Below are positions 1-64,000 of a DNA stretch of 64,000 bases, in pieces. How positions within the stretch are numbered: position 1 is the first letter of the stretch; each line of letters starts with the position of its first letter. A model generated the notes under the pieces. The model worked only from the letters and a program-made list of their open reading frames with translations. It was not told the DNA's origin and ran no database searches. A program made the position numbers and the translations under genes. The stretch comes from Streptomyces sp. ADI96-02 (GTDB lineage: Bacteria > Actinomycetota > Actinomycetes > Streptomycetales > Streptomycetaceae): NCBI RefSeq assembly GCF_003846185.1, contig NZ_ML123034.1, positions 1,416,727 to 1,480,726 on the forward strand. Direction: 5' to 3'.

Positions 1-19
1 ACGCCGGGCGGGGCTCGCA

Positions 20-38
20 GGGGGTGTCAGACGCCCCC
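20..38 (-). terminator. Hairpin at the trpM stop
   Basis: A short near-perfect inverted repeat (seven G/C-rich pairs with one G-T wobble, tiny loop) ends at the trpM stop codon on the minus strand. It could be a weak terminator or attenuator between trpM and the gene that would follow, normally trpB. The window ends too soon to tell. Confidence 0.3.
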
Positions 39-250
39 TAGGGCGCGGTCCCGGTGCGCCATCGCATGCCGTTGACCTGGCCGGGCTCGTCGCCGATCAC
101 GTACCGCACGCGCCGGCCGTGCACCCGGCGGGCCGGGGCGCGGCAGCCGCGCGGCCGGCAGCCGCGGGCGAGCGGGGCGTGCCGGTCCGGGGCCTCGGCC
201 CCGGCGGGGCCGAGGCCCGGCCGGAGGCGGGGCGCGGACGGGACCGGCAC
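38..250 (-). CDS. trpM: Tryptophan biosynthesis modulator TrpM
   Basis: A 70-residue, very Arg-rich protein begins at a GTG only 7 nt after the trpC stop, so it is translated in the trp operon. Its C-terminal half contains RRVRYVIGDEPGQVNGMRWR, which I recognise as the conserved core of the small actinobacterial TrpM protein; two Cys sit in the Arg-rich middle. In Streptomyces trpM lies between trpC and trpB and is reported to affect tryptophan metabolism and development; it is not an enzyme of the pathway. Identification rests on position and the conserved tail. The N-terminal 25 residues are low-complexity, and no alternative in-frame start is obvious. Confidence 0.75.
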   Translation of the reverse strand: MPVPSAPRLRPGLGPAGAEAPDRHAPLARGCRPRGCRAPARRVHGRRVRYVIGDEPGQVNGMRWRTGTAP

Positions 251-257
251 GGAGCGA

Positions 258-1067
258 TCAGCCCCGTCCGTGGCGGAGCGCCGGGTGGGCGCCGGCGGCG
301 ACCAGGTCGGCCACGGCGGCGCGCGGGTCGCGGCCGGTGACCAGGGACTCGCCGACCAGGACGGCGTCCGCGCCGGCGTTGGCGTAGGCGATCAGGTCGT
401 GCGGGCCCCGGACGCCGGACTCGGCGACCTTGACGATGTGGTCGGGGATCTCGGGGGCGACGCGCTCGAAGGTGGAGCGGTCGACCTTGAGGTCCTTGAG
501 GTTGCGGGCGTTGACGCCCATGATCCTCGCACCGGCGTCCGCGGCGCGCTCCGCCTCCTCCTCGTCGTGGACCTCGACGAGCGGGGTGAGCCCGATCGAC
601 TCGGCGCGCTCGATCAGCGAGACCAGGGCCTGCTGGTCGAGGGCGGCCACGATCAGCAGGGCGAGGTCGGCGCCGTAGGCACGGGCCTCCCAGAGCTGGT
701 ACGAGGTGACGATGAAGTCCTTGCGCAGGACGGGGATGTCGACCTTGGCGCGGACGGCCTCCAGGTCGGCGAGCGAACCGCCGAAGCGGCGCTCCTCGGT
801 GAGGACCGAGATGACGGACGCGCCGCCCGCCTCGTAGTCCGCGGCGAGCGCGGCGGGGTCGGCGATGGCGGCGAGGGCCCCCTTGGACGGGGACGAGCGC
901 TTGACCTCGCAGATGACGGTGACGCCCTCGCCGCGCAGTGCGGCGACTCCGTCCTTGGCCTCGGGGGCGCGGGCGGCGCGTTCCTTCAGCTCGTCGAGGC
1001 TGACGCGCGCCTGCCGCTCCGCGAGGTCGGCGCGAACGCCGTCGATGATCTCGTCGAGCACACTCAC
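258..1067 (-). CDS. trpC: Indole-3-glycerol phosphate synthase
   Basis: This cytoplasmic TIM-barrel enzyme converts carboxyphenylamino-deoxyribulose phosphate to indole-3-glycerol phosphate in tryptophan synthesis. The 269-residue length is normal. [10 protein letters not shown] at about residues 54-63 supplies the catalytic Glu and Lys, and the C-terminal AESGV with the following Gly-rich phosphate loop is present. The start is a GTG at 1067 ([10 protein letters not shown]); a GGAAGGGGG Shine-Dalgarno lies just upstream, and the longer reading frame above it lacks family similarity. trpM follows at once. A gap of about 116 nt before the upstream DUF2752 gene, with a small palindrome, leaves room for its own promoter. 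Confidence 0.97.
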
Positions 1068-1114
1068 GCGAGCGGCCCCCTTCCAGAACGGTTGATGAGC
1101 GAACAGGATCAGCC

Positions 1115-1127
1115 ATACCGATGGTAT
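1115..1127. promoter_or_regulatory. Palindrome upstream of trpC
   Basis: ATACC-GAT-GGTAT, with perfect 5-bp arms, lies about 50 nt upstream of the trpC GTG in the only sizeable gap of this gene string. It could be an operator. No regulator is assigned. Confidence 0.3.
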
Positions 1128-1183
1128 CCGCAGGAGGCCCCAGGGCTCGCATCCGGTCGCGGCACGTCCCACCACCTGGGCGT

Positions 1184-1708
1184 TCAGGGGGCGAGGGCCG
1201 AGCCGAACGGCAGGTTCCGCGCCACCGTGAAGGCCAGCAGCAGGGCTCCCACGCCCCACCAGTGGACGGGGCCGAGGGCGATGCGCGGCGGCCGTCCGCG
1301 CCAGGCCCGGACCGTCCACGCGACCCACACCGCGGCGAAGAGGACGTAGCCGACGACGGCGAGGGCGTTGGAGGAGAAGGCCGCCGCGAGGTCGCCGTGG
1401 ACGAAGGCGTAGGCGCTGCGCAGCCCCCCGCAGCCGGGGCAGAACACGCCGGTGATCTTGAGCAGCGGGCAGACGGGGTAGTGGCCCGGTTCGTTCGGGT
1501 CGATGGCGCCGACGTACGCGAAGGCCCCGGCGACCGCCGCCAGGGCGCCCAGCGGCGCGGCGAGCCTGCGCGACCGCGAGGCGTGGACCGGGGACGGGGC
1601 GAAGGCGAAGGCGGGGCCGGGCGGCTGCGGCGGCGCGGTGGCCGGTACGGGGTGCGGCGGCGGGGCGGAGGCGGGCGAGGAGTCCACCCGGCGATTGTCC
1701 CCGCTCAC
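1184..1708 (-). CDS. DUF2752 membrane protein
   Basis: A small integral membrane protein of about 174 residues. After a Pro/Ala-rich cytoplasmic leader come three hydrophobic segments. Between the first two is [19 protein letters not shown], the Cys-rich signature of DUF2752 (C...CPGCG..R), which may bind a metal or lipid. Its biochemical function is unknown. The start is uncertain: GTG codons at 1747, 1708 and 1687 are in frame and none has a good Shine-Dalgarno; 1708 is a compromise. Its place between trpE and trpC is conserved in Streptomyces as I recall, but nothing in the protein links it to tryptophan chemistry. Confidence 0.82.
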
Positions 1709-1781
1709 GTGGAAAGGCGCAGCCCGGGTGGGGCCGCGCCTTCGCACGTGTCGGTGGCCGAGCCGGTCCGGCGGCCGGTGG

Positions 1782-2033
1782 TCAGTGGGAGACCTGGGCC
1801 TCCGAGGCGCGCGCCCTGGCCTCGACCATCTCGGCCGACTCCTTCGGCATGCCGAGGCCGGCGGCCTTCATGGCCAGGCCCACGACGCCGCCGAGGGCGA
1901 TGACGCCGAGGCCGGCCCAGAAGCCGAGCGGGTTGGCCGCCACCATGAAGACGCCTGCCACGCAGAAGCCGATGAACGAGATGATGACACCGGTCCAGGC
2001 GGCCGGGGTGTGTCCGTGGCTGCTGCCCGCCAT
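1782..2033 (-). CDS. HGxxPAAW-family small membrane protein
   Basis: An 83-residue protein carrying the family signature near its N-terminus (HGHTPAAW, residues 6-13), then two hydrophobic helices (about 16-36 and 41-62) and a charged cytoplasmic tail. The ATG at 2033 is preceded by GAGGAG at good spacing. The function of this actinobacterial family is unknown. It sits between the TIGR02234 membrane protein and the DUF2752 protein, so three membrane proteins of unknown role are consecutive inside the trp operon. Confidence 0.88.
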   Translation of the reverse strand: MAGSSHGHTPAAWTGVIISFIGFCVAGVFMVAANPLGFWAGLGVIALGGVVGLAMKAAGLGMPKESAEMVEARARASEAQVSH

Positions 2034-2139
2034 GAGTTGCTCCTCGTTGGTGATGCGCTGTGACTACCGCTGTGGCCGCCGCTCGGGGGACGGCCGGCCT
2101 CCATTGTCCCGTATGCGCGGGCGGCTCCGACGCGGGGGG

Positions 2140-2838
2140 TCAGACCTCCCGTGTGGGGTCCTCGCCCCGGTCCAGCGCCTTCCACAGTTCTTCGGGCCGG
2201 TCCGGGTCGGGGGCGGTGCGGGCGGCCCTGCGCGGGCGGGGGGCGCCGTCGCGCTCGTAGCGGCCGGACATGGCGGGCCAGCGGCTGCCGTAGCGCAGGG
2301 CGAGCAGCCCGGCGAGGAGGATCAGCAGGCCCCCGGCGGCGGTGACGTAGGGCCACACGGTGTGGCTGAGGGCGTCGACGGTGGCCGCCGAGTCGCCGGT
2401 GGTGCGGGCGGCCTGTTCGTCGAGGGACGAGCCGTCGGACGCGCCCGCCCAGGCGCTGAGCGCTGCTCCGAGGCCGCTGAGGGCCAGCAGGGCGGAGACG
2501 GTGCGGCGGCCCGCGCCGCGGACGGCGAAGACGGCGACGAGGGCGGCCAGGCCGACGATGGCGAGGGCGGCCGGAAGGCCGGTGACGTCGCGGCCGTCGG
2601 CGGTCAGCGGCAGGGTGCCGCCGCCGACGGCGGCCCGGCCCTCGGCCCAGACCTGGCCGGAGGCCAGCAGGACGACGGTCGCGCCGGCCGCGCCGAGGAG
2701 CAGCCCGGCCGCCAGGGACCGGCGGCTCCCCCGGGCGTCGGGGGCTCCGCCGGATCCGGCCGGGGCCGGGGCCGGGGGCGCGGCGTCGGCGGAGTCGGCG
2801 GTTCGGGCACGGGGCTGGGGTACGGGGACGGCACTCAC
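2140..2838 (-). CDS. TIGR02234-type trp-region membrane protein
   Basis: A 232-residue protein with an Ala/Pro-rich N-terminus, four predicted membrane helices (roughly residues 43-63, 85-105, 112-130, 165-185) and a basic C-terminal tail. It matches the actinobacterial 'trp region conserved hypothetical membrane protein' family by position directly after trpE and by topology. Two GTG starts exist. AGGGGA sits only 2 nt from the first (2847) but 11 nt from the second (2838), so 2838 is chosen. It nearly abuts the trpE stop, implying cotranscription. No activity is known. Confidence 0.85.
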   Translation of the reverse strand: MSAVPVPQPRARTADSADAAPPAPAPAGSGGAPDARGSRRSLAAGLLLGAAGATVVLLASGQVWAEGRAAVGGGTLPLTADGRDVTGLPAALAIVGLAALVAVFAVRGAGRRTVSALLALSGLGAALSAWAGASDGSSLDEQAARTTGDSAATVDALSHTVWPYVTAAGGLLILLAGLLALRYGSRWPAMSGRYERDGAPRPRRAARTAPDPDRPEELWKALDRGEDPTREV

Positions 2839-2861
2839 GCCGTCCACTATCCCCTACCGCG

Positions 2862-4355
2862 TCAGCGGTCGTGGAGCCGGTTGGCGGTGTGGACGGCGCG
2901 CAGGACGGCGGCGGCCTTGTTGCGGCACTCGGTGTCCTCGGCGACCGGGTCGGAGTCGGCGACGACCCCGGCTCCGGCCTGCACGTAGGCGGTTCCGTCG
3001 CGGAGCAGGGCGGTGCGGATGGCGATCGCGGTGTCGGAGTCCCCGGCGAAGTCGAGGTAGCCGACGCACCCTCCGTACAGGCCGCGGCGGGTGGGTTCGA
3101 GCTCTTCGATGATCTGCATGGCGCGCGGCTTGGGGGCGCCGGAGAGGGTGCCCGCCGGGAAGCAGGCGGTCAGGACGTCGAAGGCGGTGCGGTCCTCGGT
3201 GACGCGGCCGGTGACGGTGGAGACGATGTGCATCACGTGGGAGTAGCGCTCCACGGACATGAAGTCGACGACCTCGACGCTGCCCGGTTCGCAGACCCGG
3301 CCCAGGTCGTTGCGGCCGAGGTCGACGAGCATCAGGTGCTCGGCGCGCTCCTTGGGGTCGGCGAGGAGTTCCTCGGCGAGCGCCTGGTCCTCCTGCGGGG
3401 TGGCCCCGCGGTGCCGGGTCCCGGCGATCGGGTGGACCATGGCCCGGCCGTCCTCGACCTTGACCAGGGCCTCCGGGCTGGAGCCGACGACGTCGAAGCC
3501 GTCGAAGCGGAAGAGGTACATGTACGGGGACGGGTTGGTGGCCCGCAGCACGCGGTAGACGTCCAGGGCGCTCGCGGTGCACGGGGTCTCGAAGCGCTGC
3601 GAGGGGACGACCTGGAACGCCTCGCCGGAGCGGATGCGCTCCTTGACGTCCTCGACGGCCCGCTGGTACGCCTCGCCGCCCCACAGCGCGGTGTACGGCG
3701 GCAGCTCCGATTCCGGCAGGGCCGCCGGGTCCGTCGGCGCGGGGCAGCGCAGGTCGCGCTCCATCGCGTCGAGCCGGGCGACGGCGTCCGCGTGGGCCTC
3801 CTCGACGCCGGTGGCCAGGCCGTTGTGGTTGATCGCGTTGGCGATCAGCAGGACGGTGCCGTCCCGGTGGTCGAGGACGGCGAGGTCCGAGGTGAGCAGC
3901 ATGGTCAGCTCGGGGAGCTTCAGGTCGTCGCCGCCGTGCTCGCCGATCCTCTCCAGGCGGCGCACGACGTCGTAGCCGAGGTAGCCGACCATGCCGCCGG
4001 TGAAGGGCGGCAGCCCCGCGCCGCCGACCAGGTCGCGCGGGGTGTGCAGGGTCTCCACGGTGGCGCGCAGGGCGTCGAGCGGGTCGCCGTCCGTCGGCAG
4101 GCCGACGGGCGGGGTGCCGAGCCAGTGGGCCCGGCCGTCGCGGGCGGTGAGGGTGGCCGCGCTGCGGACCCCGACGAACGAGTAGCGCGACCACGTCCGG
4201 CCGTTCTCGGCGGACTCCAGCAGGAACGTGCCGGGGCGCTCGGCGGCGAGCTTGCGGTACAGCCCCACCGGGGTGTCGCCGTCCGCGAGGAGGCGGCGGC
4301 TGACGGGGACGACGCGCCGGTCGACGGCCAGCTTGCGGAAGGTGTCGAGATCCAT
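2862..4355 (-). CDS. trpE: Anthranilate synthase component I
   Basis: This 497-residue chorismate-utilising enzyme makes anthranilate from chorismate with ammonia supplied by TrpG, which is not in this window. The LLES motif (45-48), the tryptophan feedback-binding element, is intact, suggesting normal inhibition by tryptophan. PIAGTRHRG (near 308) and [10 protein letters not shown] (near 405) are catalytic-domain signatures, and the C-terminal [10 protein letters not shown] segment is present. The ATG at 4355 is 11 nt after the hisI TAA, so trpE is read as the second gene of a hisI-led transcript, physically tying histidine and tryptophan synthesis. Confidence 0.98.
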
Positions 4356-4366
4356 GGCCGGTGAGC

Positions 4367-4774
4367 TTACTGGTCGCGGGGGTCGGAACCGCTGGTCGCG
4401 GGCGCTGTGGTGAGGACGTCCGCGTCGAAGCAGGTGCGGTCGCCGGTGTGGCAGGCCGCGCCGGTCTGGTCGACCTTGACCAGGACGGTGTCGGCGTCGC
4501 AGTCGAGCGCCACGGACACGACCCGCTGGACGTGGCCGGAGGTGTCGCCCTTGACCCAGTACTCCTGGCGGCTGCGCGACCAGTAGGTGCAGCGGCCGGT
4601 GGTGAGCGTGCGGTGCAGCGCCTCGTCGTCCATCCAGCCGAGCATCAGGACCTCGCCGGTGTCGTACTGCTGGGCGATGGCCGGCACCAGTCCGTCGGCG
4701 CCGCGCCTGAGGCGGGCGGCGACGGCGGGGTCGAGGCGGCTGGCGGGCGGTGTGGGGCCGGGCGTGCTGGTCAT
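4367..4774 (-). CDS. hisI: Phosphoribosyl-AMP cyclohydrolase
   Basis: A 135-residue monofunctional HisI; no HisE pyrophosphohydrolase domain is fused. It opens the purine ring of phosphoribosyl-AMP in the third histidine step. The zinc-binding cysteines are in [20 protein letters not shown] and the following [15 protein letters not shown] and WVKGDTSGH are family signatures. The ATG at 4774 faces a divergent gene across an 84-nt gap. It leads a minus-strand run that continues straight into trpE, separate from the main his operon. Confidence 0.97.
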
Positions 4775-4794
4775 GACTCCATTGTGCCGTGGTC

Positions 4795-4839
4795 GCGGGG
4801 GCCGTCCGGACGGCCGTCCACTGGGCGGACGGCCCCCGC
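4795..4839. promoter_or_regulatory. 14-bp inverted repeat in the divergent hisI promoter region
   Basis: Perfect 14-bp GC-rich arms (4795-4808 and 4826-4839) flank a 17-nt centre between the divergent hisI and TIGR03085 genes. Because both genes point away, it is not a terminator for either; an operator or an mRNA hairpin near the hisI start are the options. Confidence 0.35.
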
Positions 4840-4858
4840 CGGTCGTACGCTGGCGGTC

Positions 4859-5491
4859 ATGTCGACCCATGCGAAGCGTGAACGTCTCCTGCTCGCGGAT
4901 CTGTTGGAAGCGGCGGGGCCCGAGGCCCCGACCCTGTGCGAGGGCTGGAAGACCCGCGATCTGGCCGCCCATGTGGTGGTGCGCGAACGCCGCGCCGACG
5001 CGGCCGGCGGGATGCTGCTGGGAGCCTTGAGGAACCGGCTGGAGCGGGTGCAGGCGGAGTACGCGGCGAAGCCCTACGAAGAGCTGATCCAGCTGATCCG
5101 GACCGGACCGCCGAGGTTCTCGCCGTACGCCCTGAAGCAGATCGACGAGGTGGCCAACACCGTCGAGTTCTACGTCCACGCGGAGGACGTGCGCCGGGCG
5201 CAGCCCGACTGGTCGCGGCGGGAGCTGGACCCGGTCTTCGCCGATCTGCTGTGGTCGCGCACCGAGCGGACCGCCCGTCTGCTGGGGCGCAGGTCCCCGG
5301 TCGGGCTGGTGCTGCGGCGGCCGGACGGCCGTACGGCGGTGGCCCGCAGGGGCGCGCCGGTGGTGACGGTCACCGGGGAGCCCTCCGAGCTGCTGCTGTT
5401 CGCGTTCGGGCGGCAGGGCTCGGCGGACGTCGAGGTGGTGGGCGAGAAGGAGGCGGTGGAGCGCGTGCACACGGCCGCGCTGGGCATGTAG
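4859..5491 (+). CDS. TIGR03085-family metal-binding protein
   Basis: A 210-residue protein of the DinB / mycothiol maleylpyruvate-isomerase-like four-helix fold. Candidate metal-ligand histidines lie in [14 protein letters not shown] (about 42-55) and [13 protein letters not shown] (about 101-113), the expected spacing in the family. The substrate is unknown; related proteins act with mycothiol, but that is inference. The ATG at 4859 has no Shine-Dalgarno. A TACGCT hexamer ends 7 nt upstream, which would fit a leaderless mRNA. It is transcribed alone, divergent from hisI and convergent with hisF. Confidence 0.85.
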
Positions 5492-5493
5492 GG

Positions 5494-5520
5494 CGCGCGG
5501 GCCGACCGCCGGCCCGCGCG
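5494..5520. terminator. Bidirectional terminator between convergent genes
   Basis: An 11-bp perfect GC hairpin (5494-5504 with 5510-5520, 5-nt loop) starts right after the TIGR03085 stop and precedes the convergent hisF stop. It has no U-tract, as is usual in Streptomyces. Confidence 0.7.
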
Positions 5521-5552
5521 GACCGGAGGCGGTCAGCGCGGACCGGCGGGGG

Positions 5553-6308
5553 TCAGCGGACCGGGTGCCCGGCCCCCCGCAGCGCGTCCTTGACCTCGGA
5601 GATGCGCAGGTCGCCGAAGTGGAACACGGAGGCGGCGAGCACCGCGTCGGCTCCCGCGGCGACGGCCGGGGCGAAGTCCGCGAGCCGGCCCGCGCCGCCG
5701 GAGGCGATGACCGGGACGCTGACGTGCTCGCGGACGGCCAGGATCATCTCGGTGTCGTAGCCGTCCTTGGTGCCGTCGGCGTCCATCGAGTTGAGCAGGA
5801 TCTCGCCCGCGCCCAGCTCGGCCGCGCGGTGCGCCCACTCGACGGCGTCGATGCCGGTGCCCCGGCGACCGCCGTGCGTGGTGACCTCGAAGCCGCCCCG
5901 CGGGGTGCGGCGGGCGTCGACGGAGAGCACCAGGACCTGGCGGCCGAAGCGTTCGGCGATCTCGCGGATCAGCTCGGGGCGGGCGATGGCGGCGGTGTTG
6001 ACGCCGACCTTGTCCGCCCCTGCGCGCAGCAGCTTGTCGACGTCGTCCGGGGTGCGGACGCCGCCGCCGACGGTGAGCGGGATGAAGACCTGCTCGGCGG
6101 TGCGGCGGACCACGTCGTAGGTCGTCTCGCGGTCGCCGCTGGAGGCGGTGATGTCGAGGAAGGTCAGCTCGTCCGCGCCTTCGGCGTCGTACAGCTTGGC
6201 CATCTCGACGGGGTCGCCCGCGTCGCGCAGGTTCTGGAAGTTGACGCCCTTGACGACCCGGCCGGCGTCGACGTCCAGGCAAGGGATGACGCGTACCGCG
6301 AGGCTCAC
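5553..6308 (-). CDS. hisF: Imidazole glycerol phosphate synthase, cyclase subunit
   Basis: The 251-residue (beta/alpha)8 cyclase uses ammonia channelled from HisH to turn PRFAR into imidazole glycerol phosphate and AICAR. Catalytic Asp residues are visible in [13 protein letters not shown] (Asp12) and in VLSVDARR (near 130), and [10 protein letters not shown] is a phosphate loop. The GTG at 6308 overlaps the upstream TGA (GTGA), so it is translationally coupled to the RidA-like gene. It is the last gene of the hisD operon and is followed by a convergent terminator. Confidence 0.98.
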
Positions 6309-6703
6309 TTCGCGCCTCCCCGGTAGGCCTCGACCTCGACCTCGACGACCAGGCTCGGATCCGCGAACCCGGAAACGATGATCATGGACGCGGCGGGGCG
6401 CACGGCGTCGAACAGCTCCTTGTGGGCGCGGCCGACGTCCTCCACGTCCCGGGCGTGGGTGAGGTACATCCGGGTGCGGACGACGTCCTCGCGGGTGAGG
6501 CCGACCTGCTCCAGCGCCGCGAGGGCGACGTCGAAGGAGGTGACGGCCTGCTCGTAGGGCGAGCCGGCCGCGATCTCGCCGTTCACCACCGAGGTGCAGC
6601 CGGAGACCAGGACGAGGCCGTTGGGCAGTTCGACGGCGCGCGAGTAGCCGAACTTCTCCTCCCACGGGGCGCCGGTGGAGACGCGGCGTACGGAATCGGT
6701 CAT
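6305..6703 (-). CDS. RidA/YjgF-family protein lacking the catalytic Arg
   Basis: A 132-residue protein of the Rid trimer-forming family. Classical RidA hydrolyses 2-aminoacrylate and other reactive imines using an invariant Arg (residue 105). The equivalent segment here reads [12 protein letters not shown] with Ala105, so this belongs to the Arg-less Rid groups and is probably not an imine deaminase. It is coupled by 4-nt overlaps to both priA upstream and hisF downstream, so it is made in step with them. A role in protecting or regulating the pathway is inference only. Confidence 0.9.
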
Positions 6704-7425
6704 GCGGCGACCGCCTTGAGGGCCTCTTCCAGCGTGAACGCCTCGGCGTAGAGCGCCTTGCCGACGATCGCGCCCTCGACGCCCTCGGGGACGAGGAGGG
6801 AGATGGCGCGGAGGTCGTCGAGCGAGGAGACGCCGCCGGAGGCGACCACCGGGCGGTCGGTGACCGCGCAGACGTCCCGCAGCAGGCCGAGGTTGGGGCC
6901 TTCGAGGGTGCCGTCCTTGGCGATGTCGGTGACGACGTAGCGGGCGCAGCCCTCGGAGTCGAGGCGCTCCAGGGTCTCGTAGAGGTCGCCGCCGTCGCGC
7001 GTCCAGCCGCGTCCGCGCAGGGTGGTGCCGCGTACGTCGAGGCCGACGGCGATCTTGTCGCCGTGCTCGGCGATGACCTTGGCGACCCACTGAGGGGTCT
7101 CCAGTGCGGCGGTGCCGAGGTTGACGCGGCGGCAGCCGGTGGCGAGGGCGGCGGCGAGCGAGGCGTCGTCGCGGATGCCGCCGGAGAGCTCGACCTTGAT
7201 GTCCATGGCTCCGGCGACCTCGGCGATCAGGGCGCGGTTGTCGCCGGTGCCGAAGGCGGCGTCCAGGTCGACGAGGTGCAGCCACTCGGCTCCGGAGCGC
7301 TGCCAGGCGAGGGCGGCCTCCAGCGGGGAGCCGTAGGACGTCTCGGAGCCGGACTCGCCGTGCACGAGGCGGACGGCCCGGCCGTCGCGGACGTCGACGG
7401 CGGGGAGCAGTTCAAGCTTCGGCAT
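6700..7425 (-). CDS. priA: Bifunctional HisA/TrpF isomerase PriA
   Basis: A 241-residue (beta/alpha)8 isomerase. HisA activity converts ProFAR to PRFAR. In actinobacteria lacking trpF, the same active site also isomerises phosphoribosyl anthranilate. Asp11 in [11 protein letters not shown] and Asp in [14 protein letters not shown] (about residue 170) are the catalytic pair. The mobile loop GRGWTRDGG (about 140-148), with the Arg and Trp used to switch substrates, is the PriA hallmark. No trpF is seen beside trpC or trpE here. The ATG overlaps the hisH stop (TAATG). Confidence 0.95.
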
Positions 7426-8069
7426 TACAGCGTCTCGATCCAGTTGGTCAGCAGCTGGGCGCCGGCATCGCCGGACTTCTCGGGGTGGAACTGGGTGGCC
7501 CACAGCGCGCCGTTCTCCACGGCGGCCACGAACCGTTCGCCGTGCGTGGCCCAGGTGACCCTGGGGGCACGGATCTTGGCGTTGGTGACTTCGAGGGACC
7601 ACTCGTGCGCCGCGTAGGAGTGCACGAAGTAGTACCGGGTCTCGGCGTCCAGACCGGCGAAGAGCCGGGAGTCCTCGGGTGCCTCGACGGTGTTCCAGCC
7701 CATGTGCGGGACGACATCGGCCTTCAGCGGTCCGACCGTACCGGGCCATTCGTCCAGGCCCTCGGTCTCCACGCCGTGCTCGATGCCGCGCTCGAACAGG
7801 ATCTGCATCCCGACGCAGATGCCCATGACGGGGCGTCCGCCGGACAGGCGGCGGCCGACGATCCAGTCGCCGCGGGCCCGCTTCAGCCCCTCCATGCAGG
7901 CGGAGAACGCGCCGACGCCGGGGACCAGCAGCCCGTCGGCCGCCATCGCGCGGTCGTAGTCGCGGGTGATCTCGACGTCCGCGCCGACGTGGGCGAGGGC
8001 CCGTTCGGCGGACCGGACGTTGCCGAAGCCGTAGTCGAAGACGACGACCTTCTTCTTGCTGCTCACCAC
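7425..8069 (-). CDS. hisH: Imidazole glycerol phosphate synthase, glutaminase subunit
   Basis: A 214-residue class-I glutamine amidotransferase that releases ammonia from glutamine for HisF. The nucleophile Cys is in MGICVGMQ (about residue 84), with the His-Glu pair in QFHPEKSG near the C-terminus; LLVPGVGAF forms the oxyanion strand. Two tandem GTG codons (8069 and 8066) could start it, with GAGAGG upstream. It is separated from the small membrane protein by only a few bases and overlaps priA by one base. Confidence 0.97.
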
Positions 8070-8076
8070 GTGCCTC

Positions 8077-8244
8077 TCAGTCCCACAGTCCCTGGATCCG
8101 CAGGATGCCCGCTACCAGGCACATCACGGAGGCGAGCGAGAGCAGCACGATGACGCCCTTGGGCATGCCCTGCTTCGCGAAGGAGTAGACGCCGCCGGCC
8201 AGGAAGAGGCCGACGACGATGAGGATGGTGTTGAGGCCGGTCAC
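8077..8244 (-). CDS. Small two-helix membrane protein in the his operon
   Basis: A 55-residue hydrophobic protein of unknown function. Two membrane helices (about 4-20 and 30-48) are linked by a short polar loop, [10 protein letters not shown]. The GTG at 8244 overlaps the hisB TGA (GTGA) and the stop lies 7 nt before hisH, so it sits in the middle of the translationally coupled his operon. Its conservation in Streptomyces his operons (recalled, not checked) suggests it is a real gene. Nothing in it suggests a catalytic role in histidine synthesis. Confidence 0.8.
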
Positions 8245-8837
8245 AGGGCGCCCTTCGTGGAAGGCAGGATGCCGGCGGCACGCGGGTCGTGCTCGGCCGC
8301 GTAGCGCAGGGCCCGCGCGAGCGCCTTGAACTGGCACTCGACGATGTGGTGGGCGTTGCGCCCGTACGGCACGTGGATGTGCAGGGCGACCTGCGCCTGC
8401 GCGACGAAGGACTCGAAGATGTGCCGGGTCATCGTCGTGTCGTACTCCCCGATCATCGGGGCCATGTTCTCGGGCTCGGTGTGCACCAGGTAGGGGCGGC
8501 CGGAGAGGTCGACGGTGACCTGGGCGAGCGATTCGTCCAGCGGGACCGTGCAGTTGCCGAAGCGGTAGATGCCGACCTTGTCGCCGAGGGCCTGCCGGAA
8601 GGCGGCGCCCAGCGCGAGGGCGGTGTCCTCGATGGTGTGGTGGCTGTCGATGTGCAGGTCGCCCTCGGTCTTGACCGTGAGGTCGAAGAGCCCGTGGCGG
8701 CCGAGCTGGTCGAGCATGTGGTCGTAGAAGCCGACCCCGGTGGCGACGTCGACCTTGCCGGTGCCGTCGAGATCGATCTCGACCAGTACGGATGTTTCCT
8801 TCGTGGTGCGTTCCACGCGGCCTACGCGGGGGCTCAT
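8241..8837 (-). CDS. hisB: Imidazoleglycerol-phosphate dehydratase
   Basis: A 198-residue monofunctional dehydratase, without the N-terminal phosphatase domain found in E. coli HisB; histidinol phosphatase must be encoded elsewhere. Manganese ligands are visible in the duplicated motifs DSHHTIED (about 71-78) and NAHHIVE (about 163-169), and [11 protein letters not shown] is another signature. The ATG at 8837 overlaps the hisC TGA (ATGA). Confidence 0.97.
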
Positions 8838-9964
8838 GCGTCGTGCTCCTTCTTGATTTCGCGTACCGCATCGAGGAACGCGTCGTTCTCGGCCGGGGTG
8901 CCCGCGGTGACCCGCAGCCATCCCGGCACGCCGTTGTCCCGGACCAGGACGCCCCGGTCGAGGATCCGCCGCCAGACGGCGCGGCTGTCGTCGAAGCGGC
9001 CGAACTGGACGAAGTTGGCGTCCGATTCGGTGACCTCGTAGCCGATGGCGCGCAGCTCGGCCACCAGCCGGTCGCGCTCGCTCTTGAGCTGCGCGACGTA
9101 CCCCAGCAGCGTATCGGTGTGCTCCAGGGCGGCGAGCGCGGTGGCCTGGGTGACGGAGGAGAGGTGGTAGGGCAGCCGGACCAGCTGGACCGCGTCGACG
9201 ACGGCCGGGTCGGCGGCGAGGTAGCCGAGGCGGAGCCCGGCCGCGCCGAACGCCTTGGACATGGTCCGTGAGAGGACCAGGTTGCGGCGGCCCTCGATCA
9301 GCGGGAGCAGCGAGGGGTGGTGGCTGAACTCCCCGTACGCCTCGTCGACGACGACCATCGAGGGTCCGGCGGCCTGGGCCGCCTCGTACAGGGCGAGGAC
9401 GGTGTCGGCGTCCACGGCGGTGCCGGTGGGGTTGTTGGGCGAGGTGATGAAGACGACCTCGGGCCGGTGGGCGGCGATGGCGGCGCGGGCGGCGTCCACG
9501 TCGATGGTGAAGTCGTCGTCGCGCGGGCCGGAGATCCAGCCGGTGCCGGTGCCCCGGGAGATCAGGGCGTGCATGGAGTACGAGGGTTCGAAGCCGATGG
9601 CGGTGCGGCCGGGCCCGCCGAAGGTCTGGAGCAGTTGCTGGAGGACCTCGTTGGAGCCGTTGGCGGCCCAGACGTGGGCGGCGGTGACCTCGTGCCCGGC
9701 GGTGCGGGTGAGGTAGCGGGCCAGCTCGGTGCGCAGCTCGACGGCGTCGCGGTCCGGGTAGCGGTTGAGGCCGCGGGCGGCCTCGCGGACGCGTTCGGCG
9801 ATGCGCTCGACCAGCGCCTCGGGCAGCGGGTAGGGGTTCTCGTTGGTGTTGAGCCGGACCGGGACGTCGAGCTGGGGGGCTCCGTACGGGGACTGGCCGC
9901 GCAGTTCGTCGCGGATGGGGAGCTCGTCCCAGGCGTTGCGGGGGGTGGTGCTGCCGTTCGTCAC
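8834..9964 (-). CDS. hisC: Histidinol-phosphate aminotransferase
   Basis: A 376-residue fold-type-I PLP aminotransferase that converts imidazole acetol phosphate to histidinol phosphate. The PLP lysine lies in [19 protein letters not shown], with ITSPNNPTG and VVDEAYGEF before it. The start is a GTG at 9964, overlapping the hisD TGA (GTGA), which places the conserved [12 protein letters not shown] near residue 37 as expected. It is coupled to hisD upstream and hisB downstream. Confidence 0.97.
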
Positions 9965-11283
9965 TGCTGCGGAACCTTCCAGCCGAACCGCGCCTTGAGC
10001 GCCGCGCCGTGGGCGGGCAGGTCCTCCGCCTCGGCGAGGGTCACGACGTGGTGGGCGACCTCGGCGAGCGCGTCGCGGGTGTAGTCGACGATGTGGATGC
10101 CGCGCAGGAAGGACTGCACGGACAGGCCCGAGGAGTGGCAGGCGCAGCCGCCGGTGGGCAGCACGTGGTTGGAGCCGGCGCAGTAGTCGCCGAGCGAGAC
10201 GGGCGACCAGGGGCCGACGAAGATCGCTCCGGCGTTGCGGACCCGGTCGGCGACGGCGGCGGCCCCGGCGGTCTGGATCTCCAGGTGCTCGGCCCCGTAC
10301 GCGTCGACGACCTTGAGGCCGTCGTCGAGGGAGGAGACCAGGACGATCGCGGACTGGCGTCCGGCGAGCGCGGGCTCGATGCGGTCCTCGACGTGCTTGG
10401 ACGCGGCGACCTGCGGGGCCAGTTCGGCCTCGGTGGCGGCGGCCAGCTCCTCGGAGTCGGTGACCAGGACGGCGGCGGCCATCGGGTCGTGCTCGGCCTG
10501 GCTGATCAGGTCGGCGGCGACGTGCACCGGGTCGGCGGTGGCGTCGGCGAGGATCGCGATCTCGGTGGGTCCGGCCTCGGCGTCGATGCCGATGCGGCCC
10601 TTGAGCAGGCGCTTGGCGGCGGCGACGTAGATGTTGCCGGGGCCGGTGACCAGGTTGACCGGCAGGCAGTCCTCGGTGCCGTAGGCGAACATCGCGACGG
10701 CCTGGGCGCCGCCGGCCGCGTACACCTCGTCGACGCCGAGCAGGGCGCAGGCGGCGAGGATGGTGGGGTGCGGCAGCCCGTCGAAGTCCTTCTGGGGCGG
10801 GGAGGCGACGGCGATGCCCTCGACGCCGGCCTCCTGGGCCGGGACGACGTTCATCACGACGGAGGACGGGTAGACCGAGCGCCCGCCGGGCACGTAGAGG
10901 CCGACGCGCTCGACGGGCACCCACTTCTCGGTGACGGCGCCGCCGGGGACGACCTGCGTGGTGTGCGTGGTGCGGCGCTGCGCGCGGTGGACGAGGCGGG
11001 CGCGGCGGACCGACTCCTCCAGGGCGGCGCGGACGGCCGGGTCGAGCCCGTCGAGCGCGCGGGTGAGGGCGGCTGCCGGGACGCGGACCGACTCGATCCG
11101 GACACCGTCGAACTTCTCTCCCCACTCGATCACTGCCGCGGAGCCGCGATGGCGTACGTCCTCGCAGATGGGCCGCACCGTCTCCAGGGCGGCTTCCACG
11201 TCGAACTCGGCACGGGGCAGCAGGTCGCGCAGGTCGGCGCCCTCGGGGAGGACGTCGCCGCGCAGATCGATTCGAGAGATCAC
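9961..11283 (-). CDS. hisD: Histidinol dehydrogenase
   Basis: A 440-residue NAD-dependent zinc enzyme catalysing the last two oxidations, histidinol to histidine. Signatures include [26 protein letters not shown] and [10 protein letters not shown] (catalytic and zinc-ligand region). The GTG at 11283 ([10 protein letters not shown]) is chosen because the family begins here; upstream codons of the longer frame are not conserved and run into the divergent intergenic region. It is the first gene of the main his operon. The Shine-Dalgarno is weak. Confidence 0.97.
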
Positions 11284-11323
11284 ACCGCAATTCTCGCAGA
11301 CCGCTCCGGAGCGCCGGTCGGCC

Positions 11324-11340
11324 GTATCACTGGCTGATAC
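11324..11340. promoter_or_regulatory. Inverted repeat upstream of hisD
   Basis: GTATCA-CTGGC-TGATAC, with perfect 6-bp arms, lies about 40 nt upstream of the hisD start, between hisD and the divergent gene at 11443. Position and symmetry suit an operator controlling the his operon. The protein that might bind is unknown. Confidence 0.45.
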
Positions 11341-11442
11341 ATGTCCCAGCCATGTCCGGCCGCCCCATCTGACCATCGGTGTTCACGCCGTCACACAGAG
11401 GGAAGAACAGCGGTACGGCATGGGTGTACGGAGGGAGCGGCA

Positions 11443-13044
11443 GTGAGCGAGCCGCACGAAGGCGACATCCCGGACGGCCTCAGCGCAGCGGAGCTGGGCA
11501 TGTGGCAGTCCTTCCGCAACGGGACCACCTACGACTTGCGCAGCTACGACGCGACCCGCAACGATCCGTTCGCCCCGCACGTGTGGGGACCCGAGCGGAG
11601 CGTAGGCGCGCGCACGGTGGCGCGGCTGCTGCTGAGCGGCCCGCCGGCCCGGCCGGGCCGGGTGGCGGCGCTGAAGCTCCGCGGGGTGCGGATCACCGGG
11701 AAGCTGGATCTGGCGGGCGGGCAGGTCTCTCCGTACGTGGAGCTGACCGGCTGCCGCTTCGAGCAGGAGGTGGTGCTTCCGGAGTGCCACTTCACGACGT
11801 TGCGGATGGTGGGGTGCGCCCTGCCCCGGCTGGAGGCGGCCCGGCTGCGCACGGAGGGGGACCTGCATCTGCCGCGCTGCCGGATCGCCCGGGGGATCCG
11901 GCTCACCGACGCGCAGATCGGCACCGACCTGCTGATCAACCAGCTCAGCGTCGGCTCCGACCGTCACGGGCGGGCCTTCGTCGGGGACGGCATGGCGGTC
12001 GCGCAGGACCTCCAGGCCGAGATGGTCGAGACGCGCGGCGAGGTGAGTCTGCGCGGGGCGAAGGTGGGCGGCTCGCTGAGTCTGCGCGGGAGCAGGCTGC
12101 GCGCCGGGGACGGCCGCCGCGCGCTGAACGCGCCGCAGCTGACGGTGGAGCGCACGCTCTACATGACCGAGGCGTGGGTGAGCGTCGACACGGGCGAGCA
12201 GGGCACCACTCCCCCGTACGGCGTGGTGTTCGCGCCGACTCCGGCGCGCGGGACGCGTTCGCAGGCGTTCGAGTCCCGCGGCGGGGTGCGGCTGGACGAC
12301 GGGCGGTTCGGGGACGCGGTGGACCTGCACAAGGCGCGGTTCACGATGACCCGTCAGGAGGAGCTGTCGCTGCGCCGGATCGTGACGCCGGAGCTGCGGT
12401 TCAACGCGGAGCGCCCGGAGGAGGGCCGGGTCGTGCTGAACGGCGCGAAGGTGGTCACCCTGATCGACCTGTCCACGAGCTGGCCGGGGCCGGGCGGTCT
12501 GGCGATGGGCGGCTTCGTCTACGAGAACCTGGTCCCCTACGGGCACTTCCCGCTCTCCCGCCGCCTGGAGTGGGTCCTGGCGGCGACCCCGGAGTACGTT
12601 CCCGAGCCGTACGAACGGCTCGCCGCGGTGCTGCGCAGCTGCGGGGAGGACGCGGACGCGCGTGAGGTGCTGCTCGCCAAGCAGCGCCGCCGCCGCGAGA
12701 CGCTGCCGACCGCGGCCAAGCTGTGGGGCTACCTCCAGGACTGGACGGTGGCGTACGGCTACCGGCCGGGGCGGGCGGCGGTGTGGATGGCGGTCCTGTG
12801 GGCGGCGGGCACGGCGGCCTTCGCGCAGTACGACCCGGCGTCGCTCAAGGGCCAGGAGCATCCCGAGTGGAATCCGGCCCTGTACGCGCTGGACCTCCTG
12901 GTGCCGGTCATCGACCTCGGGCAGGACGGCTACTGGCGGATGGAGGGCGGCTGGCAGTGGACGGCGGCCGGTCTGGTTCTGGTGGGGTGGATATTGGCCA
13001 CCACGGTGGCGGCCGGCGCCTCCCGGCTGCTGCGCCGGGGCTGA
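11443..13044 (+). CDS. Predicted beta-helix protein with two C-terminal membrane helices
   Basis: A 533-residue protein, often annotated only as an oxidoreductase or hypothetical; I see no nucleotide-binding or redox motif to support the former. Residues about 75-350 show repeated short turns such as LRGVRITGKLDLAGG, LRGAKVGGSLSLRGS and LNGAKVVTLIDLS, the pattern of a right-handed beta-helix. A charged helical segment follows, then membrane helices near 444-463 and 508-527, so the repeat domain is probably cytoplasmic or surface-anchored. The GTG at 11443 is chosen because GGAGGGAG lies 6-7 nt upstream. It is divergent from hisD and followed by a terminator. Confidence 0.8.
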   Translation: MSEPHEGDIPDGLSAAELGMWQSFRNGTTYDLRSYDATRNDPFAPHVWGPERSVGARTVARLLLSGPPARPGRVAALKLRGVRITGKLDLAGGQVSPYVELTGCRFEQEVVLPECHFTTLRMVGCALPRLEAARLRTEGDLHLPRCRIARGIRLTDAQIGTDLLINQLSVGSDRHGRAFVGDGMAVAQDLQAEMVETRGEVSLRGAKVGGSLSLRGSRLRAGDGRRALNAPQLTVERTLYMTEAWVSVDTGEQGTTPPYGVVFAPTPARGTRSQAFESRGGVRLDDGRFGDAVDLHKARFTMTRQEELSLRRIVTPELRFNAERPEEGRVVLNGAKVVTLIDLSTSWPGPGGLAMGGFVYENLVPYGHFPLSRRLEWVLAATPEYVPEPYERLAAVLRSCGEDADAREVLLAKQRRRRETLPTAAKLWGYLQDWTVAYGYRPGRAAVWMAVLWAAGTAAFAQYDPASLKGQEHPEWNPALYALDLLVPVIDLGQDGYWRMEGGWQWTAAGLVLVGWILATTVAAGASRLLRRG

Positions 13045-13072
13045 CCGTACGAGCAGTTCGAACCGGCTCCGG

Positions 13073-13106
13073 CCCCGGGTCCCGCCGTATCCGGTGGGAC
13101 CCGGGG
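13073..13106 (+). terminator. Rho-independent-type hairpin
   Basis: 11-bp perfect GC arms (13073-13083 and 13096-13106), extendable inward with one wobble, lie 29 nt after the stop of the beta-helix gene. It separates that gene from the next plus-strand gene. Confidence 0.7.
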
Positions 13107-13265
13107 GTGCGCCGGGCGGTGACGGATGAGGCTGCTGGGAGGATGTTTTCCAGCCAACCGCTGTCATTTCCTTTGCCTTTTCTTGACTCGGAGCGGTACA
13201 ACCCCTCCACTCGCCACAGAAGCTTCACAGCGCACCTCTGGCGCGGCCCTCACCAGCGCTTTTCA

Positions 13266-14306
13266 ATGGTCCGCACCATGGCATTCCTTCGCGCTCTGCT
13301 CAGTACCGCGCGCATGATCCGGCACAGCCCCCCGCTGTCGGCCGGACGGCCCGCGGACGACGCGGTGCTGCTCGACGCGCCCGACGAGCGGCTCTCTCCG
13401 GCGCTGGTGGCCGCCGCCCTGGGCGACCCCCGGCCCGCCGCCGGCCTGCTCGCCGCCACCCGCGCCGAGGCCGACTGGGAGAACCGCGACCGCTACGTCG
13501 GCCGGCTCGTCGCCTTCGCCCGCAACCGGGACGGCTGGCTCGTCGACTGGCTGGCCGCCGCCCCGCGCGACCCGGACGCCCTGCTGGTCAAGGCGGAGCT
13601 GGCGGTCCACCGCGCGTGGGAGTCGCCCGCCCGCGCGGAACGGCTGCGCGAGGTCGGCCCGATGATCGCCGCCGCCGCCGAGGCGGACCCGCGCGACCCG
13701 GTGCCGTGGCGGCTCGCCCTGGACCACGCCCGCGGCGCCCACGCCACGCACACCGCGTTCGAGTCGCTGTGGGAGCAGGCGGTGCGCCGCGCCCCGCACC
13801 ACTACGGCTGCCATGTGGCGGCGCTGCGCTACCTCTCCGCCGCCTGGTACGGCTCGCACCGCGAGTGCTTCGACTTCGCCGAGCGGGCCGCCGAGGACGC
13901 CCTGCCCGACTCCCTGGTGCAGGCCCTGCCGGTACGGGCCGCCTTCGCGCTGCTGCTGGACACCCAGGCGGCCGGGCGGGCCGGTTCGGTGCTGGAGGAG
14001 CGCGTCGACGCGGCGGCGGACCTGGCCATCCGGCTGTCGGCCGCCTACCGGCCCGGCGACCCCTGGCCCGCCGAGGTCCGCAACCTGCTCGCGTACGTCC
14101 TGCTCGCCCGGGGCCGATGGGCCGAGGCGCTCGACCAGTTCGACGTGATCGGCCCGTACGCGACGTCCTTCCCCTGGTCGTCGGTGTCGGACGACGCGCT
14201 CGGCCGCTTCCTGGACGCACGTGACGGGGCACGCCTCCAGGTGGCCTCCTTGACCCCGTTGCGCGACCGGCCCGACCGCGGCCGGCCGCGCGGCCATTAC
14301 GCTTGA
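13266..14306 (+). CDS. Conserved TPR-like helical protein, function unknown
   Basis: A 346-residue soluble, Ala/Arg-rich all-helical protein. Runs such as WYGSHRECFDFAERAA and the overall helix-turn-helix periodicity resemble DUF4034/TPR-like repeat proteins; that is only a resemblance. No catalytic motif or membrane helix is seen. ATG codons at 13266 and 13278 are both possible and neither has a clear Shine-Dalgarno. The stop overlaps the region just before the LON-domain gene, so the two are probably cotranscribed. Confidence 0.75.
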   Translation: MVRTMAFLRALLSTARMIRHSPPLSAGRPADDAVLLDAPDERLSPALVAAALGDPRPAAGLLAATRAEADWENRDRYVGRLVAFARNRDGWLVDWLAAAPRDPDALLVKAELAVHRAWESPARAERLREVGPMIAAAAEADPRDPVPWRLALDHARGAHATHTAFESLWEQAVRRAPHHYGCHVAALRYLSAAWYGSHRECFDFAERAAEDALPDSLVQALPVRAAFALLLDTQAAGRAGSVLEERVDAAADLAIRLSAAYRPGDPWPAEVRNLLAYVLLARGRWAEALDQFDVIGPYATSFPWSSVSDDALGRFLDARDGARLQVASLTPLRDRPDRGRPRGHYA

Positions 14307-14311
14307 GCGTT

Positions 14312-15076
14312 GTGACCACCGCCCGTCTTCCCCTTTTCCCGCTGAACGCGGTGCTGTTCCCCGGCCTCGTGCTGCCGCTCAACGTCTTCGAGGAGCGATA
14401 TCGCGCCATGATGCGGGAGCTGCTGAAGACCGACGAGGACGAGCCTCGCCGCTTCGTCGTGGTCGCGATCCGCGACGGCCGCGAGACCGCCCCCACGGCC
14501 ACCGGCATGCCGGACACCGTCGCCGCCGCGCCTCCCGCCGAACGCGCCCCCGCCGAGGGCTTCGGCCCCGACCCGATCCAGTCCTTCCACCGGGTCGGCT
14601 GCGTCGCCGACGCGGCCACGATCCGCGAACGGGCCGACGGCAGCTTCGAGGTCCTGGCCACCGGCACCACCCGGGTCAGGCTCCTCTCGGTCGACGCGAG
14701 CGGCCCGTACCTGAGCGCCGAGGTGGAGGAGCTGACGGAGGAGCCCGCCGGGGAGGACGGGGGCGACGAGGCCGGGGCGCTCGCCGAGGGCGTGCTGCGC
14801 GCCTTCCGCTCCTACCAGAAGCGGCTGGCGGGAGCCAGCGAACGCTCGCTGACCACCGGCGCGGAGCTGCCCGACGACCCGGCCGTCGTCTCCTACCTCG
14901 TCGCGGCGGCCACCGTCCTGGACGTCCCCACCAAGCAGCGGCTCCTCCAGGCCCCGGACACCGCGACCCGGCTCCGCGAGGAGCTGGCGCTGCTGCGCAA
15001 GGAGACCGCGGTCATCCGGCACCTGCCGTCGCTGCCCGCCACCGAACTCACCCGCGCCCCGACCCACCCCAACTGA
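14312..15076 (+). CDS. LON substrate-binding-domain protein
   Basis: A 254-residue stand-alone N-terminal LON domain. It opens with LPLFPLNAVLFPGLVLPLNV and FEERYRAMM, the domain signature, and continues with VGCVADAATIRERADGSF. There is no AAA+ or protease domain, so it is not a Lon protease; such proteins are thought to bind substrates or partners. The GTG at 14312 is chosen since the domain starts within six residues; a TTG at 14303 is also in frame. It lies 6 nt after the preceding gene and 14 nt before the YbaK gene, a likely operon. Confidence 0.88.
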   Translation: MTTARLPLFPLNAVLFPGLVLPLNVFEERYRAMMRELLKTDEDEPRRFVVVAIRDGRETAPTATGMPDTVAAAPPAERAPAEGFGPDPIQSFHRVGCVADAATIRERADGSFEVLATGTTRVRLLSVDASGPYLSAEVEELTEEPAGEDGGDEAGALAEGVLRAFRSYQKRLAGASERSLTTGAELPDDPAVVSYLVAAATVLDVPTKQRLLQAPDTATRLREELALLRKETAVIRHLPSLPATELTRAPTHPN

Positions 15077-15090
15077 GCGAGGACCACCCG

Positions 15091-15591
15091 GTGGCGAAGA
15101 AGCCGAGGAAGCAGACGGGCTCCACCCCGGCCACGGTCGCCCTGACCGCGGCCGGCGCCGCCTTCACCGTCCACGCCTACGACCACGACCCGGCCACCCC
15201 GTCCTACGGCGAGGAGGCCGCCGAGGCCCTGGGCCTCTCCCCCGACCGGGTCTTCAAGACGCTGGTCGCGGACGTGGACGGCGCGCTGACGGTGGCGGTC
15301 GTGCCGGTCGCCGGCTCCCTGGACCTCAAGGCCCTGGCCGCCGCGGTGGGCGGCAAGCGCGCGGCCATGGCCGACCCGGCCGCCGCCGAGCGCACCACGG
15401 GCTACGTGCGCGGCGGCATCTCGCCGCTGGGCCAGCGCAAGCGCCTGCGCACGGTGCTGGACGCGTCCGCCCGGAGCCATCCCACGATCTGCGTCTCGGC
15501 CGGCCGCCGGGGCCTGGAGGTCGAACTGCCGGCCGCCGACCTGGCCGCGCTCACCGGGGCCTCCTTCGCGCCGATCGCCCGGCCGGGCTGA
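15091..15591 (+). CDS. ybaK: Cys-tRNA(Pro)/Cys-tRNA(Cys) deacylase, YbaK type
   Basis: A 166-residue INS/YbaK-superfamily trans-editing enzyme expected to hydrolyse misacylated Cys-tRNA(Pro). The N-terminal TPATVALTAAGAAFTVHAY and the DRVFKTLVAD segment with the catalytic Lys (FKTL) are typical, as are GGISPLGQRKRL and the C-terminal RRGLEVEL. The GTG at 15091 has GAGGA 8 nt upstream. It is the last gene of the plus-strand run; the next gene converges on it. Confidence 0.92.
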   Translation: MAKKPRKQTGSTPATVALTAAGAAFTVHAYDHDPATPSYGEEAAEALGLSPDRVFKTLVADVDGALTVAVVPVAGSLDLKALAAAVGGKRAAMADPAAAERTTGYVRGGISPLGQRKRLRTVLDASARSHPTICVSAGRRGLEVELPAADLAALTGASFAPIARPG

Positions 15592-15612
15592 GGCGCGCCC
15601 GGACCCCGGCGG

Positions 15613-16347
15613 TCACGGGGCCGGGGCCGCCCCGGGCCCGGCGGCTCCGCCCGCCGGAGGCGAGTGCGGCGGCTCGGACGGGCCCGCCTGCGGCCCCTGG
15701 TCCGGTCCCCCGTAGTACGAGGCCACGTCGTACGGGGCCCACTCCGGCTCCGGGTCGCGCGGTCCGAAGGCCCCGGTCAGCACCAGGTGCACGGCCAGCG
15801 CGGCGAACGGCCAGACCAGCACGGCCACCCACACGGAGTGCAGTTCCAGCGGCGCGTCGAAGGTGACGCCCCGCCCGGCCGCGCGGGCCCGCGCCACCAC
15901 GTCCGAGGACGGTCCCAGCCAGTGGCCGACCCCCCAGGCCAGCAGCGACGCGAACAGCGCGCCCAGGGCCAGTCCCACCACCACCAGCACGCCCCCGCGG
16001 CGCAGCCGCCAGAAGACGACGGCCGCCGAGACGACGCCGAAGGCGAGGGCCAGCAGGACGTACGTACCGTCCGCGCCGATCGCCTCCTCGCCCTCGCTGT
16101 TCTTCAGGAAGACGGCCGTGTCGTCGGAGACCAGCGGGACCCGGGGAGCGAGCCAGAACCACAGCAGACCGAGCAGCACGCCCGCGATCGCGACCAGGAC
16201 GACGACCGCGGCGGCCTGACGGAGTTCCGTCGCGGTGTCCGGGTCGTCCGGAGCCCCTGAGCCGGGCGCGAGGTGCGAGCCCGTGGGCGGGTTCTGCCAC
16301 GGATCGTGGGGGTTCGGCTGGTGGGGCGGCGTCAGAGGTGCGGTCAC
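15613..16347 (-). CDS. Four-helix membrane protein (DUF2567-like)
   Basis: A 244-residue protein with a Pro-rich N-terminus, membrane helices at about 44-66, 95-113, 118-140 and 169-190, and a Gly/Pro-rich tail. The helix pattern and the polar, partly acidic loop between helices one and two resemble DUF2567-type actinobacterial membrane proteins, but I am not certain of the family. The GTG at 16347 begins MTAPLTPPHQPN. It lies 60 nt beyond an ABC-2 permease in the same direction and may be cotranscribed with it. No function is assigned. Confidence 0.7.
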   Translation of the reverse strand: MTAPLTPPHQPNPHDPWQNPPTGSHLAPGSGAPDDPDTATELRQAAAVVVLVAIAGVLLGLLWFWLAPRVPLVSDDTAVFLKNSEGEEAIGADGTYVLLALAFGVVSAAVVFWRLRRGGVLVVVGLALGALFASLLAWGVGHWLGPSSDVVARARAAGRGVTFDAPLELHSVWVAVLVWPFAALAVHLVLTGAFGPRDPEPEWAPYDVASYYGGPDQGPQAGPSEPPHSPPAGGAAGPGAAPAP

Positions 16348-16410
16348 CGTGCCATCGTGCCAGGCCGTTCTGTGAGGCGCCTCACCGGATACCGGCCGGG
16401 CGTCCGGCCC

Positions 16411-17250
16411 TCAGCGGACGGCGGCCTTCCGGTAGGCCCAGGTGGCCACCGCGAGCGAGAGGACCCCGACCGCCGCGCACACCGCGAGGAAGAAGCCGAT
16501 CATCGCCCAGTCGGGCCGCGCGTCGAACGAGCGGGCCAGCGCCTCCACTCCGTACGTCGACGGGAGCAGGTCGCGCGCCCAGCCCACCGGCTCCGGCAGC
16601 CGGTCCGCCGGCAGCACGCCGAGCAGCAGCGCGGCGGACATGCCCAGCTGGCCCAGCAGCGTGGCCAGCTCCTGACGCGGGGCCAGCAGCCCGAGCGCCG
16701 CGCCCAGGCCCGCCAGGGCCGCGCCGGAGAGCGGGATGACCGCGGCCAGCACCCACAGATGGGTCATCGGGAGCTGGAACAGCACGCTTCCGGTGATCGC
16801 CGTGAAGATCGTTCCGGGCACGGTGAACGAGGCGTACGCGGCGGCGGCCCCGAGCACCACCGCGGCGGGCGGCACCGGCAGGGTGGCGTAGTGGTCGAGC
16901 CCGCCGCCGGCCCGCAACTGGCCGAAGTACTGGGCCAGCAGGTTGAGCGCGACGAACGCCACGACCAGCACGCTGGATCCCGCGACGACCGCCCGCGCCT
17001 CGGAGCCGCCGTCCACGACGCCCCGCATCAGGACCATGATCCCGACGGACTGGAAGGTCGCCACGAACAGCAGCGGGATCCGGGCGACGCGCGCCCGGGA
17101 GAGCTGGGCGCGGTAGACGGCGGCCAGCGAGGGCAGCAGCCGGGCGCGCGGCGCGAGGGGCGCGGGAGCCGTCCGCGCGGCGGGGCCGGCGGGGCCGGGC
17201 AGGGGCCGGACCCGCGACGGCGCGGTTCTGGCCGGAATGATGCTCGTCAC
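16411..17250 (-). CDS. ABC-2 type transporter permease
   Basis: A 279-residue permease with six predicted membrane helices after a 40-residue Pro/Ala/Arg-rich cytoplasmic leader. The PSTYGVEALARSF segment before the last helix is typical of ABC-2 export permeases. It pairs with the ATPase encoded 137 nt upstream in the same direction. The cargo is unknown; drug or lipid export is the usual guess for the family. The GTG at 17250 is the only good start. Confidence 0.9.
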   Translation of the reverse strand: MTSIIPARTAPSRVRPLPGPAGPAARTAPAPLAPRARLLPSLAAVYRAQLSRARVARIPLLFVATFQSVGIMVLMRGVVDGGSEARAVVAGSSVLVVAFVALNLLAQYFGQLRAGGGLDHYATLPVPPAAVVLGAAAAYASFTVPGTIFTAITGSVLFQLPMTHLWVLAAVIPLSGAALAGLGAALGLLAPRQELATLLGQLGMSAALLLGVLPADRLPEPVGWARDLLPSTYGVEALARSFDARPDWAMIGFFLAVCAAVGVLSLAVATWAYRKAAVR

Positions 17251-17386
17251 CTGAGGCCGCTCCCCTTCGACACGTCCGGTCCGTACCGCACACTCACCAC
17301 GTCCGTCCCGCTCGCCGCGTTCCGCACGTCCGCCGGACCCGGCGCGCCGGACGCGCCCGGCGCGTCCGCTCCGCGTACGTGGTTCC

Positions 17387-18412
17387 TCACGCCTTCACCA
17401 GCCCCTTGGTCGCATTGGCCGCGTCTCCTCCGAGGGCCAGGTAGACATCTTCCAGGCTGGGCGTCGCCAGGGTGAAATCGTCCAGCGCGGCGAACGCCTC
17501 GCCGCCCGTCACCGCGGCCACCGCGGCCCGCGCCTCGTCCGGGCCCAGCCGCAGCACCCAGCGCCGCCCGGACTCCTGGGCCGAGGGGCGCAGCGCGGCC
17601 ACCTCCGGCACGTCCAGCGGGGCGCGCTCGCGCCACACCAGCTCGACGCGGACCTCGCCGGCCACCTGCTCCTTGAGCCCGGCGGGGGTGTCGCAGGCGA
17701 TGACCCGGCCGCGTTCCAGGACGGCGACCCGGTCGAGGACGGTCTCCGCCTCGATGACGTTGTGGGTGACCAGCAGGACGGTGGCCCCGTGCTCGGCCCG
17801 GCGGCGGTCCACGGCGGCCCAGACGGCCCGGCGGGCGACCGGGTCCATGCCGGTCGTCGGTTCGTCCAGGACCAGCACCGGGCGCTCGCCGACCAGGGTC
17901 GCGGCGAAGCAGGCGAGCCGGCGCTGACCGCCGGAGAGCTTCTTCAGGGGCCGCCCGGCCAGCGGGGTGAGGCCGAGCTCGTCCAGTACGGCGTCCCGTT
18001 CGGCGCGGGCCTCCCGGACGGCGAGACCGCGCAGCCGTCCGGTGGTCTCGGCGGCCAGGGAGACCGTCAGCTCGTCGAGGGCGGTGGACTCCTGCCCCAG
18101 GTACCCGATCAGCCGGGAGGCCCGCTCGGGGTGGCGTACGAGGTCGTGGCCCAGCACTTCGACGCTGCCGGAGTCGGGCCGCATCAGCCCGGTGAGCTGC
18201 CGCACCAGGGTGGACTTGCCCGCGCCGTTGGGGCCGAGCAGTCCGAAGATCTCGCCGCGCCGCACATCGAGGCTGATTTCGTCGGTGGCCCGCACCTCGG
18301 GAGTGGCGGGCGCACCCCGACGGCCCCGGACGGCGGGATAGGTCTTGACCAGCCCGCGCACCGCGCACACGGTGGCGGTGCCCCTCTGCGCCTGTGCTGT
18401 GCCCGTACTCAC
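17387..18412 (-). CDS. ABC transporter ATP-binding protein
   Basis: A 341-residue ATPase of the DrrA/CcmA export class. Walker A GPNGAGKST (about 60-68), signature LSGGQRRLACFA, Walker B VLVLDEPTTGMDP and the switch His in LLVTHNVIEAE are all intact, so it should hydrolyse ATP. A C-terminal regulatory domain of about 100 residues follows. It partners the ABC-2 permease downstream. The GTG at 18412 lacks a Shine-Dalgarno; a TAGGGT hexamer 8 nt upstream suggests leaderless translation. Confidence 0.93.
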   Translation of the reverse strand: MSTGTAQAQRGTATVCAVRGLVKTYPAVRGRRGAPATPEVRATDEISLDVRRGEIFGLLGPNGAGKSTLVRQLTGLMRPDSGSVEVLGHDLVRHPERASRLIGYLGQESTALDELTVSLAAETTGRLRGLAVREARAERDAVLDELGLTPLAGRPLKKLSGGQRRLACFAATLVGERPVLVLDEPTTGMDPVARRAVWAAVDRRRAEHGATVLLVTHNVIEAETVLDRVAVLERGRVIACDTPAGLKEQVAGEVRVELVWRERAPLDVPEVAALRPSAQESGRRWVLRLGPDEARAAVAAVTGGEAFAALDDFTLATPSLEDVYLALGGDAANATKGLVKA

Positions 18413-18420
18413 GAGGTACT

Positions 18421-18447
18421 ACCCTACAGGCCGCCCTTCGGCGTCAG
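18421..18447 (-). promoter_or_regulatory. Possible leaderless promoter of the ABC operon
   Basis: On the minus strand a TAGGGT hexamer (18421-18426) lies 8 nt before the GTG, with CTGACG (18442-18447) 15 nt further upstream. The -10 match is good, and the -35 match and spacing are mediocre. Confidence 0.4.
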
Positions 18448-18540
18448 CAGGCGTCCAGGGCTTATGTGTCTTCCCAGGTCAGCACCGTATTTTCCCTACA
18501 GTCCCCGACATTCCGCGAGAGCGTCGCGAGAGGACGTGAG

Positions 18541-18589
18541 ACGGCGAAGGCCGAACGCGGTGAACTTCCCCGGGTCCGGGCTTCGCCGT
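18541..18589 (-). terminator. Possible hairpin after the small ORF
   Basis: ACGGCGAAG and its exact complement (18541-18549 and 18581-18589) flank a 31-nt GC-rich loop just downstream, on the minus strand, of the 59-residue ORF. The long loop makes it a weak terminator candidate. Confidence 0.3.
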
Positions 18590-18597
18590 TCCCCGGG

Positions 18598-18777
18598 TCA
18601 GCTCCGCTCCTCGTCCTCCGGCTGGTCATCGCCGGGAGCGGCGTCCGAGGTTCCACCGGCTGTGTCGGGGTCGCAGGTGGTTCTCACCTGTAGCAACCCG
18701 TCCGTTCCGAACATCTCCATCAACCGCGCCAGGTGGGCTCGGGCCGTGCTGCGGCCGGGCATCTCTCCGGTGGTCAC
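18598..18777 (-). CDS. 59-residue protein coupled to the HATPase gene
   Basis: A short ORF, easily missed by length cut-offs. The GTG at 18777 overlaps the TGA of the ATP-binding gene (GTGA), with GGAGG 8-9 nt upstream (TGGAGGTGCGCGG), which is strong translational evidence. The product starts VTTGEMPGRSTARAHLARL, contains a basic amphipathic N-terminal half with MEMFGTDGLLQV, and ends in a very acidic tail, DDQPEDEERS. I know of no function. Similar short ORFs follow XRE/HATPase pairs in other Streptomyces genomes as I recall. Confidence 0.75.
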   Translation of the reverse strand: MTTGEMPGRSTARAHLARLMEMFGTDGLLQVRTTCDPDTAGGTSDAAPGDDQPEDEERS

Positions 18778-19181
18778 CCGCGCACCTCCAGGTCAGCCCA
18801 CACCCGCTTGCCCCATGGCAGCGGGTCGGCACCCCACTCGGTCGCCGGCTTCTCCACGAGCGCGAGGCCGCGCCCGCCCTCGTCCTCGGGGCCCGAGTCC
18901 CTACGCACGGGGTATCGCCGGGAGAAGTCCACGACGGCGACACGCACCCGATCCTCTTCGGGTCGATCGATCGTGATCCGGATGGATCCCCGCTGGGCGT
19001 GCCGCACGGCGTTCGCCACCAGCTCGGTGACGATCAGGGCCCCGTCGTCGGCCAGGTCCTCCAGGCCCCAGGCGGATAAGGCGACGCGGACCAGACGGCG
19101 CGCGGCGGCGGCGCTTGCGGACTCACGCGGCAGGGTCTCGCTGTACCCGGGGCGCCCGGTCGGGCGCGGAGAGGCGGCCAT
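18774..19181 (-). CDS. HATPase_c-domain regulatory protein (anti-sigma-like)
   Basis: A single-domain GHKL ATPase of about 135 residues. The N-box ELVANAVRHA (Glu and Asn for Mg-ATP) and G-box region DEGGRGLALVEKPATEWG are visible. This is the RsbW/SpoIIAB-like architecture common in Streptomyces, where these proteins bind ATP and regulate partners; kinase activity is not established. ATG at 19181 and GTG at 19187 are both possible. It lies between an XRE regulator upstream and a coupled 59-residue ORF downstream, all on the minus strand. Confidence 0.88.
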   Translation of the reverse strand: MAASPRPTGRPGYSETLPRESASAAAARRLVRVALSAWGLEDLADDGALIVTELVANAVRHAQRGSIRITIDRPEEDRVRVAVVDFSRRYPVRRDSGPEDEGGRGLALVEKPATEWGADPLPWGKRVWADLEVRG

Positions 19182-19353
19182 GGTCACCGGGCACGCCCCC
19201 CATGCCCGTGCTCCCGGCCCGGGGCTCTGCGGGGTGGGAACGGGCAGACGGCGCGGCGTACGAAGGAGGTCATGGTCTCCACCGTGACGACCCCGCTCCA
19301 GCGGTTCAATGACAGTCCGGCGGACCGTCAGGCCGAAGTATCAAAGGCGTAGT

Positions 19354-20508
19354 TCAGAGCGGCAGACCCACCAGGTCGGCAAGTTGACGCGTCTCGGTGG
19401 TGAGGGTGCGCCGCCGGGCGATCGTGTCGGCCAGCGTGTCCCGGGCATAGGGCTGCTCTGCGATCCATTCCGGGGCCTCGGCAGCCACCTCCCCCAGCAC
19501 TTCGAGAGCGCGGCCGTGCTGACGCGTCATGGTGTACGCCTTCGCCACATCGAGCCTGTGACGGTGGTACTCGGACCCGGTGCCGCCCTTCAGCCGAGGG
19601 GCGATCTCCAGCACCTCGTCCGGCCGGTCCGTCACGACGCCCTGTTCGGCGGCCTTGTACGCCACCGTGGCAGGCCCCCAGGTGGCGATCCGCACATCCC
19701 CGTGGCGGAGCGGCCCCGTGGCGACGGCCGCCGACCGGGCGAGGCGCAGCATGTCGGCGGCCTCGCCTCCCCGGTTGTCCCGGAGAGCTGCCGCGTGTCC
19801 CTGGATCAGCAGCCATCCCCAGGCGGCGATCTCTTCGGCGGTCGCCCGGGACAGGCGGGGTTCGGCGTCGTCGGCCCACTTCACCGCCATGGCACGGGCT
19901 GCGTCGAACCGTCCCTGCCTCACCAGCAGCCACGTCCAGGTGGTGACGACGCTTGCGGCCCGTAGGCGGTCCGGAGCCTCGTCCAGGGCGCGGCGCAGCG
20001 CGGTCTCTGCGGCGGCGAACTGCCGGGCCCCCGTCAGGGTCGATCCCGCGATCTGGAGAAGCTGAGCGCGGGCCGACCGTGCGGCAGGTGAGTCCCCGAG
20101 GGCTTCGGCGTCCCGCAGCAGCGGCACCAGGAGGTCCACGGCCTCACGCATCCGCTTGCCGAAGTGGGCGGCCCTGACGGTCTCCAGGCCGTCCCGGACG
20201 CCCCGGGTCGTCGGCTCCTCGTCGGGCTGCTCGGCGGGGCGTTCCACGGCTCGCTGGAGGGCTTGCCACGGCTCGGGCGCGGGGTGGGGCTCGGCGGGCG
20301 CACGCGCTACCAGCGTGGTGGTGGGCACCCGGAGGGCGGCGGCCAGCTTCCGGGCCGTCTCCATGCGGGTGTCGGCCAACACGCCCTGTTCCAGTTCGGT
20401 GATCAGCGAGTGGCTGACCTTCGAGGCGCGCGCCAGTTCCCGCTGCGAGAGGCCGCGCCGCTTGCGGATCTCGCGCAGCCGGTCCCCGAGGCCGTGTTCG
20501 TCGGACAT
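19354..20508 (-). CDS. XRE-family regulator with C-terminal TPR-like domain
   Basis: A 384-residue DNA-binding protein. Residues about 8-62 form a Cro/CI helix-turn-helix (RLREIRKRRGLSQRELARAS then VSHSLITELEQG), followed by about 300 residues of helical repeats rich in Ala/Arg (for example AETALRRALDEAPDRLRAA), a layout used by peptide-sensing or developmental regulators. The ATG at 20508 has GGAGGG 5 nt upstream, so longer in-frame readings are excluded. It heads a minus-strand group with the HATPase and the small ORF, which may be its regulatory partners. Confidence 0.9.
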   Translation of the reverse strand: MSDEHGLGDRLREIRKRRGLSQRELARASKVSHSLITELEQGVLADTRMETARKLAAALRVPTTTLVARAPAEPHPAPEPWQALQRAVERPAEQPDEEPTTRGVRDGLETVRAAHFGKRMREAVDLLVPLLRDAEALGDSPAARSARAQLLQIAGSTLTGARQFAAAETALRRALDEAPDRLRAASVVTTWTWLLVRQGRFDAARAMAVKWADDAEPRLSRATAEEIAAWGWLLIQGHAAALRDNRGGEAADMLRLARSAAVATGPLRHGDVRIATWGPATVAYKAAEQGVVTDRPDEVLEIAPRLKGGTGSEYHRHRLDVAKAYTMTRQHGRALEVLGEVAAEAPEWIAEQPYARDTLADTIARRRTLTTETRQLADLVGLPL

Positions 20509-20611
20509 GGGCCCTCCTTCGATGCTCCCTCCCGACGGTACCCAGGCAGCGTGACTCCGTGGTAACCAACTGGTGCCGGGCGGCCGGGCGGCCGGGCGCG
20601 AGCGCCGGCCG

Positions 20612-21865
20612 CTACTCCGGCGCGGGCGTGTGCTCGGCCGCCGCGCGCACGTCGATCTCGCGCCAGAAGCCCGCCCGGATCGCGTAGCGGTCGTGCTCGT
20701 CGATCTGGTCGTCCTTGTGGGCGAGGAGGCCGAAGCGGGCCGCGTACCGCAGGAGTTCGCCGTCGATGCGGTGCGGGATGCGCGGGTACATGGTGGACAG
20801 CTTCTGGAGGTGGGCCGTCTCCGGGAGCCGTTCCATCCAGCGCCGGGCGAAGACCTGGCCCACCTCGAACGGGTCGCCGCCCACGGTGGTGATGTCCTCC
20901 TCGCGGTCCGCCCAGCGCTGTTCGGCGCTGGTGAGCTGGGCGAGGGTGGGCAGCGAGGCGGTCTCCGGGGGTTCGCCGAGCGGGCCGCCGCGCTCCACCC
21001 AGCCGCGGTCGGAGGACCAGCGCAGCGTGGCGTTGGCGGCGGGCGCCGGCTGCTGCCGCTCCGCCGCGGGCCCGTGGGCGCGGAGCGCGGCCAGGTCCTT
21101 GGGGGTGGGGACGCCCTTGTGGCCGTGGGCGGGCGGCGCCTCGGCGCGGCCGGCGTCGCTGTCGGCGGGGGCGGCGGCGCCGTTGCGGGCGGCTGCCGCC
21201 TGGGCCTCGGAGGCCCGCTCGGCGGAGGCGGCGAGGGCGGCCTCGGGCAGCGGCGCGGAGAGGATGGCGGCGATCTCGGGGCGGGGGGCGGGCGGCGGCG
21301 GGCAGACGCCCGCGGTGTCCTTGGCGCGGACGGCCCGGGTGATCCAGTCCCGGTCGAGGACGCGCCGCTCGTCCGCCTCGGCGACCAGGTCCTCGGACTG
21401 GTTGTAGTCGCCGTCGGCGGCCTGGACGGCCCACAGGTGGACGGCGACACCGTGCTCCTTGGCGGACATCAGGCCGGGCAGCAGATCGCCGTCGCCCGTC
21501 ACCAGGACCACGTCGGAGCAGGCTCTGTTTCTGGCCAGCTCGGTGAGTTCGGCGTGCATGGCCGCGTCGACGCCCTTCTGCGCCCACCGCCCGTCGCTGC
21601 GGGTCAGGGCCCCGAGCCGTACGGTCACGCGCGGCATCACCCGGAGTCTGCGGTGCTCCGGCTGGGGTACGCGGTCGGGTGCGCCGTCGAACCAGTAGAT
21701 GCGCAGCAGTGGCTGCTGCGTGTCGGCCTCGGCGCGCTCGCGCAGCCCCTGGATGAGGGCGGCGTGGTCGACGGTGATGCGGGAACGGGCGGGCTCTCCG
21801 GCCAGCAGGCTCGCGGCTGCGCCCAGCAAGTAGCCGGCGTCCACCAGGACGACGCAACGGTCCAC
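20612..21865 (-). CDS. NYN-domain (LabA/PIN-like) putative nuclease
   Basis: A 417-residue protein. Residues 1-170 form a NYN/PIN-like domain with conserved acidic residues in VVLVDAGYLLGA (Asp9), KGVDAAMHAEL and TGDGDLLPG, a pattern expected to bind metal and cleave RNA. A Pro/Ala-rich linker (about 190-300) leads to a helical C-terminal domain ending near EHDRYAIRAGFWREI. The GTG at 21865 is preferred over 21874 because GGAAGAGG is 9 nt upstream of it but abuts the other. The substrate is unknown. It stands alone between the XRE regulator and a divergent small gene. Confidence 0.85.
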   Translation of the reverse strand: MDRCVVLVDAGYLLGAAASLLAGEPARSRITVDHAALIQGLRERAEADTQQPLLRIYWFDGAPDRVPQPEHRRLRVMPRVTVRLGALTRSDGRWAQKGVDAAMHAELTELARNRACSDVVLVTGDGDLLPGLMSAKEHGVAVHLWAVQAADGDYNQSEDLVAEADERRVLDRDWITRAVRAKDTAGVCPPPPAPRPEIAAILSAPLPEAALAASAERASEAQAAAARNGAAAPADSDAGRAEAPPAHGHKGVPTPKDLAALRAHGPAAERQQPAPAANATLRWSSDRGWVERGGPLGEPPETASLPTLAQLTSAEQRWADREEDITTVGGDPFEVGQVFARRWMERLPETAHLQKLSTMYPRIPHRIDGELLRYAARFGLLAHKDDQIDEHDRYAIRAGFWREIDVRAAAEHTPAPE

Positions 21866-22164
21866 GCGTTCCACCCTCTTCCAGGGGTTCGGGAACGGTT
21901 CAGCGGCCCGTCCCTCGGTGACCGGGTCCGCTTACCCAGGGTTTGCTTCGAGTCTGCCCGACCGCACAGGGGTTAACGGCCGGAACTGGATCATCGGCGT
22001 GGCGAATCGGGAAAGGAGCCGCGAAGGCGTGACGCGGGAGGCGGGGCCGGAGGCACTGCGGATACCACTACGTACCGTAATGCCCCGACATGCACGATGT
22101 GCGGGGCTATGTGAATCTGGCATCGGTCCTGGCCCCACAGGACTCCCCACAGGAGGCATTCACC
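21866..22164. other. Divergent intergenic region
   Basis: 299 nt separate the NYN gene and the 58-residue gene. It holds an imperfect hairpin of CCCCG...CGGGG arms at about 22082-22105 and the palindrome TACGTA just before it. I see no convincing promoter hexamers. An ATG at 22090 is in frame with the small gene, but the AGGAGG at 22151 argues for the later start. Confidence 0.5.
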
Positions 22165-22341
22165 ATGGCGAAGAACAAGAACCGCAAGCAGGGCCGGCAG
22201 GACCGCACCTCCGCGTCGGAGACCGGCGCGGAGCAGGCGAAGTCGTCGTCGTTCGAGTCGCAGAGCTCCTCGCAGTCCCAGTCCCAGGGCAGCCCGTCGG
22301 ACGTCTCGCGCAAGCACCAGCGGCGCTTCGGCCACAACTGA
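22165..22341 (+). CDS. 58-residue Ser/Gln-rich basic protein
   Basis: A tiny soluble protein: basic N-terminus (MAKNKNRKQGRQDR), a low-complexity middle dominated by Ser and Gln, and the tail SRKHQRRFGHN. It has AGGAGG 8 nt upstream and its own strong terminator, so it is expressed as a unit. I recognise the pattern as a small conserved Streptomyces protein but know no function; the composition recalls small acid-soluble or nucleic-acid-binding proteins, which is inference only. Confidence 0.82.
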   Translation: MAKNKNRKQGRQDRTSASETGAEQAKSSSFESQSSSQSQSQGSPSDVSRKHQRRFGHN

Positions 22342-22371
22342 CCGAACGGCCGCCCGCGGCGACGGACGGCG

Positions 22372-22405
22372 GAAGGGGCGTCCCGCACACGCGGGACGCC
22401 CCTTC
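22372..22405. terminator. Strong bidirectional terminator
   Basis: A perfect 15-bp stem (22372-22386 and 22391-22405) with a 4-nt ACAC loop lies between the small plus-strand gene and the convergent dnaE stop. The arms begin GAAGGGG and end CCCCTTC, giving a short T-rich tail in the plus direction and A/G in the other. Confidence 0.85.
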
Positions 22406-22443
22406 TCCTGGTGTCCGGACCGATCAGCGCCGGTCAGCGCCGG

Positions 22444-25400
22444 TCAGCCGGCCAGGCAGGACGGGCCGAGCAGGACCTTCAGGTCGCCGAAGAGCGCCGG
22501 GTCGGGCTTGACCCGGTGGCGGTCGAGCCGCAGGACGGTGGTCTTGCGGGGCCCCTGGAGCCTGATGCGCACCTCGGTGTCGCCCCGGTGATGGCTCAGG
22601 ACCTCACCGAGCCGGGTGACCATGGGCGGGGTGATCTTCACCGTGGGGATGGTGAGGATCACGGGCGCGTTGCTCCCGGCGTTCGAGATGTCGGGGACCT
22701 GCATCTCCATGGCGACCAGCCGCGGCACGTCCTCGCGCTTGTCCAGGCGTCCCTTGACGAAGACGACGGTGTCCTCGACGAGCTGGGTGGAGACGAGCTG
22801 GTAGGTCGCGGGGAAGAACATGCACTCGATGGAGCCGGCCAGGTCCTCGACGGTGGCGATCGCCCAGGCGTTGCCCTGCTTGGTCATCTTGCGCTGGAGG
22901 CCGGAGATGATGCCGCCGAGGGTCACGATCGCGCCGTCCGCGTGCTCCCCGCCGGTGAGCTGCGAGATCGAGGAGTCGGCCTTGTCGGAGAGCACGTGCT
23001 CCAGACCGAAGAGCGGGTGGTCGGACACGTACAGACCGAGCATCTCGCGCTCCTGGGCGAGCAGGTAGGACTTCTCCCACTCGACGTCGGAGAACTCCAC
23101 GTCGAGCCCGAAGCCCGGCTCGCTGCTGTCCTCCTCGCCCATGCCGCCGAAGAGGTCGAACTGCCCCTCGGCCTCCTTGCGCTTGACCTGCACCACGTTG
23201 TCGATCATCGGCTCGTGGTGGGCGACCAGGCCCTTGCGGGTGTGGCCCATCTCGTCGAAGGCGCCGGCCTTGATGAGGGATTCGACGGTGCGCTTGTTGC
23301 AGACGACCGCCTCGACCTTGTCGAGGAAGTCGGGGAAGCTGCTGTACTTCCCCTTCGCCTTGCGCGACCGGATGATCGAGTCGACGACGTTCTGGCCGAC
23401 GTTGCGCACGGCCGTCAGGCCGAACAGGATCACGTCGTCACCCTGGGCGGCGAAGTTGGACAGCGACTCGTTGACGTTGGGCGGCAGCACCTTGATGCCC
23501 ATGCGGCGGCACTCGTTGAGGTAGACCGCGGACTTGTCCTTGTCGTCCTTGACCGAGGTCAGCAGGGCGGCCATGTACTCGGCGGGGTAGTTCGCCTTGA
23601 GATAGGCGGTCCAGTAGGTGACCAGCCCGTACGCCGAGGAGTGCGCCTTGTTGAAGGCGTAGCCGGCGAACGGCACCAGGACGTCCCAGAGCGCCTTGAT
23701 CGCCGCGTCCGAGAAGCCCTTCTCCTTGGCGCCCTTCTCGAAGAGGACGAAGTTCTTCGCCAGCTCCTCGGGCTTCTTCTTGCCCATTACGCGGCGCAGG
23801 ATGTCGGCCTCGCCGAGCGAGTAGCCGGCGACGATCTGGGCGGCCTTCTGGACCTGCTCCTGGTAGACGATCAGCCCGTAGGTGAGGCCGAGGACCTCCT
23901 TGAGGGGTTCCTCCAGCTCCGGGTGGATCGGGGTGATCTCCTGGCGGGCGTTCTTGCGCTCGGCGTAGTTCGTGTGGGAGTTCATGCCCATCGGGCCCGG
24001 CCGGTAGAGGGCCGAGACGGCGGAGATGTCCTCGAAGTTGTCGGGCTGCATCTGGCGCAGCAGGGAGCGCATCGGCCCGCCGTCGAACTGGAAGACGCCG
24101 AGCGTGTCGCCCCGGCAGAGCAGTTCGTACGTCTTCGGGTCGTCCAGCGGCAGCGAGAGCATCTCCAGGTCGATGCCCTTGTTGGACTTCACCATCTTGA
24201 TGGCGTCGTCCATGATCGTCAGGTTGCGCAGGCCGAGGAAGTCCATCTTCAGCAGGCCGAGCGACTCGCACTGCGGGTAGTCCCACTGCGTGATGGTGAC
24301 GCCGTCGGTGTGCCGGACCCAGACCGGGGCGTGGTCGACGATGGGCTCGCTGGACATGATGACGCCCGCGGCGTGCACGCCCATCTGCCGGACCAGTCCC
24401 TCGACGCCCTTGGCGGTGTCGATGACCTTCTTGACGTCCGGTTCGCTCTCGTACATCCCCCGGATCTCGCCCGCCTCGCTGTAGCGGGGGTGCTTGGGGT
24501 CGGTGATGCCGTTGAGGTCGATGCCCTTGCCGAGGACGTCGGCGGGCATCGCCTTGGTGAGGCGGTCGCCCATGGCGTACGGGTAGCCGAGGACGCGGGC
24601 GGAGTCCTTGATCGCGTTCTTGGCCTTGATCTTGCCGTACGTGCCGATCATGGCGACCTTGTCGGCGCCGTACTTCTCGGTCACGTACCGGATCACCTCG
24701 ACGCGCCGGCGCTCGTCGAAGTCGATGTCGACGTCGGGCATGGAGACGCGTTCGGGGTTGAGGAACCGCTCGAAGATCAGCCCGTGCTCGATCGGGTCGA
24801 GGTCGGTGATGCCCATCGCGTACGACACGATCGAACCGGCGGCGCTGCCTCGGCCGGGGCCGACCGCGATGCCGTTGTTCTTGGCCCACATGATGAAGTC
24901 GGCGACGACCAGGAAGTACCCGGGGAACCCCATCTGGATGATGATGTCCATCTCGTACTCGACCTGCTTCTGGCGGTCCTCGGGCACGCCGTTCGGGAAG
25001 CGGCGCCCCATGCCGGTGCGCACTTCCTCCTGGAACCAGGTGATCTCCGTGAAGCCGTCGGGGATCTCGAACTTCGGCATGAGGTTCTTCGCCTCGAACA
25101 TGCCGGTGGTGTCGATCTGCTGCGCGACCAGGAGGGTGTTGGCGCACCCTTCCTGCCAGGCGTCGGAGGAGTCGACGGCGTACATCTCGTCCGTCGTCTT
25201 GAGGTAGTAGCCGGTGCCGTCGAAGCGGAAGCGGTCCGGATCGGAGAGGTTCTTGCCGGTCTGGATGCAGAGCAGGGCGTCGTGGGCGGTGGCCTCGTGG
25301 GCGTACGTGTAGTGGGAGTCGTTCGTGACGAGCGGCGGGATGTCCAGCTTCTTGCCGATGGCCAGGAGCCCGTCGCGGACCCGGCGCTCGATCTCGATGC

Positions 25401-25983
25401 CGTGGTCCATCAGCTCCAGGAAGTACCGGTCCGCCCCGAAGATGTCCTTGTAGTCGGAGGCCGCCTGGACCGCCTCGTCGAACTGGCCGAGCCGCAGCCG
25501 GGTCTGCACCTCGCCCGAGGGGCAGCCGGTGGACGCGATCAGCCCCTCGGACCACTGGGAGATGGTCTCCTTGTCCATCCGGGGCCACTTCTGGAGCCAG
25601 CCCTCGGCGTACGCGTCGGAGGAGAGCCGGAAGAGGTTGTGCAGTCCGGTCTTGTTCGCCGCCCAGATCGTCTTGTGGGTGTACCCACCGGATCCGGACA
25701 CGTCGTCGCGCTTCTGGTGCGGCTGCCCCCACTGCACCTTGCGCTTGTGCTTGCGCGACTCCGGGGCGACGTACGCCTCGATCCCGATGATCGGCGTGAC
25801 GCCCGCCTTGGTCGCCGAGTGGAAGAAGTCGTAGGCCCCGTGGAGGTTGCCGTGGTCGGTCATCGCGATGTGCGACATGCCCATCTCGTTGCACGCCTCG
25901 AACATGTCCTTGAGCCGCGCGGCACCGTCCAGCAGCGAGTACTGGGTGTGGACGTGCAGGTGCGTGAAGGGCGGCTTGGTCAC
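22444..25983 (-). CDS. dnaE: DNA polymerase III subunit alpha
   Basis: The 1179-residue replicative polymerase catalytic subunit, type DnaE1. The N-terminal PHP domain begins HLHVHTQYSLLDGA (His8, His10, His12). The palm-domain catalytic aspartates are in MPDVDIDFDERRR (near 413-415), preceded by GPGRGSAAGSIVSYAMG. Helix-hairpin-helix and OB domains follow toward the C-terminus. The GTG at 25983 is chosen because the family starts VTKPPFTHLHVH and GGAGG lies 9 nt upstream. It is transcribed alone, divergent from the DUF2252 gene. Confidence 0.98.
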   Translation of the reverse strand: MTKPPFTHLHVHTQYSLLDGAARLKDMFEACNEMGMSHIAMTDHGNLHGAYDFFHSATKAGVTPIIGIEAYVAPESRKHKRKVQWGQPHQKRDDVSGSGGYTHKTIWAANKTGLHNLFRLSSDAYAEGWLQKWPRMDKETISQWSEGLIASTGCPSGEVQTRLRLGQFDEAVQAASDYKDIFGADRYFLELMDHGIEIERRVRDGLLAIGKKLDIPPLVTNDSHYTYAHEATAHDALLCIQTGKNLSDPDRFRFDGTGYYLKTTDEMYAVDSSDAWQEGCANTLLVAQQIDTTGMFEAKNLMPKFEIPDGFTEITWFQEEVRTGMGRRFPNGVPEDRQKQVEYEMDIIIQMGFPGYFLVVADFIMWAKNNGIAVGPGRGSAAGSIVSYAMGITDLDPIEHGLIFERFLNPERVSMPDVDIDFDERRRVEVIRYVTEKYGADKVAMIGTYGKIKAKNAIKDSARVLGYPYAMGDRLTKAMPADVLGKGIDLNGITDPKHPRYSEAGEIRGMYESEPDVKKVIDTAKGVEGLVRQMGVHAAGVIMSSEPIVDHAPVWVRHTDGVTITQWDYPQCESLGLLKMDFLGLRNLTIMDDAIKMVKSNKGIDLEMLSLPLDDPKTYELLCRGDTLGVFQFDGGPMRSLLRQMQPDNFEDISAVSALYRPGPMGMNSHTNYAERKNARQEITPIHPELEEPLKEVLGLTYGLIVYQEQVQKAAQIVAGYSLGEADILRRVMGKKKPEELAKNFVLFEKGAKEKGFSDAAIKALWDVLVPFAGYAFNKAHSSAYGLVTYWTAYLKANYPAEYMAALLTSVKDDKDKSAVYLNECRRMGIKVLPPNVNESLSNFAAQGDDVILFGLTAVRNVGQNVVDSIIRSRKAKGKYSSFPDFLDKVEAVVCNKRTVESLIKAGAFDEMGHTRKGLVAHHEPMIDNVVQVKRKEAEGQFDLFGGMGEEDSSEPGFGLDVEFSDVEWEKSYLLAQEREMLGLYVSDHPLFGLEHVLSDKADSSISQLTGGEHADGAIVTLGGIISGLQRKMTKQGNAWAIATVEDLAGSIECMFFPATYQLVSTQLVEDTVVFVKGRLDKREDVPRLVAMEMQVPDISNAGSNAPVILTIPTVKITPPMVTRLGEVLSHHRGDTEVRIRLQGPRKTTVLRLDRHRVKPDPALFGDLKVLLGPSCLAG

Positions 25984-26163
25984 GGCGTCGGGCCTCCGGG
26001 AAGTCGGGCGATGACGGACGGGGGGACAGCGTGGAAGTCTACGACGTGACGGACTCGGACGACGGGCACTACCCGCGTCCGCCGAGCGTTGGAGAGAGCG
26101 GAACACGTGTCCGTTTTGTCATGTACTCAGTCATGCACGCCAGGTACCAGGAGGCAGCACACG

Positions 26164-27489
26164 ATGTCGGAAACGCAGACCGGCGCAGCGCAGCGCGGGG
26201 AGCAGATTCTCGCCGTTTTCGACACCGCCTTCGGGGAGCTGCTGGCCGCCGATCCGGCCGCCTTCCGGGTGAAGTTCCGCAAGATGGCCGGCTCGGCCTT
26301 CGCCTTCTACCGGGGCACCGCCTGCCTCTTCTACGGCGACCTGGAGCGCGAGCGGCACGGCGGCCCGTACGTCGACGAGCGCACCGGCCGGGTATGGATC
26401 CACGGCGATCTGCACGCGGAGAACTTCGGCACGTACATGGACGCCAACGGCCGGCTCGTCTTCAACGTCAACGACTTCGACGAGGCGTACGTGGGCCCCT
26501 TCACCTGGGACCTGAAGCGCTTCGCCGCCTCGGTGGCGCTCATCGGCTACACCAAGGCGCTCTCCGACGAGCAGATCACCGACCTGGTCCGGATCTTCGC
26601 CGCGGCCTACCGGGAGCGGATCCACGCCCTGGCGACGGGCGCGAAGAACGACGAGGTGCCCCCGTTCACGCTCGACACCGCGGACGGCCCGCTGCTGGGC
26701 GCGCTGCGCGCGGCCCGCTCGCTGACCCGCTTCTCGCTGCTGGACTCGATGACGGTCATCCGGGACTTCGAGCGCCGGTTCGCCGAGGGCGGCGGGGCGA
26801 TCGACCTGGACGCCGCCACGCGGTACAAGGTGCTGGCCGCGTTCGACGGCTATCTGGAGACGCTGCCCGAGTCGAGCCTGACCCGCCCGGACTCCTACCG
26901 CGTGAAGGACGTGGTGGGCCGCCGGGGCATCGGCATCGGATCGGCGGGCCTGCCCTCGTACAACATCCTCCTGGAGGGCAACAGCGACGCCCTGGAGAAC
27001 GATGTGGTGATCTACCTCAAGCAGGCGCAGACCCCGGCGGTCTCCCGGCACATCACGGACGCCGCCGTGCGGGAGTACTTCCAGCACGAGGGGCACCGCA
27101 CCGTGATCTCGCAGCGCGCCCTCCAGGCGCACGCGGACCCGTGGCTGGGCTGGACGGAGCTGGACGGCGCGGGCCAGCTCGTCGCCGAGGTCTCGCCGTA
27201 CGCGGTCGATCTGGACTGGTCAGACATCGACGAGGTGACGGAGATCGCGGCGGTCGTCGCCGACCTGGGCCGGGCGACCGCCACCATGCACTCCGCCGCC
27301 GACGACGAGAGCGGCCACTCGCTGGTCCCGTTCTCCACGGAGCGGGCCATCGACGCGGCCATCGCGGCCGACGAGGAGGGCTTCGGGGAGCTGCTGGTCG
27401 ACTTCGCCCACAGCTACGGGGCCCGGGCCCGCGCGGACCACCAGATCTTCGTGGACCTCTTCCGCAACGGCCGGATTCCGGGGCTGTAG
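26164..27489 (+). CDS. DUF2252 protein (kinase-like fold)
   Basis: A 441-residue cytoplasmic protein of the DUF2252 family, a relative of aminoglycoside-phosphotransferase-like kinases. WIHGDLHAENFG (about 78-89) resembles the catalytic HxDLHxxN loop and FNVNDFDEA (about 100-108) the metal-binding D-x-D that follows. The substrate is unknown. The ATG at 26164 has CAGGAGG 11 nt upstream. It is divergent from dnaE over about 180 nt and followed by a long palindrome terminator. Confidence 0.9.
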   Translation: MSETQTGAAQRGEQILAVFDTAFGELLAADPAAFRVKFRKMAGSAFAFYRGTACLFYGDLERERHGGPYVDERTGRVWIHGDLHAENFGTYMDANGRLVFNVNDFDEAYVGPFTWDLKRFAASVALIGYTKALSDEQITDLVRIFAAAYRERIHALATGAKNDEVPPFTLDTADGPLLGALRAARSLTRFSLLDSMTVIRDFERRFAEGGGAIDLDAATRYKVLAAFDGYLETLPESSLTRPDSYRVKDVVGRRGIGIGSAGLPSYNILLEGNSDALENDVVIYLKQAQTPAVSRHITDAAVREYFQHEGHRTVISQRALQAHADPWLGWTELDGAGQLVAEVSPYAVDLDWSDIDEVTEIAAVVADLGRATATMHSAADDESGHSLVPFSTERAIDAAIAADEEGFGELLVDFAHSYGARARADHQIFVDLFRNGRIPGL

Positions 27490-27542
27490 CGGCCCGATCC
27501 CGGGACTGCGGGGCGGGGCCGGGGGCGGAATCCCACCCTCCG

Positions 27543-27570
27543 CGGGCGGCGGCCGGCCGGCCGCCGCCCG
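27543..27570 (+). terminator. 28-bp perfect palindrome after the DUF2252 gene
   Basis: Two 14-bp GC arms (27543-27556 and 27557-27570) form a perfect palindrome 54 nt after the stop. The small loop it can form suits a Streptomyces I-shaped terminator. Confidence 0.6.
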
Positions 27571-27608
27571 GTACGTCCCGCTCCGCTTCGACGCGCCGGA
27601 AAACCCCC

Positions 27609-27638
27609 TTGGCATCGTGCGACCGGCGTCGGTACTGT
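27609..27638 (+). promoter_or_regulatory. Promoter of the secreted Cys protein gene
   Basis: TTGGCA (27609-27614) and TACTGT (27633-27638), with an 18-nt spacer, fit a housekeeping (HrdB-type) promoter about 40 nt before the ATG at 27680. Confidence 0.55.
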
Positions 27639-27679
27639 CACCGGCGTTGATCATGAACCGTCATCAAGGGGGGACGACC

Positions 27680-28111
27680 ATGAGTCGCCGCATCACACTG
27701 ACCGTTGCCGCCTGTCTCGCCGCCGGGGCATCGCTTCTCGCCGCTCCCGCGCACGCGGCCGAGCCCGACACCGCCGTACGCGCGTCGCAGTCGGCGGAGG
27801 TCTCGGCCGCCGCCAGCGACCGGGTGAAGTGCACCAGCCTGAGCAACGGACAGCTCTGCATATCGCTGAACACGGGCCCGTCCCGCATCGAGGTCTTCTA
27901 CACCAAGAGCGGCGGCTCGGCCATCACCGCCGAACTCGGATTCCGCTCGTCCAGCACCGACTGGGGTCCGACGAAGACCATCACCACCGGCGAGCGGGCC
28001 AACACCACCTGGACCATGAGCTACCCCTGCGGCAGGAAGTACGTGGGGCTGATCAAGGTCGCGGGCCAGGGGACCTTCGAGACCCCGGCGGCCACCCCGC
28101 CCTGCGGCTGA
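27680..28111 (+). CDS. Small secreted four-cysteine protein
   Basis: A 143-residue precursor. A Sec signal peptide (basic MSRR, hydrophobic core, APAHA) is probably cleaved after residue 26. The mature domain of about 117 residues has four cysteines (VKCTSL, QLCISL, SYPCGR, TPPCG), probably two disulfides, and a beta-rich, Ser/Thr-rich sequence. No catalytic motif is seen; I do not recognise the family. The ATG has AAGGGGGG 8 nt upstream. It has its own promoter and a good terminator, so it is a single-gene unit. Confidence 0.85.
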   Translation: MSRRITLTVAACLAAGASLLAAPAHAAEPDTAVRASQSAEVSAAASDRVKCTSLSNGQLCISLNTGPSRIEVFYTKSGGSAITAELGFRSSSTDWGPTKTITTGERANTTWTMSYPCGRKYVGLIKVAGQGTFETPAATPPCG

Positions 28112-28143
28112 CACCCGCCGCGCCCACCGGGACGTGAGGTGAT

Positions 28144-28174
28144 CCGGGACCGCCGATGAAGGCGGTCCCGGTTT
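28144..28174 (+). terminator. Rho-independent terminator
   Basis: An 11-bp GC stem (28144-28154 and 28161-28171) with a GATGAA loop is followed by TTT, a classical terminator for the secreted-protein gene. Confidence 0.85.
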
Positions 28175-28203
28175 CCGCGCACACCGGCGCCCCGGGAACG
28201 CTC

Positions 28204-28227
28204 GTTCACAGGTTCACAGGTTCGCAT
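28204..28227 (+). repeat. 8-nt tandem repeat at the start of the 237-residue protein gene
   Basis: GTTCACAG is present twice head-to-tail, followed by a degenerate third copy GTTCGCAT that runs into the ATG. It may be a regulator-binding site. The 8-nt period does not match the 11-nt period of PhoP boxes. Confidence 0.45.
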
Positions 28228-28939
28228 GCGAGACTTCCCCGTGATGGACGGTTTCGGTACGCAGCTCAGGGTCGTGCGCGCGGCACTCTTCACGGTGCTC
28301 GTCATGACGCTCTCCGTCGCGTCCCATGTGCTGCTCTCCCGGGCGCCTCTGCCCCTGACCGCCGTGGCCCTGATGGCCGTGGCGGTCTTCGCCGTGGCGT
28401 ACGCGCTGGCCGGCCGGGAGCGCGGCTTCGGGGCCATCGCCGGGCTCCTGGTCCCGCTGGAGCTGGCCGCCGACACCGTCTTCACCACCGGCCAGAACGT
28501 CTGCTACGGCGCGGCGGGCGGCCCGGTCGCCGGATCGCTGCGCTCGGTCGGCTTCGACGTGCTGTGCGGCGGCGAAGTCGGCGCGGGCGTACCGGCGCCC
28601 GGCGAGGTCGGCGCCGGTCACCCGGCGTCCGCGTTCCTGGCCGCCCCCGGCCCCGCCGTACCGTGGCTGCTGCTCGCCGCCCATGTATCGGTCGGGCTGC
28701 TCGCGGCGGCCTGGCTCCGGCACGGCGAGGCAGCCCTGGTCGCCATGCTGGCCGCAGGCGCGGCCCTGGCCTTCCGGCCCCTGCTCATCGCGGTCGCCGT
28801 GCTGGGCGGGACGGGCGGCACCGCCCGTCGCAAAGCGCGTGTCACCGGCCACAGCCCGCACCTGCTCGCCCACGCCCGTCTGCTCGTGCACTCCGTGGGA
28901 CGGAGGGGACCGCCGCGCTCGGCCTGCGCCATCGCCTGA
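28226..28939 (+). CDS. Membrane protein of unknown function
   Basis: A 237-residue integral membrane protein with about five hydrophobic segments (near 18-38, 43-60, 66-85, 140-160, 170-195). A polar region holds a duplicated GEVGAG motif (about 115-131), and the tail is Arg/His-rich. The ATG at 28226 is the furthest upstream; 28244 is an alternative, and neither has a Shine-Dalgarno. It lies 44 nt before the DsbA-like gene in the same direction, so it may act in the same membrane process, which is inference. I do not recognise the family. Confidence 0.72.
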   Translation: MRDFPVMDGFGTQLRVVRAALFTVLVMTLSVASHVLLSRAPLPLTAVALMAVAVFAVAYALAGRERGFGAIAGLLVPLELAADTVFTTGQNVCYGAAGGPVAGSLRSVGFDVLCGGEVGAGVPAPGEVGAGHPASAFLAAPGPAVPWLLLAAHVSVGLLAAAWLRHGEAALVAMLAAGAALAFRPLLIAVAVLGGTGGTARRKARVTGHSPHLLAHARLLVHSVGRRGPPRSACAIA

Positions 28940-28983
28940 GCAACGCCATCCCCCGTACACCACCCACACGCACGGAGACCACC

Positions 28984-29799
28984 ATGAGCAAGCGCAACAG
29001 CCAGGCCAACAAGTCGGCGGCCCGCGAGCGTCTGCGCGTCGAGCGCGAGCGCCAGGCCAAGAAGGACAGGACCCGCCGGCAGGCCGTGGTCGGCGTCTCG
29101 ATCGTCGCGGTGCTGGCCGTCGCCGGCGGCATCGGCTGGGGTGTCATGCAGCTGAACAAGCCCTCCCAGTGGGAGGCGGCCGCGGACGCGAAGAACATCA
29201 CCGCGCCCAAGAACACCTCCGGCGAGAACGGCACGACCGTCGTCATCGGCAAGCCCGCCGCCAAGAAGACCCTGGAGCTGTACGAGGACTCCCGCTGCCC
29301 GGTCTGCGCGGCGTTCGAGCAGTCCGTGGGCAAGACGATGGACGAGGACGTCGAGGCCGGAAAGTACAAGATCAAGTACATCGGCGCCACGTTCCTCGAC
29401 AACGCCACCAACGGCGAGGGCTCGAAGAACGCGCTGAGCGCGCTCGGCGCGGCGCTCGACGTCAGCCCGGAGGCGTTCCTCGCCTACAAGAACGCGCTCT
29501 ACTCCGCGAAGTACCACCCGGAGGAGTCCGAGGACAAGTTCAAGGACGACTCCTACCTGATCAAGATCGCCGACTCGGTCGACGCGCTGAAGGGCGACAA
29601 GGAGTTCCGGAAGAACGTCGAGGACGGCACCTTCGACGGCTGGGCGATGAAGATGTCCGAGACGTTCGACAAGAGCGGCGTGGAGGGCACCCCGACGCTG
29701 AAGATGGACGGCAAGCTGGTCACGAAGGAGGGCAGCGACAGCGCCCCGATGACCGCGGCCGACTACAGGGCCTCGATCGACAAGGCCCTCAAGGGCTGA
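28984..29799 (+). CDS. Membrane-anchored DsbA-like thioredoxin-fold protein
   Basis: A 271-residue type-II membrane protein. A highly charged cytoplasmic N-terminus (about 1-33) is followed by one helix (34-56) and an extracytoplasmic thioredoxin domain. The redox motif is CPVC (105-108, in EDSRCPVCAAFEQ), and the cis-Pro loop GVEGTPTLKMDG is near the C-terminus. This is the DsbA/Frn2-like layout expected to oxidise or isomerise exported proteins. The ATG at 28984 follows a GGAGACC. It could serve the four-Cys secreted protein upstream, but that is only a neighbour-based guess. Confidence 0.92.
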   Translation: MSKRNSQANKSAARERLRVERERQAKKDRTRRQAVVGVSIVAVLAVAGGIGWGVMQLNKPSQWEAAADAKNITAPKNTSGENGTTVVIGKPAAKKTLELYEDSRCPVCAAFEQSVGKTMDEDVEAGKYKIKYIGATFLDNATNGEGSKNALSALGAALDVSPEAFLAYKNALYSAKYHPEESEDKFKDDSYLIKIADSVDALKGDKEFRKNVEDGTFDGWAMKMSETFDKSGVEGTPTLKMDGKLVTKEGSDSAPMTAADYRASIDKALKG

Positions 29800-29822
29800 C
29801 GCGCGGGCCCCGCGCCACGGCG

Positions 29823-29857
29823 ACGGGCAGGCGAACCTCCGCGGTTCGCCTGCCCGT
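29823..29857. terminator. Bidirectional terminator
   Basis: A 15-bp perfect stem (29823-29837 and 29843-29857) with a 5-nt loop lies between the DsbA-like stop and the convergent dienelactone hydrolase stop. Confidence 0.82.
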
Positions 29858-29904
29858 TCCGCGTTCCCGGCCTGATCCCGCAGCCGCGGCGGCGTCCCGG
29901 CGGC

Positions 29905-30474
29905 CTACAGCGTGGCGAGGAACCCGAGCGCGACCTTCCAGGCCCGGTCGGCCGCCGTCGCGTCGTAGTCGGGCAGGTCGGCGTCGGTGAACAGGTGTCC
30001 CGCGCCCGGGTAGCGGTAGACCTCCACGTCCGCGCCGGTCCGCTGCATCTGGAGGTACCAGCTGTTCAGCCAGTCGTGCGACTCGAACGGATCCGGGTCG
30101 GCGACGTGCAGCTGCACCGGGAGCTCGTCCACCGCGGCGTTCTCCGCGAGGTCCGAGGTGCCGTGGAACAGCAGCAGCCCGCGCGCCTTCGCGTCGCCGA
30201 GGGCCAGGGTCTGCGCGGTGGCCGCGCCGAAGGAGAAGCCCGCGTAGACGAGGCCCTGGTCGGAATAGGGGGCGGCGGCCAGCACGGCGCGCCGCAGCAG
30301 CTCCTCCTTGCCGACCTCCTCCTTGTGGGCCATGCCCTCTTCCACCGAGTCGAAGGTGTGCCCGTCGAAGAGATCGGGCACGCGCACCTCGTGGCCGGCG
30401 TCCCGCAGACGCGCGGCCGCGGCGTGCACGGCGGGCCGGAGCCCGTAGGTCGAGTGGAAGAGCATGATGTTCAT
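29905..30474 (-). CDS. Dienelactone hydrolase family protein
   Basis: A 189-residue alpha/beta hydrolase. The nucleophile elbow is GFSFGAA, with Ser where classical dienelactone hydrolases have Cys. The other triad members are probably the Asp of HVADPDPF and the His of GAGHLFTD. The substrate is unknown. The ATG at 30474 (MNIMLFHSTYGLRP) is preferred, since the family begins with this first strand; an ATG at 30483 is also in frame. It is divergent from the MscS gene across only about 46 nt. Confidence 0.88.
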   Translation of the reverse strand: MNIMLFHSTYGLRPAVHAAAARLRDAGHEVRVPDLFDGHTFDSVEEGMAHKEEVGKEELLRRAVLAAAPYSDQGLVYAGFSFGAATAQTLALGDAKARGLLLFHGTSDLAENAAVDELPVQLHVADPDPFESHDWLNSWYLQMQRTGADVEVYRYPGAGHLFTDADLPDYDATAADRAWKVALGFLATL

Positions 30475-30520
30475 GAGGCCCATGGTGCCAGTTGTGCCCC
30501 AAGGCTTGGAGGACGAGGCA

Positions 30521-31672
30521 ATGGAGAACGTGCTGCGCCCGCTGATCGTCGTCGGCGGTTCCGTGGTGATCACCCTGCTGGTCGGCTGGCTGGTCGACCT
30601 GCTGCTGCGCAGGGCCGACAGCCGCCACCACGAGACGCCGCTGTGGGGTCTGCTGCGGCGCTGCCGGCCACCGTTGCAGCTGGTGCTCATCACGGCTCTG
30701 CTGCGGGGCAGTTACCGTCAGATAGGTCTCGACGTGGTCAGCGAGCACCGGGCCTCGATCGGCCAGGTCCTGACCCTGGTGCTGATCGGCGCGTCCGCGT
30801 GGCTGGTGGTCCGCATCGCCGCGACGATCGTCGAGGCCAGCTACGCCCGTTACGCGGCGGCCACCCGCGATCCGGCCCGGGTGCGCCGGGTGCGTACGCA
30901 GGTGACGCTGATCCAGCGCGTGGTCATCGCGATCGTGACGACCGTCGCCATCGCGGCCATGCTGCTCACGTTCCCCGCCATGCAGACGGTCGGCACCTCG
31001 ATGCTGGCCTCGGCCGGTGTGCTCGGCATCGTCGCCGGTGTGGCCGCCCAGTCGACGCTCGGCAACCTCTTCGCGGGCCTCCAGATCGCCTTCGGCGACA
31101 TGGTGCGGATCGGCGACACCGTGGTGGTGGACGGCGAGTGGGGCACCGTCGAGGAGATCACCCTCACGTTCCTGGCCGTGCGGACGTGGGACGAGCGGCG
31201 CATCACGATGCCGGTCTCCTACTTCACCAGCAAGCCGTTCGAGAACTGGTCGCGCGGCGGGGTCCAGATGACCGGCACCGTCTTCTTCCACCTCGACCAC
31301 TCCGCGCCGGTGGCCGCGATGCGCGAACGGCTGCGCGACATCCTCGGCGACATCGCCGCCTGGGACGGCCGCGACTGGTCGCTCGCCGTCACCGACACGA
31401 CGCCCTCCACGATCCAGGTGCGGGCCGTGGTCACCGCGAAGGACGCGGACGACATCTGGACCGTGCGCTGCGCGGTGCGCGAGCAGTTGATCGGCTGGCT
31501 GCGCGACCACCACCCGTACGCGCTGCCGCGCATCTCCACCTCGCCCGCCGTACTGCCCCCGGGCGAGCAGTGGGCGGAGCTGACCGGCGCGGCGGTCAGC
31601 TCCGGCCGCAACGGCTCGGGCCCCCACGCCGACCACGGCGGCTCCAGGGCGCCGCGCACGGGACGCGGCTGA
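30521..31672 (+). CDS. MscS-family mechanosensitive ion channel
   Basis: A 383-residue membrane protein with N-terminal helices near 8-28, 48-65, 80-98 and 120-142. The pore-lining TM3 is rich in Ala/Gly (ASAGVLGIVAGVAAQ), followed by QSTLGNLFAGLQIAFGD and the beta-domain IGDTVVVDGEWGTVEEI, the MscS signatures. It should release solutes on hypo-osmotic shock. The ATG at 30521 has GGAGGA about 8-10 nt upstream; longer in-frame starts overlap the divergent hydrolase gene. It converges with the antiporter gene. Confidence 0.93.
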   Translation: MENVLRPLIVVGGSVVITLLVGWLVDLLLRRADSRHHETPLWGLLRRCRPPLQLVLITALLRGSYRQIGLDVVSEHRASIGQVLTLVLIGASAWLVVRIAATIVEASYARYAAATRDPARVRRVRTQVTLIQRVVIAIVTTVAIAAMLLTFPAMQTVGTSMLASAGVLGIVAGVAAQSTLGNLFAGLQIAFGDMVRIGDTVVVDGEWGTVEEITLTFLAVRTWDERRITMPVSYFTSKPFENWSRGGVQMTGTVFFHLDHSAPVAAMRERLRDILGDIAAWDGRDWSLAVTDTTPSTIQVRAVVTAKDADDIWTVRCAVREQLIGWLRDHHPYALPRISTSPAVLPPGEQWAELTGAAVSSGRNGSGPHADHGGSRAPRTGRG

Positions 31673-31706
31673 CGGTGCGGGCGGGCCAGGTTACGCCGCC
31701 GGCCGG

Positions 31707-33293
31707 TCAGCGCAGCGAGCGCACGTCCAGGTAGCGCAGTACCCGGTCCACCACCTCGGGATCGGAACCGGCCTCGCTGCGTGCGGCCAGCACCTCGTGG
31801 CGGGCGGCGGACATCATCTCGCGCTGGATGCGGTTGACCGCCTTGAACCGCTGGGCCCGCTTCGCGTACGCCTCGCGCCGCTCCTCGTCGATCATGTCCG
31901 GGCTGATCCTCGCCCCGATGTCGTACGCGGCGCGCTGGAGGCGTTCCATCATCTCCTCCGGGAAGTCCTCGACCTCCTGGATCTCCTTGAGCCGGTGCTT
32001 GGCGGCTCTGGCCGCGCGGATGGCCAGGTCCCGTTCCAGGGCCCGTTCGGCCTCGGTGTCGGCGCCGACACCGAGCTTGCGCACCAGCCAGGGCAGGGTG
32101 AGCCCCTGGAAGACGAGCGTGGCCATGATCACCGCGAACGCGATGAAGACGATCTCGTCGCGGCCGGGGAAGGGCCGGCCGTCGTCCGTCTTCAGCGGGA
32201 CGGCGAGGGCCAGCGCGACGGAGGCCACTCCGCGCATCCCGGCCCACCACATGACCAGGGTCTCCCGCCAGCTGGTGGGGATCTCCTCGCTGACGTCCGG
32301 GCGGTTGTGCAGCCGTTTGGCGAGCCAGGTCGCCGGCAGCAGCCACATCAGCCGTACGCCGACGACGACCGCCACGACAGCGAACCCCCAGCCGAGCATC
32401 CGGAACTCGCGGCCGTCGGACGTACCGAAGACGCTGTTCAGTTCGAGCCCGATGAGTCCGAAGGCCACGCCGGTGACCAGGGTGTCGACGATCTCCCAGA
32501 AGCTGCGTCCGGTGAGCCGGCCCTGGACGTCGTCGGCGTCGGCCGTGTGCTCGGCGAGGAAGAGGGCGGTGGTCAGGACGGCGAGGACGCCGGAGCCCAT
32601 CAGCTCCTCGGCCAGCACGTAGCTGACGAAGGGCACCAGCAGCGTCAGGCCGACCTGGAGGGTCGCGTCGCCCAGCATCCCCATCAGCTTGAGGGTGGCC
32701 CAGCCGAGGGCGAGCCCGACGGCGACCGCGACGACGGCGGAGAGGACCAGCAGCCCGACGGCATCCGGCAGTGAGAAGGTTCCGCTGACCGCGGCGGCGA
32801 TGGCTGCGTGGTAGAGCACGATGGCGGTGACGTCGTTGAAGAGCCCTTCGCCCTCCAGGATCGAGATGAGCCGGCGCGGCAGCCCCACCGAACCGGCCAC
32901 GGCGCTCGCCGCCACCGGGTCGGGCGGGGCGACGAGCGCGCCGAGCGCGACGGCGGCGGCGACGGGCAGTCCGGGCACGATCGAGTTGGCCACCGCGGCG
33001 ACCGCGGCCGTGGTGACGAAGACCAGGGCGACGGCGAGCAGGAAGATGGGGCGCGTGTTGGCGGCGAACTGCCGCCAGGAGGTGCGCTGCACCGAGGCGT
33101 AGATCAGCGGCGGCAGCAGCGCGGGAAGGATGATCTCGGGCGGGATGTCGACGTCCGGCACGAACGGGGCGAACGCCATCGCGATCCCGATCAGCGTCAT
33201 CAGGATCGGTGCCGGCAGGCGCAGCCGCTCGCCCAGCGGCACCGTGACCACGGCTCCGAGCAGCAGCAGGAGCAGCAGTGCCATTTGTTCCAC
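31707..33293 (-). CDS. CPA1-family Na+/H+ antiporter
   Basis: A 528-residue protein with about 12 membrane helices and a C-terminal cytoplasmic helical tail of about 130 residues (AERALERDLAIRAARAAKHR onward). ALVAPPDPVAA and ILEGEGLFND are CPA1/NhaP signatures, with Asp residues for cation and proton exchange. It probably controls pH or Na+. The GTG at 33293 has GGAAGG 7 nt upstream. It converges on the MscS gene, so two ion-homeostasis genes are adjacent. Confidence 0.93.
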   Translation of the reverse strand: MEQMALLLLLLLGAVVTVPLGERLRLPAPILMTLIGIAMAFAPFVPDVDIPPEIILPALLPPLIYASVQRTSWRQFAANTRPIFLLAVALVFVTTAAVAAVANSIVPGLPVAAAVALGALVAPPDPVAASAVAGSVGLPRRLISILEGEGLFNDVTAIVLYHAAIAAAVSGTFSLPDAVGLLVLSAVVAVAVGLALGWATLKLMGMLGDATLQVGLTLLVPFVSYVLAEELMGSGVLAVLTTALFLAEHTADADDVQGRLTGRSFWEIVDTLVTGVAFGLIGLELNSVFGTSDGREFRMLGWGFAVVAVVVGVRLMWLLPATWLAKRLHNRPDVSEEIPTSWRETLVMWWAGMRGVASVALALAVPLKTDDGRPFPGRDEIVFIAFAVIMATLVFQGLTLPWLVRKLGVGADTEAERALERDLAIRAARAAKHRLKEIQEVEDFPEEMMERLQRAAYDIGARISPDMIDEERREAYAKRAQRFKAVNRIQREMMSAARHEVLAARSEAGSDPEVVDRVLRYLDVRSLR

Positions 33294-33448
33294 GGTGGCG
33301 CCTTCCGGAACGCGGGTCCGGGCCGTCTCCGGCCGGCGGGTTCCACCGGAGGTCGGCCGCTCAGGGCCCGGCCGGCTCGGCGGCAGGCCGGAGCCTCCAC
33401 CCTGCCACGCGGGGTCCGCGATCCCGGCGAGCCGCCCGCCGGCCGCCG

Positions 33449-33937
33449 TCAGACCGTCCCGAGGTCCCGCCGCATGGCCCGGTGCGGGATGCCCGCGTCC
33501 CGGAACTCGGGGCCGTACGCCACGTAGCCGAGCCGCTCGTAGAAGCCGAGGGCGTGCGTCTGGGCGTGCAGGTCCACGGCGGTGAGGCCCAGCTCGCGGG
33601 CCTGGTCCTCGATGGCCCGCACCAGCGCGGCTCCGACGCCGAGGCCGCGCGCCTCACGGGTCACCGCGAGGCGTCCGAGCGAGCCGACGGCCAGGTCGCC
33701 CCCGGTCTTCGCGGCGGCGTCCGCACCGTGCAGGAGGCGTCCCGTGCCGAGGGCGGTGCCGTCGGCGGCGATCGCCAGGACGTGGGCCGCGGTCGCGTCG
33801 TGGGCGTCGTACTCGATGTCCTCGGGCACCCGCTGCTCGGCGACGAAGACGTCCTTGCGGACCTGGAAGCAGGCTTGGAGGTCGCTCTCCTCCCGGGCCC
33901 GGCGGAGCGTGTACGCCGTGGGTGCGGGCGGGGTCAC
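33449..33937 (-). CDS. GNAT-family N-acetyltransferase
   Basis: A 162-residue acetyltransferase. The acetyl-CoA-binding motif A is [17 protein letters not shown] (the R-x-x-G-x-G pattern), and [14 protein letters not shown] is the C-terminal beta-bulge segment. N-terminal [21 protein letters not shown] is the ElaA-like signature. The substrate is unknown. The GTG at 33937 overlaps the rluD TGA (GTGA), so it is translated with rluD. Confidence 0.9.
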
Positions 33938-34875
33938 CGGCTCTCCGCGTCGATGGTGTCGAGGGCCTTGCGCAGGTCCGCCGGGTAGTCGCTGGAGAAC
34001 TCGACCCAGCGGCCGTCGCCCGGGTGCTCGAAGCCGAGGCGCACGGCGTGCAGCCACTGCCGGGTCAGGCCGAGCCGCTTGGCGAGGGTCGGGTCGGCGC
34101 CGTAGGTGAGGTCGCCGACGCACGGGTGGCGGTGGGCGGACATGTGGACCCGGATCTGGTGGGTGCGGCCGGTCTCCAGCTTGATGTCCAGCAGGCTGGC
34201 GGCGCGGTACGCCTCGATCAGGTCGTAGTGGGTGACGGAGGGCTTGCCCTCGGCGGTGACCGCCCACTTGTAGTCGTGGTTGGGGTGGCGGCCGATGGGC
34301 GCGTCGATGGTGCCGCTCATCGGGTCCGGATGGCCCTGGACGAGCGCGTGGTACTTCTTCTCGACGACCCGGTCGCGGAACTGGGCCTTGAGCAGCGTGT
34401 AGGCCCGCTCGGACTTGGCGACGACCATCAGTCCGGAGGTGCCCACGTCCAGGCGGTGCACGATGCCCTGGCGCTCGGCGGCCCCGGAGGTGGAGATCCG
34501 GTACCCGGCGGCGGCGAGGCCGCCGATGACGGTGGTGCCGGTCCAGCCGGGGCTGGGATGGGCGGCGACGCCGACCGGCTTCGCGATGACGACGATGTCC
34601 TCGTCGTCGTGGACGATCTCCATGCCCTCGACGGGCTCGGCGACGATCTGGACCGGAGGGGCCGCCCGAGGCATCTCCACCTCCAGCCAGGCCCCGCCGT
34701 GCACCCGCTCGGACTTCCCGGCCACCGAACCGTCCACCTGGACCTTCCCGGCGGCGGCCAGCTCGGCGGCCTTGGTGCGGGAGAAACCGAACATCCGGGA
34801 GATGGCGGCGTCGACGCGCTCGCCTTCCAGGCCGTCCGGTACGGGCAGGGTGCGGATCTCGGGGTGCGTACTCAC
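33934..34875 (-). CDS. rluD: RluD-type 23S rRNA pseudouridine synthase
   Basis: A 313-residue RluA-family enzyme that isomerises uridines, typically in 23S rRNA. An N-terminal S4 RNA-binding domain (about 18-75, [18 protein letters not shown]) precedes the catalytic domain with the Asp in [28 protein letters not shown] and VGDLTYGAD follow. The GTG at 34875 is 23 nt after the lspA stop. It stands in the usual lspA-rluD order and is coupled to the GNAT gene. RluD rather than another RluA paralogue is assigned by context. Confidence 0.92.
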
Positions 34876-34898
34876 CAGTCGAGTATGCCTTGCGCCCG

Positions 34899-35501
34899 CT
34901 AGTCCTTGTGCACGGTGCCGTCGGGGTCCAGGCCCTTGAAGGAGAGGATCACGATGAGGATGCCGCCGCAGACGATCGCGGAGTCGGCGAGGTTGAAGAC
35001 GGCGAAGTGCTTGGGGGCGATGAAGTCCACCACCGCGCCCTCGAACACGCCGGGCGTGCGGAAGATGCGGTCGGTGAGGTTGCCGAGCGCACCGCCCAGG
35101 AGCAGCCCCAGGGCGATGGCCCACGGCAGGCTGTAGAGCTTGCGCGCGAGCCGGAAGATGACCACGATCACGCCGGCCGCGATGACCGTGAAGATCACCG
35201 TGAACGCCTCGCCGAACCCGAACGCGGCACCCGGGTTGCGCAGCGCGCGGAACTGCAACCAGTCGCCGAAGATGTCGATCGGCGGCTGGTGCTCCAGCTT
35301 GGCGACCACGATCATCTTGCTGATCAGGTCGAACAGGTAGGCCACCACGGCGACGCCGAGGAGGACCAGGATCCTCCGCCTGCCCCGGCCGGGGCCCGCG
35401 CCGTCGACGCCGCCCTCGGCCGGCTGCTCGACGCCGACCTCGTCGGCCCCTTCAGCGTCGGGATTATCCGGCGTACCGATGATGCGCTCCGCCTCTGCCA
35501 C
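34899..35501 (-). CDS. lspA: Lipoprotein signal peptidase (signal peptidase II)
   Basis: A 200-residue membrane aspartyl protease that removes prolipoprotein signal peptides. Four helices are visible at about 44-62, 93-117, 123-142 and 170-190. The catalytic aspartates are in GNLTDRIF and FNLADS, with RNPGAAFGF and VVDFI as further signatures. A 40-residue acidic N-terminal extension is longer than in E. coli but common in actinobacteria. The GTG at 35501 has GAGGGA 7 nt upstream, and a TAGGTT hexamer lies just before it. Confidence 0.97.
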
Positions 35502-35559
35502 GTGAGTCCCTCAACCTAGGTGCCTGACTGAGCACGAGGGTACGGCACACCTGTGCGGA

Positions 35560-36336
35560 TCAGCCGCGCCGCTCCTGCTTCTGTTTGTCCTCCACGCAGA
35601 GGGTGGCGCGCGGGAACGCCTGCATACGGGCCTTGCCGATCGGTTTGCCGCAGACCTCGCAGAGGCCGTACGTGCCCGCCTCCAGCCGGGTGAGCGCCCG
35701 CTCGTTCTGCTCCAGCATCTCCTGGGCGTTGGCGGCGAGGGACAGCTCGTGCTCGCGGGTGATGTTCTTGGTGCCGGTGTCGGCCTCGTCGTCGCCCGCG
35801 CCGTCGCCGGAGTCCCGCATCAGCCCGGCCAGGGCCGCGCCCGAGGTCTCCAGCTCGGTGCGCAGCCGCATGATCTCGCTGGTGAGCAGCGTGCGCGCCT
35901 CGGTGACCTCCTCCTGCGTCCAGGGGTCCTCGCCGGGCCGTACCGCCAGATCGCCGGGCGCGGTCGCCCCGGCACGGGCGGGCGGCACGGGCGCCGTTCC
36001 CGCCGCTCCGGCGCCGGGACGACTCGCGCTCTTCTTGGCTACCACCGTGTGGGCTCCCGTCTGCTCGGCGGCCTGGGCCGCCCCCGTGGCCGTCGCTGCG
36101 GCCTTCTTCGAAGCCTTCTTGGCCGCGGTCTTCTTCGTGGTGCGCCCGCTCGCGGCGCTCTTGCCCGCGGCGGCGCTCCCGGGGGCCGCCTTGTGGGCCG
36201 CCGCCTTCTTCGTCGCCCTTTTCGCCACTTTCTTCGCCGCCTTCTTCACGGCCTTCTTCACGCCCTTGCCGACCGGTGGCTCCTCGGCGCCGTCGGGTCC
36301 GGCCGCGGTCTCTTCCGCCGTCTTCTTCGCCACCAT
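35560..36336 (-). CDS. TraR/DksA-family protein with Lys/Ala-rich N-terminal tail
   Basis: A 258-residue protein. The first 90 residues are a histone-H1-like Lys/Ala repeat region (for example KKAVKKAAKKVAKRATKKAA), probably DNA- or RNA-binding. The last 110 residues form the DksA coiled coil and zinc finger: TYGLCEVCGKPIGKARM then ATLCVEDKQ. The fourth zinc Cys of the CxxC...CxxC pattern is Asp here, so zinc binding may be weak. DksA-type proteins bind RNA polymerase, but activity for this form is unproven. The ATG at 36336 has AAGGGG upstream. It is divergent from ileS. Confidence 0.9.
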   Translation of the reverse strand: MVAKKTAEETAAGPDGAEEPPVGKGVKKAVKKAAKKVAKRATKKAAAHKAAPGSAAAGKSAASGRTTKKTAAKKASKKAAATATGAAQAAEQTGAHTVVAKKSASRPGAGAAGTAPVPPARAGATAPGDLAVRPGEDPWTQEEVTEARTLLTSEIMRLRTELETSGAALAGLMRDSGDGAGDDEADTGTKNITREHELSLAANAQEMLEQNERALTRLEAGTYGLCEVCGKPIGKARMQAFPRATLCVEDKQKQERRG

Positions 36337-36599
36337 GGCCGCGGCCCCTTCACATATTGTGATCTTGCTCGCGAATCGTGCTGGGACGATAAGTCGACCC
36401 CAGCTCCGCGGCAACGGGGCACGCCGCCGTTCCGCCTCTCCCCCGGACCTCAGGAGACGCGCCTGCCTCCGTTGTGCCCAACTCCCCGCCCGGTAATCCG
36501 CCGCCGCGCCGAGCGGGGAATTCCGCGGGCCGCCTCTGGCCATTCGGGTCACGGGGCGCCCGGCCGACGACCGGTCGGCCGTCGCCCGTACGGGCCCGT
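36337..36599. other. Divergent DksA-like / ileS promoter region
   Basis: 263 nt lie upstream of the T-box. CACATATTGTG (36351-36361), a CACA-TAT-TGTG palindrome, lies 15 nt before the DksA-like start. A TACACT hexamer at 36599-36604 is a candidate -10 for ileS, with no clear -35. Otherwise I see nothing in it. Confidence 0.4.
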
Positions 36600-36895
36600 A
36601 CACTGGCCCCAGCGAGAGGCATGGATGGGACGAGTAGCGTCGTACGCAGCCCGCAGCGACCCGGGGACGGTGGGAGCCCGGGGGCGTGCACGTCGTGAAG
36701 ATCACCCCGGAGCTGCCGGAAGAACGCTTTGGACCGTGGGCCCCGCCCACGGGTACAAGGTCAGTAGAACCGGCGTCGCGACCCAATGAGGGGGCCATGG
36801 GCGCACGCCCGCGGCCAAGGAGGGTGGTACCGCGGGAGCGCACGGCTCTCGTCCCTCCGACGGAAGTGGAAGACGTCCGCCGGAGGAAGCCGCAC
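36600..36895 (+). promoter_or_regulatory. ileS T-box riboswitch, translational type
   Basis: The leader senses uncharged tRNA-Ile. The T-box core AAGGAGGGTGGTACCGCGG lies at 36817-36835. A GAAGATCACC element carries the likely Ile specifier ATC at 36701-36703. Downstream, CCTCCG (36854-36859) can pair with the ileS Shine-Dalgarno CGGAGG (36881-36886), masking it, or instead CCCTCC can pair with GGAGGG (36819-36824) in the T-box when tRNA binds. No terminator U-tract is present, so control should be of translation, as known for actinobacterial ileS T-boxes. The 5' boundary is approximate. Confidence 0.9.
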
Positions 36896-39800
36896 ATGAC
36901 ATCGCCGCAGTACCGCCAGGTACCCGCCCAGGTCGACCTGCCCGCGCTGGAGCACGCCGTGCTCGACTTCTGGCGCGAGAGCGAGATCTTCGCCAAGAGC
37001 CTCGAACAGTCCGAGGGCCGCCCCGAGTGGGTCTTCTACGAGGGCCCGCCGACCGCCAACGGCATGCCGGGCGCCCACCACATCGAGGCCCGCGTCTTCA
37101 AGGACGTCTTCCCGCGCTTCCGCACCATGCAGGGCTACCACGTCGCGCGCAAGGCCGGCTGGGACTGCCACGGCCTGCCGGTCGAGCTCGCGGTCGAGAA
37201 GGAGCTGGGCTTCAACGGCAAGAAGGACATCGAGGCGTTCGGCATCGCCGAGTTCAACGCCAAGTGCCGCGAGTCGGTGACCCGGCACACGGACGCCTTC
37301 GCCGAGCTGACGACCCGCATGGGCTACTGGGTCGACCTGGACGACGCCTACCGCACGATGGACCCGGAGTACGTCGACTCCGTGTGGTGGTCGCTGAAGG
37401 AGATCTTCGCCAAGGACCTCCTCGTCCAGGACCACCGCGTCGCCCCCTGGTGCCCGCGCTGCGGCACCGGCCTCTCCGACCACGAGCTGGCCCAGGGCTA
37501 CGAGACGGTCGTCGACCCCTCGGTCTTCGTCCGCTTCCCCCTCACCTCCGGCCCGCTGGCCGGCGAGGCGGCCCTCCTCGTCTGGACGACCACCCCCTGG
37601 ACGCTGGTCTCGAACACGGCGGTCGCCGCGCACCCCGAGGTCCGCTACGTCGTCGTGACGGACGGCGAGGAGAAGCTCGTCGTCGCCGAACCACTCCTGG
37701 AGAAGGCGCTGGGCGAGGGCTGGGAGGCGACCGGCCCGTCCTTCACCGGCGCGGAGATGGAGCGCTGGACCTACGAGCGCCCGTTCACCCTCGTCGACTT
37801 CCCGGCCGAGGCGCACTACGTGGTGAACGCCGAGTACGTGACGACCGAGGACGGTACGGGTCTGGTCCACCAGTCCCCCGCGTTCGGCGCCGACGACCTC
37901 GTCGTCTGCCGCTCCTACGGCCTGCCCGTGGTGAACCCGGTACGCCCCGACGGCACCTTCGAGGAGAGCCTGCCGCTGGTCGGCGGCGTCTTCTTCAAGA
38001 AGGCCGACGAGGCGCTGACGGCGGACCTGGACGCGCGCGGCAAGCTCTTCCGCCACGTCCCGTACGAGCACAGCTACCCGCACTGCTGGCGCTGCCACAC
38101 CGCGCTCCTCTACTACGCGCAGCCGTCCTGGTACATCCGCACCACCGCGATCAAGGACCGGCTCCTGGAGGAGAACGAGAGGACCAACTGGTTCCCGGAC
38201 TCCGTCAAGAACGGCCGCTTCGGCGACTGGCTGAACAACAACGTCGACTGGGCGCTCTCGCGCAACCGCTACTGGGGCACCCCGCTGCCGATCTGGCGCT
38301 GCGAGGACGACCACCTCACGTGCGTGGGCTCGCGTGCCGAACTGACGGAACTCACGGGCCGGGACCAGTCGTCCCTCGACCCCCACCGCCCGTTCATCGA
38401 CGAGATCACCTTCACCTGCTCGCACGAGAACTGCCAACTGGAGGCGTACCGGGTCCCGGAGGTCATCGACGCCTGGTACGACTCGGGTTCGATGCCGTTC
38501 GCGCAGTGGGGCTACCCGTACAAGAACAAGGAGGTCTTCGAGAGCCGCTACCCGGCGCAGTTCATCTCGGAGGCCATCGACCAGACCCGGGGCTGGTTCT
38601 ACACGCTCATGGCGGTCGGCACCCTGGTCTTCGACAAGTCGTCCTACGAGAACGTGGTCTGCCTGGGCCACATCCTCGCCGAGGACGGCCGCAAGATGTC
38701 CAAGCACCTGGGCAACATCCTCCAGCCCATCCCGCTGATGGACCAGCACGGGGCCGACGCGGTGCGTTGGTTCATGGCGGCGGGCGGCTCCCCGTGGGCG
38801 GCACGGCGGGTGGGCCACGGCACGATCCAGGAGGTCGTCCGCAAGACGCTCCTCACCTACTGGAACACGGTCGCCTTCCAGGCCCTGTACGCGCGCACCT
38901 CCGGCTGGGCCCCCTCGGCGGCCGACCCGGCGCCGGCCGACCGCACGGTCCTGGACCGCTGGCTCCTGAGCGAACTGAACGCGCTGGTCGACCAGATGAC
39001 CGCCGCGATGGAGCGCTACGACACCCAGCGCGCCGGCAAGCTGCTCTCCGCATTCGTGGACGACCTCTCCAACTGGTACGTCCGCCGCTCGCGCCGCCGC
39101 TTCTGGCAGGGCGACAAGGCGGCCCTGCGCACCCTGCACGAGGTCGTCGAGACGGTGACCCGGCTGATGGCCCCGCTGACGCCGTTCATCACCGAGCGCG
39201 TCTGGCAGGACCTGATCGCGCCGGTCACCCCGGACGCCCCGCTGTCGGTGCACCTGTCCTCCTGGCCGAAGGCGGACCTCGGCGCGATCGACCCGGCGCT
39301 GTCCACGCAGATGGCGCTGGTGCGCAGGCTGGTGGAGCTGGGCCGGGCCACCCGCGCCGAGTCGGGCGTGAAGACCCGCCAGCCGCTGTCCCGCGCGCTG
39401 GTCGCGGCGACGGGCTTCGCCTCGCTCTCCCCCGAGCTGCGCGCCCAGATCACGGAGGAGCTGAACGTCTCCTCGCTGGCCTCGCTCTCCGAGGTCGGCG
39501 GCTCGCTGGTCGACACCACGGCGAAGGCCAACTTCCGCGCCCTGGGCAAGCGGTTCGGCAAGGGCGTCCAGGCGGTCGCCAAGGCGGTCGCGAACACGGA
39601 CGCCGCGGCGCTCTCCCTGGCCCTGCGCGAGGGCACGGCCTCGGTGGAGGTCGACGGCGAGCAGATCGCCCTCACCCCCGAGGAGGTCATCATCACCGAG
39701 ACGCCGCGCGAGGGCTGGTCGGTCGCCTCGGACTCGGGCGCGACCGTCGCCCTGGACCTGGAGATCACTCCGGAGCTGCGCCGCGCCGGCCTGGCGCGTG

Positions 39801-40045
39801 ACGCGATCCGCCTGATCCAGGAGGCCCGCAAGAACAGCGGCCTGGACGTCGCGGACCGCATCTCCGTCCGCTGGACGTCGACGGCCCCCGCCACGGCGGA
39901 GGCCCTGGCCGAGCACGCGGCGCTGATCGCGGACGAGGTGCTGGCGCTGGAGTACGCGGAGGGCGAGGCGGACGAGACGTACGGCGTCCCCTTCGAGGAC
40001 GAGGCCCTGTCGCTGACGTTCCGCCTGCGCAAGACGGAGCACTGA
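36896..40045 (+). CDS. ileS: Isoleucyl-tRNA synthetase (type-2, GXHH signature)
   Basis: A 1049-residue class-I synthetase that charges tRNA-Ile. The usual HXGH signature is replaced by Gly-Ala-His-His (residues 59-62, in PPTANGMPGAHHIEARVFKD), a form found in type-2 IleRS. KMSKS is GRKMSKHLGN (near 601). The CP1 editing domain lies between (TTTPWTLVSNTAVAAHP), and the anticodon-binding domain and C-terminal region follow. The ATG at 36896 is set by CGGAGGAAG, the element masked by the T-box. It converges with divIVA and ends in a strong hairpin. Confidence 0.97.
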   Translation: MTSPQYRQVPAQVDLPALEHAVLDFWRESEIFAKSLEQSEGRPEWVFYEGPPTANGMPGAHHIEARVFKDVFPRFRTMQGYHVARKAGWDCHGLPVELAVEKELGFNGKKDIEAFGIAEFNAKCRESVTRHTDAFAELTTRMGYWVDLDDAYRTMDPEYVDSVWWSLKEIFAKDLLVQDHRVAPWCPRCGTGLSDHELAQGYETVVDPSVFVRFPLTSGPLAGEAALLVWTTTPWTLVSNTAVAAHPEVRYVVVTDGEEKLVVAEPLLEKALGEGWEATGPSFTGAEMERWTYERPFTLVDFPAEAHYVVNAEYVTTEDGTGLVHQSPAFGADDLVVCRSYGLPVVNPVRPDGTFEESLPLVGGVFFKKADEALTADLDARGKLFRHVPYEHSYPHCWRCHTALLYYAQPSWYIRTTAIKDRLLEENERTNWFPDSVKNGRFGDWLNNNVDWALSRNRYWGTPLPIWRCEDDHLTCVGSRAELTELTGRDQSSLDPHRPFIDEITFTCSHENCQLEAYRVPEVIDAWYDSGSMPFAQWGYPYKNKEVFESRYPAQFISEAIDQTRGWFYTLMAVGTLVFDKSSYENVVCLGHILAEDGRKMSKHLGNILQPIPLMDQHGADAVRWFMAAGGSPWAARRVGHGTIQEVVRKTLLTYWNTVAFQALYARTSGWAPSAADPAPADRTVLDRWLLSELNALVDQMTAAMERYDTQRAGKLLSAFVDDLSNWYVRRSRRRFWQGDKAALRTLHEVVETVTRLMAPLTPFITERVWQDLIAPVTPDAPLSVHLSSWPKADLGAIDPALSTQMALVRRLVELGRATRAESGVKTRQPLSRALVAATGFASLSPELRAQITEELNVSSLASLSEVGGSLVDTTAKANFRALGKRFGKGVQAVAKAVANTDAAALSLALREGTASVEVDGEQIALTPEEVIITETPREGWSVASDSGATVALDLEITPELRRAGLARDAIRLIQEARKNSGLDVADRISVRWTSTAPATAEALAEHAALIADEVLALEYAEGEADETYGVPFEDEALSLTFRLRKTEH

Positions 40046-40057
40046 CCCGCACGACCG

Positions 40058-40097
40058 GTGAAGGGCCCGGCCGGACGCCTCCGGCCGGGCCCTTCAC
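40058..40097 (+). terminator. ileS terminator
   Basis: A perfect 18-bp stem (40058-40075 and 40080-40097), 13 nt after the ileS stop. Confidence 0.85.
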
Positions 40098-40116
40098 GCT
40101 TCCCACCGCGACGGAC

Positions 40117-40255
40117 TCCAGCCCCGGTCCCGGCCACTTCCAGCCCCGGTCCCGGCCGACTCCAGCCCCTCCGGCGCTTGAGGAGCGGGGCCCGGGGCAG
40201 AGCCCCGGTTTCGGGAAGGGGCGGGCAGGGGAGCAGCCCGCCGCAGGCGCCCCAC
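40117..40255. repeat. Intergenic repeat element of the kind dispersed in Streptomyces
   Basis: Two near-identical copies of TCCAGCCCCGGTCCCGGCC (40117-40135 and 40139-40157) lead into TCCAGCCCCTCCGGCGCTTG and AGGAGCGGGGCCCGGGGCAG, then GAGCAGCCCGCCGCAGGCGC. I recognise the latter stretches as sequences scattered between genes in many Streptomyces genomes. It lies between the ileS and divIVA terminators. No ORF is seen. Confidence 0.6.
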
Positions 40256-40260
40256 CGCAC

Positions 40261-40306
40261 GGCAGAGGGCCGGGCCCCGGGAAACCCCGGGGCCCGGCCC
40301 TCTGCC
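40261..40306. terminator. divIVA terminator, bidirectional
   Basis: A perfect 20-21-bp stem (40261-40281 and 40286-40306) with a 4-nt loop, between ileS and the convergent divIVA stop. Confidence 0.85.
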
Positions 40307-40341
40307 TGCCGACGGCTACGCGCTCAGCGAGCGCGAACCGC

Positions 40342-41487
40342 TCAGTTGTCGTCCTCGTCGATCAGGAACCCACGCATCGGCGACGGCGCCTGCTGCATCG
40401 GCTGCGGCGCCTGCGGCCGAACCGGCGCCATCGGCTGCGTCATCGCGGGCGACATCTGCTGCTGGGTGCCGTAGGACGGAGCACCGCCCATCGACTGGCC
40501 GCCGCCCATCTGCTGGCCGCCGTGCCCACCGTGGTTGGAGCCGCCCATGGAGTGGCCCATGGCACCCGCACCGGCCGGAGCCAGCGAGGGCGACGGCGGC
40601 AGCGAAGCGGCGGCCGGGGTCCGCGGCGGGGCGAGCGAGTCGTCCGCCTGGGTCTCCAGCTGACGCAGCTGGCTCTCCAGGTAGGACTTCAGGCGCGTCC
40701 GGTACTCGCGTTCGAAGCCGCGCAGGTCCTCGACCTTGCGCTCCAGCGTCGCGCGGGCCGACTCCAGCGAGCCCATCGCCACACGGTGCTTCTCCTGCGC
40801 GTCCCGCTCCAGCGCGTCCGCCTTGGCACGCGCGTCGCGCTCCAGACCCTCGGCGCGGCTGCGGGCCTCGCCGACGATCTTGTTGGCCTCGGAACGGGCC
40901 TCCGCGATCGCCTGGTCGGCGGTCTGCTGCGCGAGCGACAGGACACGCGCGGCGCTGTCGCCGCCGGGGCCCTGGCTCTGCTGCTGCATCTGCGGGGGCT
41001 GCTGCTGCATCTGCATCTGCTGCATCTGCTGCTGCTGCGGGTTGTGTCCCATGGGGCCGCCCATCGGGCCGCCCTGCATCGGGCCGGGGCCGTGCGGGCC
41101 CTGCGGACCGGGGCCATGACCACCCTGGGGGCCGTGACCACTGGGACCGGCGGGCAGCTGCGGCGCGCCACCGGGCAGTTGGGGCGGACCCATCTGCGGG
41201 GGCTGCTGCTGCACCGGCGGACCGGATATGGCGGCGGGAACGGGAGCCCCGGGGCGGTCCTGCTGCTCCGGAGGCTTGCGCATGCCCTGTTGCTGCTGCT
41301 GGTTCTGCGCGGCGGCGCGCGTCGCCGCGGCCAGCTTGGCGCGCAGGTCCTCGTTCTCTCGGAGCAGGCGGGTCAGCTCCGATTCGACCTCGTCGAGGAA
41401 GGCATCGACCTCGTCCTCGTCATAGCCTTCTCGGAGGCGGACGGTCGTGAACTGCTTGTTCCGCACGTCCTCGGGGGTCAGCGGCAT
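40342..41487 (-). CDS. divIVA: Polar-growth protein DivIVA (Wag31)
   Basis: A 381-residue cytoskeletal coiled-coil protein that marks hyphal tips and directs polar wall synthesis; essential in Streptomyces. The N-terminal membrane-targeting segment is MPLTPEDVRNKQFTTVRLRE, followed by a first coiled coil (about 30-65). A Gln/Gly/Pro/Met-rich linker (about 66-190), a long second coiled coil (about 195-300) and a disordered Gly/Met tail ending FLIDEDDN follow. The ATG at 41487 has GGTGAAGAAG upstream. It is the last gene of the dcw run. Confidence 0.97.
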   Translation of the reverse strand: MPLTPEDVRNKQFTTVRLREGYDEDEVDAFLDEVESELTRLLRENEDLRAKLAAATRAAAQNQQQQQGMRKPPEQQDRPGAPVPAAISGPPVQQQPPQMGPPQLPGGAPQLPAGPSGHGPQGGHGPGPQGPHGPGPMQGGPMGGPMGHNPQQQQMQQMQMQQQPPQMQQQSQGPGGDSAARVLSLAQQTADQAIAEARSEANKIVGEARSRAEGLERDARAKADALERDAQEKHRVAMGSLESARATLERKVEDLRGFEREYRTRLKSYLESQLRQLETQADDSLAPPRTPAAASLPPSPSLAPAGAGAMGHSMGGSNHGGHGGQQMGGGQSMGGAPSYGTQQQMSPAMTQPMAPVRPQAPQPMQQAPSPMRGFLIDEDDN

Positions 41488-41536
41488 CTCTTCTTCACCT
41501 CTACGTAGTCGTCGGCAGTCGGCAAGACCGTATCGC

Positions 41537-41821
41537 TCACAACCTGACCACAACGGCGATCAGGATGTAGACGATGATCATCAGAACGAAGAAGGACAGG
41601 TCGAGTGCCACGCCCCCGAGACGCAGCGGCGGAATGAACCGCCGCAGGAGCTTGAGCGGTGGATCGGTGACAGTGTAAGTGGCCTCAAGTACGACCACCA
41701 TCGCCTTGCCGGGTTGCCATGAACGTGCGAACTGGAAGACGTAGTCCATGACCAGCCGGAAGATCAGCACGATGAGGAAACACATCAGCGCGATATAGAC
41801 CACATCCCGTGCGACGCCCAT
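41537..41821 (-). CDS. yggT: YggT-family membrane protein (YlmG)
   Basis: A 94-residue protein with two membrane helices (about 8-28 and 72-92). LEATYTVTDPPLKLLRRFIPP, between them, is the YggT signature. YlmG/YggT genes stand with sepF in many Gram-positive bacteria and are implicated in nucleoid or division organisation; the mechanism is unknown. The ATG at 41821 has GGGAAG upstream. It sits between sepF and divIVA. Confidence 0.93.
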   Translation of the reverse strand: MGVARDVVYIALMCFLIVLIFRLVMDYVFQFARSWQPGKAMVVVLEATYTVTDPPLKLLRRFIPPLRLGGVALDLSFFVLMIIVYILIAVVVRL

Positions 41822-41911
41822 GTCTCGCGCTTCCCTCTCCCCTGGCTCTCGTAGCTCCGGCCTCGCGGCCGGCACCGGCCTCCCGGCCGGGTCGTTCCCG
41901 GTGTCGTGTTC

Positions 41912-42541
41912 TCAGCTCTGGTTGAAGAATCCGCCCTCTGCGATGCGGGCCTTGTCCTCCGCCGTGACATCGACGTTAGCAGGCGACAACAGGAACACCT
42001 TCTGCGTCACGCGTTCAATGCTGCCATGGAGACCGAAGACGAGTCCCGCGGCAAAGTCGACAAGTCGCTTTGCGTCCGTATCGTCCATCTCCGTGAGATT
42101 CATGATCACCGGAGTGCCCTCACGGAAGTGTTCCCCGATGGTACGGGCCTCGTTGTAGGTCCTGGGGTGCAGCGTGGTGATGCGGTAGGGCTCCCGCTCG
42201 GACACGACCTTGGGCATGATCACCGGTGCGTTCTTCTCCATGTTCGGGCGTTCAGGTGTGATGGATGCCACGGGGGCGATCCGGGCGGGTCGGCTGCTTT
42301 CCGCGGGGAGCTGAACGGGCTCCCGTTGCGCGGGTGGTTGCACCACTCGCACCGGTTCATCCCTTTCGCGCTCCCGCTCCCGTTCGCGCTCCACCTGATG
42401 GGGGGGCTGATGCCGCCGCCGGTCGCGCTCGGGCTCCGGCTCAGGTTCGAATTCGTCGTCGGGGTCGAACCCCGGACCGTCGTACCCATCGTCCTCCACG
42501 AGGCCGAGGTAGACCGCCATCTTGCGCATCGCGCCGGCCAT
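41912..42541 (-). CDS. sepF: Cell-division protein SepF
   Basis: A 209-residue FtsZ-associated membrane-binding protein that replaces FtsA as Z-ring anchor in actinobacteria. The N-terminal amphipathic helix is [15 protein letters not shown]. An unusually charged linker (about 25-95) includes an alternating Arg-Glu run near residues 50-60. The C-terminal SepF fold (about 115-200) has [20 protein letters not shown] and [20 protein letters not shown]. The ATG at 42541 has CGGAGGA upstream. It is the only visible Z-ring tether here, as no ftsA is present. Confidence 0.95.
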
Positions 42542-42665
42542 GCTCCGAGTCCTCCGCTCTGTGGTGGATCGGCATTCGTCACCAAGTGCCAGCGATCCAC
42601 GGTGGCCTACCCGTTAGGAGCGGGAATGACCATATTTTCTGCTGTGGTCCGACTTCTTCGCGACG

Positions 42666-43385
42666 TTACCCGAGCCGGGGTCGGTCTCCGAGCACCGCCG
42701 TACCGACGCGTACATGTGTCGCCCCCGCCGCCACCGCGTCCTCAAGGTCCGCGCTCATCCCCGCGGACACCATGTTCGCAGCCGGGCGGTCGGCGCGCAG
42801 CCGGGACGCGCATTCCATCAGCCGGTCGAACGCGGCCCGTTGCCGCCCCGCGTACGGACCCGCCAGCGGCGCCACCGTCATCAGGCCGTCGAGCCGGAGT
42901 CCGGGCGCCGCGTCCACCGCGGCGGCCAACTCCTCGATCCCGTCCGGTGCGACGCCTCCGCGCTCGCCCCGCTCCCCGCTCTCCGCGTCCAGGGCGACCT
43001 GGACGAGGCAGCCGAGCTCCCTCTCCCCGCGGACGGCCGCCGCCGAGAGGGCGGTGACCAGCCTGACCCGGTCCACCGACTGCACGACATCGGCATAACT
43101 CGCCACAGAACGAACCTTGTTCGTCTGCAATTGTCCGACAAAGTGCCACGTCAGGGAAAGATCCGCGCAAGCGGTGGCCTTGGGGGCCGCGTCCTGGTCA
43201 CGATTCTCGGCGACATGGCGCACACCGAGTTCGTGCAGGATTCGCACATCGCTCGCGGGGTAGGTCTTGGTGACCACGATCAGGGTCACTTCGTCGCGTG
43301 CGCGACCGGCCCCGGCGCAGGCGGAGGCGATCCTCTCCTCCACCCGTGCCAGATTCGCCGCGAGTTGTTCCTTACGATCCGTCAT
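42666..43385 (-). CDS. yggS: YggS/YlmE PLP-binding homeostasis protein
   Basis: A 239-residue single-domain alanine-racemase-like barrel that binds pyridoxal phosphate but has no known enzymatic turnover; it maintains PLP and amino-acid balance. The PLP Lys is in LIVVTKTYPASD (about residue 40), and WHFVGQLQTNKVR and GLMTVAPLAGP are family signatures. SxGMSxDLEDAVAAGATHVRVG is the phosphate-binding end. It is the YlmE gene of the dcw cluster, 6 nt after pgeF. Confidence 0.95.
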   Translation of the reverse strand: MTDRKEQLAANLARVEERIASACAGAGRARDEVTLIVVTKTYPASDVRILHELGVRHVAENRDQDAAPKATACADLSLTWHFVGQLQTNKVRSVASYADVVQSVDRVRLVTALSAAAVRGERELGCLVQVALDAESGERGERGGVAPDGIEELAAAVDAAPGLRLDGLMTVAPLAGPYAGRQRAAFDRLMECASRLRADRPAANMVSAGMSADLEDAVAAGATHVRVGTAVLGDRPRLG

Positions 43386-43391
43386 GCCCTA

Positions 43392-44132
43392 TCAGTCCAA
43401 CCAGACATATCCGGCGAGCCGCCCCGTGACGCGGTCGCGGCGGTACGAGAAGTGGTCGCCCGATTCGAGGGTGCAGAACGGCGAACGGTGCCGGTCCGCC
43501 ACCCCGAGGGCGGCGAGCTGTGCGTGCACCCCGGCCGTGACGTCGACCGCGGGGGTGGACCAACTGGTCTCGGACCACGAGCCGGGGACGGCGTCGGCGA
43601 CCTCGGCCCGCATCCCCTCGGGCACCTCGTAGCAGCGTCCGCAGACGGCCGGTCCGGTGTGCGCGGTGATCCGGGAGGGGCGTGCGCCGAGCGCGACCAT
43701 GGCCTCGACCGCCGCCGGCACCACTCCGGCGACCAGCCCCGGCCGCCCGGCGTGCGCCGCCCCGACGACTCCGGCGACCGGATCGGCGAGCAGCACGGGC
43801 GTGCAGTCGGCGGTGAGGACCGCGAGCGGCAGTCCGTGCCGGGCGGTCACCACCGCGTCCACAGCCGGAACCTCCGCGTCCGCCGCCCAGGGCCCGTCGA
43901 CGACGGCGACCTCCCGCCCGTGCACCTGGTTCATCCAGACCACGCGGGCCGGGTCGAGACCGAGGCGGCGGGCGGCGCGTTCGCGGTTCGCACGGACGGC
44001 GGCGGGGTCGTCTCCGACCGCGCCGCCGAGGTTGAGCTCGCCGTACGGAGCGGCGCTCACCCCGCCCCACCGGTCGGTGAAGGCGAAATGAGCGCCGCCC
44101 GTGACGGATGCCGCCCGGTGCTGACCTATCAC
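43392..44132 (-). CDS. pgeF: Peptidoglycan editing factor PgeF (YlmD, laccase domain)
   Basis: A 246-residue protein of the multicopper-polyphenol-oxidoreductase-like (DUF152) family. In E. coli PgeF corrects misincorporated L-Ser in peptidoglycan, so this is probably a wall-editing enzyme. Metal ligands appear in [17 protein letters not shown] and [10 protein letters not shown]. The GTG at 44132 overlaps the ftsZ TGA (GTGA), so it is translationally coupled to ftsZ. Confidence 0.93.
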
Positions 44133-45352
44133 TTCAAGAAGTCCGGGACATCCAGCTCTTCGGCCTGGGTGTCCTGGTAGGGACGGGCCGGCGGGACGTG
44201 CGGCGGGGAGACCGGCGGCAGCGTGCTCTCGTTCGACGCCGGAGCGGGAGAGGTCTCGGCCGGGGCCGGGGCCGCCTCACGCGACGGCACCGAACCGAGT
44301 CCGCCCGACTGGCGGGCGGGCTCGGCGGAGGACCTGGCCGGGGCGGTCTGCTCCTCGCGCTTGTTCGTGTTCGCCCCGAGGACGTTCTCGCGGCGGGCCG
44401 GCGGCTGTCCGCCGTCGAAGCCCGCGGCGATCACGGTGACCCGCACCTCGTCGCCCAGGGCGTCGTCGATGACGGCGCCGAAGATGATGTTGGCCTCGGG
44501 GTGCGCCGCCTCGCTCACCAGCTGGGCGGCCTCGTTGATCTCGAAGAGACCGAGGTCGCTGCCGCCGGAGATGGAGAGCAGCACGCCGCGGGCCCCGTCG
44601 ATGGACGCCTCCAGCAGCGGCGAGGAGATCGCCATCTCCGCGGCGGCCACCGCGCGGTCGTCGCCGCGGGCCGAGCCGATGCCCATGAGCGCCGATCCGG
44701 CCTCGGACATGACCGACTTGACGTCGGCGAAGTCGAGGTTGATCAGACCCGGTGTGGTGATCAGATCGGTGATGCCCTGCACGCCCGAGAGCAGGACCTG
44801 GTCGGCCGACTTGAAGGCGTCCAGGACGCTGACCTGGCGGTCCGAGATGGACAGCAGGCGGTCGTTGGGGATGACGATGAGGGTGTCGACCTCTTCGCGG
44901 AGTTCGGCGATGCCGTCCTCCGCCTGGTTCGCGCGGCGCCGGCCCTCGAAGGTGAACGGGCGGGTGACCACACCGATCGTCAGGGCGCCGAGCGAGCGCG
45001 CGATGTTGGCGACGACGGGTGCGCCGCCGGTGCCGGTGCCGCCGCCTTCCCCGGCGGTGACGAAGACCATGTCGGCCCCCTTGAGGACCTCCTCGATCTC
45101 CTCACGGTGGTCCTCTGCCGCCTTGCGACCGACGGCCGGGTTCGCCCCGGCGCCGAGGCCGCGGGTGAGTTCGCGGCCGACGTCGAGCTTGACGTCGGCG
45201 TCGCTCATCAACAGGGCTTGTGCATCCGTGTTGATCGCGATGAACTCGACGCCCTTGAGGCCGACCTCGATCATTCGGTTGATGGCATTGACACCACCGC
45301 CGCCGACACCGATGACCTTGATGACTGCGAGGTAGTTCTGCGGTGCTGCCAC
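44129..45352 (-). CDS. ftsZ: Cell-division GTPase FtsZ
   Basis: A 407-residue tubulin homologue forming the Z-ring and sporulation-septum ladders. The GTP-binding motif is [13 protein letters not shown] (near 106-118), and the T7 synergy loop with [12 protein letters not shown] is present. A flexible Pro/Ala-rich linker (about 320-395) leads to the conserved partner-binding tail LDVPDFLK. The GTG at 45352 gives the usual N-terminus [19 protein letters not shown]. The upstream leader of about 276 nt holds at least one clear promoter. It is cotranscribed with pgeF. Confidence 0.98.
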
Positions 45353-45447
45353 GTCGAAGGCCTCTCGCCTCGAGTTACGTGTCGTCGCTCTGCGGAGGAC
45401 CCGCGGCGACGACTGATGTCGATGGGGACGGTCCGAACGCCGACCCA

Positions 45448-45472
45448 AACCCTGACGTTCAACTTCAGGGTT
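45448..45472. promoter_or_regulatory. Inverted repeat in the ftsZ leader
   Basis: AACCCTGA and TCAGGGTT, exact complements, are separated by 9 nt (CGTTCAACT), about 100 nt upstream of the ftsZ start and downstream of the 45509-45538 promoter. It may be an operator or a 5'-UTR hairpin. Confidence 0.4.
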
Positions 45473-45508
45473 ACCAGTGTGTCTGCTTCTTGGACTCTTC
45501 CGAACAGG

Positions 45509-45538
45509 ACACTAAGTCGACAAGTGGCGCACGTTCAA
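45509..45538 (-). promoter_or_regulatory. ftsZ promoter
   Basis: On the minus strand TTGAAC (45533-45538) and TAGTGT (45509-45514), spaced by 18 nt, form a good housekeeping-type promoter about 157 nt upstream of the GTG. GACAC pentamers, the WhiA-binding core, overlap the -10 (45508-45512) and recur at 45479-45483 in the opposite orientation. In Streptomyces ftsZ has several promoters, including a sporulation-induced one. Confidence 0.6.
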
Positions 45539-45628
45539 CGAACACGCCGAACCTCCCGTTTTTCTTTTCACCCTATGTGATCACCCGTAGCGCTGACCAA
45601 CCAGGGTGCTGGCCAGCACAAATGCCCG

Positions 45629-46423
45629 TCAACTCCCCGATACCGCAGGGGCGGTGGGGGCACTGACGTCGAAGTGTCCCGCTTTGGGAGCGGCTTTCAT
45701 CAGAGCGGTGAGAACCCGCGCCTTGACGGCGCCGTCCTCCCCGCTGCCCCAGGTCACGTCGCGATCCCGGGTGAGCCGCAAGGAGATCGCGTCGTACGAG
45801 GTGACCCGTACGGCCTCGGTGTCCTTCGCGACGCCCTCCGGGAGCTCGCCCGCCACCCGGACCGCCTCCCGCACCAGCCGGTCGCTTCCGAAACGGCGCA
45901 GACTGGCCGACCGGTCGGGCGTCAGTTCCAGCAGCGGTACGCCCGCGGGCGCCCGGTCCACGGTGGCGAAGCGCACACCCTCGGCGTCCACTTCGACGAA
46001 CTTCGCGCCCTTCCGGACCAGCAGGACGGGCTTGCGTTCCGTCACCTTAAGGCTGATGCCGTGCGGCCAGTCCCGAACGACATCCACTGTGTCGATACGA
46101 GACAACTTCTGGCGCAACCGGTCCTCCATGCCGTCGGTGTCCACGGAGACCAGCGGAGCGCCCATCGGCGTCGCGGCGACCGCTTCCACCTCCGCGCGGG
46201 TCAGCACCTCGACCCCGCTGGTGCTCACGCGTTCGACCCGGAGCCAGGAGGAGCCGTAGAGCGCCCAGAGGACGAACCCGGTGAGCAGGGCCGCCGCCAC
46301 GGCGATCAGGACGAGCAGCGTACGCCGGCCCGGCCCGCGCCCCTGAGGGCCGATGTGGGGGGCGCGGGCGGGAGTGTCCGCCCGCCCCGCTGCGCCGCGC
46401 TGGGCGGTCGTCGGTCCGGCCAC
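45629..46423 (-). CDS. ftsQ: Cell-division protein FtsQ
   Basis: A 264-residue type-II membrane protein. A 35-residue Ala/Arg-rich cytoplasmic tail is followed by a single helix (about 36-58, LVLIAVAAALLTGFVLWALY), then the POTRA domain beginning LRVERVSTSGVEVLTRAEV and the beta-domain. It recruits the septal synthase complex with FtsL. The GTG at 46423 has AAGGAG 7 nt upstream, giving the canonical length. It lies between murG and the ftsZ leader. Confidence 0.95.
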   Translation of the reverse strand: MAGPTTAQRGAAGRADTPARAPHIGPQGRGPGRRTLLVLIAVAAALLTGFVLWALYGSSWLRVERVSTSGVEVLTRAEVEAVAATPMGAPLVSVDTDGMEDRLRQKLSRIDTVDVVRDWPHGISLKVTERKPVLLVRKGAKFVEVDAEGVRFATVDRAPAGVPLLELTPDRSASLRRFGSDRLVREAVRVAGELPEGVAKDTEAVRVTSYDAISLRLTRDRDVTWGSGEDGAVKARVLTALMKAAPKAGHFDVSAPTAPAVSGS

Positions 46424-46472
46424 GCTCGCTCCTTCGCCGGACCCGGGACGTCCGCCCCGGGTCCGCACCGCC

Positions 46473-47567
46473 TCACGCCTGGCGGCGTGCGGCAATCGCT
46501 TCGTACACCATGCCGACGAGCAGGTCGTCGGCGTCGCGCCGGCCGAACTCGGCGGCGGCACGGGACATCTCGTACAGCCGGTGCGGGTCCGAGAGCACCG
46601 GCAGGACGTTGCCCTGCACCCATTCCGGGGTGAGCGCCGCGTCGTCCACCAGCAGGCCGCCGCCGGCGTTGACCACCGGTTGGGCGTTGAGCCGCTGTTC
46701 CCCGTTGCCGATGGGCAGCGGCACGTAGGCGGCCGGCAGCCCGACGGCGGAGAGTTCGGCGACGGTCATCGCGCCCGCGCGGCAGAGCATCATGTCGGCC
46801 GCGGCGTACGCGAGGTCCATCCGGTCCACGTACGGTACCGGGATGTAGGGCGGCATCCCGGGCATGTTGTCGACGCGCGGCAATTCGTTCTTCGGGCCGA
46901 CCACGTGCAGGATCTGGATTCCCGAGCGCTGGAGCAGCGGCGCGACCCGCTGGACCACCTCGTTGAGGTGCCGGGCGCCCTGCGATCCGCCGGAGACGAG
47001 CAGCGTGGGCAGGTTGGGGTCGAGGCCGAAGGAAGCGCGCGCCTCCGGGCGGACCCGGGCGCGGTCCAGGGTGGCGATGGTGCGGCGCAGCGGAATGCCG
47101 ATGTAGCGGGCGCCGCGCAGCTTGCTGTCCGGAGTGGAGACGGCGACCCCGTGGGCGTAGCGCGAACCGATCTTGTTGGCCAGTCCCGGGCGGGCGTTGG
47201 CCTCGTGGACGACGATCGGCACCCCGGCGCGCTTGGCGGCCAGGTAGCCGGGCAGGGCGACGTAACCGCCGAAGCCGACCACGCAGTCCGCCTTGGTGCG
47301 CTCCAGGACCTGCTCGGCGGCCTTGATCGTGCCGCGCAGCCGGCCCGGGACGGTGATCAGTTCGGGCGTGGGCTTGCGGGGCAGCGGGACGGCGGGGATG
47401 AGCGCGAGATCGTACCCCCGCTCGGGTACGAGCCTGGTCTCCAGTCCGCGTTCCGTGCCGAGGGCCGTGATGCCCACGGTCGGGTCCTGCCTGCGCAGGG
47501 CGTCTGCGAGGGCAAGCGCGGGCTCGATGTGTCCGGCGGTCCCCCCGCCGGCGAGTACGACATGCAC
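46473..47567 (-). CDS. murG: MurG: UDP-GlcNAc transferase to lipid I
   Basis: A 364-residue GT-B glycosyltransferase that makes lipid II on the inner membrane face. [16 protein letters not shown] (about 7-22) and [12 protein letters not shown] are the lipid- and nucleotide-binding loops, and [20 protein letters not shown] is the UDP-GlcNAc site. The GTG at 47567 is 6 nt after the ftsW stop, so it is cotranscribed. Confidence 0.97.
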
Positions 47568-47573
47568 CGAAAT

Positions 47574-49025
47574 TCACCGCTCTCCGGACGGACGCTTCTT
47601 GACGCGCCGTCTCATCGTCTTCCATCTCACCCCGGGCCTCCGCACGGCCAGGGCCGCCTTCGCGGCGGGATCCTCTCGCGCGAAGGCGATCATCAGCCCG
47701 ACCGCGAACATGGTCGGCAGCAGGGCGGACCCTCCGTAGGAGAACAGCGGGAGCGGGACCCCGGCGATCGGCAACAGGCCGAGCACCGCACCGATGTTGA
47801 TCACGGCCTGGGCCGTGATCCACGTCGTCACGCCTCCCGCGGCATACCTCACGAAGGGGTCCTCCGTGCGTCCGGCCACGCGGATACCCGCATAGCCTAG
47901 AGCCGCGAACAGGGCGAGCACGGACAGCGTCCCCGCCAGCCCCAGTTCCTCACCGGTGATCGCGAAGATGAAGTCGGTGTGTGGTTCGGGGAGTTGACCC
48001 CATTTTTCCACACTGGCCCCCAGCCCGGAACCGAACCATCCACCGGACGCCAGAGCGTAGATTCCGTGCGCGGCCTGCCAGCAGCCGCCCTCCGGATCGG
48101 GTTCGCTCACGCCCATGCAGGCGAGCCGGGACATGCGGTTGGCGCTGGTCTTGATGAGCAGGAAGGCGATGACGGCGGCGAAGCCGAGCACCCCGGCGAA
48201 GAGCCGGGTGGGGGCGCCGGCCAGCCAGAGCAGGCCGAACAGGATCGCCGTGAGGATGATCGCGGTGCCCATGTCGCCGCCGAGCATGATCAGGCCGAGC
48301 AGCACGAACGCGACCGGGACGAGCGGCACGAGCATGTGCTTCCACTGCGTCAGCAGCCGCTTGTCCTGCTTGCGGGCGAGCAGGTCGGCGCCCCACAGGA
48401 TCAGGGCGAGCTTGCCGAACTCGCTGGGCTGGAGCTGGAAGGGGCCGCCGAGGTAGAGCCAGTTCTGGTTGCCGTTGACCGACATCCCTATCCCCGGCAC
48501 CTGGACCAGGACCATCAGGAAGACGGTGACCATCAGCATCGGGTAGGCGAGGGCCCGGTGGAGCTTCACCGGCATCCGGGTGGCGATCAGCATGAGCGCG
48601 CCGCCGATGACCGCGGCGAGGAACTGCTTGCCGAAGAAGTACGTGGCGGGCTTGCTGATGTCGAGCGCCTTGATCATCGAGGCGGAATAGACCATCACCA
48701 GGCCCAGCACGGTGATCAGGAGGCTGGAGCCCAGGATCACGTAGTAGGCGGTCAGAGGCCGGTCCCAGGCCCGGCGTGCCTGCTCGTAGGCCCCCCGCAC
48801 CCGGCCGCCGCGCGGCCGGCGCGGACTTCCGCCGCCGCTGCCGCGGCCGGAGCCGCGCGGGGCGGCGGGCCGCCGGGAGCCGGTGGCCAGTCGTCCGCGC
48901 AGGGCCGTGCCGGGGGGCAGCGGTACGCCGGCGGGGACGGGTGCGGCCGGCAGGCGCGGTACCGGCGCCCGGGACGCCCGTACGCGGTCCGGTCTGCGCC
49001 GGGCTGAGCTCTCGTCGGCCGGCAT
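47574..49025 (-). CDS. ftsW: FtsW SEDS peptidoglycan glycosyltransferase
   Basis: A 483-residue SEDS-family septal glycan polymerase with about ten membrane helices that works with FtsI. An 80-residue basic, Pro/Arg/Gly-rich N-terminal tail precedes the first helix. EPHTDFIFAITGEELG and PLPLFSYGGSALL are the SEDS signatures. The ATG at 49025 is preferred because AGGGGACA lies about 9 nt upstream; a GTG at 49043 is in frame. The stop is immediately before murG. Confidence 0.96.
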   Translation of the reverse strand: MPADESSARRRPDRVRASRAPVPRLPAAPVPAGVPLPPGTALRGRLATGSRRPAAPRGSGRGSGGGSPRRPRGGRVRGAYEQARRAWDRPLTAYYVILGSSLLITVLGLVMVYSASMIKALDISKPATYFFGKQFLAAVIGGALMLIATRMPVKLHRALAYPMLMVTVFLMVLVQVPGIGMSVNGNQNWLYLGGPFQLQPSEFGKLALILWGADLLARKQDKRLLTQWKHMLVPLVPVAFVLLGLIMLGGDMGTAIILTAILFGLLWLAGAPTRLFAGVLGFAAVIAFLLIKTSANRMSRLACMGVSEPDPEGGCWQAAHGIYALASGGWFGSGLGASVEKWGQLPEPHTDFIFAITGEELGLAGTLSVLALFAALGYAGIRVAGRTEDPFVRYAAGGVTTWITAQAVINIGAVLGLLPIAGVPLPLFSYGGSALLPTMFAVGLMIAFAREDPAAKAALAVRRPGVRWKTMRRRVKKRPSGER

Positions 49026-49084
49026 GGTCGCTGTCCCCTCCACTGCTCGTGCCCGGGGGCGGTGCCGGGGCCGGGGCCCGTTCC

Positions 49085-50512
49085 TCAGGCGCTCTCGTCG
49101 GCGCGGGCGCGGACCGCGTCCGCGAACGCCTCGCCCCGCTTGTTGTAGTTGGCGAACATGTCCATGGAGGCGCAGGCCGGGGCCAGCAGCACCGTATCGC
49201 CCGGCCGGGCGAGCAGGGCGGCCTGCCGGACCGCCTCGGACATCGCCCCAGTGTCGGTCCGGTCGAGGTCGACCACCGGGACTTCGGGGGCGTGTCGCGC
49301 CAGGGCTTCACGGATCAGCGCGCGGTCGGCGCCCAGCAGCACGACGCCCCGCAGCCGCTTCGCCGCGCCGGTGACGAGTTCGTCGAAGGTGGCGCCCTTG
49401 GCGAGGCCGCCGGCGATCCAGACGATCGGCTCGTAGGCGGCGAGGGACGCCTGGGCGGCGTGCGTGTTGGTGGCCTTGGAGTCGTCGACGTAGGCGACGG
49501 AGTCGACGTCCGCCACATGTTCGATGCGGTGGGCGTCCGGCCGGAAGGCGCGCAGCCCGTCGCGGACGGCCGCCGGTTCCACGCCGAAGGCGCGGGCCAG
49601 GGCCGCCGCGGCGAGCGCGTTGGCGATGTTGTGCGGGGCGGGCGGGTCGACGTCGGAGACCTCGGCCAGTTCCTGTGCCTGCTGGTGGCGGTCGGCCACG
49701 AAGGCCCGGTCGACGAGGATGCCGTCGACCACGCCGAGCTGCGAGGGGCCTGGGGTGCCGAGGGTGAAGCCGATGGCCCGGCAGCCCTCCTCGACGTCGG
49801 CCTCGCGGACCAGGTCCTCGGTGGCCGGGTCGGCCGCGTTGTAGACGCAGGCGACCGTGTTGCCCTCGTAGACCCGGCCCTTGTCGGCCGCGTACGCCTC
49901 CATCGAGCCGTGCCAGTCGAGGTGGTCCGGGGCCAGGTTGAGGACCGCGGCGGAGTGGGCGCGCAGGGACGGCGCCCAGTGCAGCTGGTAGCTGGAGAGC
50001 TCGACGGCGAGGACGTCGTACTCCTCCTCGCCGAGCACCGCGTCCAGCAGCGATACGCCGATGTTGCCGACGGCGGCGGTGCGCAGGCCGGCCGCTTCGA
50101 GGATCGAGGCCAGCATCCGTACGGTCGTGGTCTTGCCGTTGGTACCGGTGACCGCGAGCCAGGGTGCGGGCTCGCGGCCGGTGGTCCCGCGCAGCCGCCA
50201 GGCGAGTTCGACGTCGCCCCAGACCGGGACGCCCGCCTCGGCGGCAGCCAGGAAGAGCGGTTTATCCGGCTGCCAGCCGGGGGCGGTGACGACGAGTTCC
50301 GTGGACGCGGGCAGGGTGGCGCCGTCACCGAGACGCACCGTGATGCCGTGCGCCTCCAGTTCGGCCGCCTGCGCGCGGGCGCGTTCGTCGTCGCCGTCGT
50401 TGACGACGGTGACGAGCGCGCCGCGCTCGTGCAGGGCGCGGGCCGCGGGGATTCCGCTGACGCCGAGCCCGGCGACGGTGACGTGCTTGCCCTGCCAGTC
50501 CACGGTGCTCAC
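49085..50512 (-). CDS. murD: MurD: D-glutamate ligase
   Basis: A 475-residue ATP-dependent ligase adding D-Glu to UDP-MurNAc-L-Ala. The N-terminal Rossmann segment is [12 protein letters not shown], the central P-loop is [12 protein letters not shown] (near 126), and [16 protein letters not shown] and [12 protein letters not shown] are Mur-ligase signatures. The GTG at 50512 overlaps the mraY TGA (GTGA). It is followed by ftsW. Confidence 0.97.
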
Positions 50513-51579
50513 TTCTTGGCTGCCCATCCCGCGTAGAAGAGGCCGAGTCCGACGATCACGCACATGCCCTGGATGATCCAGAAGCGGACCACGACAAGGA
50601 CTTCGGACCACCCCTTCAGTTCGAAGTGGTGCTGGAGGGGCGCCATCCGGAAGACCCGCTTTCCGGTCAGCTTGAAGGAGCCGACCTGGATGACCACGGA
50701 CATGGTGATCATCACGAAGAGGCCGCCGAGGATGGCCAGCAGGAACTCGGTGCGGGAGCAGATCGCGAGACCCGCGAGCGCGCCGCCGAGGGCCAGTGAA
50801 CCGGTGTCGCCCATGAAGATCTTGGCGGGCGAGGTGTTCCACCACAGGAAGCCGAAGCAGGCGCCCATGAGGGCGGAGGCGACCACGGCCAGGTCGAGCG
50901 GGTCGCGGACCTCGAAGCAGGCGCTGGGTTTGGTCAGGGTGTCCGCGTTGGCGCAGGACTCCTGGAACTGCCAGAGGCCGATGAAGGTGTAGGCGCCGAA
51001 GACCATCACCGAGGCCCCGGTGGCCAGACCGTCCAGACCGTCGGTGAGGTTCACGCCGTTGGACATGGCCAGGATCATGAACAGCGCCCAGACGCAGAAC
51101 AGCACCGGCCCGATCGACCAGCCGAAGTCCTCGACGAACGAGAGCCGGGTGGAGGCCGGGGTAGCGCCCGCGGAGTTGGGGAACTGGAGCGAGAGCACCG
51201 CGAAGGCGATGCCGACGATCAGCTGGCCGGCCATCTTCGCCTTGGCCCGCAGGCCCAGCGAACGCTGCTTGACGATCTTGATGTAGTCGTCGAGGAAGCC
51301 GACGAGCCCCATTCCGGCCATCAGGAACAGCACGAGGACGCCGGAGAAGCGCATGTCCTCGTCGGTGATCACCTTCGTCAGGACGTACGCGATGATCGTC
51401 GCCAGGATGAAGGCGATGCCGCCCATCGTGGGCGTGCCCTTCTTGCTGCCGTGCGTGCGCGGGCCGTCGTCCCGGATGAACTGCCCGTATCCCTTGCGGG
51501 CCAGCAGTTTGATCAGCAGCGGGGTTCCGACCAGGGTCAGAAGGAGCCCGATGGCCCCCGCGAAGAGGATCTGCCTCAT
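50509..51579 (-). CDS. mraY: MraY: phospho-MurNAc-pentapeptide translocase
   Basis: A 356-residue polytopic membrane enzyme with about ten helices that transfers phospho-MurNAc-pentapeptide to undecaprenyl phosphate, giving lipid I. Catalytic Asp residues are in FLDDYIKI and [12 protein letters not shown], and [11 protein letters not shown] and the cytoplasmic [12 protein letters not shown] (His loop) are present. The ATG at 51579 overlaps the murF TGA (ATGA). Confidence 0.98.
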
Positions 51580-52997
51580 CGGCCGGTGACCTCGCCCTCG
51601 GTCGAGTACTCCAGCAGTGCCAGAGCGACCTTCTCCAGGCCGACCGACCGGGACGCCTTCACCAGCACGACGTCTCCCGGGCGCAGTTCACTGCGCAACA
51701 GGTCGACGGCCGCCTGTGCGTCGGACACGTGCACCGACTCCTCACCCCACGAACCCTCGTTATATGCGCCCAGTTGCAGCCAGGAGGCTTCTCTGCCCCC
51801 GACCGCGACGAGCTTGCTGACGTTGAGCCGGACGGCGAGCCGTCCGACCGCGTCGTGCTCGGCGAGCGACGCGTCACCGAGCTCGGCCATCTGACCGAGC
51901 ACCGCCCAGGTGCGCCCCCCCTCGGCCCGTCGGGCCTCGCCCATGGCGGCCAGCGCACGGAGTGCGGCTCTCATGGATTCGGGGTTCGCGTTGTAGGCGT
52001 CGTTGACGACGGTCACACCGTCCGGACGCTCGGTGACCTCCATGCGCCAGCGGGAGAGGGTGCCCGCCTCCGAGAGCGCCTCGGCGATCTCGGTCACGGA
52101 CATGCCCAACTCATGGGCGACGGCGGCCGCGGCGAGCGCGTTCGACACGTGGTGCTCACCGTACAGGCGCAAGGTCACGTCGCTGCACCCGGTGGGTGTG
52201 TGGAGCTCGAACGCGGGCCGTCCGTCGGGGGTGAGCCTGACCTTCTCGCCCCGTACGTCCGCTTCCGGGGCCTCTCCGAAGAGCAGGACGCGGGCCTTGG
52301 TTCGCGCGGACATGCCGCGGACGAGGGGGTCGTCGGCGTTCAGGACGGCGCAGCCGTCCTCGGGCAGGCTCTCGACGAGTTCGCCCTTGGCCTGGGCGAT
52401 GGCCTCGCGGCTGCCGAACTCGCCGAGGTGGGCGGTGCCGACGTTGAGCACCAGGCCGATGCGGGGCGGGGTGAGGCCGGTGAGGTAGCGGATGTGGCCG
52501 ATGCCGCGCGCGCCCATCTCCAGGACCAGGTGCTCGGTCTCGGCGGTGGCGCGCAGCGCGGTGAGCGGCAGGCCGATCTCGTTGTTGAGGGAGCCGGGCG
52601 TGAAGACCGTGGGGGCCCGGCGCTCCAGCAGCTGGGCGATGAGGTCCTTGGTGGACGTCTTGCCCGCGGAACCGGTCAGCGCCACGACCGCGGTGCCGAG
52701 GCGTTCGACGACGGCGCGGGCGAGCGCTCCGAGGGCCGCGAGGACGTCGTCGACGACGATCGCGGGGACGCCGACGGGGCGGGCGGCGAGCACGGCCGCC
52801 GCGCCCGCCTCGACGGCCCCGGGGGCGAAGTCGTGGCCGTCGGCCCGCTCGCCCGCGAAGGCGACGAAGAGGCTGCCCTGCTCCACGGCCCGGGAGTCGT
52901 GGACGACGGGGCCGTGGACGGTGACCGACGGATCCGGTATGTCGTGCGGTTGCCCGCCGACGATTTCGGCGATCTCGGCGAGGGAAAGGGTGATCAC
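51576..52997 (-). CDS. murF: MurF: D-Ala-D-Ala-adding enzyme
   Basis: A 473-residue ligase that adds D-Ala-D-Ala to the UDP-MurNAc-tripeptide. The P-loop is [14 protein letters not shown] (about 110-123), with [12 protein letters not shown] and [12 protein letters not shown] later. The GTG at 52997 ([15 protein letters not shown]) fits the family start; earlier in-frame GTGs at 53012 and 53033 are less likely. It lies 4 nt after the murE stop and overlaps mraY. Confidence 0.96.
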
Positions 52998-53001
52998 TTG
53001 G

Positions 53002-54744
53002 TCATCCCTGACTGTTGTTCTCGGGAGCGGCACGGTCCACGGCGCCCGCGGGGGCGTCGTCGTCGGCGCCGGTGCGCCCCAGGGACCGCTCGATGGCTGC
53101 GTGCAGGACCTTGCGGTCGTCGAAGGGCCGTACGACCCCGTGGATGTCCTGGCCCTGCTCGTGCCCCTTGCCCGCGACGAGGACGGTGTCGCCCGGTTCG
53201 GCGCGGGCGACGGCGGCGGCGATGGCGGCTGCGCGGTCGGCGTCCACCAGCACGTCGCCGCGCTCGTGGACGGGCACTTCGGCGGCGCCGGCGAGCATCG
53301 CGGCGAGGATCGCGAGGGGGTCCTCGGAGCGGGGGTTGTCGGAGGTCAGTACGGCGGTGTCGGCGAGGCGGGCCGCCGCGGCGCCCATCGGGCCGCGCTT
53401 GGTGGTGTCGCGGTCGCCGCCGCAGCCGAGCACGATGTGCACCCTGCCCTCGGTGACCTTCTGCAGGGAGCGCAGCACGGACTCGACGGCGTCGGTCTTG
53501 TGCGCGTAGTCGACGACGGCGAGGTAGGGCTGGCCGGCGTCCACCCGCTCCAGGCGGCCCGGGACGCCGGGGACGGCCGCGACGCCGTCCGCGGCGGTCT
53601 GCGGGTCGACGCCCGCGACGGCCAGCGTGACGATCGCGGCGAGGGTGTTGGCGACGTTGAACGGTCCGGGCAGCGGGGAGCGCGCGGCCACCCGCTCGCC
53701 GTTCGGTCCGACGGCGGTGAAGGCGCTGTCCTGCGGTCCGACCAGGACGTCCTCGGCGTGCCAGTCGGCGTCCGGGTGGCCCTCGGCGGAGAAGGTGGTG
53801 ACCGGGACCCCGGACTCCGTGACGAGCCTGCGGCCGTACTCGTCGTCGAAGTTGACGACGCCCCGGTGGCTGCGCCCGGGGGTGAAGAGCTGGGCCTTGG
53901 CCTGGAAGTAGTCCTCCATGCCGGAGTGGAACTCCATGTGCTCCGGGCTGAGGTTGTTGAAGACCGCCACGTCGAAGACGCAGCCGTCGACCCGGCCGAG
54001 CACCAGGGCGTGGCTGGAGACCTCCATCGCGACCGCCTCGACGCCGCGTTCGCGCATGACGGCGAACAGGGCCTGGAGGTCGGTGGCTTCGGGGGTGGTG
54101 CGCTCGGACTTGATCCGCTCGTCGCCGATCCGCATCTCCACGGTGCCGATGAGCCCGGTGGAGCGTCCGGCGGCCCGCAGGCCGCCCTCGACCAGGTAGG
54201 CGGTGGTGGTCTTGCCGGAGGTTCCGGTGATGCCGATCTGGAGGAGGCCGATGCCGGGCCGCCCGTAGATGTCGGCGGCCATCTCGCCCATGACGGCGCG
54301 TGGGTTCCCGGCGACCAGGACCGGCAGGCCGGTGGCGGCGGCGGCGCGCTCGGCGCCGGCCGGGTCGGTGAGGACGGCGGCGGCGCCGAGGCCCGCGGCC
54401 TGGGCGGCGAAGTCGGCGCCGTGCAGGCGGGCGCCGGGCAGGGCCGCGTACACGTCGCCGGGGCGGACCGCTCGCGAGTCGTGCGTGATGCCGGTGACCT
54501 CACCGGGCCCGGGCGACTCGACGCCGAGCCGTTCGGCCAGCTCGCCGAGCGGGGTGGGCCGGAGCCGGTCCGGTCGGGGCGCTCCCGGGTAGGTCACAGG
54601 CGCGTCCTTCTGGGTGGTTTGGGACTGATCAGCGTGGGGCACGGCGGTGAGCGTACCGGGCTGGGGCGGGCTCTCGCGAAGCGAGGGACCCGCGCCCCGG
54701 TGGTTCTCGTTCCGGTTCCCGGGATCGGGGGTGATGGTTGTCAC
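53002..54744 (-). CDS. murE: MurE: meso/LL-diaminopimelate-adding ligase
   Basis: A ligase adding the diamino acid to UDP-MurNAc-dipeptide. ITHDSRAVRPGDVYAALPG is the N-domain, GITGTSGKTTTAYLVEGG the P-loop, and SDNPRSEDP the amino-acid-recognition motif typical of diaminopimelate enzymes. Two starts look usable. The GTG at 54744 (580 residues, AAGGA 6 nt upstream) adds a 49-residue non-conserved extension. The GTG at 54597 (531 residues, AAGGA 7 nt upstream) begins close to the conserved domain. The first is listed; both may be used. It lies between ftsI and murF. Confidence 0.94.
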   Translation of the reverse strand: MTTITPDPGNRNENHRGAGPSLRESPPQPGTLTAVPHADQSQTTQKDAPVTYPGAPRPDRLRPTPLGELAERLGVESPGPGEVTGITHDSRAVRPGDVYAALPGARLHGADFAAQAAGLGAAAVLTDPAGAERAAAATGLPVLVAGNPRAVMGEMAADIYGRPGIGLLQIGITGTSGKTTTAYLVEGGLRAAGRSTGLIGTVEMRIGDERIKSERTTPEATDLQALFAVMRERGVEAVAMEVSSHALVLGRVDGCVFDVAVFNNLSPEHMEFHSGMEDYFQAKAQLFTPGRSHRGVVNFDDEYGRRLVTESGVPVTTFSAEGHPDADWHAEDVLVGPQDSAFTAVGPNGERVAARSPLPGPFNVANTLAAIVTLAVAGVDPQTAADGVAAVPGVPGRLERVDAGQPYLAVVDYAHKTDAVESVLRSLQKVTEGRVHIVLGCGGDRDTTKRGPMGAAAARLADTAVLTSDNPRSEDPLAILAAMLAGAAEVPVHERGDVLVDADRAAAIAAAVARAEPGDTVLVAGKGHEQGQDIHGVVRPFDDRKVLHAAIERSLGRTGADDDAPAGAVDRAAPENNSQG

Positions 54745-54779
54745 TGAGGTTCCTTGAGGGGTGCTCGCGCTTCCCCGCG

Positions 54780-56774
54780 TCACTCGCCGGGCTGGAAGGA
54801 CACCGGCAGCCGGGGCGGCTTGCTGCCGGACGGAGGGGTCTGGAGCGTCTTGAGGGCGAACTCCATGACCTGCTTGTAGATGGGACCGCAGATCTGGCCG
54901 CCGAAGTAGCTTCCCCGGGTCGGGTTCTGGATCGCGCAGTAGACGGTGATCTGCGGATCGTCGGCGGGCGCGAAACCGGCGAAGGACGCGGTGTAGCCCT
55001 GGTAGACGCCGCGTACCGGGTCGACGCGGTTGGCCGTGCCGGTCTTGCCGGCCACGCGGTAGCCGGGGATGGCGGCCCTGGTTCCGGTGCCCTCCCGGTC
55101 GTCGACGACGGACTCCAGCATGGTCGCGAGGGTCCTGGCGGTCTTCTCGCTGACCACCCGGTTCTCCTCGGGGGCGTCTACGGCGGTGAACCGCCCGTCG
55201 GCTCCCTTGGCGCCGCGTACGAGGGTGGGCGCGACCCGGACTCCGCCGTTGGCGATCGTGGAGTAGACCGAGGCGGCCTGTACGGCGTTGAGCGAGAGCC
55301 CCTGGCCGAAGGGGATCGTGTACTGCTGCGAGGTCGACCAGTCCTTCGGGTGCGCGAGGATGCCGGGCGATTCGCCGGGGTAGCCGAGCCCGGTCTTGCT
55401 GCCGAGTCCGAACTTGCGCAGGTAGGAGTAGAGGACCCGGTTGGACTCGGCCTGCGTTTCGCCGAGCTGGCCGGTGGCCAGGATGGTGCCGATGTTGCTG
55501 GACTTGGCGAGCACCCCGTTGAGCGTGAGGTACCAGGTGGGGTGGTCGATGTCGTCCTTGAAGAGCCGGTCGCCGCGGTGCAGCCGGTTGGGGACGACGA
55601 CGTGGGTGCCGGGCGTGGCGGCCTTCTCCTCCAGCACGGCGGCCATGGACATGACCTTGCTGGTGGAGCCCGGCTCGTAGACGTCCTGGAGGGCCGCGTT
55701 GCCGAGGGAGGCGGAGCCGGCCCGGGAGAGGTCGTTGGGGTCGTAGCCGGGCGCGTTGGCCATGGCCAGCAGCTCGCCGGTCCGGGTGTTCTGCACGATG
55801 ACGTAGCCGCGGTCGGCCTTGGACTTCTCGACCTGGTCGGCGATGGCGCGCTGGGCGGCCCACTGGATGTCCCGGTCGATGGTCAGTTCGACGTCGGAGC
55901 CGGGTACGGCCGGGATCTCGCTGGAGCCGGCCGTGGGCACCCGGCGTCCGCCGGCCTGGGCGTAGCGGATCTTGCCGTCCTCGCCCGCGAGCTCCTTGTC
56001 GAGCTGGGATTCGAGTCCGCCGCCGCCCTTGCCGTCGTCGCTGACGAATCCCAGTATCCCGGCGGCGAGGTCTCCGTTGGGGTAGACCCGCTTGGTGGTC
56101 GGCTCCTGGAGGACGCCGGCCAGGACGTTGGCTCCCGGGCCGCCGTTCGCGCCGTCCTCGGCGGCCTTCTCGGCGAAGACCGTCTTGAGGTCCTTGATCT
56201 GCTTCCAGACCTGGGGCGTCTGCCGGTAGGCGAGGACGGTGTAACGGCTCCTGGGCGTCGAGAGCTTCTTGACGAGCTCGTCCACGTCCTTGCCCAGGAT
56301 GGGGGCGAGCAGGGCCGCCGCCTGCTGGGGAGCGTCGGGGGCCTTGCTGTCCTCGGGCGTGAACAGCTTGGGGTCGGCGGTGATGTTGTGGGCGTCGACG
56401 CTGGTGGCGAGCGCCACGCCCTTGCGGTCGGTGATCTCGCCCCGCTCGGCGGCGACCGTGTACTCCAGATAGCGGTTCTTCTCGGCCTTGGCCGCGTACG
56501 CGGAGGCGTCGACCGCCTGGACCTGGAGCAGCCGGGCCGTGAAGAGCAGCATGACGACCGTCAGCCCGAAGCCGACCAGCCGCAGCCGGGGGCGCGGGCT
56601 GCCGAGCCGCAGGGCGCGGGGCGCCCGGCCGCGGGCGGTGCCTCCGGAGCGTCCCGGTGCGGAGCGCGGCCGGCGGGCCGGCGGGCGGGGCCCGGAACGG
56701 CCGGCGCCGCTCGCCGCGTTACGGGGGCGCGCCGGGTCGGGTACGCGGCGGCGCGGCGGTTCCTTGGGCGGCAC
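54780..56774 (-). CDS. ftsI: Septal penicillin-binding protein 3 (FtsI/PBP2b)
   Basis: A 664-residue class-B transpeptidase. A basic cytoplasmic tail (about 1-60) is followed by one membrane helix (about 64-84), the PBP dimerisation domain, then the transpeptidase domain with SxxK in EPGSTSKVMS, SxN in AKSSNIG and KTG in AGKTGTANR. It cross-links septal peptidoglycan with FtsW. The GTG at 56774 is 4 nt after the ftsL stop. Confidence 0.97.
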   Translation of the reverse strand: MPPKEPPRRRVPDPARPRNAASGAGRSGPRPPARRPRSAPGRSGGTARGRAPRALRLGSPRPRLRLVGFGLTVVMLLFTARLLQVQAVDASAYAAKAEKNRYLEYTVAAERGEITDRKGVALATSVDAHNITADPKLFTPEDSKAPDAPQQAAALLAPILGKDVDELVKKLSTPRSRYTVLAYRQTPQVWKQIKDLKTVFAEKAAEDGANGGPGANVLAGVLQEPTTKRVYPNGDLAAGILGFVSDDGKGGGGLESQLDKELAGEDGKIRYAQAGGRRVPTAGSSEIPAVPGSDVELTIDRDIQWAAQRAIADQVEKSKADRGYVIVQNTRTGELLAMANAPGYDPNDLSRAGSASLGNAALQDVYEPGSTSKVMSMAAVLEEKAATPGTHVVVPNRLHRGDRLFKDDIDHPTWYLTLNGVLAKSSNIGTILATGQLGETQAESNRVLYSYLRKFGLGSKTGLGYPGESPGILAHPKDWSTSQQYTIPFGQGLSLNAVQAASVYSTIANGGVRVAPTLVRGAKGADGRFTAVDAPEENRVVSEKTARTLATMLESVVDDREGTGTRAAIPGYRVAGKTGTANRVDPVRGVYQGYTASFAGFAPADDPQITVYCAIQNPTRGSYFGGQICGPIYKQVMEFALKTLQTPPSGSKPPRLPVSFQPGE

Positions 56775-56778
56775 TGCG

Positions 56779-57390
56779 TCACCTGCCGGAGGGCGTCGGG
56801 GGCGGGGTCGCCGCGGTGCGCGGCGCGTTCTGTGCCGCGGGCCCGGTCGCGGCCCCGGCGGCGGGCTGCGGGCCGGACGCGGCCGGCGGCGGCGGGGCCG
56901 AGCCGGACGGGCCGGCGGGCGGGGCGGCCGGTGGGGCCGCCGTCGCGGTGGCGGCGGGGCCGGCCGCTCCGGGCTTCGGGCCGCCGAGCATGGCGCCGGG
57001 GCTGGGGGGCGGCGGCGCGGTGGCCTCGGCGGGGACGCCGCGGACGGTGCCGTCCGGTTCGAGGAAGGCGGGGCTGCCGCCGGGGACCATGCCCAGCTCG
57101 CGGGCGCGCCGCTCCAGGGCGTCGGGCTGGGAGAGGCTGTCGACGTCGCGCTGGAGGGCCTGCTGCTCGTCGGTCAGCTCGGTGGTGTCCCGTTTCAGCT
57201 CGCTGAGCCTGAACGATCCTTCGTTGAGCGCGGAGTTCAGCAGGAGCAGGGCGATGAGCCCGCCCCCCAGCAGCAGGACGACGAGGAGGACGAAGGGGGT
57301 GCGGGCCGCGGTGCTGGGCCCGGAGGACGGCATCAGCCGGGCGAGCCGTCCGGCCCGCCCCTTCAGCGCCGCGGCCTGCTTCCCGCTCAC
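56779..57390 (-). CDS. ftsL: FtsL-like division protein
   Basis: A 203-residue type-II membrane protein: short basic tail, one helix (about 31-53, FVLLVVLLLGGGLIALLLL), then a coiled coil (about 58-95). An unusual Pro/Ala/Gly-rich tail of about 90 residues ends the protein. FtsL binds FtsQ and FtsB-like partners and controls FtsWI. The GTG at 57390 has GGGAGA 7 nt upstream. Identification is by position, topology and coiled coil; sequence identity in this family is low. Confidence 0.9.
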   Translation of the reverse strand: MSGKQAAALKGRAGRLARLMPSSGPSTAARTPFVLLVVLLLGGGLIALLLLNSALNEGSFRLSELKRDTTELTDEQQALQRDVDSLSQPDALERRARELGMVPGGSPAFLEPDGTVRGVPAEATAPPPPSPGAMLGGPKPGAAGPAATATAAPPAAPPAGPSGSAPPPPAASGPQPAAGAATGPAAQNAPRTAATPPPTPSGR

Positions 57391-57409
57391 CGCACGGTCT
57401 CCCTGGCGC

Positions 57410-58375
57410 TCATCGCTCCTCCTCGCGGACGCGCTGGGCACCGCGCAGCCGGGCGGGCGCGGCGCGGCGGTTCTGCGCGACCTCTTCCTCGGTGGGCAGC
57501 TCCGCGCCCCGGGTGAGCAGCTTGAGGCGCGGCTGGTAGCGCTCGGGGACGACGGGCAGTCCGGGGGGCGCGGTGTTGGCGGCGCCGGCCGCGAAGACCT
57601 GTTTGACCAGCCGGTCCTCCAGCGAGTGGTAGGACAGCACGGCGATCCTGCCGCCGACCGCGAGGGTGCCGACGGCCGCCGGGATCGCCCTCTCCAGGAC
57701 GCCGAGCTCGCCGTTGACCTCGATGCGCAGGGCCTGGAACGTCCGCTTGGCCGGGTTGCCGCCGGTCCGCTTGGCGGCCTGGGGCAGCGAGTCGCGGATC
57801 AGCTCGACCAGCCGGGCGCTGTTGCTGAACGGCTCCTTCTCGCGCTCGCGCACCACGGCGGAGACGATCCGCTTGGCCTGCTTCTCCTCGCCGTAGGCGC
57901 GCAGGATGCGGACCAGTTCGCCGGGCGGATAGGTGTTGAGCACCTCGGCCGCGCCGATGCCGGTCGTCTGGTCCATCCGCATGTCGAGCGGCGCGTCCTG
58001 GGCGTACGCGAACCCGCGGTCGGCCTCGTCCAGTTGCATGGAGGAGACGCCGAGGTCGAACAGCACGCCCTGGACCCGGGGGATGCGGAGGCGGGCGAGG
58101 ACGTCGGGCAGTTCGTCGTAGACCGCGTGGACGAGGGTGGCCCGGTCGCCGTAGGGGGCGAGCCGCTCGCCGGAGAGCCGCAGCGCCTCCTTGTCGCGGT
58201 CCAGGCCGATCAGCCGGGCGGCGGGGAAGGCCGCGAGCAGGGCCTCGCTGTGCCCGCCGAGGCCGAGGGTGCAGTCGACGACCACGGGCTCCGGGTGGGC
58301 CGGGGCCTGGAGAGCCGGGGCCAACAGGTCCAGACACCTCTGGAGCATCACCGGGACGTGTCGGGTCTGGCTCAA
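57410..58375 (-). CDS. rsmH: 16S rRNA (cytosine-1402-N4) methyltransferase RsmH (MraW)
   Basis: A 321-residue SAM-dependent methyltransferase modifying 16S rRNA C1402. The SAM-binding loop is [16 protein letters not shown] (about 32-47), with [19 protein letters not shown] and [14 protein letters not shown] as signatures. The start is a TTG at 58375, with an in-frame TGA just upstream and GAGAGGG for ribosome binding; no ATG/GTG precedes the conserved HVPVML. It is the first gene of the dcw run, and no mraZ precedes it. Confidence 0.96.
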
Positions 58376-58809
58376 TGCGCCCTCTCAGGCTCTGTCCCGC
58401 GCGGCCGGTACGTACGTCCTGGTCCCCGCCCGCTCTGAAGGGGAGGTCCGCCGGCGCCGGGGAAGGGGCGTCGGCCGACCGAGAGCGGGAGAGGGCCGGG
58501 CCGCACGTACGCCGCACATCACGGGGGAAATACGGAATATGCAGGAGGTACAGGTGGTGCGGTGGGTGCGGGGTGGTGCGTGCTCGGGTGGGGCGGTGAC
58601 TTCGCGTTACTTTAGTCCACCCTGCCATTCGATCGATGCGCGATCAACGAGCGCGGCAGCGAGTCGCCCCAACCATCGCGAACCGGCTCCTCACCCGGAC
58701 GGATGCACCTCGGTCCGCCGTGTGGGCTACCTCACAACAAGACGAGTTGACGTTCTTTGTCCACTCCCTCAACACGCTCGCACCAGGTGGGACGGCTAAC
58801 GTCGTATCC
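58376..58809. other. Divergent dcw / carbonic anhydrase promoter region
   Basis: 434 nt without a convincing gene. It should hold the dcw promoter on the minus strand: TAAAGT near 58610-58616 is a -10-like hexamer without a clear -35. It also holds the carbonic anhydrase promoter, where TAACGT at 58797-58802 ends 7 nt before the ATG. TTGTCCACT (58757-58765) is one base from the Streptomyces DnaA box. No ORF with a ribosome site was seen. Confidence 0.5.
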
Positions 58810-59373
58810 ATGTCGACTTCCGCTCACTCCCCCGCCGAGCCCGTGACGACCACCGGCGAGCCGGTCCGCGCGGGCGGTACGGTCACCGACCGCCTGGTCG
58901 AGGCGAACACGCGCTACTCGGACGATTTCCGCGATCCGGGCATGGACGCCCACCCGGTCCTCCAGGTCGCCGTGGTGGCCTGCATGGACGCCCGGCTCGA
59001 CCTGCACGCGGCGCTGGGCCTCGAACTCGGCGACTGCCACACCATCCGCAACGCGGGCGGTGTCGTCACCGACGACGTGATCCGCTCGCTCACCATCAGC
59101 CAGCGGGCCCTCGGCACGCGCAGCGTCATACTCATCCACCACACCAACTGCGGCCTCGAATCGCTCACCGAGGACTTCCGGCAGGAGCTGGAGCGCGAGG
59201 TCGGCCAGCGGCCGGTCTGGGCGGTGGAGGCGTACTCGGACGCCGACCAGGACGTGCGCCAGTCGATGCAGCGGGTGCGGACCTCGCCGTTCCTCCTGCA
59301 CACCGACGACGTGCGCGGGTTCGTCTTCGACGTGACCACCGGCCTGCTCCGCGAGATCGATTCCGCTTCCTGA
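58810..59373 (+). CDS. Beta-class carbonic anhydrase
   Basis: A 187-residue zinc enzyme interconverting CO2 and bicarbonate. Zinc ligands are Cys and Asp in VVACMDARLDL, and His and Cys in LIHHTNCGLES. The ATG at 58810 lacks a ribosome site, with TAACGT just upstream, so it may be leaderless; the 5' in-frame extension is not conserved. It is a small single-domain beta-CA of the type seen in actinobacteria, divergent from the dcw cluster and unlinked to moxR in function. Confidence 0.9.
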   Translation: MSTSAHSPAEPVTTTGEPVRAGGTVTDRLVEANTRYSDDFRDPGMDAHPVLQVAVVACMDARLDLHAALGLELGDCHTIRNAGGVVTDDVIRSLTISQRALGTRSVILIHHTNCGLESLTEDFRQELEREVGQRPVWAVEAYSDADQDVRQSMQRVRTSPFLLHTDDVRGFVFDVTTGLLREIDSAS

Positions 59374-59376
59374 GCC

Positions 59377-59420
59377 GCGGGCCGGTCCGCTCCGGGGCCG
59401 GCCCCCGCCAGCCGGCCCGC
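59377..59420 (+). terminator. Possible terminator after carbonic anhydrase
   Basis: GCGGGCCGG and its complement (59377-59385 and 59412-59420) just after the stop can form a 9-bp stem; an overlapping 7-bp alternative exists. Confidence 0.4.
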
Positions 59421-59487
59421 CCCGAAAGCCCTCCGACCGGTCTTTCGTCTCACCCAAAAGCGTCATACACCTACATTCCGCCCTCAG

Positions 59488-59496
59488 TTATCCACA
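59488..59496. promoter_or_regulatory. DnaA box
   Basis: TTATCCACA matches the E. coli-type DnaA box exactly and lies in the moxR leader, 143 nt upstream of the GTG. Only a single perfect copy is seen, so it is not an origin; titration or direct regulation of the moxR operon by DnaA is possible. Confidence 0.5.
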
Positions 59497-59638
59497 GGCG
59501 AGTGACACGAAGCGGTAACGGCAACAAGAATGCGGGGGTGACGTCCCCGGGCCTTCCGGAGGAGTGTCCGTATTTCGGGGTGGGCCGCGCGGGTACGCAC
59601 GCGCGCCGGTCCCTGCTCAAAGGGCCGAGGAGGGCCGG

Positions 59639-60690
<1,052 letters not shown>

Positions 60691-60691
<1 letters not shown>

Positions 60692-62061
60692 TGTCCGCCG
60701 GCGGGCCCGGCACCGTCGAGGACGCCGGCAGGAGGGGCGGCCTGCGCTCCGCGCTGGGCGGCCTCACCACCCGGGGGCGCTCGTTCCTCGCCGCCGGACT
60801 GGCCGCCGCGGGCTGCGCCTACGTCCTCGGCCAGGCCGACCTGCTGCGGGTCGGCCTGCTGCTGGCGGTGCTGCCGCTCATCTGCGTGGCCGTGCTCTGG
60901 CGCACCCACCACCGGGTGACGGGCACCCGCCGGCTCGCGCCCTCCCGGGTGCCCGCCGGCTCGGAGGCGCGCGTGCACCTGCGCATCGACAACGTCTCGC
61001 GGCTCGCGACCGGTCTGCTGATGCTCCAGGACCGGGTGCCGTACGTGCTGGGGCCGCGGCCCCGGTTCGTGCTGGACCGGGTGGAGCCGGGCGGACGCCG
61101 CGAGGTGTCCTACCGCGTCCGCTCGGACCTGCGGGGCCGCTATCCGCTCGGGCCGCTGCAACTGCGGCTCGGCGACCCGTTCGGCATGTGCGAACTGACC
61201 CGATCCTTCAGCGCGTACGACACCCTCGTCGTCATCCCGCGCACGGCGCCCCTGCCGCCCCTGCGGCTGGCGGGCGAGGCGTCCGGATACGGCGACGGCC
61301 GCGGGCGGTCGCTCGCCTTCGCCGGCGAGGACGACGTCATTCCGCGCGGCTACCGGCACGGCGACGACCTGCGCCGGGTTCACTGGCGCTCGACCGCACG
61401 CCACGGCGAGCTGATGGTGCGCCGCGAGGAGCAGCCCCAGCGGGCCAGGTGCACGGTGCTGCTGGACACCCGGCGGATCGCCTTCGAGGGCGCCGGGCCC
61501 GACTCGGCGTTCGAATGGGCGGTGTCGGCCGCCGCCTCGGCGCTCGTGCACATGCTGGAGCGCGGCTTCGCCGTCCGGCTGCTGACGGACGACGGGAGCA
61601 CGGTGCCCGGCGAGGGGTCCGACGGATTCGCGGGGTCGACGCAGGAGTCCGCGGACGCGGCCGGTCTCCTGCTCGACACCCTGGCGGTGGTCGGCCACTC
61701 CGACGGCGGCGGGCTGGAGCGCGCCCACGCGGTGCTGCGCGGCGGCGAGGAGGGGCTGCTGATCGCCCTCTTCGGAGATCTCGCCGAGGAGGAGGTCGCG
61801 GTCGCGGCCCGGATGCGGCAACGCAGCCGCGCGGCGGTCGCCTTCGTCCTGGAGAGCGCCCACTGGGTCGCCGCCGGGGAGCCGGCGGCTCCGCCCGCCG
61901 CCGAGCTGCTGCGGCGGTTGCGCGAGGCGGGCTGGATCGTGGTGTCCGTGCCCCAGGGCGCCGAACTGCCCGCGCTGTGGCGGCAGGCGGGCCGGCTGCA
62001 CGCCGAGGCGCCGTCCGCCGCGGGCGGCGGCACGACGGATTTCCCGGGGGGATGGTCATGA
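60691..62061 (+). CDS. DUF58 (von Willebrand A-like) membrane protein
   Basis: A protein of about 456 residues with two N-terminal membrane helices (about 28-64) and a cytoplasmic domain with the DUF58 signature PRGYRHGDDLRRVHWRSTAR and the following GELMVRREE. The C-terminal part resembles a vWA fold (TVLLDTRR). Partner of MoxR in a module thought to assemble or activate membrane complexes. ATG at 60691 overlaps the moxR TGA; a GTG at 60688 directly precedes it. It is coupled to the transglutaminase gene by ATGA. Confidence 0.93.
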
Positions 62062-64000
62062 GCGGGCGGACCCGGCTGGCGCTGGGCGGCGGCGCGGCGA
62101 CGCTGCTGGCGGGCGGAGCGCTGCTGCCACTGGTCGAGGGGGCGGGCTGGTTCGTCCAGGCGGCGCTGCTGCTGGCGGTCCAGAGCGGGGTGGGCGCGCT
62201 CGCGCGCCGGTTGTCGGCGGCCCGGTCCCTGACCATCGCCTGCCAGGCCCTGGTGACGCTGGGGCTCCTGACGCTCCTGTTCGCCCGGGATGACGCCCTG
62301 CTCGGGCTCGTTCCCGGCCCGCAGGCCCTGATGCGGCTCGGCGAGCTGCTGGTGGCCGGCGGCGAGGACGTCGGCACGTACTCCATCCCGGCCCCGGCGA
62401 CGGACGGCATCCGGCTGCTGGTGGTCGGCGGGATGGTGCTGATCGGTCTCGCGGTGGACGCGCTCGCGGTGACCTTCCGCAGCGCGGCCCCGGCCGGTCT
62501 GCCGCTGCTCGCGCTGTACTCGGTCGCGGCCGGTCTCACCGACGGCGGCGCGGCCTGGCCGTTCTTCGTGCTGGCCGCCGCCGGCTATCTGCTGCTCCTG
62601 CTGGCCGAGGGCCGCGACCGGCTCTCCCAGTGGGGCCGGGTCTTCGGCGGCGGCTCGTCCCGCTTCCCCGGCAGGGCGAACGGACCTGCGGGCGGGGGCA
62701 CTTCGCCGCCCCTGCGGACCGGGCGGCGCATCGGCGCGGTCGCCCTGGGCCTGGCGCTGGTGGCGCCGGCGGCGCTGCCCGCCCTGGACGGCGGCCTGCT
62801 CGCCGACAGGGGCCCGGGGAACGGCAAGGGCAGCGGCGGAGGCACCATCTCGGCGGTGAACCCGCTGGTCTCCTTGCAGAACAACCTGAACCAGCCGGAG
62901 GACCGCGAGGTCCTGACGTACCGCACCAACGCCGAGGATCCGCAGGGCCTGTATCTGCGGATCCTGGCCCTGGACGAGTTCAACGGCAGCGAGTGGCGCT
63001 CCTCCACGCGCCGTCTGACGGACGTGCCCGACCGCCTCCCGCAGCCCACCGGACTGGGCCGGGACGTCGCCGTCACGGAGATCCGGACGAACTTCTCCGC
63101 CTCGCCGTCCTACCGGCAGACCTATCTGCCGCTCCCCTACCCGGCGACCGAGGTCGGCGTCGACGGCCGCTGGCGGTACGAGCCGGAGGGCCGCACGCTC
63201 GTCGGAGACGAGGGGCAGACCACGCGCGGCGCTCAGTACGAGGTCGGCAGTCTGATCGTCGAGCCGACGGCGGCGCAGCTCGCGGCGGCCGGACCGCCGC
63301 CGCAGGACGTGGTGAACGAGTACACCCGGGTCCCGGACTCGCTGCCGAGGGTGGTCGCGGAGACGGCTCGATCGGTCACACAGGGCGCGGCGAACGCCTA
63401 CGAGCAGGCCGTGAGGCTCCAGGACTGGTTCGCCGTGCAGGGCGGCTTCCGGTACGACACCTCGGTCGCCTCGGGCACCGGCTCGTCGGCCATCGCCCGG
63501 TTCCTGCGGGACAAGGAGGGCTTCTGCGTCCACTTCTCGTTCACGATGGCGGCGATGGCGCGGACGCTCGGCATCCCGGCCCGGGTGGCGGTGGGCTTCG
63601 CCCCGGGCACCCTCAAGGCGGACGGTTCGACCTCGGTCGGGCTGCGCGACGCGCACGCCTGGCCCGAGCTGTACTTCGAGGGGGCGGGGTGGACCCGCTT
63701 CGAGCCCACCCCGAGCCGGGGCAGCGCTCCCTCGTACACGGTGCCGGAGACCCCCAGCGGCAGCGCGAGCGATCCCGCGCAGCCCTCGGAGGACCCCTCG
63801 GCCGAGCCGTCGAGCACGCCGTCCACCGTCGAGAGCTGCCCGCCGCAGGGCGGCCGGGGCCAGTGCGGCGCTTCGGCCGCGCCCGGTGCGTCGGCGCCGT
63901 CCGGCCCGGGGTCATCCCTCGGCTCGGTGCTGATGGCGGTCCTCGTGGCGGCCCTGGTGCCGGCGGTCCCGCTGCTGCCGCTGCTCCTGCGGATCCGGAT
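62058..64000 (+). CDS. Transglutaminase-like (TgpA) membrane protein, partial
   Basis: The first ~647 codons of a gene running off the window. About five to six N-terminal helices (residues 8-250) precede an extracytoplasmic DUF3488/TgpA domain and a transglutaminase fold. The core has Cys in DKEGFCVHFSFTMAAMAR and His in GLRDAHAWPELYF, followed by FEPTPSRG; a Ser/Pro-rich linker and a further membrane helix follow. The ATG at 62058 overlaps the DUF58 TGA (ATGA). It forms the third gene of the MoxR-DUF58-transglutaminase module, perhaps acting on cell-surface proteins. The C-terminus is not seen. Confidence 0.93.
   Translation, partial: MSGRTRLALGGGAATLLAGGALLPLVEGAGWFVQAALLLAVQSGVGALARRLSAARSLTIACQALVTLGLLTLLFARDDALLGLVPGPQALMRLGELLVAGGEDVGTYSIPAPATDGIRLLVVGGMVLIGLAVDALAVTFRSAAPAGLPLLALYSVAAGLTDGGAAWPFFVLAAAGYLLLLLAEGRDRLSQWGRVFGGGSSRFPGRANGPAGGGTSPPLRTGRRIGAVALGLALVAPAALPALDGGLLADRGPGNGKGSGGGTISAVNPLVSLQNNLNQPEDREVLTYRTNAEDPQGLYLRILALDEFNGSEWRSSTRRLTDVPDRLPQPTGLGRDVAVTEIRTNFSASPSYRQTYLPLPYPATEVGVDGRWRYEPEGRTLVGDEGQTTRGAQYEVGSLIVEPTAAQLAAAGPPPQDVVNEYTRVPDSLPRVVAETARSVTQGAANAYEQAVRLQDWFAVQGGFRYDTSVASGTGSSAIARFLRDKEGFCVHFSFTMAAMARTLGIPARVAVGFAPGTLKADGSTSVGLRDAHAWPELYFEGAGWTRFEPTPSRGSAPSYTVPETPSGSASDPAQPSEDPSAEPSSTPSTVESCPPQGGRGQCGASAAPGASAPSGPGSSLGSVLMAVLVAALVPAVPLLPLLLRIR

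Follow-up and report, generated by a model that had tools for sequence, protein, structure and literature searches.

An apparently repeated, paired exchange of zinc-site residues in DdbA-like proteins of Streptomyces

The stretch of Streptomyces sp. ADI96-02 DNA analysed here (64,000 nucleotides, hereafter the window) encodes a protein in which a Lys/Ala-rich N-terminal tail is joined to a DksA/TraR-like domain whose fourth zinc position holds an aspartate in place of a cysteine. A sequence-only reading of this locus took the zinc site to be incomplete and the combination to indicate a nucleoid-associated RNA polymerase-binding protein rather than a typical DksA. What kind of protein is encoded here, and does the aspartate abolish the zinc site or form part of it? 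Our answer, to which we give a probability of roughly two in three, is that the protein is an orthologue of DdbA whose tail would condense DNA, whose domain would enter the RNA polymerase channel and whose site of three cysteines and one aspartate (Cys3-Asp) would keep the fold. The features on which the argument turns are collected in Table 1.

Table 1. Features of the ddbA-like locus (positions are those of the window; residues are those of the ddbA-like protein).
Feature	Positions	Strand	Remarks
lspA	34899..35501	-	next gene downstream of the ddbA-like gene; read from translation
ddbA-like gene (SCO2075 type)	35560..36336	-	258 aa, ATG start, stop included
Second zinc-site half, C247-V-E-D250	35587..35598	-	Asp250 codon GAC, 35587-35589
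First CxxC, C226-E-V-C229	35650..35661	-	coupled residue V228 at 35653-35655
Predicted DksA-like domain, residues 131-258	35563..35946	-	two long helices, zinc finger, C-terminal helix; PF01258, AlphaFold2
Coiled-coil tip DxxDxG (D183, D186, G188)	35773..35790	-	counterpart of DxxDxA in DksA/TraR
Lys/Ala-rich, histone-H1-like tail, residues 21-110	36007..36276	-	by composition
Near-palindrome TCACAATATGTGA, candidate BldD box	36350..36362	.	letters as on the minus strand; 13 bases separate it from the ATG; fits the box consensus
ileS	36896..40045	+	divergent, upstream of the ddbA-like gene; source of the species tree

The reading frame is intact in the window, from the ATG at 36336-36334 to the stop codon at 35562-35560, and a GAAGGGG stretch resembling a ribosome-binding site lies upstream of the start. 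The genes are ordered lspA, ddbA-like gene, ileS, and an rluD-type pseudouridine synthase gene, read from its translation, is found further downstream, past lspA. Orthologues in other genera and families have the same neighbours, with lspA present at 38, rluD at 39 and ileS at 31 of 40 loci, some of them cut by contig ends. Relatives of the gene, paralogues included, occur in 321 of the 394 genomes of the class and in all 81 genomes of Streptomycetaceae, and named Streptomyces loci were found with domains 93-95% identical to that of the window's protein.

DdbA is equated with SCO2075 in the accessible part of a 2025 review (PMC11942623) and is described in excerpts of another article as a histone-H1-like N-terminal part followed by a C-terminal DksA part (PMC9043899). 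According to the passages available from reviews, it is expressed in sporulation, affects nucleoid compaction and acts with ppGpp on RNA polymerase (PMC9043899; PMC11229371; PMC11942623). It is thus a bacterial protein proposed to couple chromosome packing with the control of RNA polymerase. Both parts, the Lys/Ala-rich N-terminal tail and the C-terminal DksA/TraR domain, are present in the window's protein. In S. coelicolor, SCO2075 presumably lies between lspA and ileS. Because the architecture of tail and domain and this presumed gene order match, the window's gene is best filed as a DdbA orthologue; its fourth zinc position is Asp and its first CxxC includes a Val, SCO2075 itself being compared by description only. 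The kind of protein put forward in the sequence-only reading therefore agrees with what these excerpts say of DdbA (PMC11942623; PMC9043899), and it is an already described kind, not a new inference.

Within the tail, the 90 residues from 21 to 110 comprise 20 lysines, 30 alanines and a single acidic residue, for a net charge of +22; the length of about 90 residues first given for the Lys/Ala-rich N-terminus is right, but the stretch begins about 20 residues in. Against the histone H1-like profile NF038053 the tail reaches 16.9 bits (cut-off 80), and its likeness to these proteins is one of composition only. No solved structural relative of the tail was found at E 0.01. Taking at least 9 lysines in 60 residues before the domain as a Lys-rich stretch, we found one in 190 of the 208 Streptomyces loci that could be judged, which form a redundant set, in 17 of 35 loci of other Streptomycetaceae and in 53 of the 66 evaluable loci of other families (80 in total, 14 being too short). 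The tail is widespread among orthologues, not universal, and since so many loci of other families carry it too, it is no chance feature. In the mechanism that we propose, this tail would be disordered and would bind and condense DNA without sequence preference.

The C-terminal domain is recognized by the Pfam profile PF01258 (DksA/TraR zinc finger) with 41.4 bits for a cut-off of 24.9, and falls below the cut-offs of both NCBIfam DksA equivalogs, TIGR02420 (52.8 bits vs 115.5) and NF033459 (53.8 vs 105). An AlphaFold2 model of the domain (mean pLDDT 92), obtained with an alignment of 65 orthologue domains, found its best solved matches in P. aeruginosa DksA2 and E. coli DksA (Foldseek E 9.1e-7 and 1.7e-5). 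The VIA comparison gave Z 13.0, rmsd 2.7 and 119 aligned residues for DksA2 (4ijj) and Z 12.6, rmsd 2.8 and 120 aligned residues for E. coli DksA (1tjl), followed by unrelated helical proteins from Z 9.1 down, with the caution that helical proteins with Z below about 13 may share merely a common arrangement. Because Z values of helical proteins are not decisive alone, the fold assignment is carried by the sequence matches to the same DksA2 and DksA chains. The domain is thus predicted to fold like DksA, one of the reasons why the earlier step from a missing cysteine to a function other than that of a DksA is not supported. Once in the secondary channel of RNA polymerase, as we propose, the domain would link DNA packing to transcription.

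At the tip of the coiled coil, the motif DxxDxA, presented as critical in DksA/TraR in the accessible part of one paper (PMC9239242), is replaced by DxxDxG, whose D183, D186 and G188 are invariant in the 65 aligned orthologue sequences. The window's protein thus shares with E. coli DksA the predicted fold, the acidic coiled-coil tip and the spacing of the zinc positions, and differs from it by its long Lys/Ala tail, the glycine of the tip, the aspartate at the fourth ligand position and two residues at ppGpp-binding positions. In E. coli DksA, R91 and K98 bind ppGpp. They align with N203 and Q210 of the window's protein, and Q210 (35707-35709) is an invariant glutamine in the 65 actinobacterial orthologue domains, which makes an E. 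coli-type ppGpp contact doubtful. This would go against the published role of ppGpp in DdbA action, unless ppGpp acts otherwise, through another contact.

The last CxxC reads C-V-E-D, as the sequence-only reading had it, and the zinc positions are C226, C229, C247 and D250. The likeness to PF01258 by profile stands; the 'C4-type' label of that family does not, the ligands being Cys, Cys, Cys and Asp. A sequencing error hiding a cysteine, the weak point which that reading had named itself, or a decayed gene has next to no chance of explaining the aspartate: GAC is two bases away from TGC, the frame is intact, and of the 392 genomes of the genus that were searched, 95 have the Asp form (pattern Leu-Cys-Val/Leu-Glu/Asp-Asp-Lys-Gln). 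Of the other genomes, 282 had the Cys form and 15 neither pattern, and none had both; the raw Asp-pattern matches numbered 96 genomes, one of which (G434, the only genome to match both patterns) was discounted because its Asp match falls in an unrelated reading frame.

A wider survey of 348 sequences gave 346 readable motifs and 274 distinct domain DNAs, from loci that are not a random draw: L070-L099 and L148-L187 were chosen by the Asp pattern, L100-L129 and L188-L227 by the Cys pattern, and 38 further loci (37 of Streptomyces and one of Actinacidiphila) are biased to close relatives. The Actinacidiphila locus, L022, is grouped with Streptomyces in the tail, pN/pS, inverted-repeat, BldD-box and partner-residue tallies, the grouping being by locus number. 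Two sequences were left out of the domain count, an unrelated protein (L187) and a frameshifted assembly (L071). The latter, from genome G504, is an Asp-form orthologue with the frameshift in its zinc finger, in an assembly that is 90% complete.

The four ligands of the 274 distinct domains read CCCC in 197, CCCD in 75 and CCDC in 2. Every departure from four cysteines (77 of 274) is an aspartate, which is a possible zinc ligand, no other residue occurring at the four positions, and the remaining three cysteines are intact in 75 of 75 CCCD forms. Gly and Tyr, the intermediates that lie one base from either state, were seen in none of the 274 domains at the fourth ligand. The residue preceding the second cysteine is Val, Ile or Met in all 75 CCCD forms and is apolar in 5 of the 197 CCCC forms, the others having mostly Asn or Ser at this partner position and, in rare cases, a different polar or charged residue or else Gly or Ala. 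Both CCDC domains have Ser there, with no apolar residue. The coupling with the partner thus concerns the fourth ligand only and runs in one direction, given the five four-cysteine (Cys4) forms that are also apolar. In our mechanism, the residue inside the first CxxC would be the partner change that the swap to Asp needs or favours. Exchange of the third cysteine was seen in another family, in the orthologues L250, L268 and L341 (genomes G093 and G046), which read ATLDVACK and lack an apolar partner. No Asp zinc ligand in DksA or DdbA was recognized among the literature matches listed, and the 2013 article by Aldridge et al., reportedly the original paper on DdbA, may mention it.

The history of the exchange was followed on a species tree of ileS codons with 168 rows, 69 of them Asp forms, on which the fourth ligand changed at least 9 times. 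Eight independent pairs could be drawn on supported branches, and the partner changed in the same way in 8/8 pairs in 167 of 200 draws; the remaining 33 draws gave seven pairs changing in the same way and one tie (median sign test p 0.0078). An earlier tree of 148 rows required a minimum of 6 changes, whereas 200 shuffles required 46 on average and never fewer than 39. Where Cys forms sit inside groups of Asp forms (L011 of S. jumonjinensis, L215 and the L024 group), they have the polar partner. The direction of some ligand changes is uncertain because a clade of 27 Cys forms takes different positions in the two trees. On the sequences compared, the new element is this repeated, paired zinc-ligand exchange; the clean coupling of two sites makes it a compact case of a structural metal site that has evolved repeatedly and in paired steps.

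Could the Asp allele instead have arisen once and spread by recombination? A possible trace is seen in L151 (genome G234), which reads CVED where three of its relatives in the ileS tree read CVDC; the 3' end of its domain is nearest to an Asp form (L180, distance 0.069) and the 5' part to Cys forms (L129, distance 0.152), but the 108-base 3' stretch of this comparison carries little signal. A single Streptomyces Asp clade with L151 inside is rejected (AU p 9.6e-46), and without L151 only just so (AU p 0.0365), the latter leaving some room for a single origin. The aspartate nevertheless has three different sequence contexts, reading CVED in Streptomyces and CLDD in genus g143, while G027, which belongs to another family, has CKED, so that spread from a single origin seems improbable. 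CLDD was read in 10 of 14 sampled g143 genomes, 13 of the last 20 loci having been chosen after two Asp forms appeared in this genus, and the relatives L022 and L332 have CLDC.

Whether the Asp forms bind zinc is a separate matter, since a conserved fold is no proof of bound zinc: the fold of DksA2 works without it, and this protein is reported in the available parts of two papers to be zinc-free and still to work as a DksA (PMC9213440; PMC9239242). Loss of zinc in the Asp forms, with the fold held by a packed core to which the Val, Ile or Met belongs, would follow the example of P. aeruginosa DksA2, which is the closest solved fold and likewise departs from Cys4, and a Cys to Asp change paired with a polar to apolar one could fit a new core. 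We judge such a loss unlikely. DksA2 reads C-T-C-A in the alignment, with the non-ligands Thr and Ala at zinc positions, whereas the window's protein retains three cysteines and an aspartate, as do all distinct CCCD forms, and non-ligands are absent from the four positions throughout the survey. The constraint on the zinc-finger stretch is also strong, with a pN/pS of 0.054 in Asp forms and 0.083 in Cys forms (at most 400 sampled pairs each); by this measure the stretch is at least as constrained in the former as in the latter.

With three cysteines kept, the fourth residue always a potential ligand and tight conservation along the stretch, a Cys3-Asp site is the most economical reading. We thus infer a working site in which Asp250, together with C226, C229 and C247, should hold zinc and keep the fold, and the claim that the site is incomplete is not borne out, the replacement being always Asp and the other cysteines never lost with it. 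A natural parallel is provided by the Ros/MucR fingers, in which, in the part of the source available, Asp replaces a structural zinc Cys and coordinates the metal by a single oxygen, metal binding being retained; these Cys-Asp-His2 fingers have a different fold and a different ligand set (PMC5745721).

With one thiolate fewer, the Cys3-Asp site would have a changed metal affinity and would likely be less sensitive to oxidation than the Cys4 form that other species carry. In Salmonella DksA, the four cysteines are described, in the accessible text, as a redox switch acting with zinc release (PMC4815678), and the zinc site of DdbA corresponds to this thiol switch. By this analogy, the swap could lower the redox sensitivity of DdbA, a Cys3-Asp site being possibly less redox-sensitive. 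It is conceivable, although rather doubtful in our view, that the two residues form a switch by which lineages flip between a redox-responsive Cys4 site and a less responsive Cys3-Asp site, and so retune the path from oxidative stress to transcription and nucleoid packing.

The exchange may also be simply tolerated, with no functional consequence and perhaps with zinc kept, the two-site pattern reflecting stability only; we regard this as a real possibility, though less likely than not. Both forms occur in related species, the tree needs changes into as well as out of clades, and the form is unlinked to paralogues or leader as far as seen. The joint change of both sites in supported independent pairs and the lack of Gly or Tyr intermediates speak against such neutrality, although neither shows a function. 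A second DksA/TraR gene was considered as a cover for the changed site and rejected: a profile search of the window's own genome at E 0.001 gave just one PF01258 match, and both forms elsewhere carry more (two copies in G039 and three in G173 among Asp forms, two in G018 and three in G112 among Cys forms), no link between form and extra DksA/TraR genes being seen in the genomes compared. With many paired Cys4 and Cys3-Asp versions in related species, a role of the thiol site in stress sensing is testable by allele exchange.

The leader of the gene was also inspected. No known RNA element reached its gathering score in 33000-42000, and neither a sigma-70-type promoter nor a terminator was found in 36300-36920. 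The near-palindrome of Table 1 fits the BldD box, given as TNAC(N)5GTNA in the accessible part of its source (PMC4151990). In a survey in which 65 of 246 loci had no placeable start, 115 of the 130 distinct leaders from Streptomycetaceae showed a fit within 60 bases of the start, usually at -26 or -25. They comprise 109 of the 121 leaders grouped with Streptomyces and 6 of the 9 others, and several of the 15 leaders lacking a fit have a spacer one base shorter. The pattern is loose, with 4 matches in the window vs 3.5 expected, and the whole leader is conserved, so that this candidate box is a lead only, suggesting control by the c-di-GMP-dependent BldD; such putative control would fit a developmental timing of DdbA. 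No link between BldD and DdbA was recognized among the literature matches listed. A second fit of the TCAC...GTGA form, TCACCCTATGTGA (45568-45580), lies upstream of ftsZ in the stretch that separates this gene from ftsQ, and FtsZ is among the named targets of BldD. The leader that carries TCACAATATGTGA also contains an inverted repeat, ATCGT-N6-ACGAT, at 36375-36390, and a repeat of this kind with a spacer of 5-7 bases was found in 87 of 154 upstream stretches of Streptomyces, 6 of 27 of other Streptomycetaceae and none of 68 of other families.
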